NCBI RefSeq assembly: GCF_014205055.1
Contig: NZ_JACHMS010000001.1
Span: forward strand, 806,001 to 870,000
DNA from: Streptomyces luteogriseus
Lineage (GTDB): Bacteria; Actinomycetota; Actinomycetes; Streptomycetales; Streptomycetaceae
Direction of reading: 5' to 3'
Length of the DNA: 64,000 bases
The notes below the pieces were generated by a model. The model worked only from the letters and a program-made list of their open reading frames with translations, did no database searches and was not told the origin of the DNA. How positions within the stretch are numbered: position 1 is the stretch's first letter; every line of letters starts with the position of its first letter. Position numbers and translations under genes: made by a program. Positions 1 through 64,000 of the stretch are shown piece after piece.

Positions 1-690
1 AGTGCGCGGTGTACCGGAGGTGGTGGGCCGAGTACCGGGTCGACGGGGTGCTGGTGGTCGACCCGCGCACGGACGACCCCCGGCCCGGCCTTCTGGACGA
101 GCTCGGCCTGCCCGCCGTGGTGATCGGGGGCGAGCCGGACGAGCGGCATCCGGGTCTGTCGACGGTGTGGGCGGACGACGCGGGTGCCATGGCGGCGGTG
201 GTGGACGGGCTGTACGCGCTCGGCCATCGCCGGATCGCGCACATCGCGGGGCTCCCCGGGCTGGCCCACACCGAGCGCCGGATCCGCACCCTGCGGGCCG
301 AGGCGGAGCGGCGCGGCCTGTCCGAGGTGCAGTCGGTGCCGACCGACTACTCGGACGAGGCGGGCGCGGCCGTCACGCGCCGGGTGCTGGACGGTCCCGG
401 TGCCCCGACGGCCCTGATCTACGACAACGACGTGATGGCCGTCGCCGGGGTCGCCGCCGCGACCGAGATGGGGTTCGCCGTGCCTGCGGACGTGTCGGTG
501 GTGGCCTGGGAGGACTCCGCCCTGTGCCGCCTGGTCAAGCCGTGGCTGTCCGCACTGTCCCGGGACAGCGTGGAGTTCGGCCGCACGGCGGCGCGGGAAC
601 TGACCGCCCTGCTGGACGGCGGCCCGGACGGTGCGGGTGCCGGTGCCGACGCTGATCGAGCGGGACAGCACGGGGCCGGCGCGAGGCACC
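1..690 (+). pseudogene. LacI-family transcriptional regulator, C-terminal part, frameshifted
   Basis: The sugar-sensing, periplasmic-binding-like domain of a LacI/GalR regulator; the DNA-binding N-terminus lies before the window. The frame entering the window reads YRVDGVLVVDPRTDD, then GHRRIAHIAGLPG, TALIYDNDVMAVAG and DVSVVAWEDSALC, all typical of this fold. Near base 625-632 the expected ending (VRVPVPTLIERDST) moves into another frame, so an indel has occurred in the GGCCCGGACGG stretch. The original frame then has no stop and runs in frame into the next gene. The family is clear; whether this is a true lesion or a sequencing error is not. Confidence 0.75.
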
Positions 691-740
691 GCCCAGGCCG
701 GGCCTTCCGTCCCGTACCCGGCGGGGCCACACTGGACCGT

Positions 741-1781
741 ATGCGGCTTCGGGGCACCGCCTGCGCGGCCGCCGGACTGCTGCTGGCCGTCGCGACGGGC
801 TGCACCGGCGGTGCGGAGGACGCCGCGCCCGAGACGTCCCCGGTGCCGGCCCGGGCCACCGGCGAGAGGCCCCCCGGTGAGAGCCCCCGCACCGCGCCCT
901 CCCCCACTCCGGCCGACCCCGTCTCCCTCCAGGCCCTGATGCGGCGCGAGCACACCGGCTCCGGCCTGCGTGTCGGCGAGGTGCTCGACCGCACCTCCGC
1001 CTACACCCGCCACGCCGTCACCTACGAGGCGAACGGCCTGACGATCTCGGGGATCATGAACATCCCGGAGGGCGAGGGGCCGTTCCCGGCGGTGGTGCTG
1101 GCGCACGGCCACATCGATCCGGACGTCTACTTCAGCGGCCAGGGCATGCCCCGTGAGCAGGACCGTCTGGCCCGCCACGGCTATGTCGTCCTGCACACCG
1201 ACTACCGCAACCACGCCCGCTCCGACAAGGACCCGGACAACGACGTGAACCTGCGCCTCGGCTACACCGAGGACGTCATCGGCGCCGCCCTGGCCCTGCG
1301 CGACTCCGGGCGCCCCGAGATCGACGGCGACCGCATCGGGCTGTTCGGGCGGTCGATGGGCGGCGGGGTCCTGTACAACACGCTGGTCGTGGCGCCCGGT
1401 CTGTTCGACGCGGCGGTCGCGTACGCCCCGGTCAGCGCTCGGCCGGAGGAGAACATCGACCACTTCCAGCGGCCGAACGGCGACCCCGTCGTCACCGAGA
1501 TCGAGGAGAGGCACGGAACGCCCGAGGAGAACCCGGGGTTCTGGCGCGGAGTCACGCCGCTCAGCCACGTGGACCGCGTCACCGAACCCCTGCTGATCCA
1601 GCACGGCTCCGCGGACGACACCTGCCCGCCGCGCTGGTCTCGGGAGGCCGCGGCAGCTTTCGAGAAGGCGGGCAAGGACGTCGAGCTGCGCACCGTCCCC
1701 GGCGAGGGACACACCTTCGGGCCGAAGTGGGCGGCCTCGATGGACGTCACCGAGGCCTTCCTATCGCGGCATCTGCGCTGA
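741..1781 (+). CDS. lipoprotein alpha/beta hydrolase (S9 / dienelactone-hydrolase-like)
   Basis: A 346-residue secreted hydrolase. The start is the ATG of MRLRGTACAAAGLL, which opens a lipoprotein signal peptide with lipobox VATGC, so the enzyme is probably anchored outside the membrane. A Ser/Thr/Pro-rich spacer follows, then the hydrolase fold: oxyanion-region AHGHIDPD, nucleophile elbow GRSMGGG, acid loop GSADDTCP and catalytic His in GEGHTF. These fit prolyl-oligopeptidase or acetyl-xylan-esterase-type hydrolases. The substrate cannot be read from sequence. It is in frame with the broken lacI upstream, without an intervening stop, but its own signal peptide marks it as a separate gene. 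Confidence 0.85.
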   Translation: MRLRGTACAAAGLLLAVATGCTGGAEDAAPETSPVPARATGERPPGESPRTAPSPTPADPVSLQALMRREHTGSGLRVGEVLDRTSAYTRHAVTYEANGLTISGIMNIPEGEGPFPAVVLAHGHIDPDVYFSGQGMPREQDRLARHGYVVLHTDYRNHARSDKDPDNDVNLRLGYTEDVIGAALALRDSGRPEIDGDRIGLFGRSMGGGVLYNTLVVAPGLFDAAVAYAPVSARPEENIDHFQRPNGDPVVTEIEERHGTPEENPGFWRGVTPLSHVDRVTEPLLIQHGSADDTCPPRWSREAAAAFEKAGKDVELRTVPGEGHTFGPKWAASMDVTEAFLSRHLR

Positions 1782-1901
1782 GCCCGCGCAGGGGTGAGGC
1801 GGGGAAACGGTCGGCGATCTCGACGCACGGTCCCCACCCGGTGCACAGTTCTCCCTACGTACTCGTCAGTAAGTCCGCCCTCTCCCCTCCGAGGAGCCGC
1901 T

Positions 1902-3245
1902 GTGACCACCTGGGCCGGCCGCACCGCCGCCGAGATATCCGCCGCCGTACGCGAGAAGCGGGTCACGCCCCGCGAGGTGGTCGCCGAGCACCTCGCCCGG
2001 ATCGAGCGGCTCGACGGCCGGGTCGGGGCCTTCCGCACGGTGCGCGCCGAGGCGGCCCTGGCCGAGGCCGACGCGGTGGCGGCGCGCGGCGACTTCGCCG
2101 AACTGCCCCTGGCCGGGGTGCCCGTGGCCGTCAAGGACAACCTCGCCGTGCGCGGCGAGTCCCGGCGGATCGGCTCGGCCGCGACGCCGGACACCCCGGC
2201 GCCACGGGACCATGTGACGGTGGCCCGGCTGCGGGCCGCGGGCGCGGTGGTCGTGGGGCTGACGAACGTCCCCGAACTGTGCGTCTTCGGCACCACGGAC
2301 GGTGTGCTGGGCATCGCCCGCAACCCCTGGGACCCCACGCGTTCGGCGGGCGGTTCGTCGGGCGGCAGCGCGGCCGCCGTCGCCGCCGGGATGGTGCCGA
2401 TCGCCCTCGGCAACGACGGCATGGGGTCCCTGCGCATACCGGCCGCCAACTGCGGCCTGGTCACCATCAAGCCGGGGCAGGGGGTCGTCCCGACCGGCGA
2501 CGGGGACAGCACCTGGTTCGGCATGTCGGAGAACGGGCCGCTCGCCACGACCGTCGAGGACGCCCGCCTGATGTTCTCGGTCCTCGCCGGCACCGAGCCC
2601 GGTCCCGTGTCCGCACCCGGCGTCCTCAGGGTCGCCGTGTCACTGCGCAGTCCCCTGGCGGGCGTCACCATCAGCCGTCCGTACGCGGCGGCCGCCCGGG
2701 ACGCGGCCGGACTGCTGATGCGGGCGGGGCATCAGGTCCGGCGCGCCGACCCGCCCTACCCGCTGTCGCTCGCCATGACCTCCCTGGCGCACTGGACGGC
2801 GGGCACCGCCGCGGACGCCCGGCCTCTCGACCCCCGGCTGCTGACCCGGCGCACCCGCGTCCACGCGCGGCTCGGCCGGCCCTTCCTGCGCACGGTGAGC
2901 TCCGGGGCGAGCCGGGAGCAGCTGCGCCGGAGGCTGGAGCCGTTCTTCACCGAGCACGACGTGCTGCTCACGCCCGCGCTCGCCCGCCGCTCCCCGAAGG
3001 CCGGGCCCTGGCACGAGCGGGGGTGGCTGAGCAATGTGCTGGCGAACACGAACTACTCGCCCCTGACGCCCGCGTGGAACCTGACCGGCTGGCCCGCCCT
3101 GTCCGTCCCGTGCGGGACCCTCCCCTCCGGTGCGCCGTGCGCCGTGCAGCTGGTGGGCCTGCCCGGCACGGAGTCCCGACTCCTCGACCTGGCCGGGCAG
3201 TTGGAGGAACGAAACCCGTGGCAGCGGACGGCGCCGATGGACTAG
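1902..3245 (+). CDS. amidase (amidase-signature family)
   Basis: A 447-residue amidase-signature hydrolase that would cleave a carboxamide to acid and ammonia through a Ser-cisSer-Lys triad. The Lys is in PVAVKDNLA, the Gly/Ser-rich signature is GGSSGGSAAAVAAGM, and the nucleophile region is DGMGSLRIPAANCG. The GTG at 1902 is chosen because GAGGAG lies 6 bases upstream and the protein then begins MTTWAGRTAAEIS, the usual N-terminal helix. Length fits small actinobacterial amidases. Specificity is unknown; the neighbours give no pathway context. Confidence 0.9.
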   Translation: MTTWAGRTAAEISAAVREKRVTPREVVAEHLARIERLDGRVGAFRTVRAEAALAEADAVAARGDFAELPLAGVPVAVKDNLAVRGESRRIGSAATPDTPAPRDHVTVARLRAAGAVVVGLTNVPELCVFGTTDGVLGIARNPWDPTRSAGGSSGGSAAAVAAGMVPIALGNDGMGSLRIPAANCGLVTIKPGQGVVPTGDGDSTWFGMSENGPLATTVEDARLMFSVLAGTEPGPVSAPGVLRVAVSLRSPLAGVTISRPYAAAARDAAGLLMRAGHQVRRADPPYPLSLAMTSLAHWTAGTAADARPLDPRLLTRRTRVHARLGRPFLRTVSSGASREQLRRRLEPFFTEHDVLLTPALARRSPKAGPWHERGWLSNVLANTNYSPLTPAWNLTGWPALSVPCGTLPSGAPCAVQLVGLPGTESRLLDLAGQLEERNPWQRTAPMD

Positions 3246-3453
3246 GGTCGGCCGGGTGACTGCCGGGTCGGCCGTAGGCCATGCACGAGTGAGGCGCCCG
3301 GCCTCGGAGTGAGCGTGGCGGGGGCGACCCCGCCCGGGCCCGCCCGAGAGCCGGAGAGGGCACGCGCCCCGCCTCCCGTCCTTCGTGTCCTCATCCCCGC
3401 GCCCCTCAGCGGCGCTTCATCACGGATCCCGAAACCCGGAGACGAACCCACGT

Positions 3454-3873
3454 ATGTCCGACACCCGGCACACCACCGACCTCCCGACGACCGTCGCCCA
3501 TCTGAACCACACCGCCGTCTACGCCGCCGACCGCCGGCTGTCGGCGGAGTTCCTGGCGGCCGTCCTGGGCCTGGAGGTCGGCGCCCCCTTCGGCCCGTTC
3601 CTGCCCGTCGACCTGGGCAACGGCGTGACCCTCGACTACTACGAGAAGACCGACGAGCCGATCCAGTCGCAGCACTACGCGTTCCTCGTGCCCGACGAGC
3701 GGTTCGACGGCATGATCGACCGCTTGGAGGCGCTCGGCGTCACCTACTACGCCGACCCGAACCACACCCAACCCGGCCGGGTCAACGACCTCTTCGGGGG
3801 GCGCGGCGCCTACTTCGACGACCCGGACGGCCACAACATGGAGATCATGACCCGGCCGTACGCCCGGCCCTGA
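3454..3873 (+). CDS. VOC-family (glyoxalase/bleomycin-resistance-fold) protein
   Basis: A 139-residue vicinal-oxygen-chelate protein. It shows LNHTAVYAADRRLSAEFLAAV at the start of the first beta-alpha module and GRGAYFDDPDGHNMEIMTR at the end of the second, where HNMEI carries the usual metal-binding Glu. ATG 3454 follows a GGAGA ribosome site 11 bases upstream. The length suits a single-domain dimeric VOC enzyme or binding protein. The reaction cannot be assigned. It converges with the GNAT gene that ends at 3896. Confidence 0.85.
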   Translation: MSDTRHTTDLPTTVAHLNHTAVYAADRRLSAEFLAAVLGLEVGAPFGPFLPVDLGNGVTLDYYEKTDEPIQSQHYAFLVPDERFDGMIDRLEALGVTYYADPNHTQPGRVNDLFGGRGAYFDDPDGHNMEIMTRPYARP

Positions 3874-3895
3874 AAGCTGGGGCCGCCCGGTCGCG

Positions 3896-4378
3896 CTACA
3901 GCGCCCGATACATGACGTGCAGCCCCACCCGGCCGTGCCGGGGGTGGTCGAACGCCTCGGGGACGGTGCCGAGGACCGTGAAGCCGAGGGACGTCCACAG
4001 CGTCACGGCCGGGTTGGTCTCGACGACGGCGTTGAAGACCATGCCCCGGTAGCCGGCGGCCCGGGCCTCGGCCAGGAGGTGCTCGGCGAGGGCCCGGCCG
4101 TAGCCGCGGCCGCCCTGGCCGGGGTCGACCATGAAGCCGGCGTTGGCGATGCGGGCGGCGGGGCCACCGTAGTTGGGGGTGAGATAGGCGGAGGCGACCA
4201 CGGCGCCGCCGTCGTCCTCGACGACGTAGACGCGCTTCGCCGGGTTCATCCACAGGACCCGGGCCTCCTCCTCGGAGGTGCCCGGGTCCCATGCGTAGGT
4301 CTCGCCCGCGGCGACGATGCGGTGCCAGAACGGCCAGATGCGAGGCCAGTCGTCAGCCGTTGCTTCCCTGATCAGCAT
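3896..4378 (-). CDS. GNAT-family N-acetyltransferase
   Basis: A 160-residue acyl-CoA-dependent acetyltransferase, close in architecture to phosphinothricin/L-amino-acid acetyltransferases. It begins MLIREATADDWPRIW. It has VASAYLTPNYG on strand beta-4, the acetyl-CoA loop DPGQGGRGYGRALAEHLL (Q/RxxGxG/A type), and ETNPAVTLWTSLGFTVLG near the C-terminus. ATG 4378 opens the conserved N-terminus, although no strong ribosome site precedes it. Substrate unknown. Confidence 0.85.
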   Translation of the reverse strand: MLIREATADDWPRIWPFWHRIVAAGETYAWDPGTSEEEARVLWMNPAKRVYVVEDDGGAVVASAYLTPNYGGPAARIANAGFMVDPGQGGRGYGRALAEHLLAEARAAGYRGMVFNAVVETNPAVTLWTSLGFTVLGTVPEAFDHPRHGRVGLHVMYRAL

Positions 4379-4434
4379 GGTCGCGAGTCTGGCACGGCCA
4401 TGCGCTCGGAGGTCGCGGAGGGGTCCGCCCGGGG

Positions 4435-4608
4435 TCAGTCGACGCTGGGCAGGATGTGGGGCTCTGCGAGGTCGTCCTCGTAGCCCGCGAGGCGGATCGG
4501 GGCCGAACGGGCCCACACGTCGAGGCTGCCGAGCTCGTCGGCCCGTCGGCCGGCGCGCTCGCCGCGTTCCTTGGGGCGTTGATCGCGATTCGTCTTCTCC
4601 GGTGTCAC
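4435..4608 (-). CDS. small conserved-looking hypothetical protein (57 aa)
   Basis: A short gene starting at GTG 4608 with a strong AAGGAG ribosome site 6 bases upstream. It encodes 57 charged residues: MTPEKTNRDQRPKERGERAG, then ADELGSLDVWARSAP, IRLAGYEDDLAEPHIL and PSVD. The N-terminal half is rich in Lys, Arg and Glu; the C-terminal half is acidic. There is no signal peptide or membrane segment. Codon use is as biased to G/C as in neighbouring genes. I believe similar small proteins occur in other Streptomyces but cannot name a function. It lies 56 bases upstream of the GNAT gene on the same strand. Confidence 0.65.
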   Translation of the reverse strand: MTPEKTNRDQRPKERGERAGRRADELGSLDVWARSAPIRLAGYEDDLAEPHILPSVD

Positions 4609-4683
4609 CGCGCACTCCTTATGTGTCGGTCACCCTCGGGACGTACGCGCCGGTCCTGCTGCGCCTGACGCCCGCTCGGGCCT

Positions 4684-4809
4684 CTATGTCAAAAGCAGTT
4701 CGGACGCGGTGGCGCCGGTCGACTCACGGGAGAGCAGGCCGTGGTGTACCGGCTGGTCCCATGACGGACCGTGGGTGTGGGTATGACCCGTGCTGCTGTC
4801 CGTCCGCAT
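4684..4809 (-). CDS. possible short His-rich peptide (41 aa)
   Basis: A short open frame beginning at ATG 4809, with TGHTHTHGPSWDQPVHHG in the middle and a Ser/Thr/Leu-rich end. Third-position GC is about three quarters, higher than expected for random intergenic DNA here, but no ribosome site is visible. The histidine cluster could bind metal; this is speculation. Weakly supported. Confidence 0.25.
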   Translation of the reverse strand: MRTDSSTGHTHTHGPSWDQPVHHGLLSRESTGATASELLLT

Positions 4810-5063
4810 CAGACTAACCAGATGAGCGGAGCCCCGCTCGATGGGGCTGGAAACAGCCGGTAACAATCACGCGTCATCCGCCGTTCAACTCGTGTTTACG
4901 TACGGATCTGTAGGCATAAGCCCGTTTTGCAAATCACTCGAACGGCGTACGTCGGTGACGGCGCTTTCCAGACGGTTGCGCAGTTCAAGCGCCGTTGGCC
5001 GAGCCGCAAGCTCGCCATGCTCTGCTGCCGTACGCAACGGCTGTCTCGCGGGAGGACTGACGC
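4810..5063. other. intergenic/leader region without recognisable gene
   Basis: No coding signature. This stretch should carry the promoter of the gene starting at 5064, whose GGGAGGA ribosome site is at 5050-5056. I could not find a convincing -35/-10 pair or a structured RNA. Confidence 0.4.
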
Positions 5064-5516
5064 ATGGAGCTGCGCAGCGTCGAGGAGCTGATGGATCTGC
5101 TGTACGCCTGCCGGGGCACCCGGGACGTCCCGGGCCGCGCCCGACCGCCGGCCGTCGACCTGCACGACCACGCGCTGCGGACCGCGGCGCTGCTGCGCCG
5201 CGGACGCCCGGCGGACAAGGAGCTCCAAGTCGCGGGCCTGGTGCAACCCGTCGGCGGGCTGCTGTGGCCCGGTGACCCCGCCGGGCGCGCGGACCACGCG
5301 GCCGACGCGGTGCGCACCCTGCTCGGCGAACGGGTGGCCCGCCTCGTGCGCCACTGCCCCTGCCGGGACACCCCGGCCGACGACGACCTCCTCGCCCTCC
5401 GTCAGGCATCCGAGGAGGGCCGCACGGCCGCCTTCGACGCCGGGGTCCTGGAGGACTGGCGCACGGTCCTGGAACTACTGGCGGCCCGGAACTCCCCTCT
5501 CGGGGCGATGGACTGA
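5064..5516 (+). CDS. degenerate HD-domain protein (PhnZ-like, metal motif lost)
   Basis: A 150-residue protein following the layout of phosphonate-associated HD-domain oxygenases and phosphohydrolases (PhnZ-like). It has SVEELMDLLYACRG at the N-terminus, then HDHALRTAALLRRG, KELQVAGLVQPVGGLL, DHAADAVRTLLGERVARLV and a final SEEGRTAAFDAGVLEDWRTV. In active relatives the third block reads LLHDIGHL and supplies the metal-binding His-Asp; here it reads LVQPVGGL, so the diiron centre should not form normally. It may be non-catalytic or binding-only. The start is set by GGGAGGA, 7 bases upstream of ATG 5064. Confidence 0.65.
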   Translation: MELRSVEELMDLLYACRGTRDVPGRARPPAVDLHDHALRTAALLRRGRPADKELQVAGLVQPVGGLLWPGDPAGRADHAADAVRTLLGERVARLVRHCPCRDTPADDDLLALRQASEEGRTAAFDAGVLEDWRTVLELLAARNSPLGAMD

Positions 5517-5582
5517 CGTGCCGTCACCACCCGTGACGCCCAAGGCCACGATCGACTCGAGGGCGGGGGGAACCGGTCCCGC

Positions 5583-7085
5583 CTACCACTTGCCCGGCGC
5601 GTAGTCCTTCATGAAGACGCCGTACAGGTCCTCGCCCGCCTCGCCCCGCACGATCGGGTCGTAGACCCGGGCCGCACCGTCGACCAGGTCGAGCGGGGCG
5701 TGGAAGCCGGCCTCGGCGAGCCGCAGCTTGTCGTAATGCGGCCGCTCGTCCGTGATCCAGCCCGTGTCGACCGAGGTCATCAGGATGCCGTCGGTCTGGA
5801 ACATCTCCTGCGCGCTGGTCCGCGTCACCATGTTCATCGCCGCCTTGGCCGCGTTGGTGTTCGGGTGTCCCGCACCCTTGTACCCGCGCCCGAAGACACC
5901 CTCCATCGCGGACACGTTCACCACGTACGCGCGTCCGCTCTCCGCCTTCTTCGCGGCCTCCGCCATGGCCGGCCGCAGCTTGCTGATCAGGATGAACGGT
6001 GCCGTGTAGTTGCACAGCTGCGTCTCCAGCAGCTCCACCGGCGAGATCTGCTCGATCGTCTGCACCCAGGTGTTGGAGTCGACGACGTCGGGCACGAGGC
6101 CGCCCGCGTCGATCGCCGTGCCGTCCAGGTGCCGTTCGACGCTGGCGTTGCCGGCGACCAGGGCGAGGTCGGCGACCTTCTGGGCGTCGAGGCCGCTGGT
6201 GCCGAGGGGCAGCGCCGCGATGCCGTCGACCGCGCCGGAGTTGAAGGCGCCGATGACGTGGTGGGCGGGCAGCTCACCGGCGGGCAGCGGCGCGCTCTCG
6301 CCCTCGACGAGCGCGGCGTAGGCGGAGGGCAGGCGCCGCACGGTCTGGGTCGCGTTGTTGACGAGGATGTCGAGCGGGCCGGCCTCGGCGACCTGGTCGG
6401 CGAGGGCCACGGCCTGGGCGGGGTCGCGCAGGTCGATGCCGACGACCTCCAGGCGGTGCATCCAGTCCGCGGAGTCGTCCATCGCCTTGAAGCGGCGGAT
6501 GGCGTCCTTGGGGAAGCGGGTGGTGATCGTGGTGTGCGCACCGTCGCGCAGCAGCCGGAGCGCGATGTACATGCCGATCTTGGCCCGGCCGCCGGTGAGC
6601 AGGGCGCGCTTGCCGGTGAGGTCGGCGCGGACGTCGCGCTTCTCGCGGTTCACGCGGGCGCAGTCCGGACACAGCTGGTGGTAGAAGTAGTCGACTTCCA
6701 CGTACCGGGACTTGCATGTGTAGCAGGAGCGCGGGCGCTGGAGTATCCCCGCGATCCTGCCCTCCTCGGTGGCCGACGACGGCAGCAGGCCCTCGGTCTC
6801 GTCGTCGATGCGCTGGGCCGAGCCGGTCGCGGTGGCCTCCGTGACCGCCTTGTCGTGGGCGGTCTTGGCGGCCCGGCGCTCCTGGCGGCGGCGCTGCTTG
6901 ACCGTGCGGTAGATGCCCGCCGTGGCCCGTCGCACCGCGATGGCGTCCGGGTGGTCGACGTCCAGCTTGTCGAGTTCCTCGAGCACGCCGAGGCAGACGG
7001 CCAGGCGCTCCGGGTCGATGCCGGGTCCGTACGAGAGCCCGCCGGCCCCGTCCATGGCCTGCGGGCCGTCCTCTGTCACCGTCAT
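5583..7085 (-). CDS. SDR-family oxidoreductase with N-terminal zinc-ribbon region
   Basis: A 500-residue protein. Residues about 1-115 form a helical, basic region. Residues about 120-145 hold CYTCKSRYVEV ... QLCPDCA, a CxxC...CxxC zinc ribbon. The rest is a Rossmann short-chain dehydrogenase: TGGRAKIGMYIALRLL binds NAD(P), LVNNATQ is the NNAG-type motif, NVSAMEG holds the catalytic Ser. The active-site segment HPNTNAAKAAMNM has the Lys but not the usual Tyr of YxxxK, so catalysis must differ or be absent. It lies 104 bases downstream of the WS/DGAT gene on the same strand, so a shared lipid-related role is possible but unproven. Confidence 0.8.
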   Translation of the reverse strand: MTVTEDGPQAMDGAGGLSYGPGIDPERLAVCLGVLEELDKLDVDHPDAIAVRRATAGIYRTVKQRRRQERRAAKTAHDKAVTEATATGSAQRIDDETEGLLPSSATEEGRIAGILQRPRSCYTCKSRYVEVDYFYHQLCPDCARVNREKRDVRADLTGKRALLTGGRAKIGMYIALRLLRDGAHTTITTRFPKDAIRRFKAMDDSADWMHRLEVVGIDLRDPAQAVALADQVAEAGPLDILVNNATQTVRRLPSAYAALVEGESAPLPAGELPAHHVIGAFNSGAVDGIAALPLGTSGLDAQKVADLALVAGNASVERHLDGTAIDAGGLVPDVVDSNTWVQTIEQISPVELLETQLCNYTAPFILISKLRPAMAEAAKKAESGRAYVVNVSAMEGVFGRGYKGAGHPNTNAAKAAMNMVTRTSAQEMFQTDGILMTSVDTGWITDERPHYDKLRLAEAGFHAPLDLVDGAARVYDPIVRGEAGEDLYGVFMKDYAPGKW

Positions 7086-7189
7086 CGCCGCTGTCGTTCC
7101 CTGCTCTGCCGTCGCGGCGCGCCGGTCGCGCCCGCATTCGAAGGCCGAATTCTACGGAGCGTCGGGCCGCACCGCCAAAGTCGCCTTGA

Positions 7190-8533
7190 TCACGACCGGC
7201 AGGCCTTGATCAGCGTCGCCACCTCCTTGGAGAGGGAAGTGGCGAACAGGTCGAGGTCGGGTACCGCCTCGCCGTCGGCGACGAGGCCGTAGTGGACGCT
7301 CCCCCGGTAGGTCGAGACCGCGACCGCCAGGGAGTGGCCGGGGGCCAGCGGGGCGAAGGGGAAGACGGCGGTGAGCGGGTGTCCGCCGAGCTTCAGGCCC
7401 AGGCTGGGCAGGGGCACGCTGGTCACCAGGAGGTCGAACCAGAGCCGGGCCGCCTGGCCGACCAGGGGGCCGCCGAGCCGGTGGGCGAGGGCGGGGACGT
7501 GGTCGGCGAGCAGGGCGACGGCGCCCGCGCCCCGGTTGGGGCCGGCGTCCTTGTTGCGGTCCATCGCGTCCCGGACCGAGGCCAGCCGGGCCAGCGGGTC
7601 CGGGTCGTCGACCGGAAGCCGTATCAAGTACCCGGAGAGCCGGTTGCCCTGCGGGTACGCGGTGCGCGGGCGGCGCTTGGAGACGGGGATCAGGGCCCGG
7701 GGCGCGACGCCCTCGCTGCCGTCGCCGCGCTCGTCGAGCCAGCGGCGCAGGGCTCCCGCGACGACCGCGATGAGGACGTCGTTGACGGTGCCGCCGACGG
7801 TCTTGCGGACGCGGTGCACGTCGTCGAGGTCGAGCGCCACTCCGGCGGTGCGGCGGGTGCCGCTCGGCTCGCAGGTGAGCGCGGGGGTGGAGCGCACGTC
7901 GAGGGAGGAGCGGGCGACGGAGGCGCCGATGTCCAGGGCGCGGCTCATGTCGGACAGGGCGCCGCGCATCATCCCGGGCAGATCCCGCACGTCCGGCACG
8001 AGGCCGCGGGGCGCCTCGGCGGGGCGGGGCCGGGGAGCGGGCAGGTCCATCGGGTCCATGACGCCCGCGGCGAGGGTCAGCGCCCGCAGCCCGTCGGCCA
8101 GGGCGTGGTGGAACTTGAACAGGACGGCGAAGCAGACACCGTCCTCGCCCGGCAGCACGTGGGCCTCCCAGGGTGGCCGGTCACGCTCCAGGGGGCGCTC
8201 CATGAGGCGGCCCGCGACCGTGTGGAAGTCGGCGGTCGGCGCGTGCAGCCGTACATGGTTGAGGGGGTCGAAGTCCGGGTCCGCCTCGCGGGCGGCACCG
8301 CCGAAGGCGAGCGGCCGGCGCAGGGCGGAGGGCAGCGGCTGCCACACGTCGCGGATGCGCATCCGCAGTCCGGGAACACCGGCGGCCCGGGCCGCGAGCA
8401 GGTCCGCCGCATGGGCGCCCGCGGCGGGCGAGTGCGCCGAGAAGATCCCGAGCGCGCCGAGGTGCATCGGGTGTTCGGCGGACTCGATGTTCCAGAACGC
8501 CAGGTCGAGGGGGGCGAGCAGATCAGCAGTCAA
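7190..8533 (-). CDS. wax ester synthase / diacylglycerol acyltransferase (WS/DGAT)
   Basis: A 447-residue acyltransferase that esterifies diacylglycerol or fatty alcohol with acyl-CoA for storage-lipid formation. The catalytic motif HHxxxDG is present as HHALADG, followed by the long WES domain: TVNDVLIAVVAGALRRWL, then NRLSGYLIRLPVDD, and TSVPLPSLGLKLGG near the end. The start is TTG 8533 with GAGGC upstream and N-terminus MTADLLAPLDLAFWNIES, matching the family. Streptomyces often carry several paralogues, so substrate preference is open. Confidence 0.9.
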   Translation of the reverse strand: MTADLLAPLDLAFWNIESAEHPMHLGALGIFSAHSPAAGAHAADLLAARAAGVPGLRMRIRDVWQPLPSALRRPLAFGGAAREADPDFDPLNHVRLHAPTADFHTVAGRLMERPLERDRPPWEAHVLPGEDGVCFAVLFKFHHALADGLRALTLAAGVMDPMDLPAPRPRPAEAPRGLVPDVRDLPGMMRGALSDMSRALDIGASVARSSLDVRSTPALTCEPSGTRRTAGVALDLDDVHRVRKTVGGTVNDVLIAVVAGALRRWLDERGDGSEGVAPRALIPVSKRRPRTAYPQGNRLSGYLIRLPVDDPDPLARLASVRDAMDRNKDAGPNRGAGAVALLADHVPALAHRLGGPLVGQAARLWFDLLVTSVPLPSLGLKLGGHPLTAVFPFAPLAPGHSLAVAVSTYRGSVHYGLVADGEAVPDLDLFATSLSKEVATLIKACRS

Positions 8534-8631
8534 GGCCTTGCCTCGCGTCGACGACGGGTGGGTCAGCAGTCAACCGCCCCCAGCCGATTACGGTCAAGTA
8601 CGATCACGCTACGTACAGTTAACAGCAGATT

Positions 8632-8661
8632 AAGTCCCGCCCCTGTGAAGGGGCGGGACTT
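8632..8661 (-). terminator. rho-independent-type hairpin
   Basis: Perfect 12-bp stem, AAGTCCCGCCCC pairing with GGGGCGGGACTT around a 6-base loop. It lies just beyond the stop of the GH2 gene (8677, minus strand) and upstream of the WS/DGAT gene. It probably ends the GH2 transcript. Confidence 0.75.
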
Positions 8662-8676
8662 ATGGTGCATGTGGGG

Positions 8677-11295
8677 TCAGTTCAGCACAGGTTGCGCCGC
8701 CGGGCACCCGGTGGGAGTCACCCGGGAGGCGTCACGGATCAACGCCTCGTGCGCGGCCTTCAGCTTGGCCGTGTCGGGTTTCAGCACCGTGCGGTCGTAG
8801 GTGAGGAAGCCGTTCAGCTCACCCTCGACGTCCGCGATCTGGGTGTACACAGCCCCGTTGCCCCCCTTGCAGGCCAGCGCCCGGACCTCGTCCAGCTTCG
8901 TCAGATAGTCCTCGGTGTAGGTGGCGGGGTCGACGTCGACGTAGGACTGCTGCACCGGCCAGGCGTGGCCGGGCACCGCGAGGCCCAGGCCGCCGTACTC
9001 GCCGCTGACCAGGGCGCGCTCACCGTCCGGCCGGGGCGGCAGGGCGGGACTGGGGTAGCCGTGCTCGTCCATGAGGTCGCCGGCGCCGCCGTCGGCGCCG
9101 AGGTTCAGCCCGGACTGGCCGTTGACCAGCCGGGTCGGGTCCCAGGACTTGGCCTGCTCGGCGACCCGGCCGACGTCGTACTGGCCCCAGCCCTCGTTGA
9201 AGGTCACCCACATGACGACCGAGGGGCTGCTGATGTGCTCGTCGATCATCTCCTTCATCTCACGCTCGTAGCGGGCGCGGGAGGCGGCACTCGGGTTCAC
9301 CCCGGCCGTCATCGCGGGCATGTCCTGCCACACCAGCAGCCCGAGCCGGTCGGCCCAGTGGAACCAGCGGTCCGGCTCGACCTTGATGTGCTTGCGGACC
9401 GAGTTGAAGCCGAGCCGCTTGTGCGCCTTCAGGTCGTAGGCGAGGGCGTCGTCGGTCGGTGCGGTGTGCAGGCCGTCCGGCCAGAAGCCCTGGTCGAGGG
9501 TGGCCATCATGAAGACCGGCTTGCCGTTGAGAATCGTGCGCGGCACGCCGTCGATCCTTTCGACGGCGATCGAGCGCATCCCGAAGTAGCTGCCGACCCG
9601 GTCGGCGCCGGCCTTCACCTCCAGGCGGTACAGGAAGGGGTCGTCGGGTGACCACAGGTGCGGATCGGGGACGGTCAGGGTCAGCGTCCGGCCGGTGCGG
9701 CCGCTCGCCGTGGCCACCTTGCGCCGGCCGTCGTACGCCGTCGCCGTGATCGGCACGCCGTCCCGGACGCCCCGGGCCTCCACGGTCAGCTTCTCGCCGG
9801 CCACGTCCGGAGTGAGCTTGAGGGAGTCCACGTGGTCGCGGGCCACCGGCTCCATCCAGACCGTCTGCCAGATGCCGGAGGACGGGGTGTACCAGATGCC
9901 GCTCGGGTCCAGGCGCTGCTTCCCGAGCGGCGGGTTCTCGCCGGATGCCGCGTCGGTCGGGTCGTACACGCCGACGATCAGTTCCTGAGTGCGGCCGGGC
10001 TTCAGCGCGTCCGTGACGTCGGCGGAGAACTTGTCGTAGCCGCCCTCGTGCGTGGCGACCTTCGTGCCGTTGACGTAGACCTCGGAGCGCCAGTCGACGG
10101 CGCCGAAGTTGAGCTGGAGCCGCTTGCCGGAGCCGATGTGCCAGCCGGCGGGGACCGTGAAGGTGCGGCGGTACCACATGCGGTCCTCGTGCCGCTCGAT
10201 GCCGGAGAGCTGCGACTCCACCGGGTACGGGACGAGGATGCGCTCCTTCAGCGTCTTCCCCACGGGCGGCTGCTCGCCCGGCTCGGCGGCGGCGAACTGC
10301 CAGCGGCCGTTGAGACCCTGCCAGGCGTCCCGGGTCAGCTGCGGACGCGGGTACTCGGGGTGGGCATTGCCCGGGCCCACCTCGTCGGCCCAGCGGGTGC
10401 GCAGCTGGTGCGTCGAGTGGTTGGGGCCGCTGGTCCAGAAGGCTTTGACAACGTTGCCTTCAGTGTCGGTGAGGCCGCCCTCGCCGTCGTAGCGGAGGTC
10501 CGCCGTGCCACGGGCCGTGCCGGTCTTGTTGCCGACGACCGGCTCGTCGAGCGCGACGAGGAGCGCGGTGGGGTCGGACGGGTCGACCCGGGCCGCGCCC
10601 AGGGGCCATGCGGCGCCGCCGATCACGGCGTCGAGGTGGTCGGTGAAGTCCGCCGGGGGTACGGCGAGGGGCTGGGCGAAGTCGAGCTTCAGGCTGCGGC
10701 CGGTGGCCTGGACGGTGGCCGCGAGGGCTCCGTCGTAGTCGAAGCCGTCCGGGAGGCGGAACGCCGACTGCGGTACGGGTTCCTTGGCGGCGCCCGGCCG
10801 GGTCCAGCGCAGGTGGAGGTTGGAGCCGCCGTAGTGCTCGAAGTACTCGACCTTGATGTCGTGGGCCCGGCCGGCGGTCAGGTCGACGGGCCGGGACGTC
10901 TGCTCGCGGTCCCAGTCGTCGACCCAGTGGTCGATGGCGAGCTGTCCGTCGATCCAGAGGCGGAAGCCGTTGTCGCCGGTGATCGAGAAGGTGTGGGCGC
11001 CGGTCGCCTCCGGGACGATCTTGCCGGTCCAGCGGACGCTGACGTCGTCGGAACGTCCGGTGGTGAAGTTCAGGCGCGGCTCCAGGTTGTCGAAGTCGAG
11101 GTCCTGGTCGAACGTGGTCGCCTTGAGGGTGTGGAAGTCGAAGGCGCCGGGGGCGGACTGGATGAAGTACTCGCCCTTGAGGCCGTGGATCTCGGCGGGG
11201 TCGTCCGCCAGGGCGGGTGCGGCGGCCAGGCCGGTAAGGGCGAGGAGCGCGGAGAGCAGTAACGCGAGGCGGTTTCTGAGGCGTCGGGGACGCAT
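8677..11295 (-). CDS. secreted glycoside hydrolase family 2 protein with N-terminal PA14 domain
   Basis: An 872-residue secreted glycosidase (beta-galactosidase/beta-glucuronidase/beta-mannosidase type). The signal peptide is MRPRRLRNRLALLLSALLAL ... APALA. A PA14 domain (about residues 35-165, with SITGDNGFRLWIDGQ and VEYFEHYGGSNLHLRW) probably binds sugar. The GH2 sandwich and jelly-roll domains follow (YPRPQLTRDAWQGLNG, WYRRTFTVPAGW), then a TIM barrel with acid/base Glu in VTFNEGWGQ and a likely nucleophile in VSGEYGGLG. ATG 11295 is preceded by GGAGG at 5 bases. A LacI-type operator overlaps the promoter region. Confidence 0.9.
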   Translation of the reverse strand: MRPRRLRNRLALLLSALLALTGLAAAPALADDPAEIHGLKGEYFIQSAPGAFDFHTLKATTFDQDLDFDNLEPRLNFTTGRSDDVSVRWTGKIVPEATGAHTFSITGDNGFRLWIDGQLAIDHWVDDWDREQTSRPVDLTAGRAHDIKVEYFEHYGGSNLHLRWTRPGAAKEPVPQSAFRLPDGFDYDGALAATVQATGRSLKLDFAQPLAVPPADFTDHLDAVIGGAAWPLGAARVDPSDPTALLVALDEPVVGNKTGTARGTADLRYDGEGGLTDTEGNVVKAFWTSGPNHSTHQLRTRWADEVGPGNAHPEYPRPQLTRDAWQGLNGRWQFAAAEPGEQPPVGKTLKERILVPYPVESQLSGIERHEDRMWYRRTFTVPAGWHIGSGKRLQLNFGAVDWRSEVYVNGTKVATHEGGYDKFSADVTDALKPGRTQELIVGVYDPTDAASGENPPLGKQRLDPSGIWYTPSSGIWQTVWMEPVARDHVDSLKLTPDVAGEKLTVEARGVRDGVPITATAYDGRRKVATASGRTGRTLTLTVPDPHLWSPDDPFLYRLEVKAGADRVGSYFGMRSIAVERIDGVPRTILNGKPVFMMATLDQGFWPDGLHTAPTDDALAYDLKAHKRLGFNSVRKHIKVEPDRWFHWADRLGLLVWQDMPAMTAGVNPSAASRARYEREMKEMIDEHISSPSVVMWVTFNEGWGQYDVGRVAEQAKSWDPTRLVNGQSGLNLGADGGAGDLMDEHGYPSPALPPRPDGERALVSGEYGGLGLAVPGHAWPVQQSYVDVDPATYTEDYLTKLDEVRALACKGGNGAVYTQIADVEGELNGFLTYDRTVLKPDTAKLKAAHEALIRDASRVTPTGCPAAQPVLN

Positions 11296-11305
11296 GGAAC
11301 CTCCG

Positions 11306-11319
11306 TGCCAACGTTGTCA
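11306..11319. promoter_or_regulatory. LacI-family operator upstream of the GH2 gene
   Basis: TGCCAACGTTGTCA is a near-perfect 14-bp palindrome of the form TGnCAACGTTGnCA, centred on CG like known LacI/GalR operators. It sits 11 bases upstream of the GH2 start. A partial second copy (ATGACAACATGG) lies about 30 bases further upstream. It predicts sugar-dependent derepression of the glycosidase; no intact lacI gene is adjacent. Confidence 0.65.
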
Positions 11320-11395
11320 TGTACAGGAGGTGGCATGACAACATGGATTCCGTTCTTCGTCCAGAGTCAGGACAAAGTCCCGGTAGCGCCCCGCG

Positions 11396-12616
11396 TCAGG
11401 TGACCAGCTGCCCCTTCCCGAGGGCGATGACCCCGGCCTTGGACACCGTGTACAGCTCGGCGTCCCGCTCCGGGTTGACACCGATGGTCATGCCCGGCGG
11501 CACTTCCACGTTCTTGTCGAGAACGGCGCCGCGCACCACCGCACCCCGGCCGATGTGCACGTTGTCGTGCAGCACCGAGCCCTGCACCACGGCCCCCGGG
11601 TCGACCAGCACGCCCGGCGACAGCACGGACCGCGTGACCTGGCCACGCACCAGGCAGCCTGCGCTGATGATCGACTCGCTGGCGATGCCGCCCGCGTTGA
11701 AGCGGGCCGGGGAGAGCTGGTACGAGTGCGTGTAGATGGGCCAGCTGCGGTTGTACAGGTTGAAGGCGGGCCGCTCGGCGATCAGGTCCATGTGGGCCTC
11801 GTAGTAGGCGTCCAGCGTGCCGACGTCCCGCCAGTAGCCCTGGTCGCGGGTGGTCTCGCCGGGCACGTGGTTGGCGCTGAAGTCGTACAGCGCGGCCTCG
11901 CCCCGGTCGGTGAGCTGGGGCAGGATCGAGCCGCCCATGTCGTGCACGGAGGACTCGTCCTCCGCGTCCCGCCGGAGCGCCTCGATGAGGGCCTTGGTGG
12001 TGAAGATGTAGTTGCCCATGGAGGCGAAGACGCAGTTCGGGTCATCCGCCAGCCCGGGTGGGGCCGACGGCTTCTCCAGGAAGCGCTCCACCGTCTGCCC
12101 GTCCGAGCCCGGCGTGATCACCCCGAACGACGAGGACTCCGTGCGCGGCACCCGGATCCCGGCGACCGTCACTCCCGCGCCGCTCTCGATGTGCTGGTCG
12201 AGCATCTGGCGCGGGTCCATGCGGTAGACGTGGTCGGCGCCGAAGACGGCGACGTACTCGGGGCGCTCGTCGTAGATCAGGTTCAGCGACTGCAGGATCG
12301 CGTCGGCGCTGCCCAGGTACCAGCGCGGGCCGAGGCGCTGCTGGGCGGGCACGGGCGTCACGTAGTTGCCCAGCAGGTTGGACATCCGCCAGGTGGTCGT
12401 GATGTGCCGGTCCAGCGAGTGCGACTTGTACTGCGTCAGGACGCAGATGCGCAGCACACCGGCGTTGACGAGGTTGGACAGGACGAAGTCGACCAGGCGG
12501 TACGTGCCGCCGAAGGTCACCGCCGGTTTGGCACGGTCTGCGGTCAGGGGCATCAACCGCTTGCCCTCACCGCCCGCCAGTACGATCCCCAGGACCGAAG
12601 GACCACCACCACGCAT
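11396..12616 (-). CDS. glgC: glucose-1-phosphate adenylyltransferase
   Basis: A 406-residue enzyme making ADP-glucose from glucose-1-phosphate and ATP. It has the nucleotide-binding loop [14 protein letters not shown] with AKPAVTFGG, substrate segment [30 protein letters not shown], and a C-terminal left-handed beta-helix ([20 protein letters not shown]). ATG 12616 is chosen over an upstream in-frame codon because GGGAG lies 6-7 bases before it and [16 protein letters not shown] is the usual start. It is 51 bases downstream of the glycosyltransferase gene on the same strand, so the two probably form an operon supplying ADP-glucose for alpha-glucan synthesis. Confidence 0.95.
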
Positions 12617-12667
12617 GGCCGCTCCCCTCACGCCGATTTCCCGATGCCTGCCCCTGAGCAGCACGCA

Positions 12668-13819
12668 CTAAGCCTGTTTGAGGATCTCCTCGTAGAGCCG
12701 GACCGTGCGGCGGGCCACCGCGTCCCAGCCGAACTCGCCGACCGCGCGCTCCCGCCCGGCCCCGCCCATCCGCCGGGCGGCTCCGGGATCACCCAGAACC
12801 GTGTCCATGGCCCGGGCGAGACCCGCCTCGAAACCGTCGCCGGGCGGGACCAGCAGCCCGGTGGTGCCGTCGTCCACGACCTCGGGGATGCCGCCGACCG
12901 CCGAGGCAACCACGGGGGTGCCGCAGGCCATCGCCTCCAGGTTCACGATGCCGAGCGGCTCGTACACCGAGGGGCAGACGAACAGTGCGGCGTGCGTCAG
13001 AAGCTGGATCACCTCCGGGCGCGGCAGCATCTTCGGGATCCAGAACACGCCGTCGCGGACCCCGCTCAGCTCCCCGAACAGCTCGCGGAACTCCTGGTCG
13101 ATCTCCGGCGTGTCCGGTGCGCCCGCGCACAGCACGACCTGCGCGGCCGGGTCGATGTCCCGCACGGCGCGCAGCAGGTGGGGTACGCCCTTCTGGCGGG
13201 TGATCCGGCCGACGAACAGCACGTACGGGCGGGAGCGGTCGAGCCCGATACGGTCCAGGGCGTCCGTGCCGGGGTCGGGCCGGTACAGGCTCGTGTCGAT
13301 GCCGTTGTGCACGACGTGGACCCGCTCGGGGTCCAACGATGGGTAACAGCCGAGGATGTCCTCGCGCATGGCTCCGGAGACGGCGACCACCGCGTCGGCG
13401 GCCTCGATCGCGGTGCGTTCGGCCCAGCTCGACAGGTCGTAGCCGCCGCCGAGCTGCTCGGCCTTCCAGGGGCGCAGGGGCTCCAGCGAGTGCGCGGTCA
13501 TCACATGCGGGATGCCGTACAGCATCTTGGCCAGATGGCCGCCGAGGTTGGCGTACCAGGTGTGGGAGTGGACCAGTTCACGGCCTTCGAGGGCCGCGGC
13601 CATGGCGAGGTCGACGGAGAAGGTGCGCAGCGCGTCGTTGGCGCCGTCGAGCGCGGACCAGGAGCGGTGACGCCGCACGCCGTCGGCGCGGCCCTCGCCC
13701 CAGCAGTGCACGTCCAGGTCGACGAGCGGTCTGAGCTCGCGGGCGAGGAACTCCACATGGACGCCTGCACCGCCGTAGACATCCGGCGGGTACTCCCGGG
13801 TCAGCAGTCCCACTCGCAC
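12668..13819 (-). CDS. glgA: GT4 glycogen synthase / maltose-1-phosphate synthase
   Basis: A 383-residue GT-B glycosyltransferase using ADP-glucose. It shows LLTREYPPDVYGGAGVHVE at the N-terminus, MTAHSLEPLRPWK, VLFVGRITRQKGVPHLLRAV, and the GT4 nucleotide-sugar motif SVYEPLGIVNLEAMACGTPVV. This is the actinobacterial type; its mycobacterial counterpart (Rv1212c, GlgM) makes alpha-maltose-1-phosphate, so GlgM is equally likely. GTG 13819 is preferred to a TTG two codons upstream because AGGGAG then lies at normal spacing; it abuts the TTG. It pairs with glgC directly downstream. Confidence 0.88.
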   Translation of the reverse strand: MRVGLLTREYPPDVYGGAGVHVEFLARELRPLVDLDVHCWGEGRADGVRRHRSWSALDGANDALRTFSVDLAMAAALEGRELVHSHTWYANLGGHLAKMLYGIPHVMTAHSLEPLRPWKAEQLGGGYDLSSWAERTAIEAADAVVAVSGAMREDILGCYPSLDPERVHVVHNGIDTSLYRPDPGTDALDRIGLDRSRPYVLFVGRITRQKGVPHLLRAVRDIDPAAQVVLCAGAPDTPEIDQEFRELFGELSGVRDGVFWIPKMLPRPEVIQLLTHAALFVCPSVYEPLGIVNLEAMACGTPVVASAVGGIPEVVDDGTTGLLVPPGDGFEAGLARAMDTVLGDPGAARRMGGAGRERAVGEFGWDAVARRTVRLYEEILKQA

Positions 13820-13858
13820 CCGCAACTCCCTGCTCTCAGCGGCCGTTCCCTTTCATGG

Positions 13859-14596
13859 TCACCCAGAAGGGGCGCGTGGGGAAGAGCGGGGCGGCCGTGT
13901 GAAGCAACAGTCACCGCAGACGCCCCCGCCGGGAACCCGGTAGTACAGGCAGCAGCTACGACGCCGGAAGGCGATGCCGTCGAGGTTTCCGGCGCCGGTG
14001 AGCAGGGGGTGGGCGAGGAGTTCCGCGGTCAGGGAGCGGGCCCGGCCGGCGACGTCCGTACGGCCGTGGCGCCGGGCCCAGCGGTCCAGTTCCCGGGCGG
14101 CGCCGGCCAGCGCGGAGGCGGCGTTGCCCCGCAGCAGGCCCGGGGCGAGGTTGTGGCGGGCGCGCAGGGCCACCGCCAGGGGGTCGAGATGGCCGTGCAG
14201 GACGACGTCCGCGAGCGTCGGAGCGTCCCCCGGGAGGGACCGTACGTCCGTGAGGAACAGGTCGTCGGGGGCGCTGCCGTCGGCGTCCCAGCGCAGCAGC
14301 CGGGCGTCGAGGTCGGGCACGCCGCCGTAGAGCGTGGCGCAGCCGAGGGCGATCGACCAGAGCCGGGCCGCGAGCCCCTGGTGCGTGATGGACGCGGCGA
14401 CCCGCGACTCCGGGGCCCGCAGGGCAGCCGCGACCTTTCGCACGCGAAAAATCAGGGGATTTACGGACACATCCGGTGCCACTAGGGCGTAGGCCTGTGC
14501 GAGAGTGGGAAGAGACCCGGCCGATGCTCCTTCCGTGCGCAGCACGAAGAAGCCGGCGAGCGGGCGGAGCGCGGCAAGGTCGGGGTCGAGGTCCAC
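13859..14596 (-). CDS. (2Fe-2S)-binding protein, FhuF C-terminal-like
   Basis: About 245 residues ending in CCLYYRVPGGGVCGDCCF, the CC-x10-CxxC iron-sulphur motif of FhuF-type ferric-siderophore reductases. The body has PLAGFFVLRTEGASAG, ESRVAASITHQGLAARLWSI and LFLTDVRSLPG, as in Streptomyces (2Fe-2S)-binding proteins. It may release iron from imported siderophores, but no siderophore genes are nearby. The start is uncertain: GTG 14596 gives the compact protein but lacks a ribosome site; ATG 14764 (301 residues) has an AAAGGTGGG upstream but adds an atypical N-terminus. Confidence 0.75.
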   Translation of the reverse strand: MDLDPDLAALRPLAGFFVLRTEGASAGSLPTLAQAYALVAPDVSVNPLIFRVRKVAAALRAPESRVAASITHQGLAARLWSIALGCATLYGGVPDLDARLLRWDADGSAPDDLFLTDVRSLPGDAPTLADVVLHGHLDPLAVALRARHNLAPGLLRGNAASALAGAARELDRWARRHGRTDVAGRARSLTAELLAHPLLTGAGNLDGIAFRRRSCCLYYRVPGGGVCGDCCFTRPPRSSPRAPSG

Positions 14597-14824
14597 GAAG
14601 AGCAGTAGTACCAAGGCCCCTAAGGGATGCGACCCGGTGGCCCCCGACCGGGCTCGCCCACCCTGGGGATGATGGGGGTCCCCGCGTACTCCATCGGCAG
14701 TAGGACCCAATGAGTGCTCTGGGACGACGACGGGAAGACCTGGACACGGCAGGGTGTTGGTCATGAAAGCCCACCTTTCGCCGCGCCGGGCCGAGCGCCC
14801 CCGCCTGACGCAGAGGATCAGCCG

Positions 14825-17842
<3,018 letters not shown>

Positions 17843-19282
17843 ATGAGCAGTACAGCGCAGATCGGCGTCACGGGTCTCGCGGTCATGGGCCGCAACCTCG
17901 CCCGCAACTTCGCCCGCAACGGCTACACGGTCGCGGTGCACAACCGGACGCCCGCGCGCATGCACGCCTTGGTGGAGGAGTTCGGCGGCGAGGGTGAGTT
18001 CGTCGCGTGCGAGAGCGCGAAGGACTTCGTGGCGGCGCTGGAGCGGCCGCGGCGCCTGGTCGTGATGGTGAAGGCCGGTGAGCCGACGGACGCGGTGATC
18101 CAGGAGTTCGCGCCGCTGCTGGAGCCCGGCGACATGATCATCGACGGTGGCAACGCGCACTTCGCGGACACCCGGCGCCGCGAGCGCGACCTGCGCGAGC
18201 AGGGCATCCACTTCGTCGGCATGGGCGTCTCCGGCGGTGAGGAGGGCGCGCTGAACGGCCCGAGCATCATGCCGGGCGGTCCGAAGGAGTCCTACGACTC
18301 GCTGGGCCCGATGCTGGAGAAGATCTCGGCGAAGGCCGCCGACGGCTCGCCGTGCGTCTCCCATGTCGGTCCGGACGGTGCCGGGCACTTCGTGAAGATG
18401 GTGCACAACGGCATCGAGTACGCGGACATGCAGCTCATCGGCGAGGCCTACCAGCTGCTGCGGGACGTCGCCGGGTACTCCCCCGCCGAGATCGCGGAGA
18501 TCTTCCGGACCTGGAACCGGGGCCGTCTCGACTCGTACCTGATCGAGATCACGGCCGAGGTGCTGTCGCACGTGGACGCGGAGACGGGCAAGCCGTTCGT
18601 CGACGTGGTGGTGGACCAGGCCGAGCAGAAGGGCACCGGCCGCTGGACCGTGCAGATCGCCCTGGACCTGGGCGTGCCGGTGTCCGGCATCGCCGAGGCG
18701 GTGTTCGCGCGCTCCCTGTCGGGCCACGCGGCCCTGCGGGACGCCTCGCGCGAGCTGGCCGGCCCGAAGGCACAGCCGCTGAGCGAGGCGGAGGCCCGGG
18801 CGTTCGCGGACCGGGTGGAGCAGGCGCTGTACGCGTCGAAGATCGTGTCCTACACGCAGGGCTTCCACGAGATCGACGCCGCCCGCGATGAGTACGGCTG
18901 GGACATCGACCTCGGTGCGGTGTCCGCGCTGTGGCGGGGCGGCTGCATCATCCGCGCGGCGTTCCTGGACCGGATCCGCGCCGCGTACGATGCCCGGCCC
19001 GACCTGCCGAGCCTGCTGTCGGACGCGACGTTCGCGCAGGAGATCGCCGACGCCCAGGACGACTGGCGCGAGGTCCTGGTCGCCGCGACCCGCCAGGGTG
19101 TGCCGACGCCCGGTTTCGCCGCGGCCCTCGCCTACTACGACGCCCTGCGCGCGGAGCGGCTGCCGGCGGCGCTGACGCAGGGGCAGCGGGACTACTTCGG
19201 TGCGCACACGTACCGCAGGGTGGACCGTGACGGGTCGTTCCACACGCTGTGGGGCGGGGACCGGTCGGAGACCTCCGCGTAG
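17843..19282 (+). CDS. gnd: 6-phosphogluconate dehydrogenase, decarboxylating (NADP-dependent)
   Basis: A 479-residue enzyme converting 6-phosphogluconate to ribulose-5-phosphate, CO2 and NADPH in the oxidative pentose phosphate pathway. The Rossmann motif is GVTGLAVMGRNLARNFA, the substrate-binding motif is MIIDGGNAHFADTRRR with GVSGGEEGALNGPS, and the catalytic Lys lies in HFVKMVHNGIEYADMQL. It ends with the long-chain signature (RDYFGAHTYRRVD). ATG 17843 is preceded by GGAG. Length matches the long homodimeric class. It converges on the proline-rich gene across a strong terminator. Confidence 0.96.
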   Translation: MSSTAQIGVTGLAVMGRNLARNFARNGYTVAVHNRTPARMHALVEEFGGEGEFVACESAKDFVAALERPRRLVVMVKAGEPTDAVIQEFAPLLEPGDMIIDGGNAHFADTRRRERDLREQGIHFVGMGVSGGEEGALNGPSIMPGGPKESYDSLGPMLEKISAKAADGSPCVSHVGPDGAGHFVKMVHNGIEYADMQLIGEAYQLLRDVAGYSPAEIAEIFRTWNRGRLDSYLIEITAEVLSHVDAETGKPFVDVVVDQAEQKGTGRWTVQIALDLGVPVSGIAEAVFARSLSGHAALRDASRELAGPKAQPLSEAEARAFADRVEQALYASKIVSYTQGFHEIDAARDEYGWDIDLGAVSALWRGGCIIRAAFLDRIRAAYDARPDLPSLLSDATFAQEIADAQDDWREVLVAATRQGVPTPGFAAALAYYDALRAERLPAALTQGQRDYFGAHTYRRVDRDGSFHTLWGGDRSETSA

Positions 19283-19300
19283 GCGCTGCCGCTCAGGGAG

Positions 19301-19349
19301 GCGAGCGGGGCGGTGGACGGCACGGGATGCCGTCCACCGCCCCGTTCGC
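19301..19349. terminator. bidirectional terminator between gnd and the proline-rich gene
   Basis: A 22-bp stem with one G-T-type mismatch: arm 19301-19322 (GCGAGCGGGGCGGTGGACGG...) pairs with 19328-19349 around the 5-base loop CGGGA. It lies between two convergent genes and would end both transcripts. Confidence 0.85.
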
Positions 19350-19358
19350 GTACCGGGG

Positions 19359-19628
19359 TCAGGACAGGGGCGGACCCGGTTCCGGGTTCGGTACGGGTTC
19401 CGGTCCCGGGGGGATCGGGGACGGGTCGGGGCCCGGCACGGGGTCGGGGCCCGGGGGTGCCGGCGGGGTCGGGCCCGGCGGTGGGGTGGGCGCCGGTGGC
19501 GGCGGGGTCGGCTCCGGGCCCGGCGGGGGCTGTGGGTTCGGCACCGGGTCGGGGTGCGGCTCCGGGCGCTGGGGATCCGGGCCCGGGGTCGGCGCCGGCG
19601 GCACGGGGTCGGGAATCGGGTTCGTCAT
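19359..19628 (-). CDS. proline-rich small protein (89 aa)
   Basis: An 89-residue protein made almost entirely of Pro, Gly, Glu, Asp, Asn and Thr in PDP/PEP/PGP patterns (MTNPIPDPVPPAPTPGPDP ... PNPEPGPPLS). A textbook GGAGGA ribosome site lies 5-6 bases before ATG 19628, which argues for a real gene despite low complexity. There is no signal peptide, membrane segment or cysteine; it should be extended and disordered, with a polyproline-II tendency. Function unknown. Confidence 0.65.
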   Translation of the reverse strand: MTNPIPDPVPPAPTPGPDPQRPEPHPDPVPNPQPPPGPEPTPPPPAPTPPPGPTPPAPPGPDPVPGPDPSPIPPGPEPVPNPEPGPPLS

Positions 19629-19778
19629 CAGGTCCTCCAGCCAGTGGGACGACTCCGGCTCTGGACTACTGCCCCGCCTACCCGGCCCTCGCCTCGGCAG
19701 TCACTCCCCGGCAGGACGGGGAGGGGACCAGGTGGGGGTAACGGGGCAACGGGGGCGGGGGGTGACGGGAACGGCCGT

Positions 19779-19846
19779 CGGAAACGGCCGGGTGGGCCCT
19801 CGGAAACGGCCCGGGTGGGTCCTCAGAACCGGCCGGGATGGGCCCT
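19779..19846. repeat. 22-23-bp tandem duplication of the 3' end of the GNAT gene
   Basis: Three adjacent copies of a 22-23-base unit like CGGAAACGGCCGGGTGGG. The copy at 19824-19846 is the last coding part of the GNAT gene (RAHPGRF and stop). The other two lie downstream and would encode near-copies of THPGRF and PTRPF if translated. Confidence 0.8.
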
Positions 19847-20167
19847 CAGCCAGTCCTTCGCCGCCGCCAGCAGGTCCGGATCGGCAGGCGAGGCCTCGTC
19901 CGGGTGGCGTTCGGCCCACTTGGTGACGTACGGGCAGAGCGAGGCGACGGCGCCGTGCTCGCGTCCGGCGAGGGCGTAGAGCTCGCGTGCGAGCGAACCG
20001 GCGATGCCCTTGCCCTCGTGGGCCGGCTCGACGATCGTGTGGACGGGCACGAGCGCCCGCTCGGGGCTTTCGAGCACGAAGTACTCGATGCGGCCGACGA
20101 CTTCACCGCCGGACACGGCCTCGAGCCTGCCCGCCGCCCGGTCGTCACGGATCTCCGGGTCGCTCAT
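19823..20167 (-). CDS. GNAT-family N-acetyltransferase (YjdJ type)
   Basis: A 114-residue small acetyltransferase of the YjdJ/GtcA-like single-domain class. It has GRIEYFVLESPERALVPVHT, the acetyl-CoA loop VEPAHEGKGIAGSLARELY, and CPYVTKWAERHPD, the characteristic C-terminal motif. ATG 20167 follows GGAGGA. Such proteins are half the usual GNAT length and their substrates are unknown. It is 25 bases downstream of panD on the same strand and probably shares its transcript. Confidence 0.88.
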   Translation of the reverse strand: MSDPEIRDDRAAGRLEAVSGGEVVGRIEYFVLESPERALVPVHTIVEPAHEGKGIAGSLARELYALAGREHGAVASLCPYVTKWAERHPDEASPADPDLLAAAKDWLRAHPGRF

Positions 20168-20192
20168 CGACACGCTCCTCCTCTGTTCGCGG

Positions 20193-20612
20193 TCAGGCCC
20201 CGACGGCCTGCGGGCTGCGCTGCTGGTCCGAACCGGGCACCGGCTCGGACGGGTCCGCACCCAGGGCCACGATCCGGTTGTCGCGGTCCACGTGCACGAC
20301 CCGGGGGGTGAGTGCCCGCGCCTCGGCGTCCGTCACCTGGGCGTAGCTGATGATGATCACCAGATCTCCGGGGTGGACGAGATGGGCGGCGGCCCCGTTG
20401 ATCCCGATCACACCGGATCCGCGCTCGCCCTCGATGACGTACGTCTCCAGGCGGGCGCCGTTGGTGATGTCCACGATGTGCACGAGCTCGCCGGGCAGCA
20501 GATCGGCGGCGTCGAGCAGGTCGGCGTCGATGGTCACGGATCCCACGTAGTGCAGGTCGGCCTGGGTGACGGTGGCTCGGTGGATCTTGGACTTGAACAT
20601 GGTGCGCAGCAT
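20193..20612 (-). CDS. panD: aspartate 1-decarboxylase proenzyme
   Basis: A 139-residue proenzyme that makes beta-alanine from aspartate for pantothenate and CoA synthesis. The self-cleavage site is at Gly-Ser in [10 protein letters not shown], giving the pyruvoyl group on the new Ser. Other family motifs: [34 protein letters not shown] and YAQV. ATG 20612 follows AGGAG. The C-terminal 20 residues (Ser/Gln/Pro-rich) are a loose tail. No panC or panB is adjacent. Confidence 0.96.
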
Positions 20613-21561
20613 GTTGAACTCCTGGAGGACGGCTCCCTGCCTGCTTTGTGCAGGTCAAGGGCGGTATCACTCTACAACTGGCACGCGCCCGACTCGAAGA
20701 TTGTGAGGAACATCGCTTCACTCTGAAAAGGCTCCCTGCCTGCATTTCCGCAGGCACCAGGCCCGTTGTGACGCCACCCACCAGGCATCTCTGCTCGGGC
20801 AGCCGTCTCGGAGTGTCTCGGGGTTGATGCTGACCAATTGCTGACTTACCCAACGACACGTCAGGGGCATGGGGCGAGATGCTTCCCCCTGGAAGCATGC
20901 TCTGCTGTGAACCGTCGGAGATCCGTCGTGTTTCGGTCCTCGTCCAGCACATCGCTCCGCTGTGTCGCCTGCTGCGCGAGGCCGTACGGAAGCATTCGAA
21001 GTGACCTTGAACCGCCTCGTCCGTACCGTGGCGGCCGTCGGACGGTACGGGCACGCGGACGGGCGGAGCGCGAAGACCGGGGCCCGATTCTGTCGGGCGT
21101 GTGGTCGGCGTCTGCGGTGCTCTTGCAGTACCTGCGGACGTGGGCCGGTCGAACCAGCAGCAGCTCGGGGATGCCATCGGCTACTCACTGGAGCGGATGG
21201 CCTCACGCCCGCAGCGGATGCGCGGGCTGCCGTCGCGTCATGCGGGGCGCGGAGTGGGAAGGGCGTGCCGCACCATTCGCGGATGATCGTGTTGCAGCCC
21301 GTCCTCAAGGGTCTACGCACCCGCCAGTTACACATTCTGGCCGATCAGCGAGCCCGGACAGTCGTACGGCTTCATGCATCTCGGCGGCGAACTCTCCGCC
21401 GCCGGGGCAGGCACGACGGTCATGCGCATCGCCGAGTGCAACAACGTCCAGCCGGAGGCCGGCAGCCGCCCGCGAAGCCCGCCGACCCGTTCGCTTCCTT
21501 CCTGCACGGGCTGCTCACCATGGACGACCTCCTGACGTCCGGAAGTCTGTGCGTCTCGCCG
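20613..21561. other. non-coding / degenerate region upstream of panD
   Basis: About 950 bases with no frame I can defend as a gene. The panD leader contains a short hairpin repeat, GGCTCCCTGCCTGC followed by GCAGG, at about 20629, repeated 100 bases upstream at about 20729. Short frames such as one with NQQQLGDAIGYSLERMASRP (near 21150-21210) and one with SEPGQSYGFMHLGGELSAAG (near 21340-21400) look like pieces of broken genes, but I could not identify the families. Confidence 0.5.
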
Positions 21562-21660
21562 TGCGGCACCAAGCGGGCCGTACCTGTAGCGCCAGCACGT
21601 GCCCTCCGGTGCCGTCATCCCAATGAGGCGGTCTTCCGCATCCCACTCGTAGCGCCTGGT
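21562..21660 (-). pseudogene. Rhs/YD-repeat fragment
   Basis: A piece of about 33 codons reading RRYEWDAEDRLIGMTAPEG then CWRYRYGPLG, a clear YD-repeat signature of Rhs/wall-associated proteins. No start, no toxin tip, and unrelated sequence on both sides. It lies downstream of the larger Rhs remnant and points to repeated recombination at this locus. Confidence 0.7.
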
Positions 21661-21801
21661 GTCCGGTTTTGAGGGACAGCGCGTCTTCGGGCGCAAGGCC
21701 CTGCAAGTACTGGCGGCTTCCCGCACAGACACGACCTCACCCCGAGCGGTGCTGTCCCTGCAACTGACCAGCCCAAAATGAGGTCGAGAAAGCTCACTGC
21801 C

Positions 21802-22221
21802 TCAGTCTTCCGAGATGTGCACCTGCAGCAGATGCTGGATGATGAGTTCGAAATCCGACATCGCTTTGAGGCAAAATTCTTGATCTTGAACGTTGATAGA
21901 GTGAACAACGTCTCTGAAGCCGGGGTCGGCGAGCCCGTGCGCCTCGAGCAGGACCCGCGTCGGGACCAGCACCCAGTTTCTGCGCGTTCTGTCGATCTCC
22001 CAGTCAACTTGCGTCGGCAGATCCCTTACGGCAACTTCAATGAGCTGAGCCACCCCTTCTTCGGGGAACGCGTAGCGCCACCCCATGTAAGGAACCTGAG
22101 CGTAGCCATATGCAGCATTGAATTCCGTGGGCAATTTGAACCATGCGAGTTCTCCAAACCTGCTCAGCGCCTGCACTGCCTGCTCGCCACGACTCGACAC
22201 AATCATCCATTCATTCGTCAC
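21802..22221 (-). CDS. immunity-like hypothetical protein (Rhs-locus accessory)
   Basis: A soluble protein of up to 139 residues, lower in GC than the surroundings. Segments include MIVSSRGEQAVQALSRFGEL, AWFKLPTEFNAAYGYAQVPY, DLPTQVDWEIDRTRRNWVL and a C-terminal DFELIIQHLLQVHISED. No family recognised. Its small size, acidic character, low GC and position between Rhs fragments suggest an immunity protein. GTG 22221 overlaps the stop of the sugar-binding remnant; ATG 22206 is an alternative start. Neither has a clear ribosome site, so the 5' end may be truncated. Confidence 0.5.
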   Translation of the reverse strand: MTNEWMIVSSRGEQAVQALSRFGELAWFKLPTEFNAAYGYAQVPYMGWRYAFPEEGVAQLIEVAVRDLPTQVDWEIDRTRRNWVLVPTRVLLEAHGLADPGFRDVVHSINVQDQEFCLKAMSDFELIIQHLLQVHISED

Positions 22222-22620
22222 CAGAGGGGACGGCGGTCTGCGCCTCGGCGAGCGCGTCCTCGGGCGACATGGAACCGCTGAGGGCGGACAGGACCGCCTG
22301 CCACATCTGCTCGGAGATCTTGGGGTACTTGGTGCCGAGGTCATCGCTGGTACGGCCCTCGGCCGCACTCACCGCCTCGACCCACGGCTTCAGCTTCGGG
22401 TCGGCCGTGACCTGCTTGTCCTGCACCTCGGTGGTGAGGGCCACGTACGACAGGGTGGTGTCGGTCGCAGTACAGGTTCTCGGTGCTGGTCAGGCAGGAA
22501 ACCAGCTTCTGCGAGGTGGCGTAGCGGCCGGTCTCGCCCTGGACCGGGAGGGTGACGAACTCCCCGCCGGCCGGGGCGGCGGCACTACCCCCGTCAGCGG
22601 CGTCCGCGCGCAACCTGCCC
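22211..22620 (-). pseudogene. sugar ABC-transporter substrate-binding protein, C-terminal remnant
   Basis: The last third of an extracellular solute-binding protein: FVTLPVQGETGRYATSQKLV, SCLTSTENLY, a frame change near 22465, then TDTTLSYVALTTEVQDKQVT, KLKPWVEAVSAAEGRTSDD, YPKISEQMWQAVLSALSG and SPEDALAEAQTAV. The N-terminal domain, signal peptide and partner permeases are missing. A non-functional remnant between the two immunity-like genes. Confidence 0.75.
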
Positions 22621-22923
22621 GGCGTCGTCGGCAGCTTGTTCGGCTGCGTGTGACAAATCTGCTCGGGAGCAGGCCTCAGGGGTACGCGGAAAGAGGCACC
22701 GATCAGTTCGCGAGTGTCGGCAGCGAACCGACCTCGCCGGTTCTCACCCACAGCCATTACATGCTACCGAAAGACGTCCCGATCAGCCGCTCTCGCCCGG
22801 CCGGGTCCGCGTAACCCACGACGAGCCCTGAGGTCCGGCAAGTCAAAACGAAGCGTGAAAATCGACTGCTCCACCCATTGCCTTGACCCCGGACTCCCTC
22901 TTACGCTGTCCGGCAATTTTTCC

Positions 22924-23226
22924 TTACTCGCCGACCGTGATGGCGGTGAGGGTCGCCCCTCTTTCTAGCGTTCCCACCACTTCGCCTGACATGTGGACCT
23001 TGGCACTATGGGGCGGATCAATAAAATCCACTAGCCGGTCATAGCGGTTGATCCAGTCCAGGGTCACGGGTGCTGCAATCATGTTGGAGCCAGCATCTGA
23101 GTCGATGCTGAAATGCTGGCCAGTGCGCACCACGCCCGCCACGCAGCGAACGATGCAAGTCGCTGCCGTGGCAGTACTCTCCTCAACCTCATAGATCTGC
23201 AACTTCCCCGCAGTACTGTCAGCCAT
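22924..23226 (-). CDS. putative immunity protein of the Rhs toxin
   Basis: A 100-residue protein (MADSTAGKLQIYEVEESTA, ATCIVRCVAGVVRTGQHFS, TLDWINRYDRLVDFIDPPH, GEVVGTLERGATLTAITVGE). ATG 23226 has GGAGG upstream and overlaps by 8 bases the stop of the residual toxin tail (stop at 23219-23221), the arrangement of Rhs toxin-immunity pairs. GC is lower than in core genes. The sequence suggests a small beta-rich fold with a short hydrophobic core (an EF-Tu domain-2-like barrel is possible). Function inferred from position only. Confidence 0.55.
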   Translation of the reverse strand: MADSTAGKLQIYEVEESTATAATCIVRCVAGVVRTGQHFSIDSDAGSNMIAAPVTLDWINRYDRLVDFIDPPHSAKVHMSGEVVGTLERGATLTAITVGE

Positions 23227-24098
23227 GCCTGTAGGCCTCCGCCACAAATTGTTTGATCTGTTCAGGTGCAAGTTCCGACTGGCGCCAGGCCGAAAGGGTC
23301 GGCCCATGTCTGTGGATTGTGGACGTAGGCAGCTGCGTTGGGTGCGGGTGCCAGACCGAGAGGATCGGGAGTAAGGTAGCGCGCCGTTTCCGGGTCGTAG
23401 TGGCGGAAGTAGTTGTAGTGCAGACCCGTCTCCGGGTCGTAGTACTGGCCGGGGAAGCGGAGGGGTGTGTAGGTGGCGCTGTTCGCGGACCATGAGGTGG
23501 TGCCCCACAGAGTGCTGCGTGTTCGCCAAGCCAAGTCTCCGTGTTCGTCGACCAGCTCGGTCGGCGTGCCGATCAGGTCGGTGACGATGGAGAAGAAGCG
23601 ATAGTCGATCTCCTCCTGTGGTGCATCTGCGGCCGTGATGCGCTCGGTCTGGGCGACGGGGTGCAGGCCCCGGTGGTCCCACGTCAGGGTGACTGGATTG
23701 GGTAGGTCGATGGACATGGTGGTCTGTTCGCGGGTGACCGTCTCGCCGATGCGGCGGGTCAGTTCGCGGCCTGCCGGGTCGTAGGTGATGTCGATCGAGC
23801 GGCCTGAGGCCACCATGCCGGTGCGGCGGCCCGCGGCGTCGTACGACCATGTCGTCGTCGCGCCGGTCGGGGTCGTACGGCCCGTGCGGCGGCCCATCTC
23901 GTCGTAGGTGTAGGTCAGCGTGCTGCCGTCGACCGTCTCCGAGCGCAGGCGGCCGAAGCGGTCGCGCAGGAGGGTCAGACGTATGTCGTCCGGGCCTATG
24001 GCCTCCGCCAGTTGGTCCGTCATGTCGTACGCGTACGTCGTGATCCGGCCCGCCGCGTCCTTGCGGATCACCTGGCCCAGCTCGTTGCGCTCCCGGCG
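23219..24098 (-). pseudogene. Rhs/YD-repeat protein 3' end with the toxin domain deleted
   Basis: The C-terminal part of an Rhs polymorphic-toxin protein. YD repeats run through VIRKDAAGRITTYAYDMTDQ, GSTLTYTYDEMGRRTGRT and DITYDPAGRELTRRIGE to the Rhs core end RFPGQYYDPETGLHYNYFRH, YDPETARYLTPDPLGLAP and the toxin-junction motif NPQTWADPFGLAP. The expected toxin domain of about 100 residues is absent: that frame stops at once (VGTCT). In the -1/+2 frame the tail ELAPEQIKQFVAEAYRHG leads to the toxin's natural stop overlapping the immunity start. The gene is also cut at its 5' end near 24098. Confidence 0.8.
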
Positions 24099-24115
24099 TG
24101 GTGGCCCCCGGGTAG

Positions 24116-24427
24116 CCGTCCTACCGCGTGCAGGACATCGACCTGCGCCCTGGTGACCGCCTGTTCATGCTGACCGACGGCATGCTCGGACGTCACGGGG
24201 AGAAGGTCGACCTGATCGCCCTACTGGAGCGCACCCAGGGCCTGCACCCGCGCGAAACCGCCCTGCCGCTGACGTCCGCCGTCCTGGGAGCCGCCGGCGG
24301 CCTTCTGGAAGACGATGCCACCGCGATGTGCCTGGACTGGCACGGCCCTCAGCAGACCCAGCGGCACGTCAGTTCCGGCGCGGACATCCAGCAAGCCTCA
24401 GCCGGCCGCACCACGGAAGCGCCTTGA
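24116..24427 (+). pseudogene. PP2C/SpoIIE-type serine phosphatase, C-terminal fragment
   Basis: About 103 codons ending a PP2C phosphatase: [20 protein letters not shown] with [16 protein letters not shown], then [20 protein letters not shown]. LxxGDxLxLxTDG and the DDxTxL-like DDATAMCL are the usual metal-site motifs. The upstream GAF/PAS and first phosphatase motifs are missing and a stop precedes it at 24113. The fragment abuts the 5' break of the Rhs gene. Confidence 0.75.
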
Positions 24428-24591
24428 CTGACGCCCAGCGGCCGGCACGCTTGTGCCCACCGCCGCTTGCCGGGGAAGGGCGTGCTGACCTGCGTGTTGG
24501 GCGAGGGCAGGCCGACCGCGCGCACCGCTCGGGGCGTACGTAGTCCGTGTTGCCTGTGCCATCCATTGACCACGAGTGGTGGCCGCTGGCG
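24428..24591. other. intergenic, nothing recognised
   Basis: A short GC-rich gap between the PP2C remnant and the end of the exporter gene. No gene, repeat or strong hairpin seen. Confidence 0.4.
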
Positions 24592-26208
24592 CTACGGCCT
24601 CGTCGCCTGAGGCTGGGTCGTCGGGATCCGTGAGGTGAAGAACAGGGCGAGAAGAGCGGCGAGGGCGAGCGCGGCGAGGGCCGCCCGGAGGCCGTCGAGC
24701 CTTGCTTCAGTGTTCGCGTCGAACACTTCCTGGGACGTCTCCTCGCTCACCCCGGCATCCTCGAGCGCCTTCTTCAGCTGAGCGTCCGACAGGAAGGGCG
24801 CTCCGCTTTGCAGCTGGACGGACGCCTGGCTCTTGACCCGGTCCGGCACTGCCGGGTTCTGCTCGACGTTCGTCAGGAACGACGACGTGAGCGCGGCGAT
24901 CATGATCGACCCGGCGAGTGCCGTACCGATGGAGGCGCCGAGGTTGGTGACGGCGTTCTGGACGCCGCCGACCTCCGCGCTCTGTGCTTCCGGCACTGCG
25001 GACACGGTCACCGAACCGAGCTGGGACGCCAGGGCGCCCATGCCGAGCCCGATCAGCAGCAGGGGAATGGTGACAATCTCCCCGCCGGCGTCCGCGTCGA
25101 GCGCGGCCATCAGGATCACCGCGCCCGCGAGCAGCGCGAGGACCCCGAAGCGCACCACCCGACGCGGCGAGACGTGCGGGAGGAGGCGCGGGATCAGGAT
25201 CGCGGCTGCCAGCAGCGTCAGCGAGAGGGGCAGGATGCGTGCGCCGGTCTTGAGTGCGGACAGGCCCAGGGCGACCGAGAGATAGAGCGGTACGACGAAG
25301 AAGACGCCCATCTGCACCAGGTACTGGAAGAAGAACATCGTCAGGCCGCCGGTGAGCTGCTTGTTGTGCAGCATGGCCGGGTCGACGAGGGGTTCCCCAA
25401 GCCGATGCGCCACGCGGGCCTCCCAGCGGAGGAAGAGCCAGATCAGCAGCAGGCCGATCAGCATCAGCCACACAACCAGTGAAACCCCGAGCCACGAGGG
25501 AGCGTCTGGCTTGGGCCGGAACCAGCCCCACTCGTCCGAGCGGAGCACCCCGTAGACGAAGGTCCCGAGCCCGAGGGCGGAGAGTACGGCCCCCACGAAA
25601 TCGATCCGAGCGCGTTCGCCGAGCGGCGCGTCGGCGATGCGGCGGGCGAACAGCACGATGCCGAGCACCATCACGACCTCGCCCGCGAAGACCCAGCGCC
25701 AGGAAAAGTACGTGGTCGCGAGACCTCCGATGAGCGGCCCCAGCGCGATGGCCACGGCCCCCGCGGCCGCGACGAGGCCGTAGGCGGCAGGACGACGTTC
25801 CACCGCGAAGTTGCTCGCCACGAGCGTCACGATCGCCGGCAGGATGAGCGCCGCCCCGATCCCCTCGAGGAACGCCCAGCCGATCAGCAGGACGGTCAGG
25901 TTCGGCGCGAGCGCCGTCGTCAGTGAGCCGCAGCCGTAGACGGCGCAGCCGATCATGAACGCGCGTCTGCGGCCGATGAGTGCACCGACCTTGCCGCCGG
26001 GAATCATGAACATCGCCATCACGAGGGTGTACGCCGTGATGGCCCCCTGGATCCCGGTCACCGGCGTGTCCAAGTCCTCGGCCACGGTAGCAATGGACAC
26101 GTTCATGACGGAGCTGTCCAGGGCCATCAGGAACTGACCCGCCGCCAGTGTCAGCAGCACGAGGCGCTCCGCCGCCGGTTTCGCAGCAGCGTCCACAGGA
26201 GGTGCCAT
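24592..26208 (-). CDS. MFS drug:H+ antiporter, DHA2 (14-TM) family
   Basis: A 538-residue multidrug exporter. It shows LVLLTLAAGQFLMALDSSVM in helix 1 (motif D1), GKVGALIGRRRAFMIGCAVY (motif A), and LPAIVTLVASNFAVERRPAA with GPLIGGLATTYFSWRWVF (motif C). About 14 hydrophobic segments are present, ending in LAALALAALLALFFTSRIP. It probably expels toxic organic cations or antibiotics. ATG 26208 starts MAPPVDAAAKPAAERLVLL; the ribosome site is weak. No TetR or MarR regulator is adjacent. Confidence 0.92.
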   Translation of the reverse strand: MAPPVDAAAKPAAERLVLLTLAAGQFLMALDSSVMNVSIATVAEDLDTPVTGIQGAITAYTLVMAMFMIPGGKVGALIGRRRAFMIGCAVYGCGSLTTALAPNLTVLLIGWAFLEGIGAALILPAIVTLVASNFAVERRPAAYGLVAAAGAVAIALGPLIGGLATTYFSWRWVFAGEVVMVLGIVLFARRIADAPLGERARIDFVGAVLSALGLGTFVYGVLRSDEWGWFRPKPDAPSWLGVSLVVWLMLIGLLLIWLFLRWEARVAHRLGEPLVDPAMLHNKQLTGGLTMFFFQYLVQMGVFFVVPLYLSVALGLSALKTGARILPLSLTLLAAAILIPRLLPHVSPRRVVRFGVLALLAGAVILMAALDADAGGEIVTIPLLLIGLGMGALASQLGSVTVSAVPEAQSAEVGGVQNAVTNLGASIGTALAGSIMIAALTSSFLTNVEQNPAVPDRVKSQASVQLQSGAPFLSDAQLKKALEDAGVSEETSQEVFDANTEARLDGLRAALAALALAALLALFFTSRIPTTQPQATRP

Positions 26209-26419
26209 GGGTGCATCGTGGCAGTTGCTCCCGGGCCCCCACTGCGACCCGCCACGGGGGTCAGCCGCTTGGCGGCGAGACGATCGCTGGCGCCCAGAGG
26301 CGCCGGGCCCCTGCGCATCGATGCCACGGGCGAGCCCGTGAACAGCGGTCGGCACGCGTGAGCCGTGTGCTTCTCCTCGACCAGCCGGCGAAGGGAGCGC
26401 TGTGCTGTCCGGCCACACT

Positions 26420-26990
26420 CGCGCCGAGTGCGGCCTGCGGTGCCTCGACGCTCGTCTCACCCTCCGCGCCCCGGACGCGGACGGTGAGGCGCGGGCCGCT
26501 TGGGGGGCTGCAGGTCCGGGAGAAGCTGTAATGCTGTAACTGCCTTGTCATCGCGGTAGGGGTGCACGACGGTCGGCCAGGCGCCGAAGGAGGCGTTGTT
26601 CACAAAGACGCGGTCCCCGATGCAGCCCAGGTCGATGCGTAGCTCGACGCCGTCCGTGAGCGCGTCCAGGCACAGAATGGGAGCGTCCCCGCCCCGGCCG
26701 AGGTGGTGAAGTTTGCGGGTGCCGGCGGCGATCACAGGGACGACAGACCGCCCTCGGTACCCGCGACCAGTGCCCGGGTGCCGTCGCCTCCGGCGACGCC
26801 GATGGGTCGGCGCCGTCCTCGGCGGCCTGCCGGGCGAGCGCGGTCACGTCCCGGCGTTGGTCCGCGTCCAGGACGGCGACCTGCGCGCCGAGGGCCTTCA
26901 CCTTCTCCTGCGAGTGGAACATCCCGACCTTTTCGCCGCCCGAGCGCAGGTTCATGATGAGGAAGGTCGCCGGGGGCGGCGAGCGCGTGG
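26420..26990 (-). pseudogene. diacylglycerol kinase-like lipid kinase, frameshifted
   Basis: Pieces of a DAGK catalytic domain in at least two or three frames: ATFLIMNLRSGGEKVGMF, KVKALGAQVAVLDADQRRDV, then LDALTDGVELRIDLGCIGDR with VFVNNASFGAWPTVV, and GPRLTVRVRGAEGE. The glycine-rich GGDGT segment that binds ATP is not intact (replaced by SASPEATAPGHWS). Several indels; surely non-functional. Confidence 0.75.
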
Positions 26991-27276
26991 TCCGGAACAC
27001 CAGCCGGTCCGGGTTGCGGTGGACAACGCGGACGGAGCAGTCGACTCCGGTTCGCGGAGATCGGCGGTCACGGAGCGGTCCCCATCCGACGCCAGAACCG
27101 GTGGGAGCGTGGCGCCTCTCGGAGACGACCGCCCCCGTGGCAACCCGGAGCCGTGGCCGTCAGCACGGATGCGGGTTTGTGAAATGAGCAGGCGTTACCC
27201 CGCCCCACCATTTCGGATCCGGCATCTCGAACGAGGAAACGCCCGCGCGCTGGGTGAGCGGCGCTTCCGCAGCGGG
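26991..27276. other. intergenic, no gene recognised
   Basis: About 285 bases between the lipid-kinase remnant and the SHOCT gene, without convincing coding or structural signal. Confidence 0.4.
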
Positions 27277-27558
27277 TCAGTTACCGAGAAGCTTGCGCTT
27301 CTGGTCCTCGAACTCCGCCTCGGTGAGAACGCCTTGAGCCCTGAGGTCACCCAGCTGCTTCAACTGTTCGAGATTGCTGGACATGTCGGAGGCCGCCGGA
27401 GCGGCCCCGGCGGGAGGCGCCGGTTGCGCTGCGGGCTCCTGGTACCCCTGCTGGGCCGCCCATCGCCCCTGCTGTCGGCGGGATACACGGTTCGACACAG
27501 CGGTCGCCGTTCCGGCGACGACGGCCGTTCGGGCAACCCCTCGGAGGAGTCCCGGCAT
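27277..27558 (-). CDS. SHOCT-domain small protein
   Basis: A 93-residue protein beginning MPGLLRGVARTAVVAGTATA, a short hydrophobic segment that may sit at the membrane. A Gln/Pro/Ala-rich linker follows, then a C-terminal SHOCT motif (LEQLKQLGDLRAQGVLTEAE, FEDQKRKLLGN). SHOCT domains usually mediate oligomerisation. ATG 27558 follows AAGGGAG. It is 46 bases downstream of the DUF6325 gene; the two are probably co-transcribed, a pairing I believe is frequent in Streptomyces. Confidence 0.85.
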   Translation of the reverse strand: MPGLLRGVARTAVVAGTATAVSNRVSRRQQGRWAAQQGYQEPAAQPAPPAGAAPAASDMSSNLEQLKQLGDLRAQGVLTEAEFEDQKRKLLGN

Positions 27559-27604
27559 GGTGATCTCCCTTCTTGTTTCCCCGTGTCTTGCTTCCCCGTG
27601 CTTT

Positions 27605-28066
27605 TCAGGGCGCGGTTTCGGTCGCGTCGAGCGCGGCCAGAACCGCGGGCACCGGGATTCTCCCGGAGGCCACCAGCTCAGCACCGCCGCGTCGCAGGGC
27701 GGCGGCGAACGGTGCGGCCCAGAGGTTCTCGTAGATCAGGACGCCGGCGGAGTTGCCGGGTGCCAGGGCGTTGGCTGCCTCTTCGAGGTCGTCCTGGCCC
27801 AGTAGGCCGGAGGACGCTCCCTCGAAGACGGCCAAGTCGAGATCGCCGTCGCCGGTGAGATCGCCGATCTCCAGGCCGCTCACGGTTCCGTCGGATTCCT
27901 TGCGGATGAACGTCAGGTCGAGGATCCGGATGAGGCCGCGATCCACCAGATCGACCAGGAGGGGGAGGCCCTCACCGGTCATTCGGTTGCCGGGGAACTC
28001 GACGACCAGATAGTCGATCGGTCCCATCTCGCCGGATGTGTCGACTGCGTCGAATGCGTCGCTCAC
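27605..28066 (-). CDS. DUF6325-family protein
   Basis: A 153-residue protein with the family opening MGPIDYLVVEFPGNRMTGEG, LPLLVDLVDRGLIRILDLTF, and a C-terminal NSAGVLIYENLWAAPFAAAL with a short hydrophobic segment. Function is unknown; these proteins resemble DUF1269-type membrane-associated proteins and often neighbour SHOCT proteins. GTG 28066 is supported by AGAGGTGA 7 bases upstream. It is divergent from the membrane-protein gene at 28203. Confidence 0.8.
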   Translation of the reverse strand: MSDAFDAVDTSGEMGPIDYLVVEFPGNRMTGEGLPLLVDLVDRGLIRILDLTFIRKESDGTVSGLEIGDLTGDGDLDLAVFEGASSGLLGQDDLEEAANALAPGNSAGVLIYENLWAAPFAAALRRGGAELVASGRIPVPAVLAALDATETAP

Positions 28067-28202
28067 AGCGTCACCTCTGGGCTCGTGCCTGCTCCCCCAG
28101 GCCATTGCATCACCGCACCGGGGCGGTCGCACCTCGTGCGCGATTCACTCGTCGGGCTCACCCGGGTCGCGCGCCCGGCAACGCGCGGATCTTCTGGTGT
28201 GC

Positions 28203-29540
28203 ATGGCCTCCACAGGCGACGAGCCGCTCTCGAGTCGGGAGCGCGGCGAACTGGATGAACTGCGGCGTCGCGTTGGCGCTCTCGAGAGTGGCGCAGGGTC
28301 GCGGGCGGCGCGGCATCACCCCTTCCGGTCCGCAGGCTCCGTCCTGCTGATCCTCCTCGCGGCCCTGCTGTCGCTGCTGTCCGTCGTCGCGGTCTGGGCG
28401 AACAGCATCGTGCGGGACACAGACCGCTACGTCGCCACGGTGGGGCCGCTGGCCTCCGACCCGGATGTGCAGAAGGCGGTCACCAACCGGGTCACCGACG
28501 CGGTGCTCGCACAGATCGACGTCGACGCATTGGTCAAGGAGCTGCAGGATGCCGTGTCGGAGACGGGCGTCCCACCGAAGGCGGCTCAGCTGGTCGGCAA
28601 TCTCGAGGCGCCGATCACGAGCGGTCTGAAGCAGCTGGTGAGCGGGACCGTGGAGCGGGTGGTCACCAGCGGTGCCTTCGAGACGGTCTGGGTGGAGGGC
28701 AACCGCAGGGTGCACGCGGCCGTCGACAAGGCACTGACGGGTGAGGCCGACAGTGCGGTCTCGCTCAAGAACGACGAGGTGGCCATCGACGTGGCACCGA
28801 TCGTGGCCCAGGTCAAGGAGCGGCTGGTCGACGCCGGCCTCGGAGCGGCCGCGAAGATCCCGGACATCCACACCGACTTCGTGGTGGTCCAGTCGAACGA
28901 CATCGGCAAGATCAAGACCTATATGAGGGTCTTGGAGATCATGGGTGGTTGGCTGCCCGTCATCGCCCTGCTGGTGGCCGCGGCGGGGGTGTACACGGCG
29001 TTCAACCGCCGGCACGCGCTGATCGGCACAGGGCTGGCGGTGTTCGCGGCCATGCTGTTCCTCGGGATCACCCTCACCGTGTTCCGTGACGTCTACCTCG
29101 ACCATCTGCCTTCCGGCGCGTCCCCGGCCGCCGCCGGAGCGGTGTACGACGCGCTGATCAAGTTCCTGCGCGCCGGTGTACGGGCACTCGGTGCCCTCGC
29201 CCTCATCACGGCCGTCGGTGCCTTCCTCTGCGGCCCGTCCAGGATCGCCGTACTCGCCCGCAACGGCTGTCGCAGGAGCATCGGTGCTCTGCGCGACGTC
29301 GCCGTCTCCGGAGGACTTCGGCTGGGGGCGGTCGGTCGGTTCGTGCACCGCTTCAAGCGCTGGATCGGGGTCGCGATCCTGCTGGGCGCCGCCATCGTCC
29401 TGTTCACCTGGAGCTACCCGACCACGATGGTCGTGGTGTGGACAACGGTCGTCGTGCTGATCGGCTTCGCGATCCGGGAATTCCTGGACACCGGCTCCGC
29501 TCCGACCGCCCCCGAGTCCCGGAAGGCCGTCGGTCCCTGA
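28203..29540 (+). CDS. hypothetical multi-pass membrane protein
   Basis: A 445-residue protein. Residues 1-50 are charged, followed by a membrane helix (SVLLILLAALLSLLSVVAVW). A soluble external domain of about 190 residues follows (DTDRYVATVGPLASDPDVQK, repeated VTDAVLAQIDVDALVKEL). Four or five further helices follow (WLPVIALLVAAAGVYTAF, GTGLAVFAAMLFLGITLTVF, WIGVAILLGAAIVLFTW, MVVVWTTVVVLIGFAI). It resembles actinobacterial proteins with a large extracytoplasmic loop after the first helix; function unknown. GTG 28197 is an alternative start. Confidence 0.8.
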   Translation: MASTGDEPLSSRERGELDELRRRVGALESGAGSRAARHHPFRSAGSVLLILLAALLSLLSVVAVWANSIVRDTDRYVATVGPLASDPDVQKAVTNRVTDAVLAQIDVDALVKELQDAVSETGVPPKAAQLVGNLEAPITSGLKQLVSGTVERVVTSGAFETVWVEGNRRVHAAVDKALTGEADSAVSLKNDEVAIDVAPIVAQVKERLVDAGLGAAAKIPDIHTDFVVVQSNDIGKIKTYMRVLEIMGGWLPVIALLVAAAGVYTAFNRRHALIGTGLAVFAAMLFLGITLTVFRDVYLDHLPSGASPAAAGAVYDALIKFLRAGVRALGALALITAVGAFLCGPSRIAVLARNGCRRSIGALRDVAVSGGLRLGAVGRFVHRFKRWIGVAILLGAAIVLFTWSYPTTMVVVWTTVVVLIGFAIREFLDTGSAPTAPESRKAVGP

Positions 29541-29698
29541 GGTATCCCCGCGCCGCAGGGACGGCCACTATTTACAGGCGGGGGCCGCCAGGCCGTCCAC
29601 AGTTCGCCGGACATCAGGAGCCGGGCGAGGACAACCGACAGCGTGGCGGGGCGAGCCTGCCAGGGGTGGCCGCGTGAGCGTGTACGCCCCGCGGACCA

Positions 29699-29986
29699 TC
29701 AGGACGTGACCGCGAAGGACGCATCCGGCTGCTCCCGTCGGCGCTGCGGTGCCGTCCGAACGGCGAGCACCATGGTCAGGCCGCCACCGGGGGTGTCCTC
29801 GGCCTCGAGCGTGCCGCCGATGGCCTCGGCGAAGCCGCGGGCGACCGCCAGGCCGAGGCCGACGCCGCTGCCGCTGCCGCGCGGAGCGTCACCGTAGCGC
29901 TGGAAGGGCTCGAAGATGCGGCTTTTGGCCTCGTCCGGGACCCCAGGGCCGCGGTCGACGACCCGCAGTTCGACCCGGTCCACGAG
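29699..29986 (-). pseudogene. sensor histidine kinase, C-terminal ATPase fragment (KdpD-like)
   Basis: About 95 codons carrying the end of a HATPase_c domain: VELRVVDRGPGVPDEAKSRI (G1 box), FEPFQRYGDAP (F box), GSGVGLGLAVARGFAEAIGG (G2 box) and TLEAEDTPGGGLTMVLAV. The N-box, phospho-acceptor His and sensor region are missing upstream of 29986. Similar to the end of KdpD. No response regulator nearby. Confidence 0.75.
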
Positions 29987-30617
29987 TCAGCGAGCGAAGG
30001 GTGGCGCAGGTCCCGACGGGACAGCTGCCATCGCGTGTCTCCCAGTTCGACCTGCGCCGCACGGGGGCGGTCCTGGGAGGCTACATCGTCTCGCATGTGC
30101 GGTCAGCTGTTGTCCGGTGTTCCAGGGCTCGCACTGACCCGTCGCCGGCCTTTCCGCATCCTCATCAGGCGGCCGTGATGAGTGCTTCGCACACTCACGC
30201 GGACCCCACTGTGGCGACGGCCCGCCTCAAGAACTCCTCTGGTCCGTGGAACCGCGGCACCACCCCGTCGTCGCGTCCGCCTGGACGACGGATCGACGGA
30301 CGCTCTCGGCCCGGTGATCGCCCCGGCCGGACTGGAATCCGGAGAGCTGGAAGGGCTGCCGCACGCCGAGCCGGCTCCCGGTCAGGAGGGGACGGCCGGG
30401 ATGACCCGCCGTACCGCCCGGGCTGTTTGAGGGTGTCGGCGTTTCGGCCATTTCCTTCCCGCAGCCGCTCCAAGCCAGACCAGGGATCCCGCACCCGCGG
30501 GGTTCCCTGACGCGGAAACAGCGGGCTCCCCAGCACGACCGAATGACGTGTGTTCGATAGCGCAGCCGTGTCGTTAGACCTCACGACTCTGCCGCAGCGA
30601 CCGTCCTAGGGGGAACG
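29987..30617. other. degenerate region upstream of the ABC exporter
   Basis: About 630 bases without a defensible gene. A frame near 30030-30110 contains QFDLRRTGAVLGGYIVSHVR and another near 30285-30430 contains LDDGSTDALGPVIAPAGLES; both look like pieces of broken genes but were not identified. The ABC exporter's AGGGGG ribosome site is at about 30608. Confidence 0.4.
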
Positions 30618-32558
30618 ATGACCTCGGCCATTACACAGGATCAGCCGCCGCAACAGCCCAAAGGGACCGCGCCGGACGACGAAGCGCAGGAGGCCGGTGT
30701 TCGAGAGGAGGAATACCTCTACCGCGACGAGTCGAGGCTCCAGGCCGGCTCCCTGCTGACCTCCCGCACCATGGCGCGGCGCCTGCCCTCGCTCGTGCGG
30801 CGCTCGGTGCAGATGGCCTGGCGGGTGGACCGCGGTGCGACCATCGGGCTGCTGGTGTGCCAGATCGGGACCGGTGTCCTCGCGGCCCTCGGCCTCCTGG
30901 CCGTCACGGGCACGATCACCGCGCTGATCTCCTCGGGCGACATCACCGAGCGGCTGTGGGACGCCGCCCCGCAGCTGGCCGTGATCGCCGCCGCAACCGG
31001 CCTGCGCGCGCTGCTGGGCATCGCCGTCGTCTGGCTGACCGGCCGTCTGCGCCCGGTGCTCGGCCGTGCAGCGGAACTGACGATGATCGAGGCCGCGCTC
31101 GGCGCGGAACTGGCCGCCAACAACAAGCCCGGCTACAACGACGCCTACGACATCGCCGACCGCGGCGCCCAGGTCACCCCCGACCTCGTCGAAGAAGCGC
31201 AGGACGTTCTCGCGGCGACCGCCACGCTCGCGGCCGGCGCCACCGTCCTGACCGTCCTGCACCCCCTGCTCCTCCCCCTGCTCTTCCTCGCCTGCCTGCC
31301 GCAGGCCGCCGCCTACGTCCGTTCCGCGCGCGTGATCTACCTCGCCGGTCTGGAGACCTCCGGGCGGCGCCGGATGCTGGGCAAGCTGCGCTGGCACATG
31401 GCCTATCAGGAGTCCAGTGAGGAGATGCGGGCCTGTCTGGCCGGCCCCTTCCTGATCGGCCGGTACCGGCGGCTGGCCGCCTCGGTCAACGCCGCCGAAC
31501 GCGAGGCCGCGAACACCGGTGCCTGGATGGGGCTGGCCGGCGCAGCGGCCGGCGGGATCGCCTCGGCCGCGGTGTGGGCGGCGCTGCTGTGGCTCCTGGC
31601 CTCCGGGCGGATGAGCCTGGCGGCCGGCGGCGGCGCCGTCTTCGCCCTCCAGACCGCCACCGGCTCGGTGCGCGGCATCATCAACGGCGGCGCACGCCTG
31701 GTGCGCACCGGCTGGTACGTCCAGGACTGGCAGAACTTCCTCGACAACGCCCACGGCCAGGCCATGACCGATTCCCGCGGCACCGCGCCCGTGACCGCGG
31801 CCCCGGAGCGTTTCGAGGTCCGCGACGTCACCTACCGCTACGACGGCGCCCCGAAGGACAGCCTGAGCAACGTCTCCCTGCACGTGCGGCGCGGGCAGAT
31901 CGTGGCGCTGGTCGGGGAGAACGGCTCCGGCAAGACGACCCTCTCGCGCCTGCTGTGCGGGCTGCTGCTGCCCACCGAGGGCGACGTGGCCTGGGACCAC
32001 GCCTCCACCGCGGACCTGGACCCGTGGGGGTCGTGGGAGCACGTCGCGCTGGTGCCGCAGAAGTTCACGTACCTGCCGCTGACGATGCGCGACAACATCA
32101 CGTTCGGGCAGGGCGACACCAGTGACGCGGCTCTGCTCGCCGCGTGCGAGGCGTCCGGGGCCGCGGAGATGCTGCCGGGCCTGCGCTCCGGCCTGAACAC
32201 CCTCCTGACCAGTGAGTGGTTCGGTGGACAGCAGCTCTCCGGCGGGCAGTGGCAGCGCCTGGTCCTCACCCGCGCGTTCCACCGGCAGGCGGCGCTGCTG
32301 GTGATGGATGAACCCACGGCCGCGCTCGACGCCCGCGCAGAGCACCGGATCTTCGCCGGCCTGCGCGAACTGGCCAAGGACCGCGCCATCCTGCTGATCA
32401 CGCACCGGCTCACCAACGTGGCCGTCGCCGACCGGATCGTGGTCCTGGACGAAGGGCGGATCGTCCAGGAGGGCACCTACGCCCAGCTCACCCAGCAGCC
32501 AGGTCTCTTCCGGACCCTGTGGGAGCTGCAGCGCCGGATGAGCGGCGACACCCCCTGA
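30618..32558 (+). CDS. ABC exporter, fused membrane and ATP-binding domains
   Basis: A 646-residue half-transporter. An N-terminal membrane domain of about six helices (GLLVCQIGTGVLAALGLLAV, LAATATLAAGATVLTVLHPL, AAVWAALLWLLASG) is followed by an ATPase: Walker A in LVGENGSGKTTLSRL, Q-loop VPQKFTY, signature LSGGQWQRLV, Walker B ALLVMDEPTAALD, and switch His in LLITHRLTNVA. It probably dimerises to export a peptide, nucleotide-like or lipid substrate. ATG 30618 follows AGGGGGAACG. It heads a same-strand series with two multi-NUDIX genes (62 and 58-base gaps), which suggests a small metabolite pathway. Confidence 0.9.
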   Translation: MTSAITQDQPPQQPKGTAPDDEAQEAGVREEEYLYRDESRLQAGSLLTSRTMARRLPSLVRRSVQMAWRVDRGATIGLLVCQIGTGVLAALGLLAVTGTITALISSGDITERLWDAAPQLAVIAAATGLRALLGIAVVWLTGRLRPVLGRAAELTMIEAALGAELAANNKPGYNDAYDIADRGAQVTPDLVEEAQDVLAATATLAAGATVLTVLHPLLLPLLFLACLPQAAAYVRSARVIYLAGLETSGRRRMLGKLRWHMAYQESSEEMRACLAGPFLIGRYRRLAASVNAAEREAANTGAWMGLAGAAAGGIASAAVWAALLWLLASGRMSLAAGGGAVFALQTATGSVRGIINGGARLVRTGWYVQDWQNFLDNAHGQAMTDSRGTAPVTAAPERFEVRDVTYRYDGAPKDSLSNVSLHVRRGQIVALVGENGSGKTTLSRLLCGLLLPTEGDVAWDHASTADLDPWGSWEHVALVPQKFTYLPLTMRDNITFGQGDTSDAALLAACEASGAAEMLPGLRSGLNTLLTSEWFGGQQLSGGQWQRLVLTRAFHRQAALLVMDEPTAALDARAEHRIFAGLRELAKDRAILLITHRLTNVAVADRIVVLDEGRIVQEGTYAQLTQQPGLFRTLWELQRRMSGDTP

Positions 32559-32619
32559 GCACCCCCCGCCGTTCCGCACTGCCCACTCCCCCGTCCACCG
32601 TCTCGGAAGGCAGAGCTAC

Positions 32620-33758
32620 GTGCCCTCTCCCGTGTCCCCTTCGGATCACGTCTCACCGCGTGCCGCTCTGCCCGCGGCGCAGTACGCCGCATCCCGGCAT
32701 GCGGCGTGGCTCGGCGCCGCCGCGATCATCACCGACGAGGTCGGCCGGGTCCTGCTGGTGCACCCCACCTACCGCGAGGACGACTCGTGGCTGCTGCCCG
32801 GAGGCGTCGTCGAAGCCGGCGAACACCCGCACGTCACCTGCAGGCGCGAAATCACCGAGGAACTGGGCCTGCCGGACCTGCCCTTGTCGGCCGTGCTCAC
32901 TGTCCACTCCTTCTCCCGAAACCACCCCGACCTCCAGCCCGCCACGGCATGCCCCGGCGAGATCCGGTTCGTCTTCGACGGGGGGGCCTCCGCCCCGACC
33001 AGGTGGAGGCGATCCGCCTGCCGCGCGAGGAGCTGTCCGAGTACGCCTTCCTGGAGACCCGGGACGCGGTGCAGCGGCTACGGCCCGTGGACGGGCAGAT
33101 CATGCTCGCCGCCTACCGTGCCCGGCTCGGGAACACCGCCACCGCTCACCTCGCCGACGGCCGGCACATCCACGACGTCCCGGCGCTGGACCGCCATGAC
33201 GTCCACGTCCGCTACCGGCCCCTGTGGGACAGCCCTCTCCACCGCGGCCCGGTCCCCGAGCGGCTGCCCATACAGCAAGCCTGGGCGTGGTGCTTCGCCC
33301 CCGACGGCCGGGTCATCCTGGTGGCCGACCCCGGCCCGCGGGGTGCGCTGCCGATGCTGCCCGGCGGCACCGTGGAGACGACCGACGCGACTCCCGAGGA
33401 CACCTTGCACCGCGAAGCCGCCGAGAAAGCCCAGCTCACCCTGGCCGATCCGGTGCGCCTGGGCTGGGTGCTGGACGAGACCGGTGAGATCTGTGGCGGC
33501 GTGGGGCCCAACGCCCGGCTCCGCCTGGCCGCCCGGATCACGTCCATCACAGGGGCGGCCGTCGACCCCGCCACCGGCCACCCCTTCGCCCGCCTGCTCA
33601 CCACCCCCGCCCAGGCAGCCGCCTTGCTGGGCTGGGGCCCGCCCGGCGCGCGGCAGGCCCAGCTCGCGGCGGAGACGGCACGAGAGCGGTGGGGCCTGCC
33701 CACCGCTCGCCCCGCCGCCATCGAGGAGATCCCGGCGGAGGGGATGCGGCTGACCTGA
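32620..33758 (+). pseudogene. two-domain NUDIX hydrolase, interrupted by a frameshift at a G tract
   Basis: Joined across one frameshift this encodes about 379 residues with two NUDIX-like domains. The first (WLGAAAIITDEVGRVLLVHP) has a complete box, GGVVEAGEHPHVTCRREITE then ELGL. The second (AWAWCFAPDGRVILVADPGP) has a weak box, GGTVETTDATPEDTLHREAA, lacking the REUxEE core. The frame changes at a run of seven G (32980-32986): FVFDGG continues as GLRPDQVEAIRLPREELSEY only if one more G is supplied. Ribosomal or polymerase slippage, phase variation, a true mutation or a sequencing error are all possible. GTG 32620 is the start. Confidence 0.75.
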
Positions 33759-33815
33759 CCCGAACGAGCACCCCGCCTCAACACGTCTCGCTCCACGCCC
33801 CTTTGAGGTAGCCCC

Positions 33816-35297
33816 ATGCCGTTGTCGCACGACCACATCCGCACCACCGTCGAGACCTACCTCGCTCGCCACCCTCACGAGCGCGAGCAGCTCGGCGGCC
33901 TCCTGGACGCCCTCGAACGTCCCACCGACATCGCCAGCCGCTCCACCTTCACCGGACACGTCACCTGCGGCGCGATCGTCGTCGACCCGCTCGGCCGCGT
34001 CCTGCACGTGCTGCACCTGGCGAGCGGGAAGGTTCTCGCTCCCGGTGGGCACGCCGAGCCCGAGGACGAGTCCCTGACAGCAGCGGCGCTGCGGGAGCTG
34101 CACGAGGAGACCGGGATCCCGCCCCAGGCCGTGGCACCGTGGCCCGGCTACGAGGCTGTGCCGTTCGACATCGACACCCACGACATCGACGCCCACCCGG
34201 GCAAAGGCGAACCCGGCCACCAGCACTTCGACCTCCGGTTCCTCTTCCGCCTGCACACCGCGACCGAGGCGCCAGTGGTGCTGCAGGAAGAAGAGGTCGG
34301 CGGCATCGAGTGGCGGCCCGTGGACAGGGTGACCTCCCCCTCCCTGCGCGACAAGCTGCTCAAGCTCACGCCGGAGACCGAACCGGAGAGGGCCAACGCC
34401 TCCGCCCTGATCTACAACGACCGCGGCGAGTACCTGCTCCACCTGCGTGACTACTTCCCGGGCCGGATCTGGGAGCCGGGCATGTGGTCCCTGCTGGGTG
34501 GCGGCCGAGAGCCCCAGGACGCCACCCTGGAACACACCGTGCGGCGCGAACTGGCCGAGGAAGCCGGCCTCGACATCGCCGACCTGACCCCGTTCGGCAC
34601 CGAGTACGCCTCCGACGACGCCGGCGCGACCGTGCCCATCGCCGTCTACGCCGGCCGCTGGAACGGTGATCCCCGCCAACTCCTCCTGACGGAAGGGGTG
34701 ATGCTGGCCTGGTTCGCCCCCGACGACCTCCACCGCCTGCGCATCGCCGACACCACCTGCGACCTCGTGCGGCGCCACGCCGCCGGCCGCGCGGTCGGCA
34801 CAGCGCCACAGAGCGAGCTCTCGCCGCACGACGAGCGCAGCCCGACTTCGCCGCACGGCACGGTCCTCAACGTCATCGGCGTTCACCTCTACCTGGAGCG
34901 GCCCGACGGGACGGTGCTGCTCGGGCTGCGCCACCCCGACTCCGTGTTCGCGCCGTCCACCTGGCACGTCCTGGCCGGCCACTGCGAGCAGGAGAGCGCC
35001 ATCACCTGCCTGATCAGGGAGGCACAGGAGGAAGCGGGCCTGCACATCGAGCAGCAAGACGTCGAACTCGTCCACGTCGTCCACCACCTCGACCAGGCCG
35101 GCGACCGGCCCCGCATGGGCCTGTTCTTTCGCGCCCACGCCTGGAGAGGCGAACCGGAACTGCGCGAGCCGGACAAGTGCACCCAGTGGACGTTCTGGGA
35201 CCCGGCCGCACTCCCCGACGATCTCGTCCCCTACACCCGGGTGGCCATCGAGGGCATCCGCGCCGGACGCCTCTACTCAGAAACGGGCTGGGCATGA
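33816..35297 (+). CDS. three-domain NUDIX hydrolase
   Basis: A 493-residue protein with three consecutive NUDIX domains: residues about 45-190 (CGAIVVDPLGRVLHVLHLAS, box end RELHEETGI), about 195-345 (ASALIYNDRGEYLLHLRDYF, box GGGREPQDATLEHTVRRELA with EEAGL), and about 350-490 (GVHLYLERPDGTVLLGLRHP, box GHCEQESAITCLIREAQEEA). The substrate class (nucleoside-diphosphate derivatives) is inferred from the family only. Tandem triple NUDIX proteins are rare. It overlaps a downstream short frame by ATGA and follows the two-domain NUDIX gene at 57 bases. Confidence 0.85.
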   Translation: MPLSHDHIRTTVETYLARHPHEREQLGGLLDALERPTDIASRSTFTGHVTCGAIVVDPLGRVLHVLHLASGKVLAPGGHAEPEDESLTAAALRELHEETGIPPQAVAPWPGYEAVPFDIDTHDIDAHPGKGEPGHQHFDLRFLFRLHTATEAPVVLQEEEVGGIEWRPVDRVTSPSLRDKLLKLTPETEPERANASALIYNDRGEYLLHLRDYFPGRIWEPGMWSLLGGGREPQDATLEHTVRRELAEEAGLDIADLTPFGTEYASDDAGATVPIAVYAGRWNGDPRQLLLTEGVMLAWFAPDDLHRLRIADTTCDLVRRHAAGRAVGTAPQSELSPHDERSPTSPHGTVLNVIGVHLYLERPDGTVLLGLRHPDSVFAPSTWHVLAGHCEQESAITCLIREAQEEAGLHIEQQDVELVHVVHHLDQAGDRPRMGLFFRAHAWRGEPELREPDKCTQWTFWDPAALPDDLVPYTRVAIEGIRAGRLYSETGWA

Positions 35298-35479
35298 GCA
35301 CGGCCGCCGCAGCGCGTCCAGAACTCCCGCCCGGAAGTACAGCAGTTCGCCGAGCGCGCGGGGTACTCGTCGCCCCTTGGCGGGCGCTCTCCGGGGCCGC
35401 GTCAGCAGCCGGGTACGCCCGGCCGAGGGGCCTCTCGCCGCTGGGCACCTTCACGAAAGCGGTCGGTCGCTTCCGGTAG
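35294..35479 (+). CDS. short ORF translationally coupled to the NUDIX gene, probably truncated
   Basis: Sixty-one residues starting MSTAAAARPELPPGSTAVRR from an ATG that overlaps the NUDIX stop as ATGA, a strong sign that a gene once followed in the operon. The sequence is basic and Ala/Arg-rich with no recognised motif, and the following DNA looks scrambled. Likely the N-terminus of a lost gene. Confidence 0.35.
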   Translation: MSTAAAARPELPPGSTAVRRARGVLVAPWRALSGAASAAGYARPRGLSPLGTFTKAVGRFR

Positions 35480-35888
35480 TCGAACAGACGCCGAAGGGGC
35501 TCTCGCGCCGGAAAATGTGCGGCTCAAGCTCGCTCTCGCAGATGATTTTGCGGTGATCCATTGACCGGGGCCAAGGCGCCCGGATAGAAAGATCACGACC
35601 AGCACCGCGATCGCGAGTCCGGTCCGTACAGCTGTACCGCCGGGGGACGCAGGCGCTCGGCGATCTCGTCGAGTTCATCGAGAACAACCCGGCAGGCTGC
35701 GCTTCCCGGCGGACTGGCTGGTCCTCGCGGCGCTCTTCGCCCTGCCCGGGCTCGCACGCCACCGTTGGTGCGCGGTCTGGAGAAGGCCCGCTCCCGGACG
35801 GAGCCTGCGTGGGCCTGAGCAGACCGGCCGGGCGCCCGTCCGGACCGCATGTGTCACACCCGTCCATCGAGACAAGTAGGCGAGCACC
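35480..35888. other. degenerate region before the aldolase gene
   Basis: About 400 bases without a gene. Short frames such as YRRGTQALGDLVEFIENNPA (near 35635-35695) and FPADWLVLAALFALPGLARH (near 35700-35760) look like two frames of one disrupted gene, family not identified. Confidence 0.4.
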
Positions 35889-37088
35889 TTGACCGTACAG
35901 CGACGACACGACCCTGACGAGCGCGGCTTCGCCAGCGACAACTACGCGGGTGCGCACCCCGAGGTCCTTGCGGCGATCGCCCTGGCCAACGGCGGTCACC
36001 AGGTCAGTTACGGAGCCGACGTCTACACCGAGCGCCTTCAGGAAGTGGTGCGCGGCCACTTCGGCCCCACCGCGCAGACGTATCCGGTCTTCAACGGCAC
36101 CGGCGCGAACGTGGTCGCGCTGCAGACCATGCTCGACCGCTGGGACGCCGTGGTCTGCGCCGAGTCGGCCCACATCAACGTCGACGAGGGCGGGGCGCCC
36201 GAGAAGGTCGCCGGGATCAAACTCCTGACGGTGCCCGCATGGGACGGCAAGCTCACCCCGGAGCTGATCGACCGTCAGGCATGGGGCTTCGAGGACGAGC
36301 ACCGGGCCCGGCCCAAGGTCGTCTCGATCGCCCAGGCAACCGAGCTCGGCACCTGCTACACGCCGGACGAGATCCGTGCGATCTGCGACCACGCGCACGA
36401 CCTCGGCATGCTCGTCTACCTGGACGGCGCCCGGCTCGCCAACGCCGCCGCCACCCTCGGCGTGTCCCTGCGCGAGATGACCACCGACGCCGGTGTGGAC
36501 GTCCTCTCACTCGGCGGCACCAAGAACGGGCTGCTCTTCGGCGAGGCGGTGATCGTGCTCAACGCGGACGCGGTGCGTGGCATGGCCCACCTGCGCAAGA
36601 CGAGCATGCAGCTGGGCTCCAAGATGCGTTTCATGTCGGTGCAGTTCGAGGCGCTGCTGGGCGGCGACCTCTGGCTGCGCTCGGCGGCCCGCTCCAACGC
36701 GATGACCCAGCGGCTGTACGAGGCGGTGCGCGAACTGCCGGGCCTGGAGATCTCTCGCCCGGTGCAGGCCAACCAGATCTTCGCCGTCCTGCCGCCGGCC
36801 GTCACCGAGCGCCTCCAGAAGCGTTTCCGCTTCTACACCTGGGACGAGCAGGCCGGCGAGGTCCGCTGGATGACATCCTTCGACACCACCGAGGGCGACG
36901 TGGAGGCGTTCGCGGCGGCGATCACGGAGGAGCTGGCTGCGGAGCGGGGCCAAGGACAGGCGGGCGCGCTGACCGTGGCCGAGCGTGAGGAACTGGTGCA
37001 ACTGCGCCGCAAGGTCCGCGAGATGGAAGAGACGATAGAAGCGCTGGGGAAAGAACCTGCCTCCTCCGCGAACCGCAAGACGAAGTAG
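35889..37088 (+). CDS. threonine aldolase / beta-eliminating lyase fused to an IS3 OrfA tail
   Basis: A 399-residue PLP enzyme of the low-specificity threonine aldolase family, which would split L-threonine or allo-threonine to glycine and acetaldehyde. It has FASDNYAGAHPEVLAAIALA, YPVFNGTGANVVAL, PKVVSIAQATELGTCYT, the cofactor Asp in YLDGARLANAAAT and the PLP Lys in LSLGGTKNGLLFGEA. The catalytic domain ends near residue 350. The last about 40 residues (LTVAEREELVQLRRKVREME, ETIEALGK) match the leucine-zipper end of IS3-family OrfA, not aldolases. TTG 35889 gives the family N-terminus but has a poor ribosome site. Confidence 0.85.
   Translation: MTVQRRHDPDERGFASDNYAGAHPEVLAAIALANGGHQVSYGADVYTERLQEVVRGHFGPTAQTYPVFNGTGANVVALQTMLDRWDAVVCAESAHINVDEGGAPEKVAGIKLLTVPAWDGKLTPELIDRQAWGFEDEHRARPKVVSIAQATELGTCYTPDEIRAICDHAHDLGMLVYLDGARLANAAATLGVSLREMTTDAGVDVLSLGGTKNGLLFGEAVIVLNADAVRGMAHLRKTSMQLGSKMRFMSVQFEALLGGDLWLRSAARSNAMTQRLYEAVRELPGLEISRPVQANQIFAVLPPAVTERLQKRFRFYTWDEQAGEVRWMTSFDTTEGDVEAFAAAITEELAAERGQGQAGALTVAEREELVQLRRKVREMEETIEALGKEPASSANRKTK
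36969..37085 (+). mobile_element. IS3-family OrfA C-terminal remnant fused to the aldolase
   Basis: Codes for LTVAEREELVQLRRKVREME and ETIEALGK, the conserved end of IS3 OrfA proteins (AERAEL..LRRKVRE.EKTIEVLGKA in relatives). No OrfB or inverted repeats follow. It is in frame with the aldolase, so an insertion followed by deletion probably replaced the native 3' end. Confidence 0.7.
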
Positions 37089-37361
37089 CCGGCGGCGGAG
37101 CCTGGGAGGCCGGGCGAGCGTCCTGCCCCCGGGCAGGAGAAGCACGAAGAGGTGTCCCGGTTCGAGGTCCCACTGCTCGGCAGCATGCTCGGTGATCACG
37201 TGGGGAGGCTGCCACTGGTCGACTACCGTCCCGCCACACTCCAGCCGCCCGGCTTCGTCCCAGGTCAGATGCCAAAATACTGCTGGAACACGAGGGCGTG
37301 TTGCGAAAGTGAGGCAAAGGACTCGTTCGGTGTCTGGTACGGGTCGTGTGATGCTGGCGCA
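37089..37361. other. intergenic with an unidentified minus-strand fragment
   Basis: About 270 bases between the aldolase and the GNAT gene. On the minus strand, about 37130-37270 reads HLTWDEAGRLECGGTVVDQW then EHAAEQWDLEPGHLFVLLLP, which looks like coding sequence with no start or end; family unknown. Confidence 0.4.
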
Positions 37362-37859
37362 ATGACTGATCGACGCGAGGTTGTCATCGTCCGCTGGCCA
37401 GGTCAGGGCCCTTCCGTGGATCGGTTGGCCGAGTTGCTGGCGGCCTACCATCTGCGGACGGAGGCAGAGAAGGGCGAGGCCGTTGTCGATGTGGACGGGT
37501 TACCGGACCGCTATCGGGCAGAAATCCTGGACCCGCGGGCCGCGTTCGCCGACGATGTCGTGCTGATGGCTCTGAGCGGCGACACAGCCGTGGGCTGTCT
37601 GGTGGTGACCGCCCCCGTCGGCGGCCGGTCAGAGGTCAAGAGGCTCTGGACAGACCCGGCATTCCGGAGCCGGGGCATCGCGTCCGGCCTGGTCGGCGCC
37701 GCGCTTGCGCATTCCGCGGAGAGCGGCGTCGGTACGGTACGGCTGTCGGTGTGGAAGTGGCGGGCAGGTGCCATCGCTCTGTACGAGCGGCTCGGTTTCA
37801 CCGTCGCCCCATCATGGGAGGAACGGGATCAACTGGTGTGCATGGAGCGTGCCGTGTGA
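37362..37859 (+). CDS. GNAT-family N-acetyltransferase
   Basis: A 165-residue acetyltransferase with VDRLAELLAAYHLRTEAEKG, LMALSGDTAVGCLVVTAPVG, the acyl-CoA loop VKRLWTDPAFRSRGIASGLV and RAGAIALYERLGFTVAPSW. ATG 37362 (MTDRREVVIVRWPGQG) gives a compact single domain; no strong ribosome site is visible. Substrate unknown. The flanks are mobile-element debris, so this may be an acquired gene. Confidence 0.85.
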   Translation: MTDRREVVIVRWPGQGPSVDRLAELLAAYHLRTEAEKGEAVVDVDGLPDRYRAEILDPRAAFADDVVLMALSGDTAVGCLVVTAPVGGRSEVKRLWTDPAFRSRGIASGLVGAALAHSAESGVGTVRLSVWKWRAGAIALYERLGFTVAPSWEERDQLVCMERAV

Positions 37860-37860
37860 G

Positions 37861-37965
37861 TGGCCACAGCCACTCGTTGATGGCTGCGACCAGCTGATCG
37901 TCCTTCTCCGGGATCGTGCAGCGGATGCTACGTCGACGCAGGTAGGCACGGTTCACGCGTGACCC
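37861..37965 (-). mobile_element. IS5-family transposase remnant
   Basis: The minus strand reads RVNRAYLRRRSIRCTIPEK followed by DDQLVAAINEWLW. NRAYLRRRGIRCTIPEK is the hallmark central motif of IS5-group transposases in Streptomyces. Only about 30 codons remain, with no termini. Confidence 0.7.
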
Positions 37966-38592
37966 GTACGCGCCGGTGACGTACCAGCAGGCCTCCTACG
38001 CCCGTGATCCGGCCAGGGCGAGGCACTGGAGTCGTCCTGGTACGGCGATTGCCTACCGAGCCGGGACTTCCCGATGCCGATCAACCTGCATCCGCAAGAG
38101 CCCCTTCCGTCGGACGGGTTCGTCACCGAGACAATCCAACTACCCCCGTCCCAGCCGCAGTTGCAGACACCCCCGCCGGCACCTTCAGCCTGGGAGGCCG
38201 GTCGGCGACCGACGGCTGAGGCTGACGGCTGACGGCCAGTCGCTTGCACCCCACGCCCACAACGACCACATCCATGCCGCGCCCGCCCTCGCCGACCGGC
38301 CCGGCGCACCGGTCTTTCTGCACCTGGGCGACCGGTTGTCGTGGAAGCACAAAACACACCGACCGTGCACCCGGCGGCCACCTCCCGGACGCCGCCGCCT
38401 CACCGTCGCGGCGGCGGAACTCAGGGTCTGGCACACCACCGGCGCCCGGACCGAGGTGCGCCGGCACCTCGGCAGGGGCATGGTCCACCCGACCACTGGG
38501 GCCGACTCCGGGCATCCCTCCGTGCCGGGACAACAGCAGGCACCAGCTCGCGCGACGGGCGTCTTGACAACCTGGAACACAAGAGAAAAGCT
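37966..38592. other. decayed sequence upstream of sdaA
   Basis: About 620 bases without an intact gene. A plus-strand frame at about 38025-38220 reads [20 protein letters not shown] then [20 protein letters not shown] and looks like a C-terminal gene fragment. A frame near 38225-38320 with APHAHNDHIHAAPALAD resembles the start of a glycerophosphodiesterase-like domain, weakly. These are probably relics beside the IS5 remnant. Confidence 0.35.
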
Positions 38593-38621
38593 GTTGCGCA
38601 TTGAGATGCCGGTTGCTCAAT
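38593..38621 (+). promoter_or_regulatory. tandem 19-bp direct-repeat operator upstream of sdaA
   Basis: Half-sites GTTGCGCATT (38593) and GTTGCTCAAT (38612), start-to-start distance 19 bp, ending 80 bases before the sdaA start. A TTGACA box lies just upstream (about 38564). It shares spacing and sequence with sites before the other betaine-pathway genes; proposed IclR binding site. Confidence 0.65.
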
Positions 38622-38700
38622 CAGAAACCAAGGCATCCGCGGTCGAGAGGTTCCGCTCGCACCTCCCGCCACACCCACGCGCAGACAAGGGAGCCCGCTC

Positions 38701-40083
38701 GTGGCCATCTCCGTCTTCGACCTCTTCTCCATCGGCATAGGCCCGTCCAGTTCGCACACGGTCGGTCCCATGCGGGCCGCCCGCATGTTCGCCGGCAGGC
38801 TGGAGAAGGAGGATCTGCTCGCACGGACGGCGTCGGTACGGGCCGAGCTCTTCGGGTCACTGGGGGCCACCGGCCACGGTCACGGCACCCCCAAGGCCGT
38901 CCTGCTCGGCCTGGAGGGCAACGAGCCGCACACGGTGGATGTCGGCGTGGCCGAAGGGGACGTGGAGCGGATCAGGTCGACGGGGCGGCTGCGTCTGCTG
39001 GGCCGCGAGCTCGGCGACACCCACGAGATCCCCTTCGACACGGAGCGGCACCTGGTCCTGCACCGCCGCCGTTCCCTGCCGTACCACGCCAACGGCATGA
39101 AGCTGTTCGCATACGACGCCGAGGGACTGCCCTTGCTGGAGGCCACCTACTACTCGGTCGGCGGCGGGTTCGTCGTCGACGAGGAGGCCGCCGGCGCGGA
39201 CCGGGTCAAGGTCGACGACACCGTGGTGAAATACCCGTTCGGCAGCGGCGACGAGCTGCTGCGCCTGACCCGGGAAACGGGTCTGTCGATCTCGGCGCTG
39301 ATGCTGGAGAACGAGCTGGCCTGGCGGACCGAGGAGGAGATCCGCGCGGGGCTGCTGGAGATCTGGCGGGTGATGCGGGAATGCGTGGCGCGCGGCCTGT
39401 CCTGTGAGGGGATCCTGCCGGGCGGGCTCAGGGTCCGCCGTCGTTCCACCGCCGTGGCCAAGGCGCTGCGAGCCGAGGGCGACCCGGCGGGGCGGGCACT
39501 GGAGTGGGTGACCCTCTACGCCATGGCGGTCAACGAGGAGAACGCGGCCGGCGGCAGGGTGGTCACCGCTCCGACCAACGGCGCGGCCGGCATCATCCCG
39601 GCGGTCCTGCACTACTACGTCAACTTCGTGCACGGAGCCGACGACGACGCCGTGGTCCGGTTCATGCTGGCGGCCGGCGCCATCGGCCTGCTGTTCAAGG
39701 AGAACGCCTCGATCTCAGGCGCCGAGGTCGGCTGCCAAGGCGAGGTCGGCGCCGCCTGTTCCATGGCCGCGGGCGGCCTCGCGGAGGTACTCGGCGGCTC
39801 GCCCGAACAAGTGGAGAACGCCGCCGAGATCGGCATGGAACACAACCTGGGCCTGACCTGCGACCCGGTCGGCGGCCTGGTGCAGATCCCGTGCATCGAG
39901 CGCAACGGCATGGCGGCGGTCAAGGCCGTCACCGCGGCCCGGATGGCCCTGCGGGGCGACGGCCGCCACCACGTCTCCCTGGACAAGGTCATCAAGACCA
40001 TGAAGGAGACGGGCGCCGACATGAAGGTCAAGTACAAGGAGACGGCCCGCGGCGGGCTCGCGGTCAACGTCATCGAGTGCTGA
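38701..40083 (+). CDS. sdaA: L-serine ammonia-lyase (iron-sulphur type)
   Basis: A 460-residue single-chain L-serine dehydratase, converting serine to pyruvate and ammonia with a 4Fe-4S cluster. N-terminal domain: [21 protein letters not shown]-terminal catalytic domain: [40 protein letters not shown] with cluster cysteines, and [23 protein letters not shown] 38701 follows AAGGGAG. It is the last step of the glycine betaine-glycine-serine-pyruvate route encoded downstream and carries the shared operator. Confidence 0.96.
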
Positions 40084-40114
40084 CGAGGCTGCAGCCGAGA
40101 TCTGGGGAGGGTGC

Positions 40115-40333
40115 GTGGGACGGGTCACCGAGCGATGGCGCGTACTGCGCATCCGGGACGGGGTGGTGGGCAGCCGTCCGGACACCCTGGTCGCGGAGGA
40201 GCCGCTGGAGATCCGGCTGAACGGCGAGCCTCTCGCCATCACCCTGCGCACGCCCGGCGACGACTTCGCGCCGGCCGCCGGGTTCCTGGTGAGCGAGGGC
40301 GTCCTCGGCCGGGTCGAGGAGGTGGCGAACATA
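40115..40333 (+). pseudogene. fdhD: fdhD (formate dehydrogenase sulphurtransferase), N-terminal fragment
   Basis: About 73 codons starting at GTG 40115 behind a GGGGAGG ribosome site: [40 protein letters not shown] and [19 protein letters not shown], the typical opening of FdhD, which transfers sulphur to the molybdenum cofactor of formate dehydrogenase. The rest, including the active-site CGxCG motif, is missing; foreign sequence begins near 40334. It lies 31 bases after sdaA. Confidence 0.8.
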
Positions 40334-40479
40334 AGGAGGAGCTGCCGGCGCGGCTGCGCGACTTCACGCAGGGAGTGGCGCGGGTCTGGGCCGGGCAGCG
40401 CCCCGGCTACTACGACGTCGTGCACTCGCACTACTTGTACGCGGCGGCAATGCGCGAGGCCGCGTGGGAGCGTGACTGA
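40334..40479 (+). pseudogene. glycosyltransferase (GT4/MshA-like) fragment fused to the fdhD remnant
   Basis: In a different frame from fdhD, the DNA encodes [20 protein letters not shown] and [20 protein letters not shown], close to the DVVHSHYW motif of MshA-type GT4 glycosyltransferases. It stops at 40477-40479. Neither the nucleotide-sugar domain nor a start is present. A chimeric junction. Confidence 0.6.
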
Positions 40480-40491
40480 CCGGCAGTCAGG

Positions 40492-42781
40492 TCAGTGCGC
40501 CGGTTCCAGCCGGACCACGATGGACTTGGACGTCGGCGTGTTGCTGACCTCCGCGGTGGAGTCCAGCGGTACGAGGACGTTGGTCTCGGGGAAGTAGGCG
40601 GCGCAGCAGCCACGCGGGGTGGGGTAGGCGACCGTTCGGAAGGCGGGGGCCCGGCGCTCGACCCGGTCGGAGAACTCGCTGACGATGTCGACCGGATCGC
40701 CCTCGGTCAGGCCGTGCGCGGCGAGGTCGTCCGGGTGGACGAAGAGCACCCTTCGGCCCTGGTGGATGCCCCGATAGCGGTCGTCCAGGCCGTAGATGGT
40801 GGTGTTGTACTGGTCGTGCGAACGGATGGTCTGGAGGAGCAGCCGCCCCTGCGGGACGCGCAGCACATCGAGTTGGTTGACGGTGAAATTGGCCAGCCCG
40901 GTCCTGGTGGGGAAGCGCCTCTCGTCGCGTGGCGGGTGAGGCAGGGCGAAGCCTCCCGGCCGGCGCACGCGGGCGTAGAAGTCCTCGAAGCCGGGGATCA
41001 CCCGGGCGATCCTGTCCCGGATGCGGTCGTAGTCCGCTTCGAAGTCGGCCCAGGGCACTTGCGGACCGCCGCTGTCGAGGGCCGCGTTCGCCATGCGGCA
41101 GATGATCGCGACCTCGCTCAGCAGGGTGTCGGAGGCGGGCGCAAGGCTGCCACGCGAGAGGTGGACCATGCCCATGGAGTCCTCCACCGTCACCCGTTGC
41201 TCCCCGCCGGCCCGCAGGTCGGCTTCGGTGCGGCCCAGGCAGGGCAGGATGAGCGCCTGTCTGCCGGCCACCGCGTGGGACCGGTTGGGCTTGGTGGAGA
41301 TCTGCACCGTGAGCTCGCAGTTGCGCAGGGCTCGCTCGGTGAGTTCGGTGTCCGGGGCGGCGGAGACGAAGTTGCCGCCGAGCGCGACGAAGATCCGTAC
41401 CTGTCCGTCCCGCATGGCACGGATGGCCTCCACCGCGTCGTGGCCGTGGTGGCGGGGCGGCACGAAGCCGAACTCCGCGCCGAGCGCGTCGAGGAAGGCG
41501 GCGTCCGGTTTCTCGTGGATGCCCATGGTCCGGTCGCCCTGGACGTTGGAGTGCCCGCGCACGGGACACAGGCCGGCACCGGGGCGCCCGATGTTGCCGC
41601 GCAGCAGAAGGAAGTTGACGACCTCGCGGATCGTCGGCACCGAGTGGCGGTGCTGGGTGAGGCCCATGGCCCAGCACACGACGATCTTCCGGGCGGACAG
41701 CACCTCCTGGAAACCCTCCCGGATCTCCCGCGCCGACAGGCCGGTCGCCTCCAGGACGTCGTCCCAGGACGTCTTGCGGGCCTGCTCGGCGTACTCCTCG
41801 AAGCCGTGGGTGTGCGAGGCGATGAAGTCATGGTCGAGGACCGTGCCGGGGGCGTCGTCCTCCGCCTCCAGGAGCAGGCGGTTGAAGGCCTGGAAGAGGG
41901 CCTGGTCGCCGCCGAGCCTGATCTGCAGGAACAGGTCGGAGAGTTGGGTTCCCGCCCCCGCCGGAGGGCCGCTGGGGGTTCCTGAAACGCAGCAGGCCCG
42001 CTTCGGGAAGGGGGTTGACCGAGATGACGCGGGCCCCCTTGTCCTTGGCTGTCTCGAGCGCCGAGAGCATCCGGGGGTGGTTGGTGCCCGGGTTCTGCCC
42101 GACGACGAGGATCAGGTCGGCCTCGTACAGGTCCTCCAGGCGGACGCTGCCCTTGCCGATGCCGATGGTCTCGGTCAGGGCGGAGCCGCTCGACTCGTGG
42201 CACATGTTGGAGCAGTCCGGCAGGTTGTTGGTGCCGAGGAGCCGGACGAACAGCTGGTAGAGGAACGCGGCCTCGTTGCTCGCACGGCCGGAGGTGTAGA
42301 AGGCGGCCTGGTCGGGAGAGTCGAGAGCGCCCAGTTCCCGGGCGATGACGGCGAACGCCTCGTCCCAGGAGATCTGCCGGTACCGGTCGCCGCCCGCGGG
42401 GCGGTACATGGGGTGGGTGAGGCGGCCCTGCTGACCGAGCCAGTAGTCGCTGCGTCCGGCCAGCTCCGCCAGGGTGTGCTCGGCGAAGAAGCCGGGGCCG
42501 ACCCGGCGCAGGGTCGCCTCCTCGGCCACCGCTTTGGCGCCGTTCTCGCAGAACTCGGCACGGTGCCGGTGCTCGGGCTCGGGCCAGGCGCATCCCGGGC
42601 AGTCGAATCCCGTCTTCTGGTTGACGCTCAGCAGGGTCAGCAGGCTGCGGCGGACGCCCATCTGCGCGTGGGCGTGGCGCAGCGAGGACGTGACCGCGGG
42701 AAGGCCCGCGGCGTAGTCCTTCGGCGGGCCCACCCGCAGACGGGAGTCACCGGGGTCCTCGGCAGGTGCCTTGCGGGTCAT
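40492..42781 (-). pseudogene. FdhF/YdeP-family molybdopterin oxidoreductase (formate-dehydrogenase-like), frameshifted
   Basis: Joined across one frameshift this gives about 763 residues, the normal length of the FdhF/YdeP family. N-terminal part: TGFDCPGCAWPEPEHRHRAE, GGDRYRQISWDEAFAVIARE, FYTSGRASNEAAFLYQLFVR, CHESSGSALTETIGIGKGSV. After the break: TQLSDLFLQIRLGGDQALFQ, SARKIVVCWAMGLTQHRHSV, RGHSNVQGDRTMG, and the dinucleotide-binding C-terminal domain. The reading frame slips at a C run (41955-41959 on the plus strand). ATG 42781 is 3 bases after the Rieske gene's stop, so it is coupled to glycine betaine demethylation, where it would oxidise formate. Confidence 0.8.
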
Positions 42782-42784
42782 CGC

Positions 42785-43927
42785 CTAGCGCTCCGCGAGG
42801 TTCGCGCGGGTGCCGAGGCGGTCCTGGACCCAGTCGTGGAACTCGCCGATGTGGTGCTCGCTGGGCACCAGGACGCCGCCCTTGGCGTACAGCCGGGAGC
42901 TCATGGCGGGCTGGCAGCGCTCACAGGCGTCGAAGTCCTGCCGGTTGACGCGGTCGAACAGCTCGACCGACCGGCTCACGTCCCGGCCGCTTGCCACCAC
43001 GTCCTTCAGGTACAGCCAGTCGCACTCCACGATCGTGCGGTCGACCGCCACCGGGAACATCCGGTGGAAGATCACGTGGTCGGGGACCAGGTTGATGAAC
43101 ACCTGCGGGCGCACCGTGATCGCGTAGTACCGTCGGTCCTGCTCCTCGGAGACCGTTGGGATGCGGTCCAGCCCCTCCGAGCCGTCCACGGTGAAGCCCT
43201 GGACGTCCGAGCCGAACTCGGCGCCGTGCCCCACGTAGTACTGCGCCGCGAACCCGTCGGCGAATTCCGGCAGTACGTCGGTCAGCTCGGGGTGGATGGT
43301 CGCGCAGTGGTAACACTCCATGAAGTTCTCGATGATCAGCTTCCAGTTGGCCTTGACGTCGTAGACGATCCGCCTGCCGACCTCCAGGCTCTCGACGTCG
43401 TACCGCTCGATGGACTCCGCGTCGCCCAGGCGCGCGACCACGTCCGCGATCACCGACTGTTCGAACTCGGGCGGGTTCTCGGCCAGGCACACCCACACAT
43501 AGCCCAGCCACTCGCGCACCGCCACGCTCGCCAGGCCGTACTCCGTGCGGCCGATGTCCGGCATCTTCGTCAGGTTCGGGGCCGCCACGAGCTTGCCGTT
43601 CAGGTCGTACGTCCAGGCGTGGTACGGGCACTGGAAGGCCCGCTTCACCTCACCGGACTCCTGCGTGCACAGCTTCGCGCCCCGGTGCCGGCACACGTTG
43701 AAGAAGGCCCGGACGGAGCCGTCCCGCGACCGGGTCAGCAGGACGCTCTCCCGCCCGACGTCCACGGTCCGGAAGGCGCCCGGCTTCGACAGTTCCGACG
43801 AGCGTGCCGCGCAGAACCACATGGATTCAAAGATGTGTTCCTGCTCCAGGCGGAAGATCTCCGGGTCCGTGTAGTGGTCACCGGGGAGGGTCGCGATCAG
43901 GCTCTCCGGCAGGCCGGTCGTAGTCAT
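42785..43927 (-). CDS. gbcA: glycine betaine monooxygenase, Rieske oxygenase component (GbcA-like)
   Basis: A 380-residue Rieske non-haem iron oxygenase. The Rieske cluster is CRHRGAKLC ... CPYHAWTYD, and the mononuclear iron site is NFMECYHCATIHPEL. Relatives acting on quaternary amines demethylate glycine betaine to dimethylglycine plus formaldehyde, and the surrounding genes fit exactly that step. A reductase partner (GbcB) is not in the window, so electrons must come from elsewhere. ATG 43927 is divergent from purU. A tandem direct-repeat operator lies 46 bases upstream. Carnitine or stachydrine would be alternative substrates. Confidence 0.85.
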   Translation of the reverse strand: MTTTGLPESLIATLPGDHYTDPEIFRLEQEHIFESMWFCAARSSELSKPGAFRTVDVGRESVLLTRSRDGSVRAFFNVCRHRGAKLCTQESGEVKRAFQCPYHAWTYDLNGKLVAAPNLTKMPDIGRTEYGLASVAVREWLGYVWVCLAENPPEFEQSVIADVVARLGDAESIERYDVESLEVGRRIVYDVKANWKLIIENFMECYHCATIHPELTDVLPEFADGFAAQYYVGHGAEFGSDVQGFTVDGSEGLDRIPTVSEEQDRRYYAITVRPQVFINLVPDHVIFHRMFPVAVDRTIVECDWLYLKDVVASGRDVSRSVELFDRVNRQDFDACERCQPAMSSRLYAKGGVLVPSEHHIGEFHDWVQDRLGTRANLAER

Positions 43928-43972
43928 GGTTCACCTCGGAGTGAAGCGCCCCGGGCGGGCGAGTGGTTGCCT

Positions 43973-44001
43973 CATGTGCAACGAGCTTCTTGCTACGCAA
44001 C
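43973..44001 (-). promoter_or_regulatory. tandem 19-bp direct-repeat operator upstream of gbcA
   Basis: Reading toward gbcA: GTTGCGTAGC then GTTGCACATG, exactly 19 bp apart, ending 46 bases before the gbcA start. Same architecture as the other sites in the locus. Confidence 0.65.
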
Positions 44002-44066
44002 TCACGGTGCAGCCCGGCCGAAGCACTGTCAAGCCCTTGACCGCAGACCGTCGCTGCCTGGACCAT

Positions 44067-44095
44067 GTTGCGCATCAGTCAGGCTGTTGCGTAAT
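44067..44095 (+). promoter_or_regulatory. tandem 19-bp direct-repeat operator upstream of purU
   Basis: GTTGCGCATC (44067) and GTTGCGTAAT (44086), 19 bp apart, ending 24 bases before the purU start. The divergent gbcA-purU region thus holds two separate copies, one facing each gene. Confidence 0.7.
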
Positions 44096-44118
44096 ACGCA
44101 CCTCTCTGGGAGGGCTCC

Positions 44119-44991
44119 GTGTCACTTGGACCCACAACCGGCCGCGAGTTCGTCCTCACCCTGTCGTGCCCCGACCGCTCGGGCCTCGTCCACGCCGTCA
44201 CCGGCTTCCTGGTCCGGCACTCCGGGAACATCCAGGAGAGCCAGCAGTTCGACGACCGGCTGCAGGACCGCTTCTTCATGCGGGTGCACTTCGACGTCTC
44301 GGAGCCGGGCACGTCGCTGGAGGACCTGAAGTCCGGCTTCGCCCAGGTGGCGGAGGCGTACCGGATCTCCTGGCAGCTGTACGAGGCGTCGACGCCGACG
44401 CGCACGCTGATCATGGTGTCGAAGTTCGGGCACTGCCTGAACGACCTGCTCTTCCGCTGGCGCACCGGCGCGCTGAACATCGAGGTGCCGGCGATCGTCT
44501 CCAACCACCGGGACTTCGAGCCGCTCGCCGAGAGCTACGGGATCCCCTTCCACCACGTGCCTGTCACCCGGGAGACGAAGCCCGAGGCGGAGGCGCGGCT
44601 GCTGGAGCTCGTCGACGAGCTGGACATCGACCTGGTGGTCCTCGCCCGCTACATGCAGATCCTGTCGAACGACCTGTGCAAGCAGCTCGAGGGCCGGGCG
44701 ATCAACATCCACCACTCGTTCCTGCCGAGCTTCAAGGGCGCCCGCCCGTACCTCCAGGCGTACGACCGCGGCGTCAAGCTCGTCGGAGCGACGGCCCACT
44801 ACGTCACGCCGGACCTCGACGAGGGACCCATCATCGAACAGGACGTCATCCGCGTGAACCACTCACAGGGACCCGACAGCATGGTCGCCCTGGGGCGCGA
44901 CGTCGAAGCGCAAGTCCTGGCGCGGGCGGTGGAATGGCACAGCCAGAGCCGCATCATGGTCAACGGCAACCGTACGGTCGTCTTCCGCTGA
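44119..44991 (+). CDS. purU: formyltetrahydrofolate deformylase
   Basis: A 290-residue enzyme hydrolysing 10-formyl-THF to THF and formate. An N-terminal ACT domain (FVLTLSCPDRSGLVHAVTGF) is followed by a formyltransferase-like catalytic domain with the Asn-His-Asp triad in INIHHSFLPSFKGA and HYVTPDLDEGPIIEQ. GTG 44119 follows GGGAGGG. In this locus it would recycle folate loaded with methyl carbons from betaine, dimethylglycine and sarcosine, releasing formate. Divergent from gbcA. Confidence 0.95.
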   Translation: MSLGPTTGREFVLTLSCPDRSGLVHAVTGFLVRHSGNIQESQQFDDRLQDRFFMRVHFDVSEPGTSLEDLKSGFAQVAEAYRISWQLYEASTPTRTLIMVSKFGHCLNDLLFRWRTGALNIEVPAIVSNHRDFEPLAESYGIPFHHVPVTRETKPEAEARLLELVDELDIDLVVLARYMQILSNDLCKQLEGRAINIHHSFLPSFKGARPYLQAYDRGVKLVGATAHYVTPDLDEGPIIEQDVIRVNHSQGPDSMVALGRDVEAQVLARAVEWHSQSRIMVNGNRTVVFR

Positions 44992-45019
44992 GGAAAATGA
45001 CCTCCACCCCCTCACACCT

Positions 45020-45048
45020 GTTGACTATTTCGCTTAGGGTTTCGCCAT
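45020..45048 (+). promoter_or_regulatory. degenerate 19-bp direct repeat and leaderless -10 at the iclR start
   Basis: GTTGACTATT (45020) and GTTTCGCCAT (45039) are 19 bp apart and resemble the regulon half-site weakly. A possible -10 hexamer TAGGGT (45035-45040) lies 6 bases before ATG 45047, which suggests a leaderless mRNA with the operator over the start, as for autoregulation. Confidence 0.4.
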
Positions 45049-45838
45049 GAGCAACCTCGGTGCTGAGTCCGCAGGCGCTCCCAGTGGCGGAGTGCAATCC
45101 GTTGACCGTGCTGTCGCCGTGCTGGAGATCCTCGCCCAGCACGGCGAGGCGGGCGTGAGTGAGGTGGCCGCGGCGATCGACGTCCACAAGTCGACCGCCT
45201 TCCGTCTGCTCGGCGCGCTGGAAGCGCATGGGATGGTCGAGCAGGAGAGCGAACGCGGAAAGTACCGTCTCGGCTTCGGCGTCGTGCGCCTGGCCGGCGC
45301 CGTGACGGGCCGCATCGCCGTCACCAGGCACGGGCGCGGGATCTGCGAGCGTCTCGTCGACGATGTGGGCGAGACCCTGAACATCGCCGTGCTCGAATCC
45401 CCTCACGCGATCAACCTCTACCAGGTGCGCGGCTCTTCGGCCATCGCCGCGCAGAACTGGGTGGGACGGCTGACGCCGCTGCACTGCACGTCGAGCGGCA
45501 AAATCCTCCTGGCCCACATCGACCGCGAGGCCCGAGACGCGCTCCTCGCGGAGACCGGCCTCCCCCGTCTGACACCGCACACGGTGACCTCCAGGAAGAA
45601 GCTGGAGGCGGACCTGTCCCAAGCCCGTGAGCAGGGCTATGCCATCACGGTGGAGGAATACGAGGAGGGGCTCAACGCCCTGTCCGCTCCCGTGCGTTCG
45701 GAAGACGGCGAGGTCATCGCCGCCCTCAGCGCGTCGGGACCGGCGTTCCGGCTGACCGACAAGCGGCTGCGCGAACTCGCGCCGCTGCTGGTCGCGGGAG
45801 CGGACGAGCTCAGCCGCCGTCTCGGCTATGCCGGCTGA
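45047..45838 (+). CDS. IclR-family transcriptional regulator
   Basis: A 263-residue regulator. The winged helix-turn-helix spans about residues 20-80 ([56 protein letters not shown]). The C-terminal effector domain follows ([39 protein letters not shown]). It is highly similar to the partial regulator at 63503. Its position inside the locus makes it the prime candidate to bind the 19-bp repeats; the effector may be a pathway intermediate such as glycine betaine or dimethylglycine (inference). Confidence 0.92.
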   Translation: MSNLGAESAGAPSGGVQSVDRAVAVLEILAQHGEAGVSEVAAAIDVHKSTAFRLLGALEAHGMVEQESERGKYRLGFGVVRLAGAVTGRIAVTRHGRGICERLVDDVGETLNIAVLESPHAINLYQVRGSSAIAAQNWVGRLTPLHCTSSGKILLAHIDREARDALLAETGLPRLTPHTVTSRKKLEADLSQAREQGYAITVEEYEEGLNALSAPVRSEDGEVIAALSASGPAFRLTDKRLRELAPLLVAGADELSRRLGYAG

Positions 45839-45892
45839 GGCCCGAGCGGCCCGGTCCGGTCGCTGACGAGGAGAGAACCCCCACGACAAGTG

Positions 45893-45927
45893 GCGGTCGG
45901 CGATCCGGACACCGGATCACCGACCGC
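45893..45927. terminator. bidirectional terminator between iclR and soxG
   Basis: A 16-bp stem with a single mismatch, GCGGTCGGCGATCCGG pairing with CCGGATCACCGACCGC around a 3-base loop, between two convergent genes. Confidence 0.8.
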
Positions 45928-45945
45928 ACTTTCGTGCTGACCGCG

Positions 45946-46551
45946 TCAGCCCGTCCACTCCACAGCCGCGTCCAGCAGCCAGTCCGTCAGGTGGCCGGCG
46001 AAGGACGAACGGACCAGCACCCAGAACCCTGCCCTGGGGTCGTCACGGGCTACGAGGACGACCTGGGTGCGGCCCAGGTTCGTCTGGGCGCAGCGGCCCG
46101 GCCCGAAGGCCCGCGGGTGAAGATCCAGCGAGCAGCCGTGGGCCAGCAGGGCGCGGGACCGGGGACCCGCGACGAGGAGCGTGGTGCGCTGAGCCGAGAC
46201 ATCGATGACGGACACGGGCTCGTCGCCCGCGGCCTCACGGATCCTGCTCTCCAGGTCCTTCTGACCGCCCGGCGGGCCCACCACGAGCCACTCGTCGGGG
46301 CCGAGCCACAGCGCGGTCAGCTCCCCGGCGCGGACCACGGTGTCGGGTTCGACGGGCAGTGGGAGGCCCAGCGCCAGCCCCACGGCGTCCGCCGCCGCTC
46401 CCTTGGGGTCGAGACGCACATTGATCTGGGTCAGGAAGGGCAGTTCCGCCAGCCGGATCGTGCCCCCGGAGGCGCGGGTCGCGGCGGCCAGCCGGTCGAC
46501 GGCATGCGACAGGGGGCTGCGGAGCGGGGTGGTAACGGCGGTGTCAGCCAT
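45946..46551 (-). CDS. soxG: sarcosine oxidase, gamma subunit
   Basis: A 201-residue subunit of heterotetrameric sarcosine oxidase, with a GcvT-like fold that helps form the folate channel. It shows ATRASGGTIRLAELPFLTQI, LWLGPDEWLVVGPPGGQKDL, SAQRTTLLVAGPRSRALLAH and GCSLDLHPRAFGPGRCAQTN. ATG 46551 overlaps the soxA stop and has GGGAG within soxA. Last gene of the minus-strand operon that starts with the dimethylglycine oxidase. Confidence 0.92.
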   Translation of the reverse strand: MADTAVTTPLRSPLSHAVDRLAAATRASGGTIRLAELPFLTQINVRLDPKGAAADAVGLALGLPLPVEPDTVVRAGELTALWLGPDEWLVVGPPGGQKDLESRIREAAGDEPVSVIDVSAQRTTLLVAGPRSRALLAHGCSLDLHPRAFGPGRCAQTNLGRTQVVLVARDDPRAGFWVLVRSSFAGHLTDWLLDAAVEWTG

Positions 46552-49500
46552 CGCGGCGGGCTCCCTCGGGGTCGTAGAGGACGGGGCTCGCGACGGTCAC
46601 CGGGACCAGCCGGTCGCCCACGGGGGCATAGAGTCGCTCACCGATACGGTCCCGGCCGCCCTTGACCAGGGCGAGGGCGAAGGTCCGGCCGAGGGCCGCA
46701 CTGCGGTAGCTGGACGTGACGTGGCCGAGCATCGGCACGGGCGGCTCCGGCAGCACACTGCCGGCGACCAGGTGCGTGCCTTCGGGGAGGAACGTGGCCG
46801 GGTCCTCGGGAAGCAGCCCGACCAGGTGCTTGCGGTCGGGGCGGGCGGTGTCGGCACGGGCGTGGGACCGCTTGCCGATGAAGTCCCGCTTCTTCTTCGA
46901 CACCACCCAGCCCATGCCGAGGTCCTGCGGCGTAACGGTGCCGTCGGTGTCCTGGCCGACGATCGGATAGCCCTTCTCCGCGCGCAGGACGTGCATGGTC
47001 TCCGTGCCGTACGGGGTGATGCCGTACGGGGCGCCGGCCTCGTACAGTGCCTCCCACAGGGCGAGGGCCTCCCATGGTGACACGTTGATCTCGTAGGCGA
47101 GTTCACCGGAGAAGCTGATCCGGCACACGCGCGCGTCGATGCCGGCGACGGACGTCTCGCGCCACGCCATGAACGGGAAGTCCTCGTTCGCGACGGCGAG
47201 TCGGGGCGCGAGCGAGCCGAGGACCTCACGGGAGCGGGGCCCGACCAGGGCGACGGTGGCCCACTGCTCGGTCACCGACGTGCAGTGGACGCGCAGTTCG
47301 GGCCACTCCGTCTGGAGCCACTCCTCCATCCAGTCCAGCACGGCGGCGGCGTTGCCCGTCGTGGTGGTGACCAGGTAGCGGTCCTGGTCGAGGCGGATCA
47401 CCGTGCCGTCGTCGAAGACCATTCCGTCCGGGCGGCACATCACGCCGTAGCGGATCATGCCGACCTTCAGGGTGCTCATCATGTTGGTGTAGAGCAGGTC
47501 GAGGAAGACGCCGGCGTCCGGGCCCTGGACGTCGATCTTGCCGAGGGTGGAGGCGTCCATGAAGGCGACGCCCTCGCGGGCCGCGGCGCACTCGCGCAGC
47601 ACGGCCGTCTCCATGTCCTCGCCCTCCTGCGGGTAGTACCAGGGCCGCTTCCACTGGCCGACGTTCTCGAACAGGGCGCCGTGCGTGACATGCCACTCGT
47701 GCAGGGCGGTGGTGCGGATCGGGTCGAGCAGGAGACCACGGTCGCGGCCGGCGAGGGCAGCGAAGGAGACGGGGGTGTACGGCGGGCGGAACGTGGTCGT
47801 GCCGAGCGCGGAGATGTCCACGCCGAGCAGTTCGGCGACGACGCCACTGGCCAGGACTCCGGAGGTCTTGCCCTGGTCGTTCGCCGTACCGGCCGTGGTG
47901 TAGCGCTTGGTGTGCTCGACGGAGCGCATGCCGGCGCCGGTGGCCCGGGCCAGGTCGTCGACGGTGACGTCGCGTTGCAGGTCGACGAAGCGCGGGGCTC
48001 CGTCCCGGCCCGGGACGGTGAAGACGAGCATGGGCGGCGTCTGCGGCGGTGTGGCCACCTGGGGCAGCTGGACCTCCCCTGGGGAGTAGCCCTCGGCCTC
48101 GATCGCGCGGGTACCGGCGGCGGTCCCCTGTGCGAGAACGCTCGCCAGGTCGTAGACACCGCTCGCGCCGCCCGCGACCTCGACGGCCTGCCGGGAGGCG
48201 TCGGGGACGAACGTGCCGAGCTCCTCGTCGTAGCGGAGCTTGCCTCCCGCCTGGCTGAACAGGTGCGCCACCGGGTTCCAGCCGCCGGAGACCAGGAGCA
48301 GGTCGGCGGCGAACTCCCGCTGTCCCACGGACTGCCCGTACGGGGCGACGGTCACGGAGGTGAGCCGGGGGGCGCCTTCCGTGGCAGTGACGGCATGGCC
48401 CGTCAGCACCTCGATGCCGGCCTGCCGGGCACGGGTCGCCCACTCCCCCGGCTCGGTGCGCGTGTCGACGACGGCCTCGATGGCCACGCCCGCCGCGGTG
48501 AGGTCCAGGGCCGCCGCGTAGGCGCTGTCGTTGGTGGTGAGGACGACCGCGTGGCGACCGGGCAGGGTCCCGTACTTGTTGACGTAGGCGCGGGCCGAGG
48601 TGGCCAGCATCACGCCCGGACGGTCGTTGTCAGCGAAAGCCAGCGAGCGTTCGTGCGCGCCGGTGGCGAGGACGACGCGGCGGGCGCGGATGCGCCAGAC
48701 GCGTTCGCGGGAGACGTGCTCGGGGGCCTGGGCGCCCAGGTGGTTGGTACGGCGCTCCACGGCGAGCAGGTGGTTGTCGTCGTAGTAGCCGAAGACGGTC
48801 GTGCGGCGCAGGACGTGTACGTCGGGGGCGGCGTCGAGCCGGGCTGTCGTCTCGCTCACCCAGTCGAGGTGTTCGCCGGTGCCGAGGAGGCTGCCGCCGG
48901 GTTCCGGCTGGTCGTCGGCGAGGATGACGCGGGCACCTGAGCGGGCGGCGGCCGCCGCTGCGGCGAGTCCGGCCGGGCCGGCGCCCACGACCAGGAGGTC
49001 GCAGTGGGTGTGCACGGCGTCGTAGCGGGCCGGGTCCGGGTCGGTGGCGAGGCGGCCCTGGCCGGGGAGACTGGTCGCGACGAGGCCGTCGTAGAGCTCG
49101 ACGGTGGTGGCGGGGAGCATCGGCTCGGGGAACGGGGCCTCGATCTGGACGACCGCGTTGGGTTCCTCGACGCCGGCCGAGAAGATGCCGCGTGGACGGC
49201 CCAGCTTGATGCTGGTGCCGGTCTGGATGACGCCGTTGGCGAGGAGGGCGGAGGCGAGGGTGTCGCCCTTGTAGCCCTCGTATTCGGTGCCGTCGAAGGT
49301 GAAGGTGACCGGGGTGTCGCGGTGGATTCGGCCGCGGGTGGGGTGGCGGAACGGCTGGGTTGTTTCGCCCCCGCCGCCCCTACCCGTCCCATCCTCCAGG
49401 GGCTCCGCCCCTTCGACCCCGCTGGGGGCTGCGCCCCCAGACCCCCGCGGGGGCTTCGCCCCCTGCACCCCCACCGGGGCTGCCGCCCCGGACCCCGCTT

Positions 49501-49834
49501 CGGCCTGAACGGCCTCGTCATCAAGCGCCGGACGGGCTGGATACACCGAACGGGACTCGAAGGTGGCAGGGCGCTCCTCCCCCGCCCGGTACACCGTCAG
49601 GATCTCGTTGGTCGACGTGTCCCGCACCGCGTTGAACCAGCGGCGGCAGCCCGCCGCATGGCTCCAGCGCTCGGCGAAGGGGCCCCTCGGGTTGTCGCGG
49701 AAGAAGAGGTAGCGGGCCCACTCCTCGTCGGTGAGGGAGGACGGGTCCTGCGGGTACGGCACGTGGGCCTGGCCGCCATAGTGGAACTCGGCCTCGTCGC
49801 GGGGCCCGCACCACGGGCAGGGGATCAGCAGCAT
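46544..49834 (-). CDS. soxA: fused sarcosine oxidase delta-alpha subunits (SoxD-SoxA)
   Basis: A 1096-residue fusion. Residues 1-96 are SoxD, a zinc protein (LLIPCPWCGPRDEAEFHYGG; Cys6, Cys9, His59, Cys63). Residues about 97-157 form a Gly/Ala/Pro-rich linker. Residues about 158-1096 are SoxA, which binds NAD and folate: FTFDGTEYEGYKGDTLASAL, CDLLVVGAGPAGLAAAAAAA (Rossmann), and a C-terminal GcvT-like domain (EGVAFMDASTLGKIDVQGPD, GVMCRPDGMVFDDGTVIRLD). The complex oxidises sarcosine to glycine, passing the methyl group to THF. In relatives SoxD and SoxA are separate chains; here they share one frame. ATG 49834 follows GGGAG. Confidence 0.93.
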   Translation of the reverse strand: MLLIPCPWCGPRDEAEFHYGGQAHVPYPQDPSSLTDEEWARYLFFRDNPRGPFAERWSHAAGCRRWFNAVRDTSTNEILTVYRAGEERPATFESRSVYPARPALDDEAVQAEAGSGAAAPVGVQGAKPPRGSGGAAPSGVEGAEPLEDGTGRGGGGETTQPFRHPTRGRIHRDTPVTFTFDGTEYEGYKGDTLASALLANGVIQTGTSIKLGRPRGIFSAGVEEPNAVVQIEAPFPEPMLPATTVELYDGLVATSLPGQGRLATDPDPARYDAVHTHCDLLVVGAGPAGLAAAAAAARSGARVILADDQPEPGGSLLGTGEHLDWVSETTARLDAAPDVHVLRRTTVFGYYDDNHLLAVERRTNHLGAQAPEHVSRERVWRIRARRVVLATGAHERSLAFADNDRPGVMLATSARAYVNKYGTLPGRHAVVLTTNDSAYAAALDLTAAGVAIEAVVDTRTEPGEWATRARQAGIEVLTGHAVTATEGAPRLTSVTVAPYGQSVGQREFAADLLLVSGGWNPVAHLFSQAGGKLRYDEELGTFVPDASRQAVEVAGGASGVYDLASVLAQGTAAGTRAIEAEGYSPGEVQLPQVATPPQTPPMLVFTVPGRDGAPRFVDLQRDVTVDDLARATGAGMRSVEHTKRYTTAGTANDQGKTSGVLASGVVAELLGVDISALGTTTFRPPYTPVSFAALAGRDRGLLLDPIRTTALHEWHVTHGALFENVGQWKRPWYYPQEGEDMETAVLRECAAAREGVAFMDASTLGKIDVQGPDAGVFLDLLYTNMMSTLKVGMIRYGVMCRPDGMVFDDGTVIRLDQDRYLVTTTTGNAAAVLDWMEEWLQTEWPELRVHCTSVTEQWATVALVGPRSREVLGSLAPRLAVANEDFPFMAWRETSVAGIDARVCRISFSGELAYEINVSPWEALALWEALYEAGAPYGITPYGTETMHVLRAEKGYPIVGQDTDGTVTPQDLGMGWVVSKKKRDFIGKRSHARADTARPDRKHLVGLLPEDPATFLPEGTHLVAGSVLPEPPVPMLGHVTSSYRSAALGRTFALALVKGGRDRIGERLYAPVGDRLVPVTVASPVLYDPEGARRDG
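49364..49546 (-). repeat. GC-rich palindromic intergenic repeat captured as the SoxD-SoxA linker
   Basis: Contains nested palindromes GGGGCTCCGCCCC, GGGGGCTGCGCCCCC, GGGGGCTTCGCCCCC and GGGGCTGCCGCCCC plus the end motif AAGCGCCGGACGGGCTG, all hallmarks of Streptomyces intergenic repetitive elements. Here it is read in frame as the linker (GAAAPVGVQGAKPPRGSGGA and so on). Confidence 0.75.
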
Positions 49835-49862
49835 GGATCGGCTCCCAATACTTCCAGTGGTC

Positions 49863-51095
49863 CTAGTGGGCCACCGCGGCTGCGCCGTGCTCGTCGACGA
49901 GCGCGCCGGTGGTGAAACGGTCGAGCGAGAAGGGGGCGTTCAGCGGATGCGGTGTGTCGTGGGCGATGGTGTGGGCGTAGACCCAGCCGACGCCCGGGGT
50001 GGCCTTGAAACCCCCGGTCCCCCAGCCGCAGTTGAGGTAGAGGTTGTCGACCGGACTCAGGCCGATGATCGGTGAGGCGTCGGGGCTGACGTCGACGATG
50101 CCGCCCCAGGTGCGCAGGACGTGGGCGCGGGCGAAGACCGGGAAGAGTTCCAGGGCCGCCGACATCTGCTCTTCGATGATGTGGAAGGCGCCGCGCTGAG
50201 TGTAGGAGTTGTACGCGTCGATGCCCGCGCCCATCACCAGCTCGCCCTTGTGGGCCTGGCTGACGTACACGTGGACCGCGTTGGACATGACGACCGTCGG
50301 GTGCACCGGCTCCAGCAGCTCCGATACCAGGGCCTGCAAGGGGTGGCTCTGGACGGGGAGTTCGACGCCCGCCATGGCTGCCAGGACCGAGGTGTGGCCC
50401 GCCGAGCAGAGCGCGACCTTGCCCGCCGCGATAGGGCCGCGGGTGGTCCGGACTCCCACCACCCGGTTGCCGACGACGTCGAGGCCGGTCACCTCGCAGT
50501 TCTGGATGATGTCGATCCCGGCGGCGTCGGCGGAGCGGGCCAGGCCCCACGCCACGTGGTCGTGCTTGGCGATGCCCGCGCGCGGCTGGTACGTCGCGCC
50601 CAGGACCGGATAGCGCACGTCCGGGGAGATGTTGACGATCGGGCAGACGTCCTTGACGCCGTCCGCGTCGAGCCACTCGGCGTCCACGCCGTTGAGGCGG
50701 TTGGCCTCGACGCGGCGCACACTGTCGCGGACGTCCTGGAGGCTGTGGGCGAGGTTCAGGACGCCACGCTGGGAGAACAGGATCGGGTAGTCGAGCTCGT
50801 CCGCCAGCCCCTCCCACAGCTTGAGCGCGTGCTCGTAGATGCCGGCGCTCTCGTCCCACAGGTAGTTGGAGCGGATGATCGTGGTGTTGCGGGCCATGTT
50901 GCCGCCCGCCAGCCAGCCCTTCTCGAGCACGGCGACGTTGGTGATGCCGTGGTTCTTCGCCAGGTAATGGGCGGTGGCCAGACCGTGGCCGCCGCCGCCC
51001 ACGATGACGACGTCGTACGAGCGCTTCGGCTCGGGGTTGCGCCACAGCCAGTCGGGGTGCTCGGGGAGTTCGGCGCCGGGGGTGCGGGGGCTCAT
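49863..51095 (-). CDS. soxB: sarcosine oxidase, beta subunit
   Basis: A 410-residue flavoprotein subunit carrying the sarcosine-oxidising site. FAD motif [40 protein letters not shown]; the likely covalent-FMN histidine in AKHDHVAWG; and [20 protein letters not shown] near the C-terminus. ATG 51095 overlaps the glyA stop by 4 bases (ATGA) and is preceded by GGAG. It works with SoxDA and SoxG to make glycine, formaldehyde-loaded THF and H2O2. Confidence 0.95.
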
Positions 51096-52375
51096 CGGGC
51101 GTCTCCGTCCTCGGACAGGTGCGGGTAGAGCGGGTGCTTGGCGGCCAGGCCCTCCGTGCGGGCGCGCAGGGCGGGCACGTCCGGCTCCGGCTGGAGGGCG
51201 AGCGCGATCACGTCCGCGACCTCGGCGAAGTCCTCCTCGGTGAAGCCGCGGGTGGCCAGGGCCGGGGTGCCGATGCGCAGGCCCGAGGTGACCATGGGCG
51301 GGCGCGGGTCGAAGGGCACGGCGTTGCGGTTGACGGTGATGCCGATCTCGTGGAGCAGGTCCTCGGCCTGCCGGCCGTCCAGCTCCGAGTCGCGCAGGTC
51401 GACCAGGACGAGGTGGACGTCCGTGCCTCCGGTCAGAACCTTCACCCCGGCGGCCGCCGCGTCCGCCCGGGTGAGGCGTTCGGCGAGGATGCGGGAGCCG
51501 GCGAGCGTGCGGGCCTGGCGTTCGGCGAACTCCGGTGACGCGGCGACCTTGAACGACACCGCCTTCGCGGCGATGACGTGCTCCAGGGGGCCGCCCTGCA
51601 TGCCGGGGAAGACCGCTGAGTTGATCTTTTTGGCGAGGTCGGCCTCGTTGGTGAGGATGACGCCGCCTCGCGGGCCGCCGAGCGTCTTGTGGGTCGTGGT
51701 GGTCGTGACGTGGGCGTGCGGTACGGGGCTGGGGTGCAGTCCCGCCGCCACCAGGCCGGCGAAGTGCGCCATGTCGACCATCAGCAGGGCGCCCACCTCG
51801 TCGGCGATCCGGCGGAAGGCCGCGAAGTCGAGCTGCCTCGGGTACGCCGACCAGCCCGCGATGATCATCTTGGGGCGGTGTTCCTTGGCGAGGTGCTCGA
51901 CCTCGTCCATGTCGACGAGGTTGTCCGCCTCGGACACGTGGTACGGCACGACGTTGAGCATCTTGCCGCTGTAGTTGATGCGCATGCCGTGCGTGAGGTG
52001 CCCGCCGTGCGCGAGGTCCAGGCCGAGGACGGTGTCGCCGGGCTGGAGCAGGGCGAAGAAGACGGCGGTGTTCGCCTGGGCCCCCGAGTGCGGCTGCACG
52101 TTGGCGAAGCCCGCGCCGAAGAGGGACTTGATCCGCTCGATGGCCAGCCGCTCGGTGACGTCGACGTGTTCGCAGCCGCCGTAGTAGCGGCGGCCCGGGT
52201 AGCCCTCGGCGTACTTGTTGGTCGCGACCGAGCCCTGGGCCTCCATCACGGCGGAGGGCGCGAAGTTCTCGGAGGCGATCATCTCCAGGGTGGACTGCTG
52301 GCGGTGCAGTTCGGCGCGGAGCGCGGCGTGGACCTCGGGGTCCAGCTCCGCCAGGGGGGTGTTCAGCGCGTTCAT
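51092..52375 (-). CDS. glyA: serine hydroxymethyltransferase
   Basis: A 427-residue PLP enzyme interconverting glycine plus 5,10-methylene-THF and serine. It has [60 protein letters not shown] and the PLP Lys in [18 protein letters not shown] 52375 overlaps the folD stop by 4 bases. In this operon it uses both sarcosine-oxidase products, glycine and a methylene-THF, to make serine for SdaA. Probably a catabolic paralogue; the housekeeping GlyA should be elsewhere. Confidence 0.96.
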
Positions 52376-53235
52376 ACGGTGTTCGCGTTCCTCTCGGCGG
52401 CCTCGACGACATTGGCGAGCAGCATGGCCCGGGTCATGGGGCCCACGCCCCCGGGCATCGGGGCCAGCCATCCGGCGACCTGGTCGGCGTCCGGGTGGAT
52501 GTCACCCACCAGCCCCTGGTCGGTGCGGGTGATACCGACATCGAGGACGGCCGCGCCGGGGCGCAGCATGTCCTTGGTGATCAGTCCGGGCGATCCGGCG
52601 GCAGCGACGACGATGTCCGCCTCGCGTACGTGCCAGGCCAGGCCCTTGGTGCCGGTGTGGCACAGGGTGACGGTGGCGTTCTCGGACCGGCGGGTGAGGA
52701 GGAGTCCGATGGGCCGTCCGACGGTGATGCCCCGGCCGATCACGCACACCCGCGCTCCGGCGAGGGGGACGCCATGGCGGCGGAGCAGTTCGACGATGCC
52801 GCGCGGGGTGCACGGCAGCGGGGCCTCGGCGCCGAGGACGAGCCGGCCGAGGTTGACGGGGTGCAGTCCGTCGGCGTCCTTGGCCGGGTCCATGCGCTCC
52901 AGTACGGCGCCCGCGTCGAGGTGGCGCGGCAGCGGCAGCTGGACGATGTAGCCGGTGCAGGCGGGGTCGGCGTTGAGTTCGTCGATCGTCTCCTCGACCT
53001 GCTGCTGCGAGGCGTCGGAGGGCAACTCCCGGCGGATGGAGGCGATGCCCACCTGGGCGCAGTCGCGGTGCTTGCCGCCGACGTAGGCGTGGCTGCCGGG
53101 GTCGTCGCCGACCAGGACGGTGCCGAGGCCCGGTGCACGGCCCGTGGTGGCGACCAACTTGGATACCCGCTCGGCGAGTTCGTGGCGTATGGCGGCGGCA
53201 GTGGCCTTGCCGTCGAGCAGTTGTGCGGTGGTCAC
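52372..53235 (-). CDS. folD: methylene-THF dehydrogenase / methenyl-THF cyclohydrolase
   Basis: A 287-residue bifunctional folate enzyme that oxidises 5,10-methylene-THF to 10-formyl-THF. Motifs: [20 protein letters not shown] with the catalytic Lys, [25 protein letters not shown], the NADP loop [19 protein letters not shown] and the C-terminal [23 protein letters not shown] 53235 follows GGAAGGAA. It lies 22 bases after the dimethylglycine oxidase and feeds PurU. Confidence 0.96.
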
Positions 53236-53257
53236 CGGCGGTGTTCCTTCCCTGCGG

Positions 53258-55762
<2,505 letters not shown>

Positions 55763-55854
55763 TCAATGTGCCCGCCGCGGACAGGCGTGTCAAGGGGTCC
55801 GCGACGCCGGAAAAGCCCCTGGGAGCGGCAGGGAGGAATCACCGGAAAACGACG

Positions 55855-55890
55855 AGGCCCGGCAGGCTGAGGACACAGCCTGCCGGGCCT
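55855..55890 (-). terminator. terminator after the betaine transporter operon
   Basis: Perfect 14-bp stem AGGCCCGGCAGGCT / AGCCTGCCGGGCCT with an 8-base loop, lying between the end of the substrate-binding gene (55924) and the promoter of the dimethylglycine operon. Confidence 0.85.
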
Positions 55891-55923
55891 TTCCGGCGGG
55901 GTTCACCAGGGCGGTCGTGCGCC

Positions 55924-56895
55924 CTACTTGATCCAGGCGTCGACCTTGTCGCGGTTGGCCTCGACCCACTTCTTCGCGGCCGCGTCGGGCGACATCTTGT
56001 CCACCGCGATGTACTTGGCGACGGTGTTCTGGTCGTCGTTCGTCCAGGTGAAGTTCTTCACCAGGTCATAGGCCGGGCTGCCGGACTTGGCGAACTTGGC
56101 GCTGACGATCTTGTCGAGCTTGTACACCGGGTAGTCGCAGGCGACCTTCTCGGCGTCGGCGTCGCAGCCTTCCTTGTACTCCGGCAGGCTGACCTTCTTC
56201 AACGGCACCTCGGAAAGGAACCACTGCGGCTCGTAGAAGTAGCCGATCACCCATTCCTTGTTCTTCTCGGCGTTGCGGTACGCCTGGATGAGCGCGGTCT
56301 CGCTGCCCGCGTACACCACCTTGAAGTCCAGCTTGAGGTTCTTCACCAGTGCCTCGTCGTTGGTGACGTACGAGGGGTCGCCGTCGAGGAGCTGCCCCTT
56401 GCCGCCCGACTCCGAGGTCTTGAACTTCGACGCGTACTTGTTCAGGTTCTTCCAGTCCAGGATGTCCGGGTGCGCCTTGGCCAGCCACGGCGGCACGTAC
56501 CAGCCGATGAGGCCCTCGTTGCCGGTCGGGCCCGCGTCGACGGCGGTCTTCTGCTGGGTTATGTACTTCTTCTTCAGATCGTCGTGGCCCCAGTTCTCGA
56601 CGACGGCGTCGACCTCGCCCGTCCCGAAGCCCTGCCAGGCGATCTCCTCCTTCAGGTTCTTCTTCTCGACCTTGCAGCCGAGGTCGTGCTCGGCGACGTA
56701 CGCGAGGACAGCCGCGTTCGCCTCGTAGCCCACCCACGGGTTGATCGCGAGATTGAAGGTGCTGCACTTGCCCGAGCCGCCCGAGCTGCCCGAGCCGCCC
56801 GCGCTGTCGTCGCCGACCTTCGCGCCGCCGCAGGCCGTGAGGGTGAGGCCGAGGACGGCCAGGCCGGCCGCGCCGGCTCTCCAGTGTCGTGCCAT
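55924..56895 (-). CDS. glycine betaine ABC transporter, substrate-binding lipoprotein
   Basis: A 323-residue OpuAC/ProX-type binding protein. Lipoprotein signal with lipobox LTLTACGG, a Gly/Ser linker, then FNLAINPWVGYEANAAVLAY, EIAWQGFGTGEVDAVVENWG (typical of OpuAC), VIGYFYEPQWFLSEVPLKKV and a C-terminal SPDAAAKKWVEANRDKVDAW. It captures betaine outside the membrane for the permease encoded upstream. ATG 56895 follows AAGGAG. Last gene of the betB-transporter operon; a terminator follows at 55855-55890. Confidence 0.94.
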   Translation of the reverse strand: MARHWRAGAAGLAVLGLTLTACGGAKVGDDSAGGSGSSGGSGKCSTFNLAINPWVGYEANAAVLAYVAEHDLGCKVEKKNLKEEIAWQGFGTGEVDAVVENWGHDDLKKKYITQQKTAVDAGPTGNEGLIGWYVPPWLAKAHPDILDWKNLNKYASKFKTSESGGKGQLLDGDPSYVTNDEALVKNLKLDFKVVYAGSETALIQAYRNAEKNKEWVIGYFYEPQWFLSEVPLKKVSLPEYKEGCDADAEKVACDYPVYKLDKIVSAKFAKSGSPAYDLVKNFTWTNDDQNTVAKYIAVDKMSPDAAAKKWVEANRDKVDAWIK

Positions 56896-56909
56896 GGTGT
56901 GGTTGCTCC

Positions 56910-58913
56910 TTATGCGCCGGCGCGGCGAGCCGCTGCCTGAGTGATCCGGTCGAACATGACTCCGAGCAGGACGATGGCCAGCCCGGCCGCGAGTCCCTTG
57001 CCGTACAGCTGTCCCTGCGAGAACCCGGCCACGACGTCGTAGCCCAGGGCACCCGCGCCCACCAGGCCGCCCACGACGACCATGGACAGCACGTAGATCA
57101 GGCCCTGGTTGGTCGCGAGGGTCAGGGCGCCCTTCGACATGGGCAGTTGAACCTTGGTGATGATCTGCCAGGTGTTGCACCCGGTGGACGTCGCCGCCTC
57201 GACGGTGGTCTCGGGCACGGCCCGCACCCCGTCGGCGATGATCTTGATGGCGACCGGCGCCGCGTAGACGACGGCGGCGACGATGGCCGTGAACCGTGTC
57301 GCGCCGAACAGCGCGAGGAACGGCACGAGATAGACGAACGGCGGCATGACCTGTGCCGCGTCCAGGGAGGGCCGGATCAGCCGGTCCACCAGGGCGCTGC
57401 GTCCCATCCACACCCCGACCACGACGCCGAGCAGCATCACCAGCACCGTCGCCACCGCCGTGGAGGCCAGTGTCGTCATGGCGTCCGACCAGACACCGGT
57501 GGCGACCAGCAGGCCCACGCACACGAGGGTGGTGGCCCCGGCGCGCCAGCTGCCGAGCACCGTGCCGACCGCGACGAGGGCGGCGCCGACGAGCCACCAC
57601 GGGGAGTCGGTCAGCAGGCTCTGGAACGGATTGAGCAGGCCGTTGGTGAGGACGTCACGGAAGGCGTTGGTCAGGCCCGACAGGTTGTCCTGTGCCCAGG
57701 TGGTCACATCGGCCGCCGTCCTGGCGATGCCGCTGCCGACGCCGCCCTCGCCGGGGAACTCGGCCGCCCATATGTAGGTGTGCGACAGATACACCAGCAC
57801 CGCCGCCACCACCGCGCCTGCCGCGAGCAGCTGCCGCCGCCACTTCAGGAACGGGCTGTCCGAGCCCCGGGCGGTCTCCGCCCGGCCGCTCGCCGCGGTG
57901 GTGACCCGGTCCAGCACGATGGCCAGGACGACGATGGCCAGACCGGCGTTGAAGGCCGTGCCGACGTCCAGCGACTGCAGGGCCTGGATGACGGTCGCGC
58001 CGAGGCCGGGCGCGTTGATCAGGGCCGCGATGGTCACCATGGCCAGGGCGGCCATGATGGTCTGGTTGATGCCCATCACCACGGTCCGCTTGGACATCGG
58101 CAGCAAAACCTTCAGCAGCGCCTGCCGCCGCGTCGCGCCCATCGAGTCCGCCGCCTCGACCGTGGCCTGTGGCACGGAGCGGATGGCGTGCGCGGTGATG
58201 CGGATCGCCGGGGGTGCCGCGTAGATCGTGGTGGCGATCGTGGCGGAGGCGGGGCCGATCAGGAAGAACAGGGTCAGCGGCGCCAGATAGACGAAGGTCG
58301 GCATCGTCTGCATGAAGTCCAGGAACGGCGTCACGATCCGGTTGACCCGGTCCGACAACCCGGCCCACACGCCCAGGGGGATGGCGAACAGCAGTGCCAC
58401 GCAGACCGCGGAGAGGGTCAGCGCCAGGGTGTCCATGCTCTCCTGCCAGAGCCCTTGCAGGCCGAGGAAGGTGAAGCCGGCCACGGACAGCAGCGCGACC
58501 CGCCAGTTGCCCACGGCCCAGGAGACGTAGCCGACGACGCCGACGACACCGAGCCAGCCGACTTGCGGAACCGGGCGGCCCGGCGTCGGCTGCGAGATCA
58601 GATCCTGCACGAAGGTCACCAGGGAGTCGATGACCAGGCGGATCTCGTTGAAGAAGTAGAGGAAGAGCGGGTTGGAGTTGCGGTTGGCCCCGATCGAGTC
58701 GTTGACGTCGTTGAACCACCGGTGCAGATCGGTCAGGTCGGCCGCGGCCAGGGACAGGGTCTGCTTGCCGCGCAGCACGGCGAAGAGCACCAGCCAGACG
58801 AGCAGGATCCCGGCCACCACCACGCCGCGGTTGACCGTGCGCACGCGCCGGGCGGGAGCGGGCGGCTCCACGGCCCCTGTCTTCTCCGGCTTCTCGATCG
58901 CGACGGTCATCAC
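56910..58913 (-). CDS. glycine betaine ABC transporter permease, two fused membrane domains
   Basis: A 667-residue protein with two ProW-like domains in tandem. The first EAA-type loop is [20 protein letters not shown] (about residue 265), the second is [20 protein letters not shown] (about residue 590). About twelve hydrophobic segments are present in total. In most ProU/OpuA systems the permease is one domain that dimerises; here one chain would make the whole channel. GTG 58913, with ATG directly after it, overlaps the ATPase stop (GTGATGA) and follows GGAAGG. Gap of 14 bases to the binding-protein gene. Confidence 0.92.
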
Positions 58914-59998
58914 GCGTCGCCTTCCTGCCCGGCGACCACAGCGAGGATCTCCTCGTCACCGACGATGCCGAGCAGCTTGCCGTCCTCCACGACCTTGACC
59001 GGCTTCTCAGCCGCGAGCACCGCCCTGGTGGCCTCCTTCACCACCACGTCCGGGCCGAGCTCGGGACCGTCCAGCGGGTCGTCGGGCTCCGCCGGGCGCA
59101 TGATCCACCGCAGGGTCAGTACGTCACCGCGGGGCACGTCCCTGACGAAGTCACGCACGTAGTCGTCGGCGGGGGCCCCGACCAGTTCGTCGCCGGTACC
59201 GCACTGGACCATCCTGCCGTCGCGCATGATGAGGATGCGGTCGCCCAGCCGCAGCGCCTCCGACAGATCGTGCGTGATGAACACCATCGTCTTTCCGACC
59301 TCGTGGTGCAGCCGGACGACCTCGTTCTGCATGTCACGGCGGATCAGCGGGTCGAGCGCGGAGAACGGCTCGTCGAAGAGGAGTACGTCCGGGTCGCCGG
59401 CCAGTGCGCGGGCGAGACCCACACGTTGCTGCATGCCGCCGGAGAGCTGGTCCGGGTAGGAGTTCTCGTACCCGGAGAGGCCGACGAGTTCGACGACCTC
59501 CAGCGCCCTCTTGGTGCGCTCGGCCCGGCTCATGCCGCGGATCTCCAGCCCGAACGCCACGTTGTCGACGACCCGGCGGTGCGGCAGCAGCCCGAAGTGC
59601 TGGAAGACCATGGAGAACTTGCTGCGTCGCAGCTCGCGCAGGCGACCCGCGTCCGCGTCGCGGATGTTCTCGCCCTCGAAGAGGATCTCTCCCGCGGTGG
59701 GTTCGATGAGCCGGGTCAGACAGCGCACCAAGGTCGACTTGCCGGAGCCGGACAGGCCCATGACGACGAACACCTCGCCGGGCGCGACCTCGAAGTCCAC
59801 GTCGCGCACGGCGGCGGTGCAGCCGGTGCGGTCCATCAGTTCGCGGCGGGTGAGCCCGCGAAGCTCCTCGGAACCCGGCACCCGGTCCGCCTTCGGCCCG
59901 AACACCTTCCACAACTCGCGTACGGATATGACCGGGTCGGGTACCGAGTCCTGGGGCGTGCCGCGCTGCTGCGGAACCTCGGTCGTTGCTGGGGTCAT
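58910..59998 (-). CDS. glycine betaine ABC transporter ATP-binding protein (ProV/OpuAA-like)
   Basis: A 362-residue ATPase. Walker [18 protein letters not shown], signature [17 protein letters not shown], Walker [21 protein letters not shown], switch His in [14 protein letters not shown]. The N-terminal extension and [17 protein letters not shown] are typical of the betaine/proline class, and the C-terminus ends in one CBS-like motif ([20 protein letters not shown]), usually linked to ionic-strength sensing. ATG 59998 follows AGAGG. It lies 20 bases after the betB stop. Confidence 0.94.
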
Positions 59999-60018
59999 GT
60001 TCGACCTCTTTTCGGCGT

Positions 60019-61488
60019 TCAGCCGCGGAACCAGTGCTGCGGCCGGGGTTGGATGTTCTGCCAGATGTGTTTGGGCTCCCGGTACTCGTTCAGGCCGGTC
60101 GGCCCCAGTTCCCGGCCCACCCCGGAGTGCCCGAACCCGCCCCATTCCGCCTGCGGCACATAGGGATGGTAGTCGTTGATCCACACCGTTCCGTGGCGGA
60201 GCCGGCGGGCGACGCGCTGGGCCTTCCCGGCGTCCTGCGTCCAGACGGCGCCGGCGAGTCCGTACTCGGTGTCGTTGGCGATGCGTACGGCGTCGTCCTC
60301 GTCGGTGAAGCGCTCCACGGTGAGCACGGGCCCGAAGGACTCCTCGTGCACCACCCGCATGTCCTGACCGCACTCGTCGAGCACGGTGGGCGGGTAGTAG
60401 TGGCCGTCGGTCAGCGCCGGGTCGACGGGGCGTTCGCCACCGCAGCGCAGGACGGCGCCCTCGGCAAGTCCGGCCGCGACGTACGCCTCGACCTTCGCCA
60501 GGTGCTGCGCGGAGATCAGCGGGCCGGTCTCGGCACGCTGGTCGAAGGGCCCGCCGAGCCGGATCCGCCGGGCACGGCGGACGACCTCGTCGACGAACCG
60601 GTCGTGCAGGGCGTCCTCGACGATCAGCCGGGCGCCGGCCGAGCAGACCTGGCCCGAATGCAGGAAGACGGCCGTGAGCGCGAAGTCCACGGCCGTCTCG
60701 AAGTCGGCGTCGGCGAAGACGACATTGGGGTTCTTGCCGCCGAGTTCCAGCGCGACCTTCTTCACGGTCGCGGCCGCGGTGGCCATGATGCGTCTGCCGG
60801 TGTCCAGGCCGCCGGTGAAGGAGACCATGTCGACGGCGGGGTCCTCGGCGAGGGGTGCGCCCACCTCGGGCCCGGTCCCCAGGACGAGGTTGGCGGCACC
60901 GGCCGGGAGCCCGGCCTCCTCCAGTGCCTTCATCAGCAGGATGGACGTCGAGGGGGTGAGCTCACTGGGCTTGAGGACGATCGCGTTGCCCGCGAGGAGA
61001 GCGGGCGCCACCTTCCAACTCGCCTGGAGCAGCGGGTAGTTCCACGGGGTGATCAGCCCGCACACTCCGATCGGCTCGTACACGACGCGGCTGACCGCGT
61101 CGTCACGGCCGGTGTCGATCACCCGGCCGGCGTCGGTCCCGCCGAGCCCTCCGTAGTAGCGGAAGCAGGAGACGACGTCGGCGACGTCGTACTCGCTCTC
61201 CACCAGCCGCTTGCCGGTGTCCAGCGATTCGGCGCGGGCGAACACGTCCGCGTCGCGTTCGAGGAGGTCGGCGGTGCGCAGGAGCAGGGCGCCGCGCTCG
61301 CGCTCGGAGGTGCGCGGCCAGGGCCCTTCGTCGAAGGCCCTGCGGGCCGCGGCGATGGCCGCCTCCGCGTCGGGGCGTGTACCTTCGGAGACGGTCACGG
61401 AGACCGTGCCGTCGGCGGGGCAGCGGATGTCCCGGTGGCCGCCGGCCATGGGATCCCGCCATTTTCCATCCACGTACAGGTCTGCCAC
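60019..61488 (-). CDS. betB: betaine aldehyde dehydrogenase
   Basis: A 489-residue NAD-dependent aldehyde dehydrogenase, oxidising betaine aldehyde to glycine betaine. It has [20 protein letters not shown], the general-base Glu in [16 protein letters not shown], the nucleophile Cys in [11 protein letters not shown] and [22 protein letters not shown] 61488 ([17 protein letters not shown]) matches the family start; the open frame extends further upstream but without homology. It heads the operon with the ABC transporter and is beside betA; this context supports the substrate. The operator lies 26 bases upstream. Confidence 0.9.
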
Positions 61489-61513
61489 GTCGAGGGCCCT
61501 TCGAGCGAATCGC

Positions 61514-61542
61514 GTTGCGCATCGCGCACCGTATTGCTTGTG
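61514..61542. promoter_or_regulatory. tandem 19-bp direct-repeat operator upstream of betB
   Basis: On the plus strand GTTGCGCATC (61514) and ATTGCTTGTG (61533), 19 bp apart. This copy is inverted relative to the gene it precedes and its second half-site is weaker. It ends 26 bases from the betB start. Confidence 0.55.
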
Positions 61543-61631
61543 GTGGAACACTCTGTAGAAGGCCGCACCCCACGTCAAGGGGGTGACCGATGACGGTTTC
61601 GCCAAGGAGACAGCTGCGGAGAGGCTACGCC

Positions 61632-61665
61632 GGCCGGCCCGGAACGCATCACCTCCGGGCCGGCC
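61632..61665 (-). terminator. terminator after betA
   Basis: Perfect 12-bp stem GGCCGGCCCGGA / TCCGGGCCGGCC with a 10-base loop, 21 bases beyond the betA stop at 61686. Confidence 0.8.
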
Positions 61666-61685
61666 CACTGTCTGAAAACCGCTGG

Positions 61686-63344
61686 TTACGGCAGGGAGCG
61701 GTGCCGGTAATACGCGGCGGTGGACGGCGGCAGGGGGTCCTTGCCGAGGATGAGGTCGGCCGCCTTCTCCGCGATCATCATGACGGGCGCGTAGATGTTG
61801 CCGTTGGTGATGTAGGGCATCACCGACGCGTCGACGACACGCAGCCCCTCCACCCCGTGCACCCGCATGCTGGCCGGGTCCACGACAGCCATCTCGTCGG
61901 TGCCCATCTTGCAGGTGCAGGACGGATGCAGCGCGGTCTCGCCGTCCTCGGCGACCCAGGCGAGGATCTCCTCGTCGGTCTCGACGGAGGGTCCCGGCGA
62001 GACCTCCCCGGCGTTGTACGGGGCCATGGCGGGCTGGTTGAGCAGCTCGCGGGCGACCCTGACGGCCTCGACCCACTCGCGGCGGTCCTGCTCGGTGGAC
62101 AGGTAGTTGAAGCGCAGCGCGGGGTGCTCGGCCGGGTCCTTGCTCTTGATCTTCACCGAGCCGATGGCATCGGAGTACATGGGCCCGACGTGCACCTGGT
62201 ATCCGTGTCCGCCGGCGGGCACGGAGCCGTCGTAGCGGACCGCGATGGGCAGGAAGTGGAACATCAGGTTGGGGTAGGGCACGTCCTCGTTGCCGCGGAC
62301 GAAGCCGCCCGCCTCGAAGTGGTTGGTCGCGGCGGGGCCGGTGCGGAAGAGCCACTGCAGGCCGATGAAGGGGGCGCGCCACTTCGCGAGGTACGGCTGC
62401 ATGGAGACGGGTTGCTTGCAGGCGTACTGGATGTACACCTCCAGGTGGTCCTGGAGGTTCTCGCCGACACCCGGCAGATCGTGTACGACGTCGATGCCGA
62501 GCGCACGCAGTTCCTCGGCGTTGCCGACGCCCGAGAGCTGGAGCAGTTGCGGGGAGTTGATCGCGCCTCCGCAGAGGATGATTTCGCGGGCGTACACCCG
62601 CTGGGGTCTGCCGCGGCCACGCCGGTACTCGACGCCGACGGCCCGCTTGCCTTCGAAGAGGATGCGGGTGACCAGGGTGCGCGTCCTGACCGTGAGGTTG
62701 GGGCGCTTTCGCACGGGCTTGAGGTAGGCCTTGGAGGCCGACAGGCGGCGGCCGCGGTGGACATTGCGGTCGAACCTGGCGAAACCTTCCTGCCGGTAGC
62801 CGTTCACGTCCTCGGTGGGGGCGTGGCCCGCCTCCTCGGTGGCCTTCAGGAAGGCCTTGAAGAGCGGGTTGGCCCCAGGGCCGCGTTCCAGGACGAGAGG
62901 TCCGTCGTGGCCGCGGAACTCGTCGTCCGCGTCGGCGGCGAGGCAGTTCTCCATCCGCCGGAAGTACGGCAGGCAGTGCGCATAGTCCCAGGTCTTCATG
63001 CCGGGGTCGGCCGCCCAGCGCTCGTAGTCCATGGGGTTGCCGCGCTGGAAGATCATGCCGTTGATGCTGCTGGAACCGCCCAGCACCTTGCCTCGCGCGT
63101 GGTAGACGCGCCGACCGCCCATGTGGGGCTCCGGTTCGGATTCGTACTTCCAGTCGTAGAACCGGCTGCCGATCGGGTAGGTCAGAGCCGCGGGCATGTG
63201 GATGAAGACATCCCAGGGATAGTCGGGCCTGCCCGCCTCCAGAACCAGCACCCGGTTGCCGGGGTCCGCGGAGAGCCGGTTGGCCAGTGCACTGCCGGCC
63301 GATCCACCACCGACGATGACGAAGTCGTACTGCAAGTGAGCCAT
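61686..63344 (-). CDS. betA: choline dehydrogenase (GMC oxidoreductase)
   Basis: A 552-residue FAD enzyme oxidising choline to betaine aldehyde. ADP-binding motif [23 protein letters not shown] signature 1 region [23 protein letters not shown] signature 2 [16 protein letters not shown], and C-terminal [18 protein letters not shown] with [22 protein letters not shown] 63344 opens [14 protein letters not shown]. Divergent from the second iclR gene; a 19-bp repeat operator lies 58 bases upstream. It supplies BetB, the next gene on the same strand but in a separate transcript. Confidence 0.93.
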
Positions 63345-63401
63345 GAGGCCTCGTCTCGCTCGCGCCGTTGAGAATGCGCGGCATGCTAGTACCTGTATCT
63401 C

Positions 63402-63430
63402 TATGCGCACCAGGTTGCGGACAACGCAAC
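63402..63430 (-). promoter_or_regulatory. tandem 19-bp direct-repeat operator upstream of betA
   Basis: Reading toward betA: GTTGCGTTGT then GGTGCGCATA, 19 bp apart, with one mismatch in the second half-site core. An additional GTTGCGG half-site on the other strand lies between them at 63414. Confidence 0.6.
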
Positions 63431-63490
63431 TTGCACAAGGTTGGCACCAGGCCCGTGACCTGCACCGCTGTCGCCTATGTTTAACGCCCG

Positions 63491-63512
63491 TATAGTTGCG
63501 TTGTGAGCAACT
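63491..63512 (+). promoter_or_regulatory. leaderless promoter with operator over the second iclR start
   Basis: A -10 hexamer TATAGT (63491-63496) lies 6 bases before the GTG start at 63503, predicting a leaderless transcript. AGTTGC (63494) and GCAACT (63507) form an inverted repeat across the -10 and start codon, well placed for autorepression. Confidence 0.55.
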
Positions 63513-64000
63513 ACCATCCAGATACCGAAACGACGACTGCGCCGACCGGTGGGGTGCAGTCCGTCGACCGCGCCATCACCGTGCTGGAGATTCTGGCCCG
63601 GCGCGGCGAGGCCGGGGTCAGCGAGGTGGCCGCCGAGATCGATGTCCACAAGTCCACCGCGTTCCGGCTGCTCGGCGCCCTGGAGGTGCGCGGTTTGGTG
63701 GAGCAGGCCGGCGAGCGCGGCAAGTACCGCCTGGGTTTCGGCCTCGTCCGCCTCGCCGGCGCAGTCACCGGCCGCATCGACATCACCCAGCAGAGCCGTC
63801 CGGTCTGCGAGCGTCTCGCCGAGGAGATCGGCGAGACCGTGAACCTCGCCGTGATGCAGGAGCAGTACGCGATCAACCTGTACCAGGTGCGCGGTCCCGG
63901 TGCTGTCACGGCGTTCAACTGGGTCGGCCAGCTGACGCCGCTGCACGCCACCTCCAGCGGCAAGATCCTGCTGGCCCACATGCCGGCGAAGGAGCGTGCC
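63503..64000 (+). CDS. IclR-family transcriptional regulator, cut by the window end
   Basis: The first 166 residues of a regulator closely related to the one at 45047: [60 protein letters not shown] and [20 protein letters not shown] are nearly identical blocks. The DNA-recognition helix ([14 protein letters not shown]) is the same, so both should bind similar DNA, while their effector domains differ in detail. GTG 63503 begins [17 protein letters not shown]. Divergent from betA. Confidence 0.92.

Follow-up and report, generated by a model that had tools for sequence, protein, structure and literature searches.

A threonine-aldolase-like gene of Streptomyces luteogriseus is a real fusion of a PLP enzyme with the zipper of an IS3-family OrfA, formed once and found as an open gene in 13 Streptomyces genomes, seven of which lack the accompanying hydrazine-synthetase-type cluster at that place. 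Sequence comparison makes the origin of the added tail clear; its functional role is not. Fragments of insertion sequences usually come to notice by disrupting bacterial genes. Here, the state before the event (an untailed sister gene in the same kind of cluster), a relative of the donor (an intact OrfA) and the state after it (13 fusions of single origin) are all available, so that the idea of a transposase oligomerisation module becoming permanent in a metabolic enzyme is directly testable. Among the titles and abstract starts of the open literature that were searched for IS-derived tails or fusions, and for threonine aldolases with coiled coils, no such case was found, and one may be published.

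The window, by which we mean the whole 64,000-nucleotide stretch of DNA that was analysed, contains the fusion gene and the scraps around it that are listed in table 1. In a profile search, residues 14–299 of the encoded protein match Beta_elim_lyase (PF01212; 8e-50, 170 bits against a cutoff of 27), the sole Pfam match of the open reading frame, while the NCBIfam model GntG_guanitoxin reaches 77 bits, under its cutoff of 230. Among solved structures its closest relatives are L-threonine aldolases, with 5vye matched at 2e-80 over residues 12–346. Lysine K212, which stands in the motif GGTKNG and is taken as the PLP-binding residue of the family, is invariant across 17 aligned proteins. By these comparisons the body of the fusion is a full-length threonine-aldolase-like PLP enzyme with K212 kept, and an earlier sequence-only reading was right to call it complete through its catalytic residues. 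The start codon varies: where the window has TTG, 11 of the 12 other open tailed copies read ATG, and in L104, the remaining one, the opening stretch is different. An ordinary Streptomyces paralogue is also present in the genome of the window (C1:7726209) and lies on a separate branch, at 74% identity. Neighbouring genes encode a 493-residue protein with three consecutive NUDIX stretches upstream (33816–35297, +), and downstream an L-serine dehydratase (SDH alpha and beta; 38701–40083, +), with a GNAT acetyltransferase (37362–37859) between it and the aldolase.

Table 1. Features of the fusion gene and its flanks, in window positions.
Feature	Position	Strand	Remarks
Left border of the lost cluster	35419..35645	+	Match to L099 660-893, immediately ahead of the first ATP-grasp gene
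48-bp scrap from inside the N-hydroxylase gene of the lost cluster	35667..35714	+	L099 3005-3053
Remnant, last codons of an MFS transporter gene, which in relatives comes immediately before the aldolase	35715..35809	+	Comparison with relatives
Fusion open reading frame: threonine-aldolase-like PLP enzyme and IS3 OrfA-derived tail	35889..37088	+	399 aa, TTG start
Native enzyme part: residues 1-351 plus base 1 of codon 352	35889..36942	+	Colinear with the untailed sister gene, L113
IS3 OrfA-derived tail (residues 352-399) and stop	36943..37088	+	Corresponds to OrfA residues 54-99
Predicted tail helix, residues 363-387, heptad core L-L-V-M-I-L	36975..37049	+	AlphaFold model
Scrap, 5' end of a DDE_5-type transposase, abutting the tail; further piece 37227-37300	37143..37213	-	DNA and protein matches

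The tail resembles a different kind of protein. When the whole protein was used to search its relatives, the matches comprised, besides aldolases, open reading frames of mostly about 100 residues that match its end only, and a search with the last 51 residues alone gave hits in 20 of 101 Streptomyces genomes, of which G000, G013 and G123 were hit through their tailed genes. The best intact relative of the donor is the OrfA of genome G081 (locus L101), which has an HTH_Tnp_1 domain and adjoins an OrfB with an rve integrase core. Residues 54–99 of this OrfA align with window positions 36942–37079 at 70% identity (tblastn, E 6e-14). The likeness extends to DNA: five tailed loci match the same orfA at 72–77% over 117–151 columns, and three of these five alignments take in the OrfA stop codon and reach no more than a dozen bases beyond it, and the remaining two fall short of its last base by 1 and 19 bases. 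An independent blastn of the G081 element against the region gave 36970–37088 (72% over 119 bases, E 2e-13), again ending at the stop (37088). The agreement is thus closer than a chance resemblance between coiled coils would give, judging by these alignments, and the IS3 OrfA source named by the sequence-only reading stands; its estimate of about 40 residues was too short, the tail having 48.

Only part of the transposase subunit is present. HTH_Tnp_1 covers residues 8–78 of the intact OrfA and the tail begins at OrfA residue 54, so at most the last third of that domain lies in the tail; the tail alone has no Pfam match above a family cutoff and none to HTH_Tnp_1. It does hold the zipper-like C-terminal heptads of IS3-family OrfA. 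When the OrfA and OrfB of L101 were compared with the whole window by tblastn, the tail was the only match and the rve-bearing OrfB matched nowhere; three IS3-bearing stretches of DNA (their ends unmapped), compared with window positions 33001–40000, gave clear matches in the tail only, the others being short and weak. A possible second in-frame fusion was seen elsewhere, in L066 (G011:C45), where the same subtype of OrfA is open in one 271-codon frame whose next stretch, by eye, resembles another transposase.

The tail was added behind an enzyme that had kept its own end. The untailed sister gene, L113 of Streptomyces sp. CBMA152, shares 87% of its DNA with the window over 35715–36942, and 89% of its protein. 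At the junction, which follows base 36942, it terminates with Ala-Ala-Gly and a stop codon where the tailed genes read on. Since L113 ends exactly at this point, the fusion cost the ancestor about one glycine codon and the stop codon, and the native C-terminus is retained; the earlier proposal that the 3' end had been replaced does not hold, and its suggestion of a rearrangement leaving an in-frame graft does, the stop codon being removed relative to L113 and reading continuing to the OrfA stop. Other homologues end in the same region. In a comparison of C-termini that drew on 23 untailed and five tailed readable entries, the 23 untailed proteins end 348–353 residues past the first matched residue, and seven further untailed homologues, L113 included, end 347–354 residues past it.

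Full-length tailed matches occur in at least five of 392 sampled Streptomyces genomes (G000, G123, G197, G013 and G253, among the matches listed), a count made with the full protein as query, which a copy with a broken body could escape. A scan of named genomes, in which the best 80 of 322 relatives were retained and all 80 scanned for the tail, found it in 12 loci; C-termini were read in 19 of the 80, these 12 and seven untailed ones. With L105 (G123), L109 (G197) and L116 (G253) each counted once, the tailed genomes number at least 14, and in 13 of them the gene is open. All are Streptomyces: D2-8, cahuitamycinicus, tibetensis, massasporeus, iakyrus, NBC_00249, paradoxus, APSN-46.1, Isolate_45, NRRL B-1140, indiaensis and NRRL S-455, together with G013 and the genome of the window itself. 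The copy in Streptomyces sp. NRRL S-455 (L142, 7887–8327) has a broken body, matching residues 252–399 only, and a tail that is still readable. With the last 67 residues as query (E 1e-12), 150 relatives of G197 gave three matches, namely G197, G013 and the OrfA of G081.

In a tree of 50 enzyme bodies, from which L142 was omitted for its broken body and for which the tail state of the rows from named genomes was checked by the scan of all 80 loci, the 13 tailed rows fall on one side of a single branch (support 79/92, and 80% of 200 bootstrap trees); the set of 14 that adds L113 has support of 100/100. L113 stands at synonymous distances of 0.27–0.31 from five tailed bodies, compared with a mean of 0.10 among the 13 tailed genes. 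Recurrent fusion was rejected as one change on the tree suffices, and an assembly error in one genome was rejected as the junction recurs in 13 open genes of different genomes. A tail that is native to this subfamily of aldolases, or that is a coiled coil arisen by chance and owing nothing to IS3, would fit the presence of 13 open genes, by which the tail is not private to the window; the orfA DNA match down to the stop codon, the untailed homologues, sister L113 included, that end near residue 350, and the single origin on the tree all speak against it. This explanation is barely conceivable, and we rejected it on the orfA match and the untailed sister. The sequence-only reading had itself allowed that the same tail in orthologues of many genera would make it native, and the tailed copies found form one group within one genus. 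Almost certainly, then, the tail is IS3-derived, appended and of single origin.

The spread of the fused gene may have included transfer between species. Around the gene, the DNA common to the window and G013 consists of 35769–37093 only, bar one weak match elsewhere (67%, 236 bases), and between these two genomes the synonymous distance is 0.096 for the tailed body and 0.36 for the ordinary paralogue, a difference that suggests transfer for this one pair. Carriage on plasmids was considered and rejected: none of 133 plasmid records exceeds 80% identity (13 at 60–80%, 120 below 60%), and the 20 plasmid matches listed all end at residue 338 or before.

The site also bears traces of a second insertion sequence. 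The sequence-only reading had proposed a search for IS3 ends at 36960–37360; beyond the tail no IS3 sequence was recognised there in the comparisons with one OrfA and OrfB pair (protein) and three IS3-bearing stretches (DNA), and the interval contains instead the scrap of a DDE_5 transposase, presumably of the 'IS701 family'. The two pieces of this scrap match repeated Streptomyces DNA, at 89% over 71 bases in G109, and 21 of 150 genomes, one of them that of the window, show some match to 37089–37300, many of these matches being weak. The first residues of the transposase are weakly discernible in the window, L104, L109 and L111 and not discernible in the other five loci compared. These matches suggest that two different insertion sequences were at the site when the deletion occurred.

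In six tailed loci (L106, L107, L109, L110, L111 and L116) and in the untailed L113, the aldolase is the last gene of a cluster. Upstream of it lie genes for an MFS transporter and for one ATP-grasp and one MetRS-like protein, as well as those for a DAO-type oxidoreductase and a lysine/ornithine N-hydroxylase. The domains were read in L109 (compact cluster at 222–8333), where a small cupin, read in this locus only, lies between the N-hydroxylase and the oxidoreductase, and in L099 of the same genome (902–10289), where a second ATP-grasp gene opens the cluster. In the portion of a hydrazine review that was consulted, the N-hydroxylase, the cupin and the MetRS-like protein are parts of known hydrazine synthetase systems (PMC11705231), and we infer that the product of the cluster is a hydrazine compound. 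A term search of that portion gave zero occurrences of aldolase, so that the relatives offer a hydrazine-type cluster with an aldolase step absent from the review as searched (PMC11705231).

The window has lost this cluster. Its N-hydroxylase and MetRS-like genes, present in the six tailed relatives and L113, are absent from the window, and the cluster is reduced to the scraps of table 1 beside an intact fused aldolase gene. The other open tailed copies with no cluster in the stretch examined are L087, L104, L105, L108, L112 and L114. Some of the cluster-less copies retain part of the transporter gene, L108 keeping most of it (residues 97–466), and L108 and L087 have matches of 29–33% to other MetRS-like, ATP-grasp or MFS proteins. 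A search of 392 genomes for the MetRS-like protein at E 1e-100 found G197, G253 and, third, G035 at 49% identity; the tailed, cluster-less genomes G000, G013 and G123 gave zero matches at that threshold. Several lineages, the window's included, have thus lost the rest of the cluster yet kept the fused enzyme.

The zipper-type heptad that the sequence-only reading saw in the tail falls in a predicted helix. AlphaFold places the tail behind a short loop as a separate helix, with pLDDT of 70, 85 and 66 in three ten-residue blocks; the model is of a single chain, from a shallow 17-sequence alignment, with mean pLDDT 70 (51–70 across five models). Among the 13 fusions the core places vary among hydrophobic residues only. 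At one of these places Gln stands in 21 of the 22 OrfA rows that could be read, a set that includes within-genome copies and leaves aside L062, L075, L076, L086 and one of two L080 rows; the fusions have Met there in 12 of 13 cases and Leu in the other. According to the parts consulted of two papers, the OrfA zippers or zipper-like coils of IS911 and IS2 serve self-association (PMC2909936, PMC3219604). Self-association is also what the fused helix most likely does, to judge by the heptad pattern, the model and its weak conservation, and the new oligomeric state that had been envisaged for the enzyme is plausible.

Constraint on the two parts of the protein is unequal. Pooled over the 13 tailed genes, pN/pS is 0.21 in the body (bootstrap 0.14–0.29) and 0.67 in the tail (0.42–1.07); within the tail it is 0.56 in the coil (0.29–1.06) and 1.67 in the last 14 codons (0.69–6.59). 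The body is clearly constrained, the tail much less. These values would suit a tail that is a harmless, tolerated scar, in which translation runs into OrfA sequence that drifts without function, and such drift would also fit the apparently unconstrained last codons. The 13 tails hold only two indels, both in-frame: a loss of 21 bases, or seven codons, in L112, and a gain of nine bases, or three codons, in L110, both of which likewise suit a scar, as does the similarity between the ratio at the heptad core, which was picked after the alignment was viewed (0.046/0.080, about 0.58), and that in the rest of the coil (0.110/0.209, about 0.53). Set against this reading are the absence of any stop or frameshift from all 13 tails at a mean tail dS of 0.18, and core places that are hydrophobic throughout.

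Simulations of neutral change along the tree of the bodies, scaled to the synonymous divergence of the tail (300 runs each at equilibrium G+C of 0.72, 0.5 and 0.3), bear on both sides. No tail acquired a stop in 8%, 2% and 2% of runs respectively, so that all tails stay open in just 2–8%, and the six heptad core places stayed hydrophobic throughout in 0%, 0.7% and 6%; an earlier star-tree simulation of 11 equal-length sequences, superseded by these runs, had given 3.1% for all tails open. A ratio as low as that observed arose in 1%, 13% and 56% of runs for the tail and 0.7%, 5.7% and 36% for the coil, and the tail is therefore ordinary under AT-biased mutation. The ratios do not firmly reject neutrality of the tail, and under strong AT bias they give no ground for rejecting it (P 0.56 tail, 0.36 coil). 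The evidence for selection on the tail is suggestive only: whether some selection has kept it is evenly balanced, and drift of a functionless scar is a serious contender, nearly as likely as self-association.

The helix might instead dock another protein, such as an enzyme of the hydrazine-type cluster. The tail occurs in six of the seven cluster-bearing loci seen, as docking would lead one to expect; yet the untailed L113 has the same cluster, the body and tail ratios are alike in the six genomes with the cluster and the seven without it at that place, where the tail is kept, and the three cluster-less genomes tested have no MetRS-like match elsewhere at the threshold given above. Docking is accordingly a highly improbable role for the tail.

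The account that we favour, and consider probable as a whole, is an IS3-derived graft made by deletion, with a self-associating tail. In one Streptomyces ancestor, an IS3-family element would have lain just downstream of the aldolase, the last gene of a hydrazine-synthetase-type cluster. A deletion would then have fused orfA, from about its codon 54 onwards, to the aldolase at a point one codon ahead of the aldolase stop; the junction and the donor are read from the sequence alignments, and the deletion itself is what we infer from them. Translation would thereafter continue into the OrfA zipper and terminate at the OrfA stop codon, and the fused gene would have been inherited or have spread among Streptomyces. 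Threonine aldolases are oligomers of the PLP fold. On the simplest mechanism, the tail helix would self-associate and so give this already oligomeric enzyme an additional weak coiled-coil contact, either among subunits or from one oligomer to another. An altered oligomeric state in vivo is doubtful; this estimate and that for selection on the tail were both set slightly lower because the heptad core is no more constrained than the places beside it. A stronger version, in which the zipper of the transposase became a domesticated assembly tag that gives a new quaternary state (for example, linked native oligomers), was tuned by the change of a core Gln to Met and thereby let the enzyme outlive its cluster, is unlikely.

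Compared with known systems, the fusion joins features of two protein families. It shares with the L-threonine aldolases of the Beta_elim_lyase family (PF01212; PDB 5vye, 7w0i, 7yvr and 1v72) its likeness over residues 12–346 and the motif GGTKNG; the five best solved of these relatives have 343–364 residues, whereas the enzyme of the window is longer by 48 residues that are transposase-derived. With IS3-family OrfA proteins, which combine HTH_Tnp_1 with a leucine zipper, as in IS911 and IS2, its tail shares OrfA residues 54–99, the heptad pattern and the stop codon. Unlike them, the fusion has no HTH_Tnp_1 match and no orfB or further IS3 DNA nearby in the searches described, and the Gln of the zipper core is replaced by Met or Leu. 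As far as the review covers them in the portion consulted, the MetRS/cupin hydrazine synthetase clusters (s56-p1, triacsin and azaserine; PMC11705231) share with the cluster of the relatives the N-hydroxylase and the MetRS-like protein, and with L109 the cupin; unlike these clusters, that of the relatives has ATP-grasp proteins and an MFS transporter in addition, as well as the aldolase.
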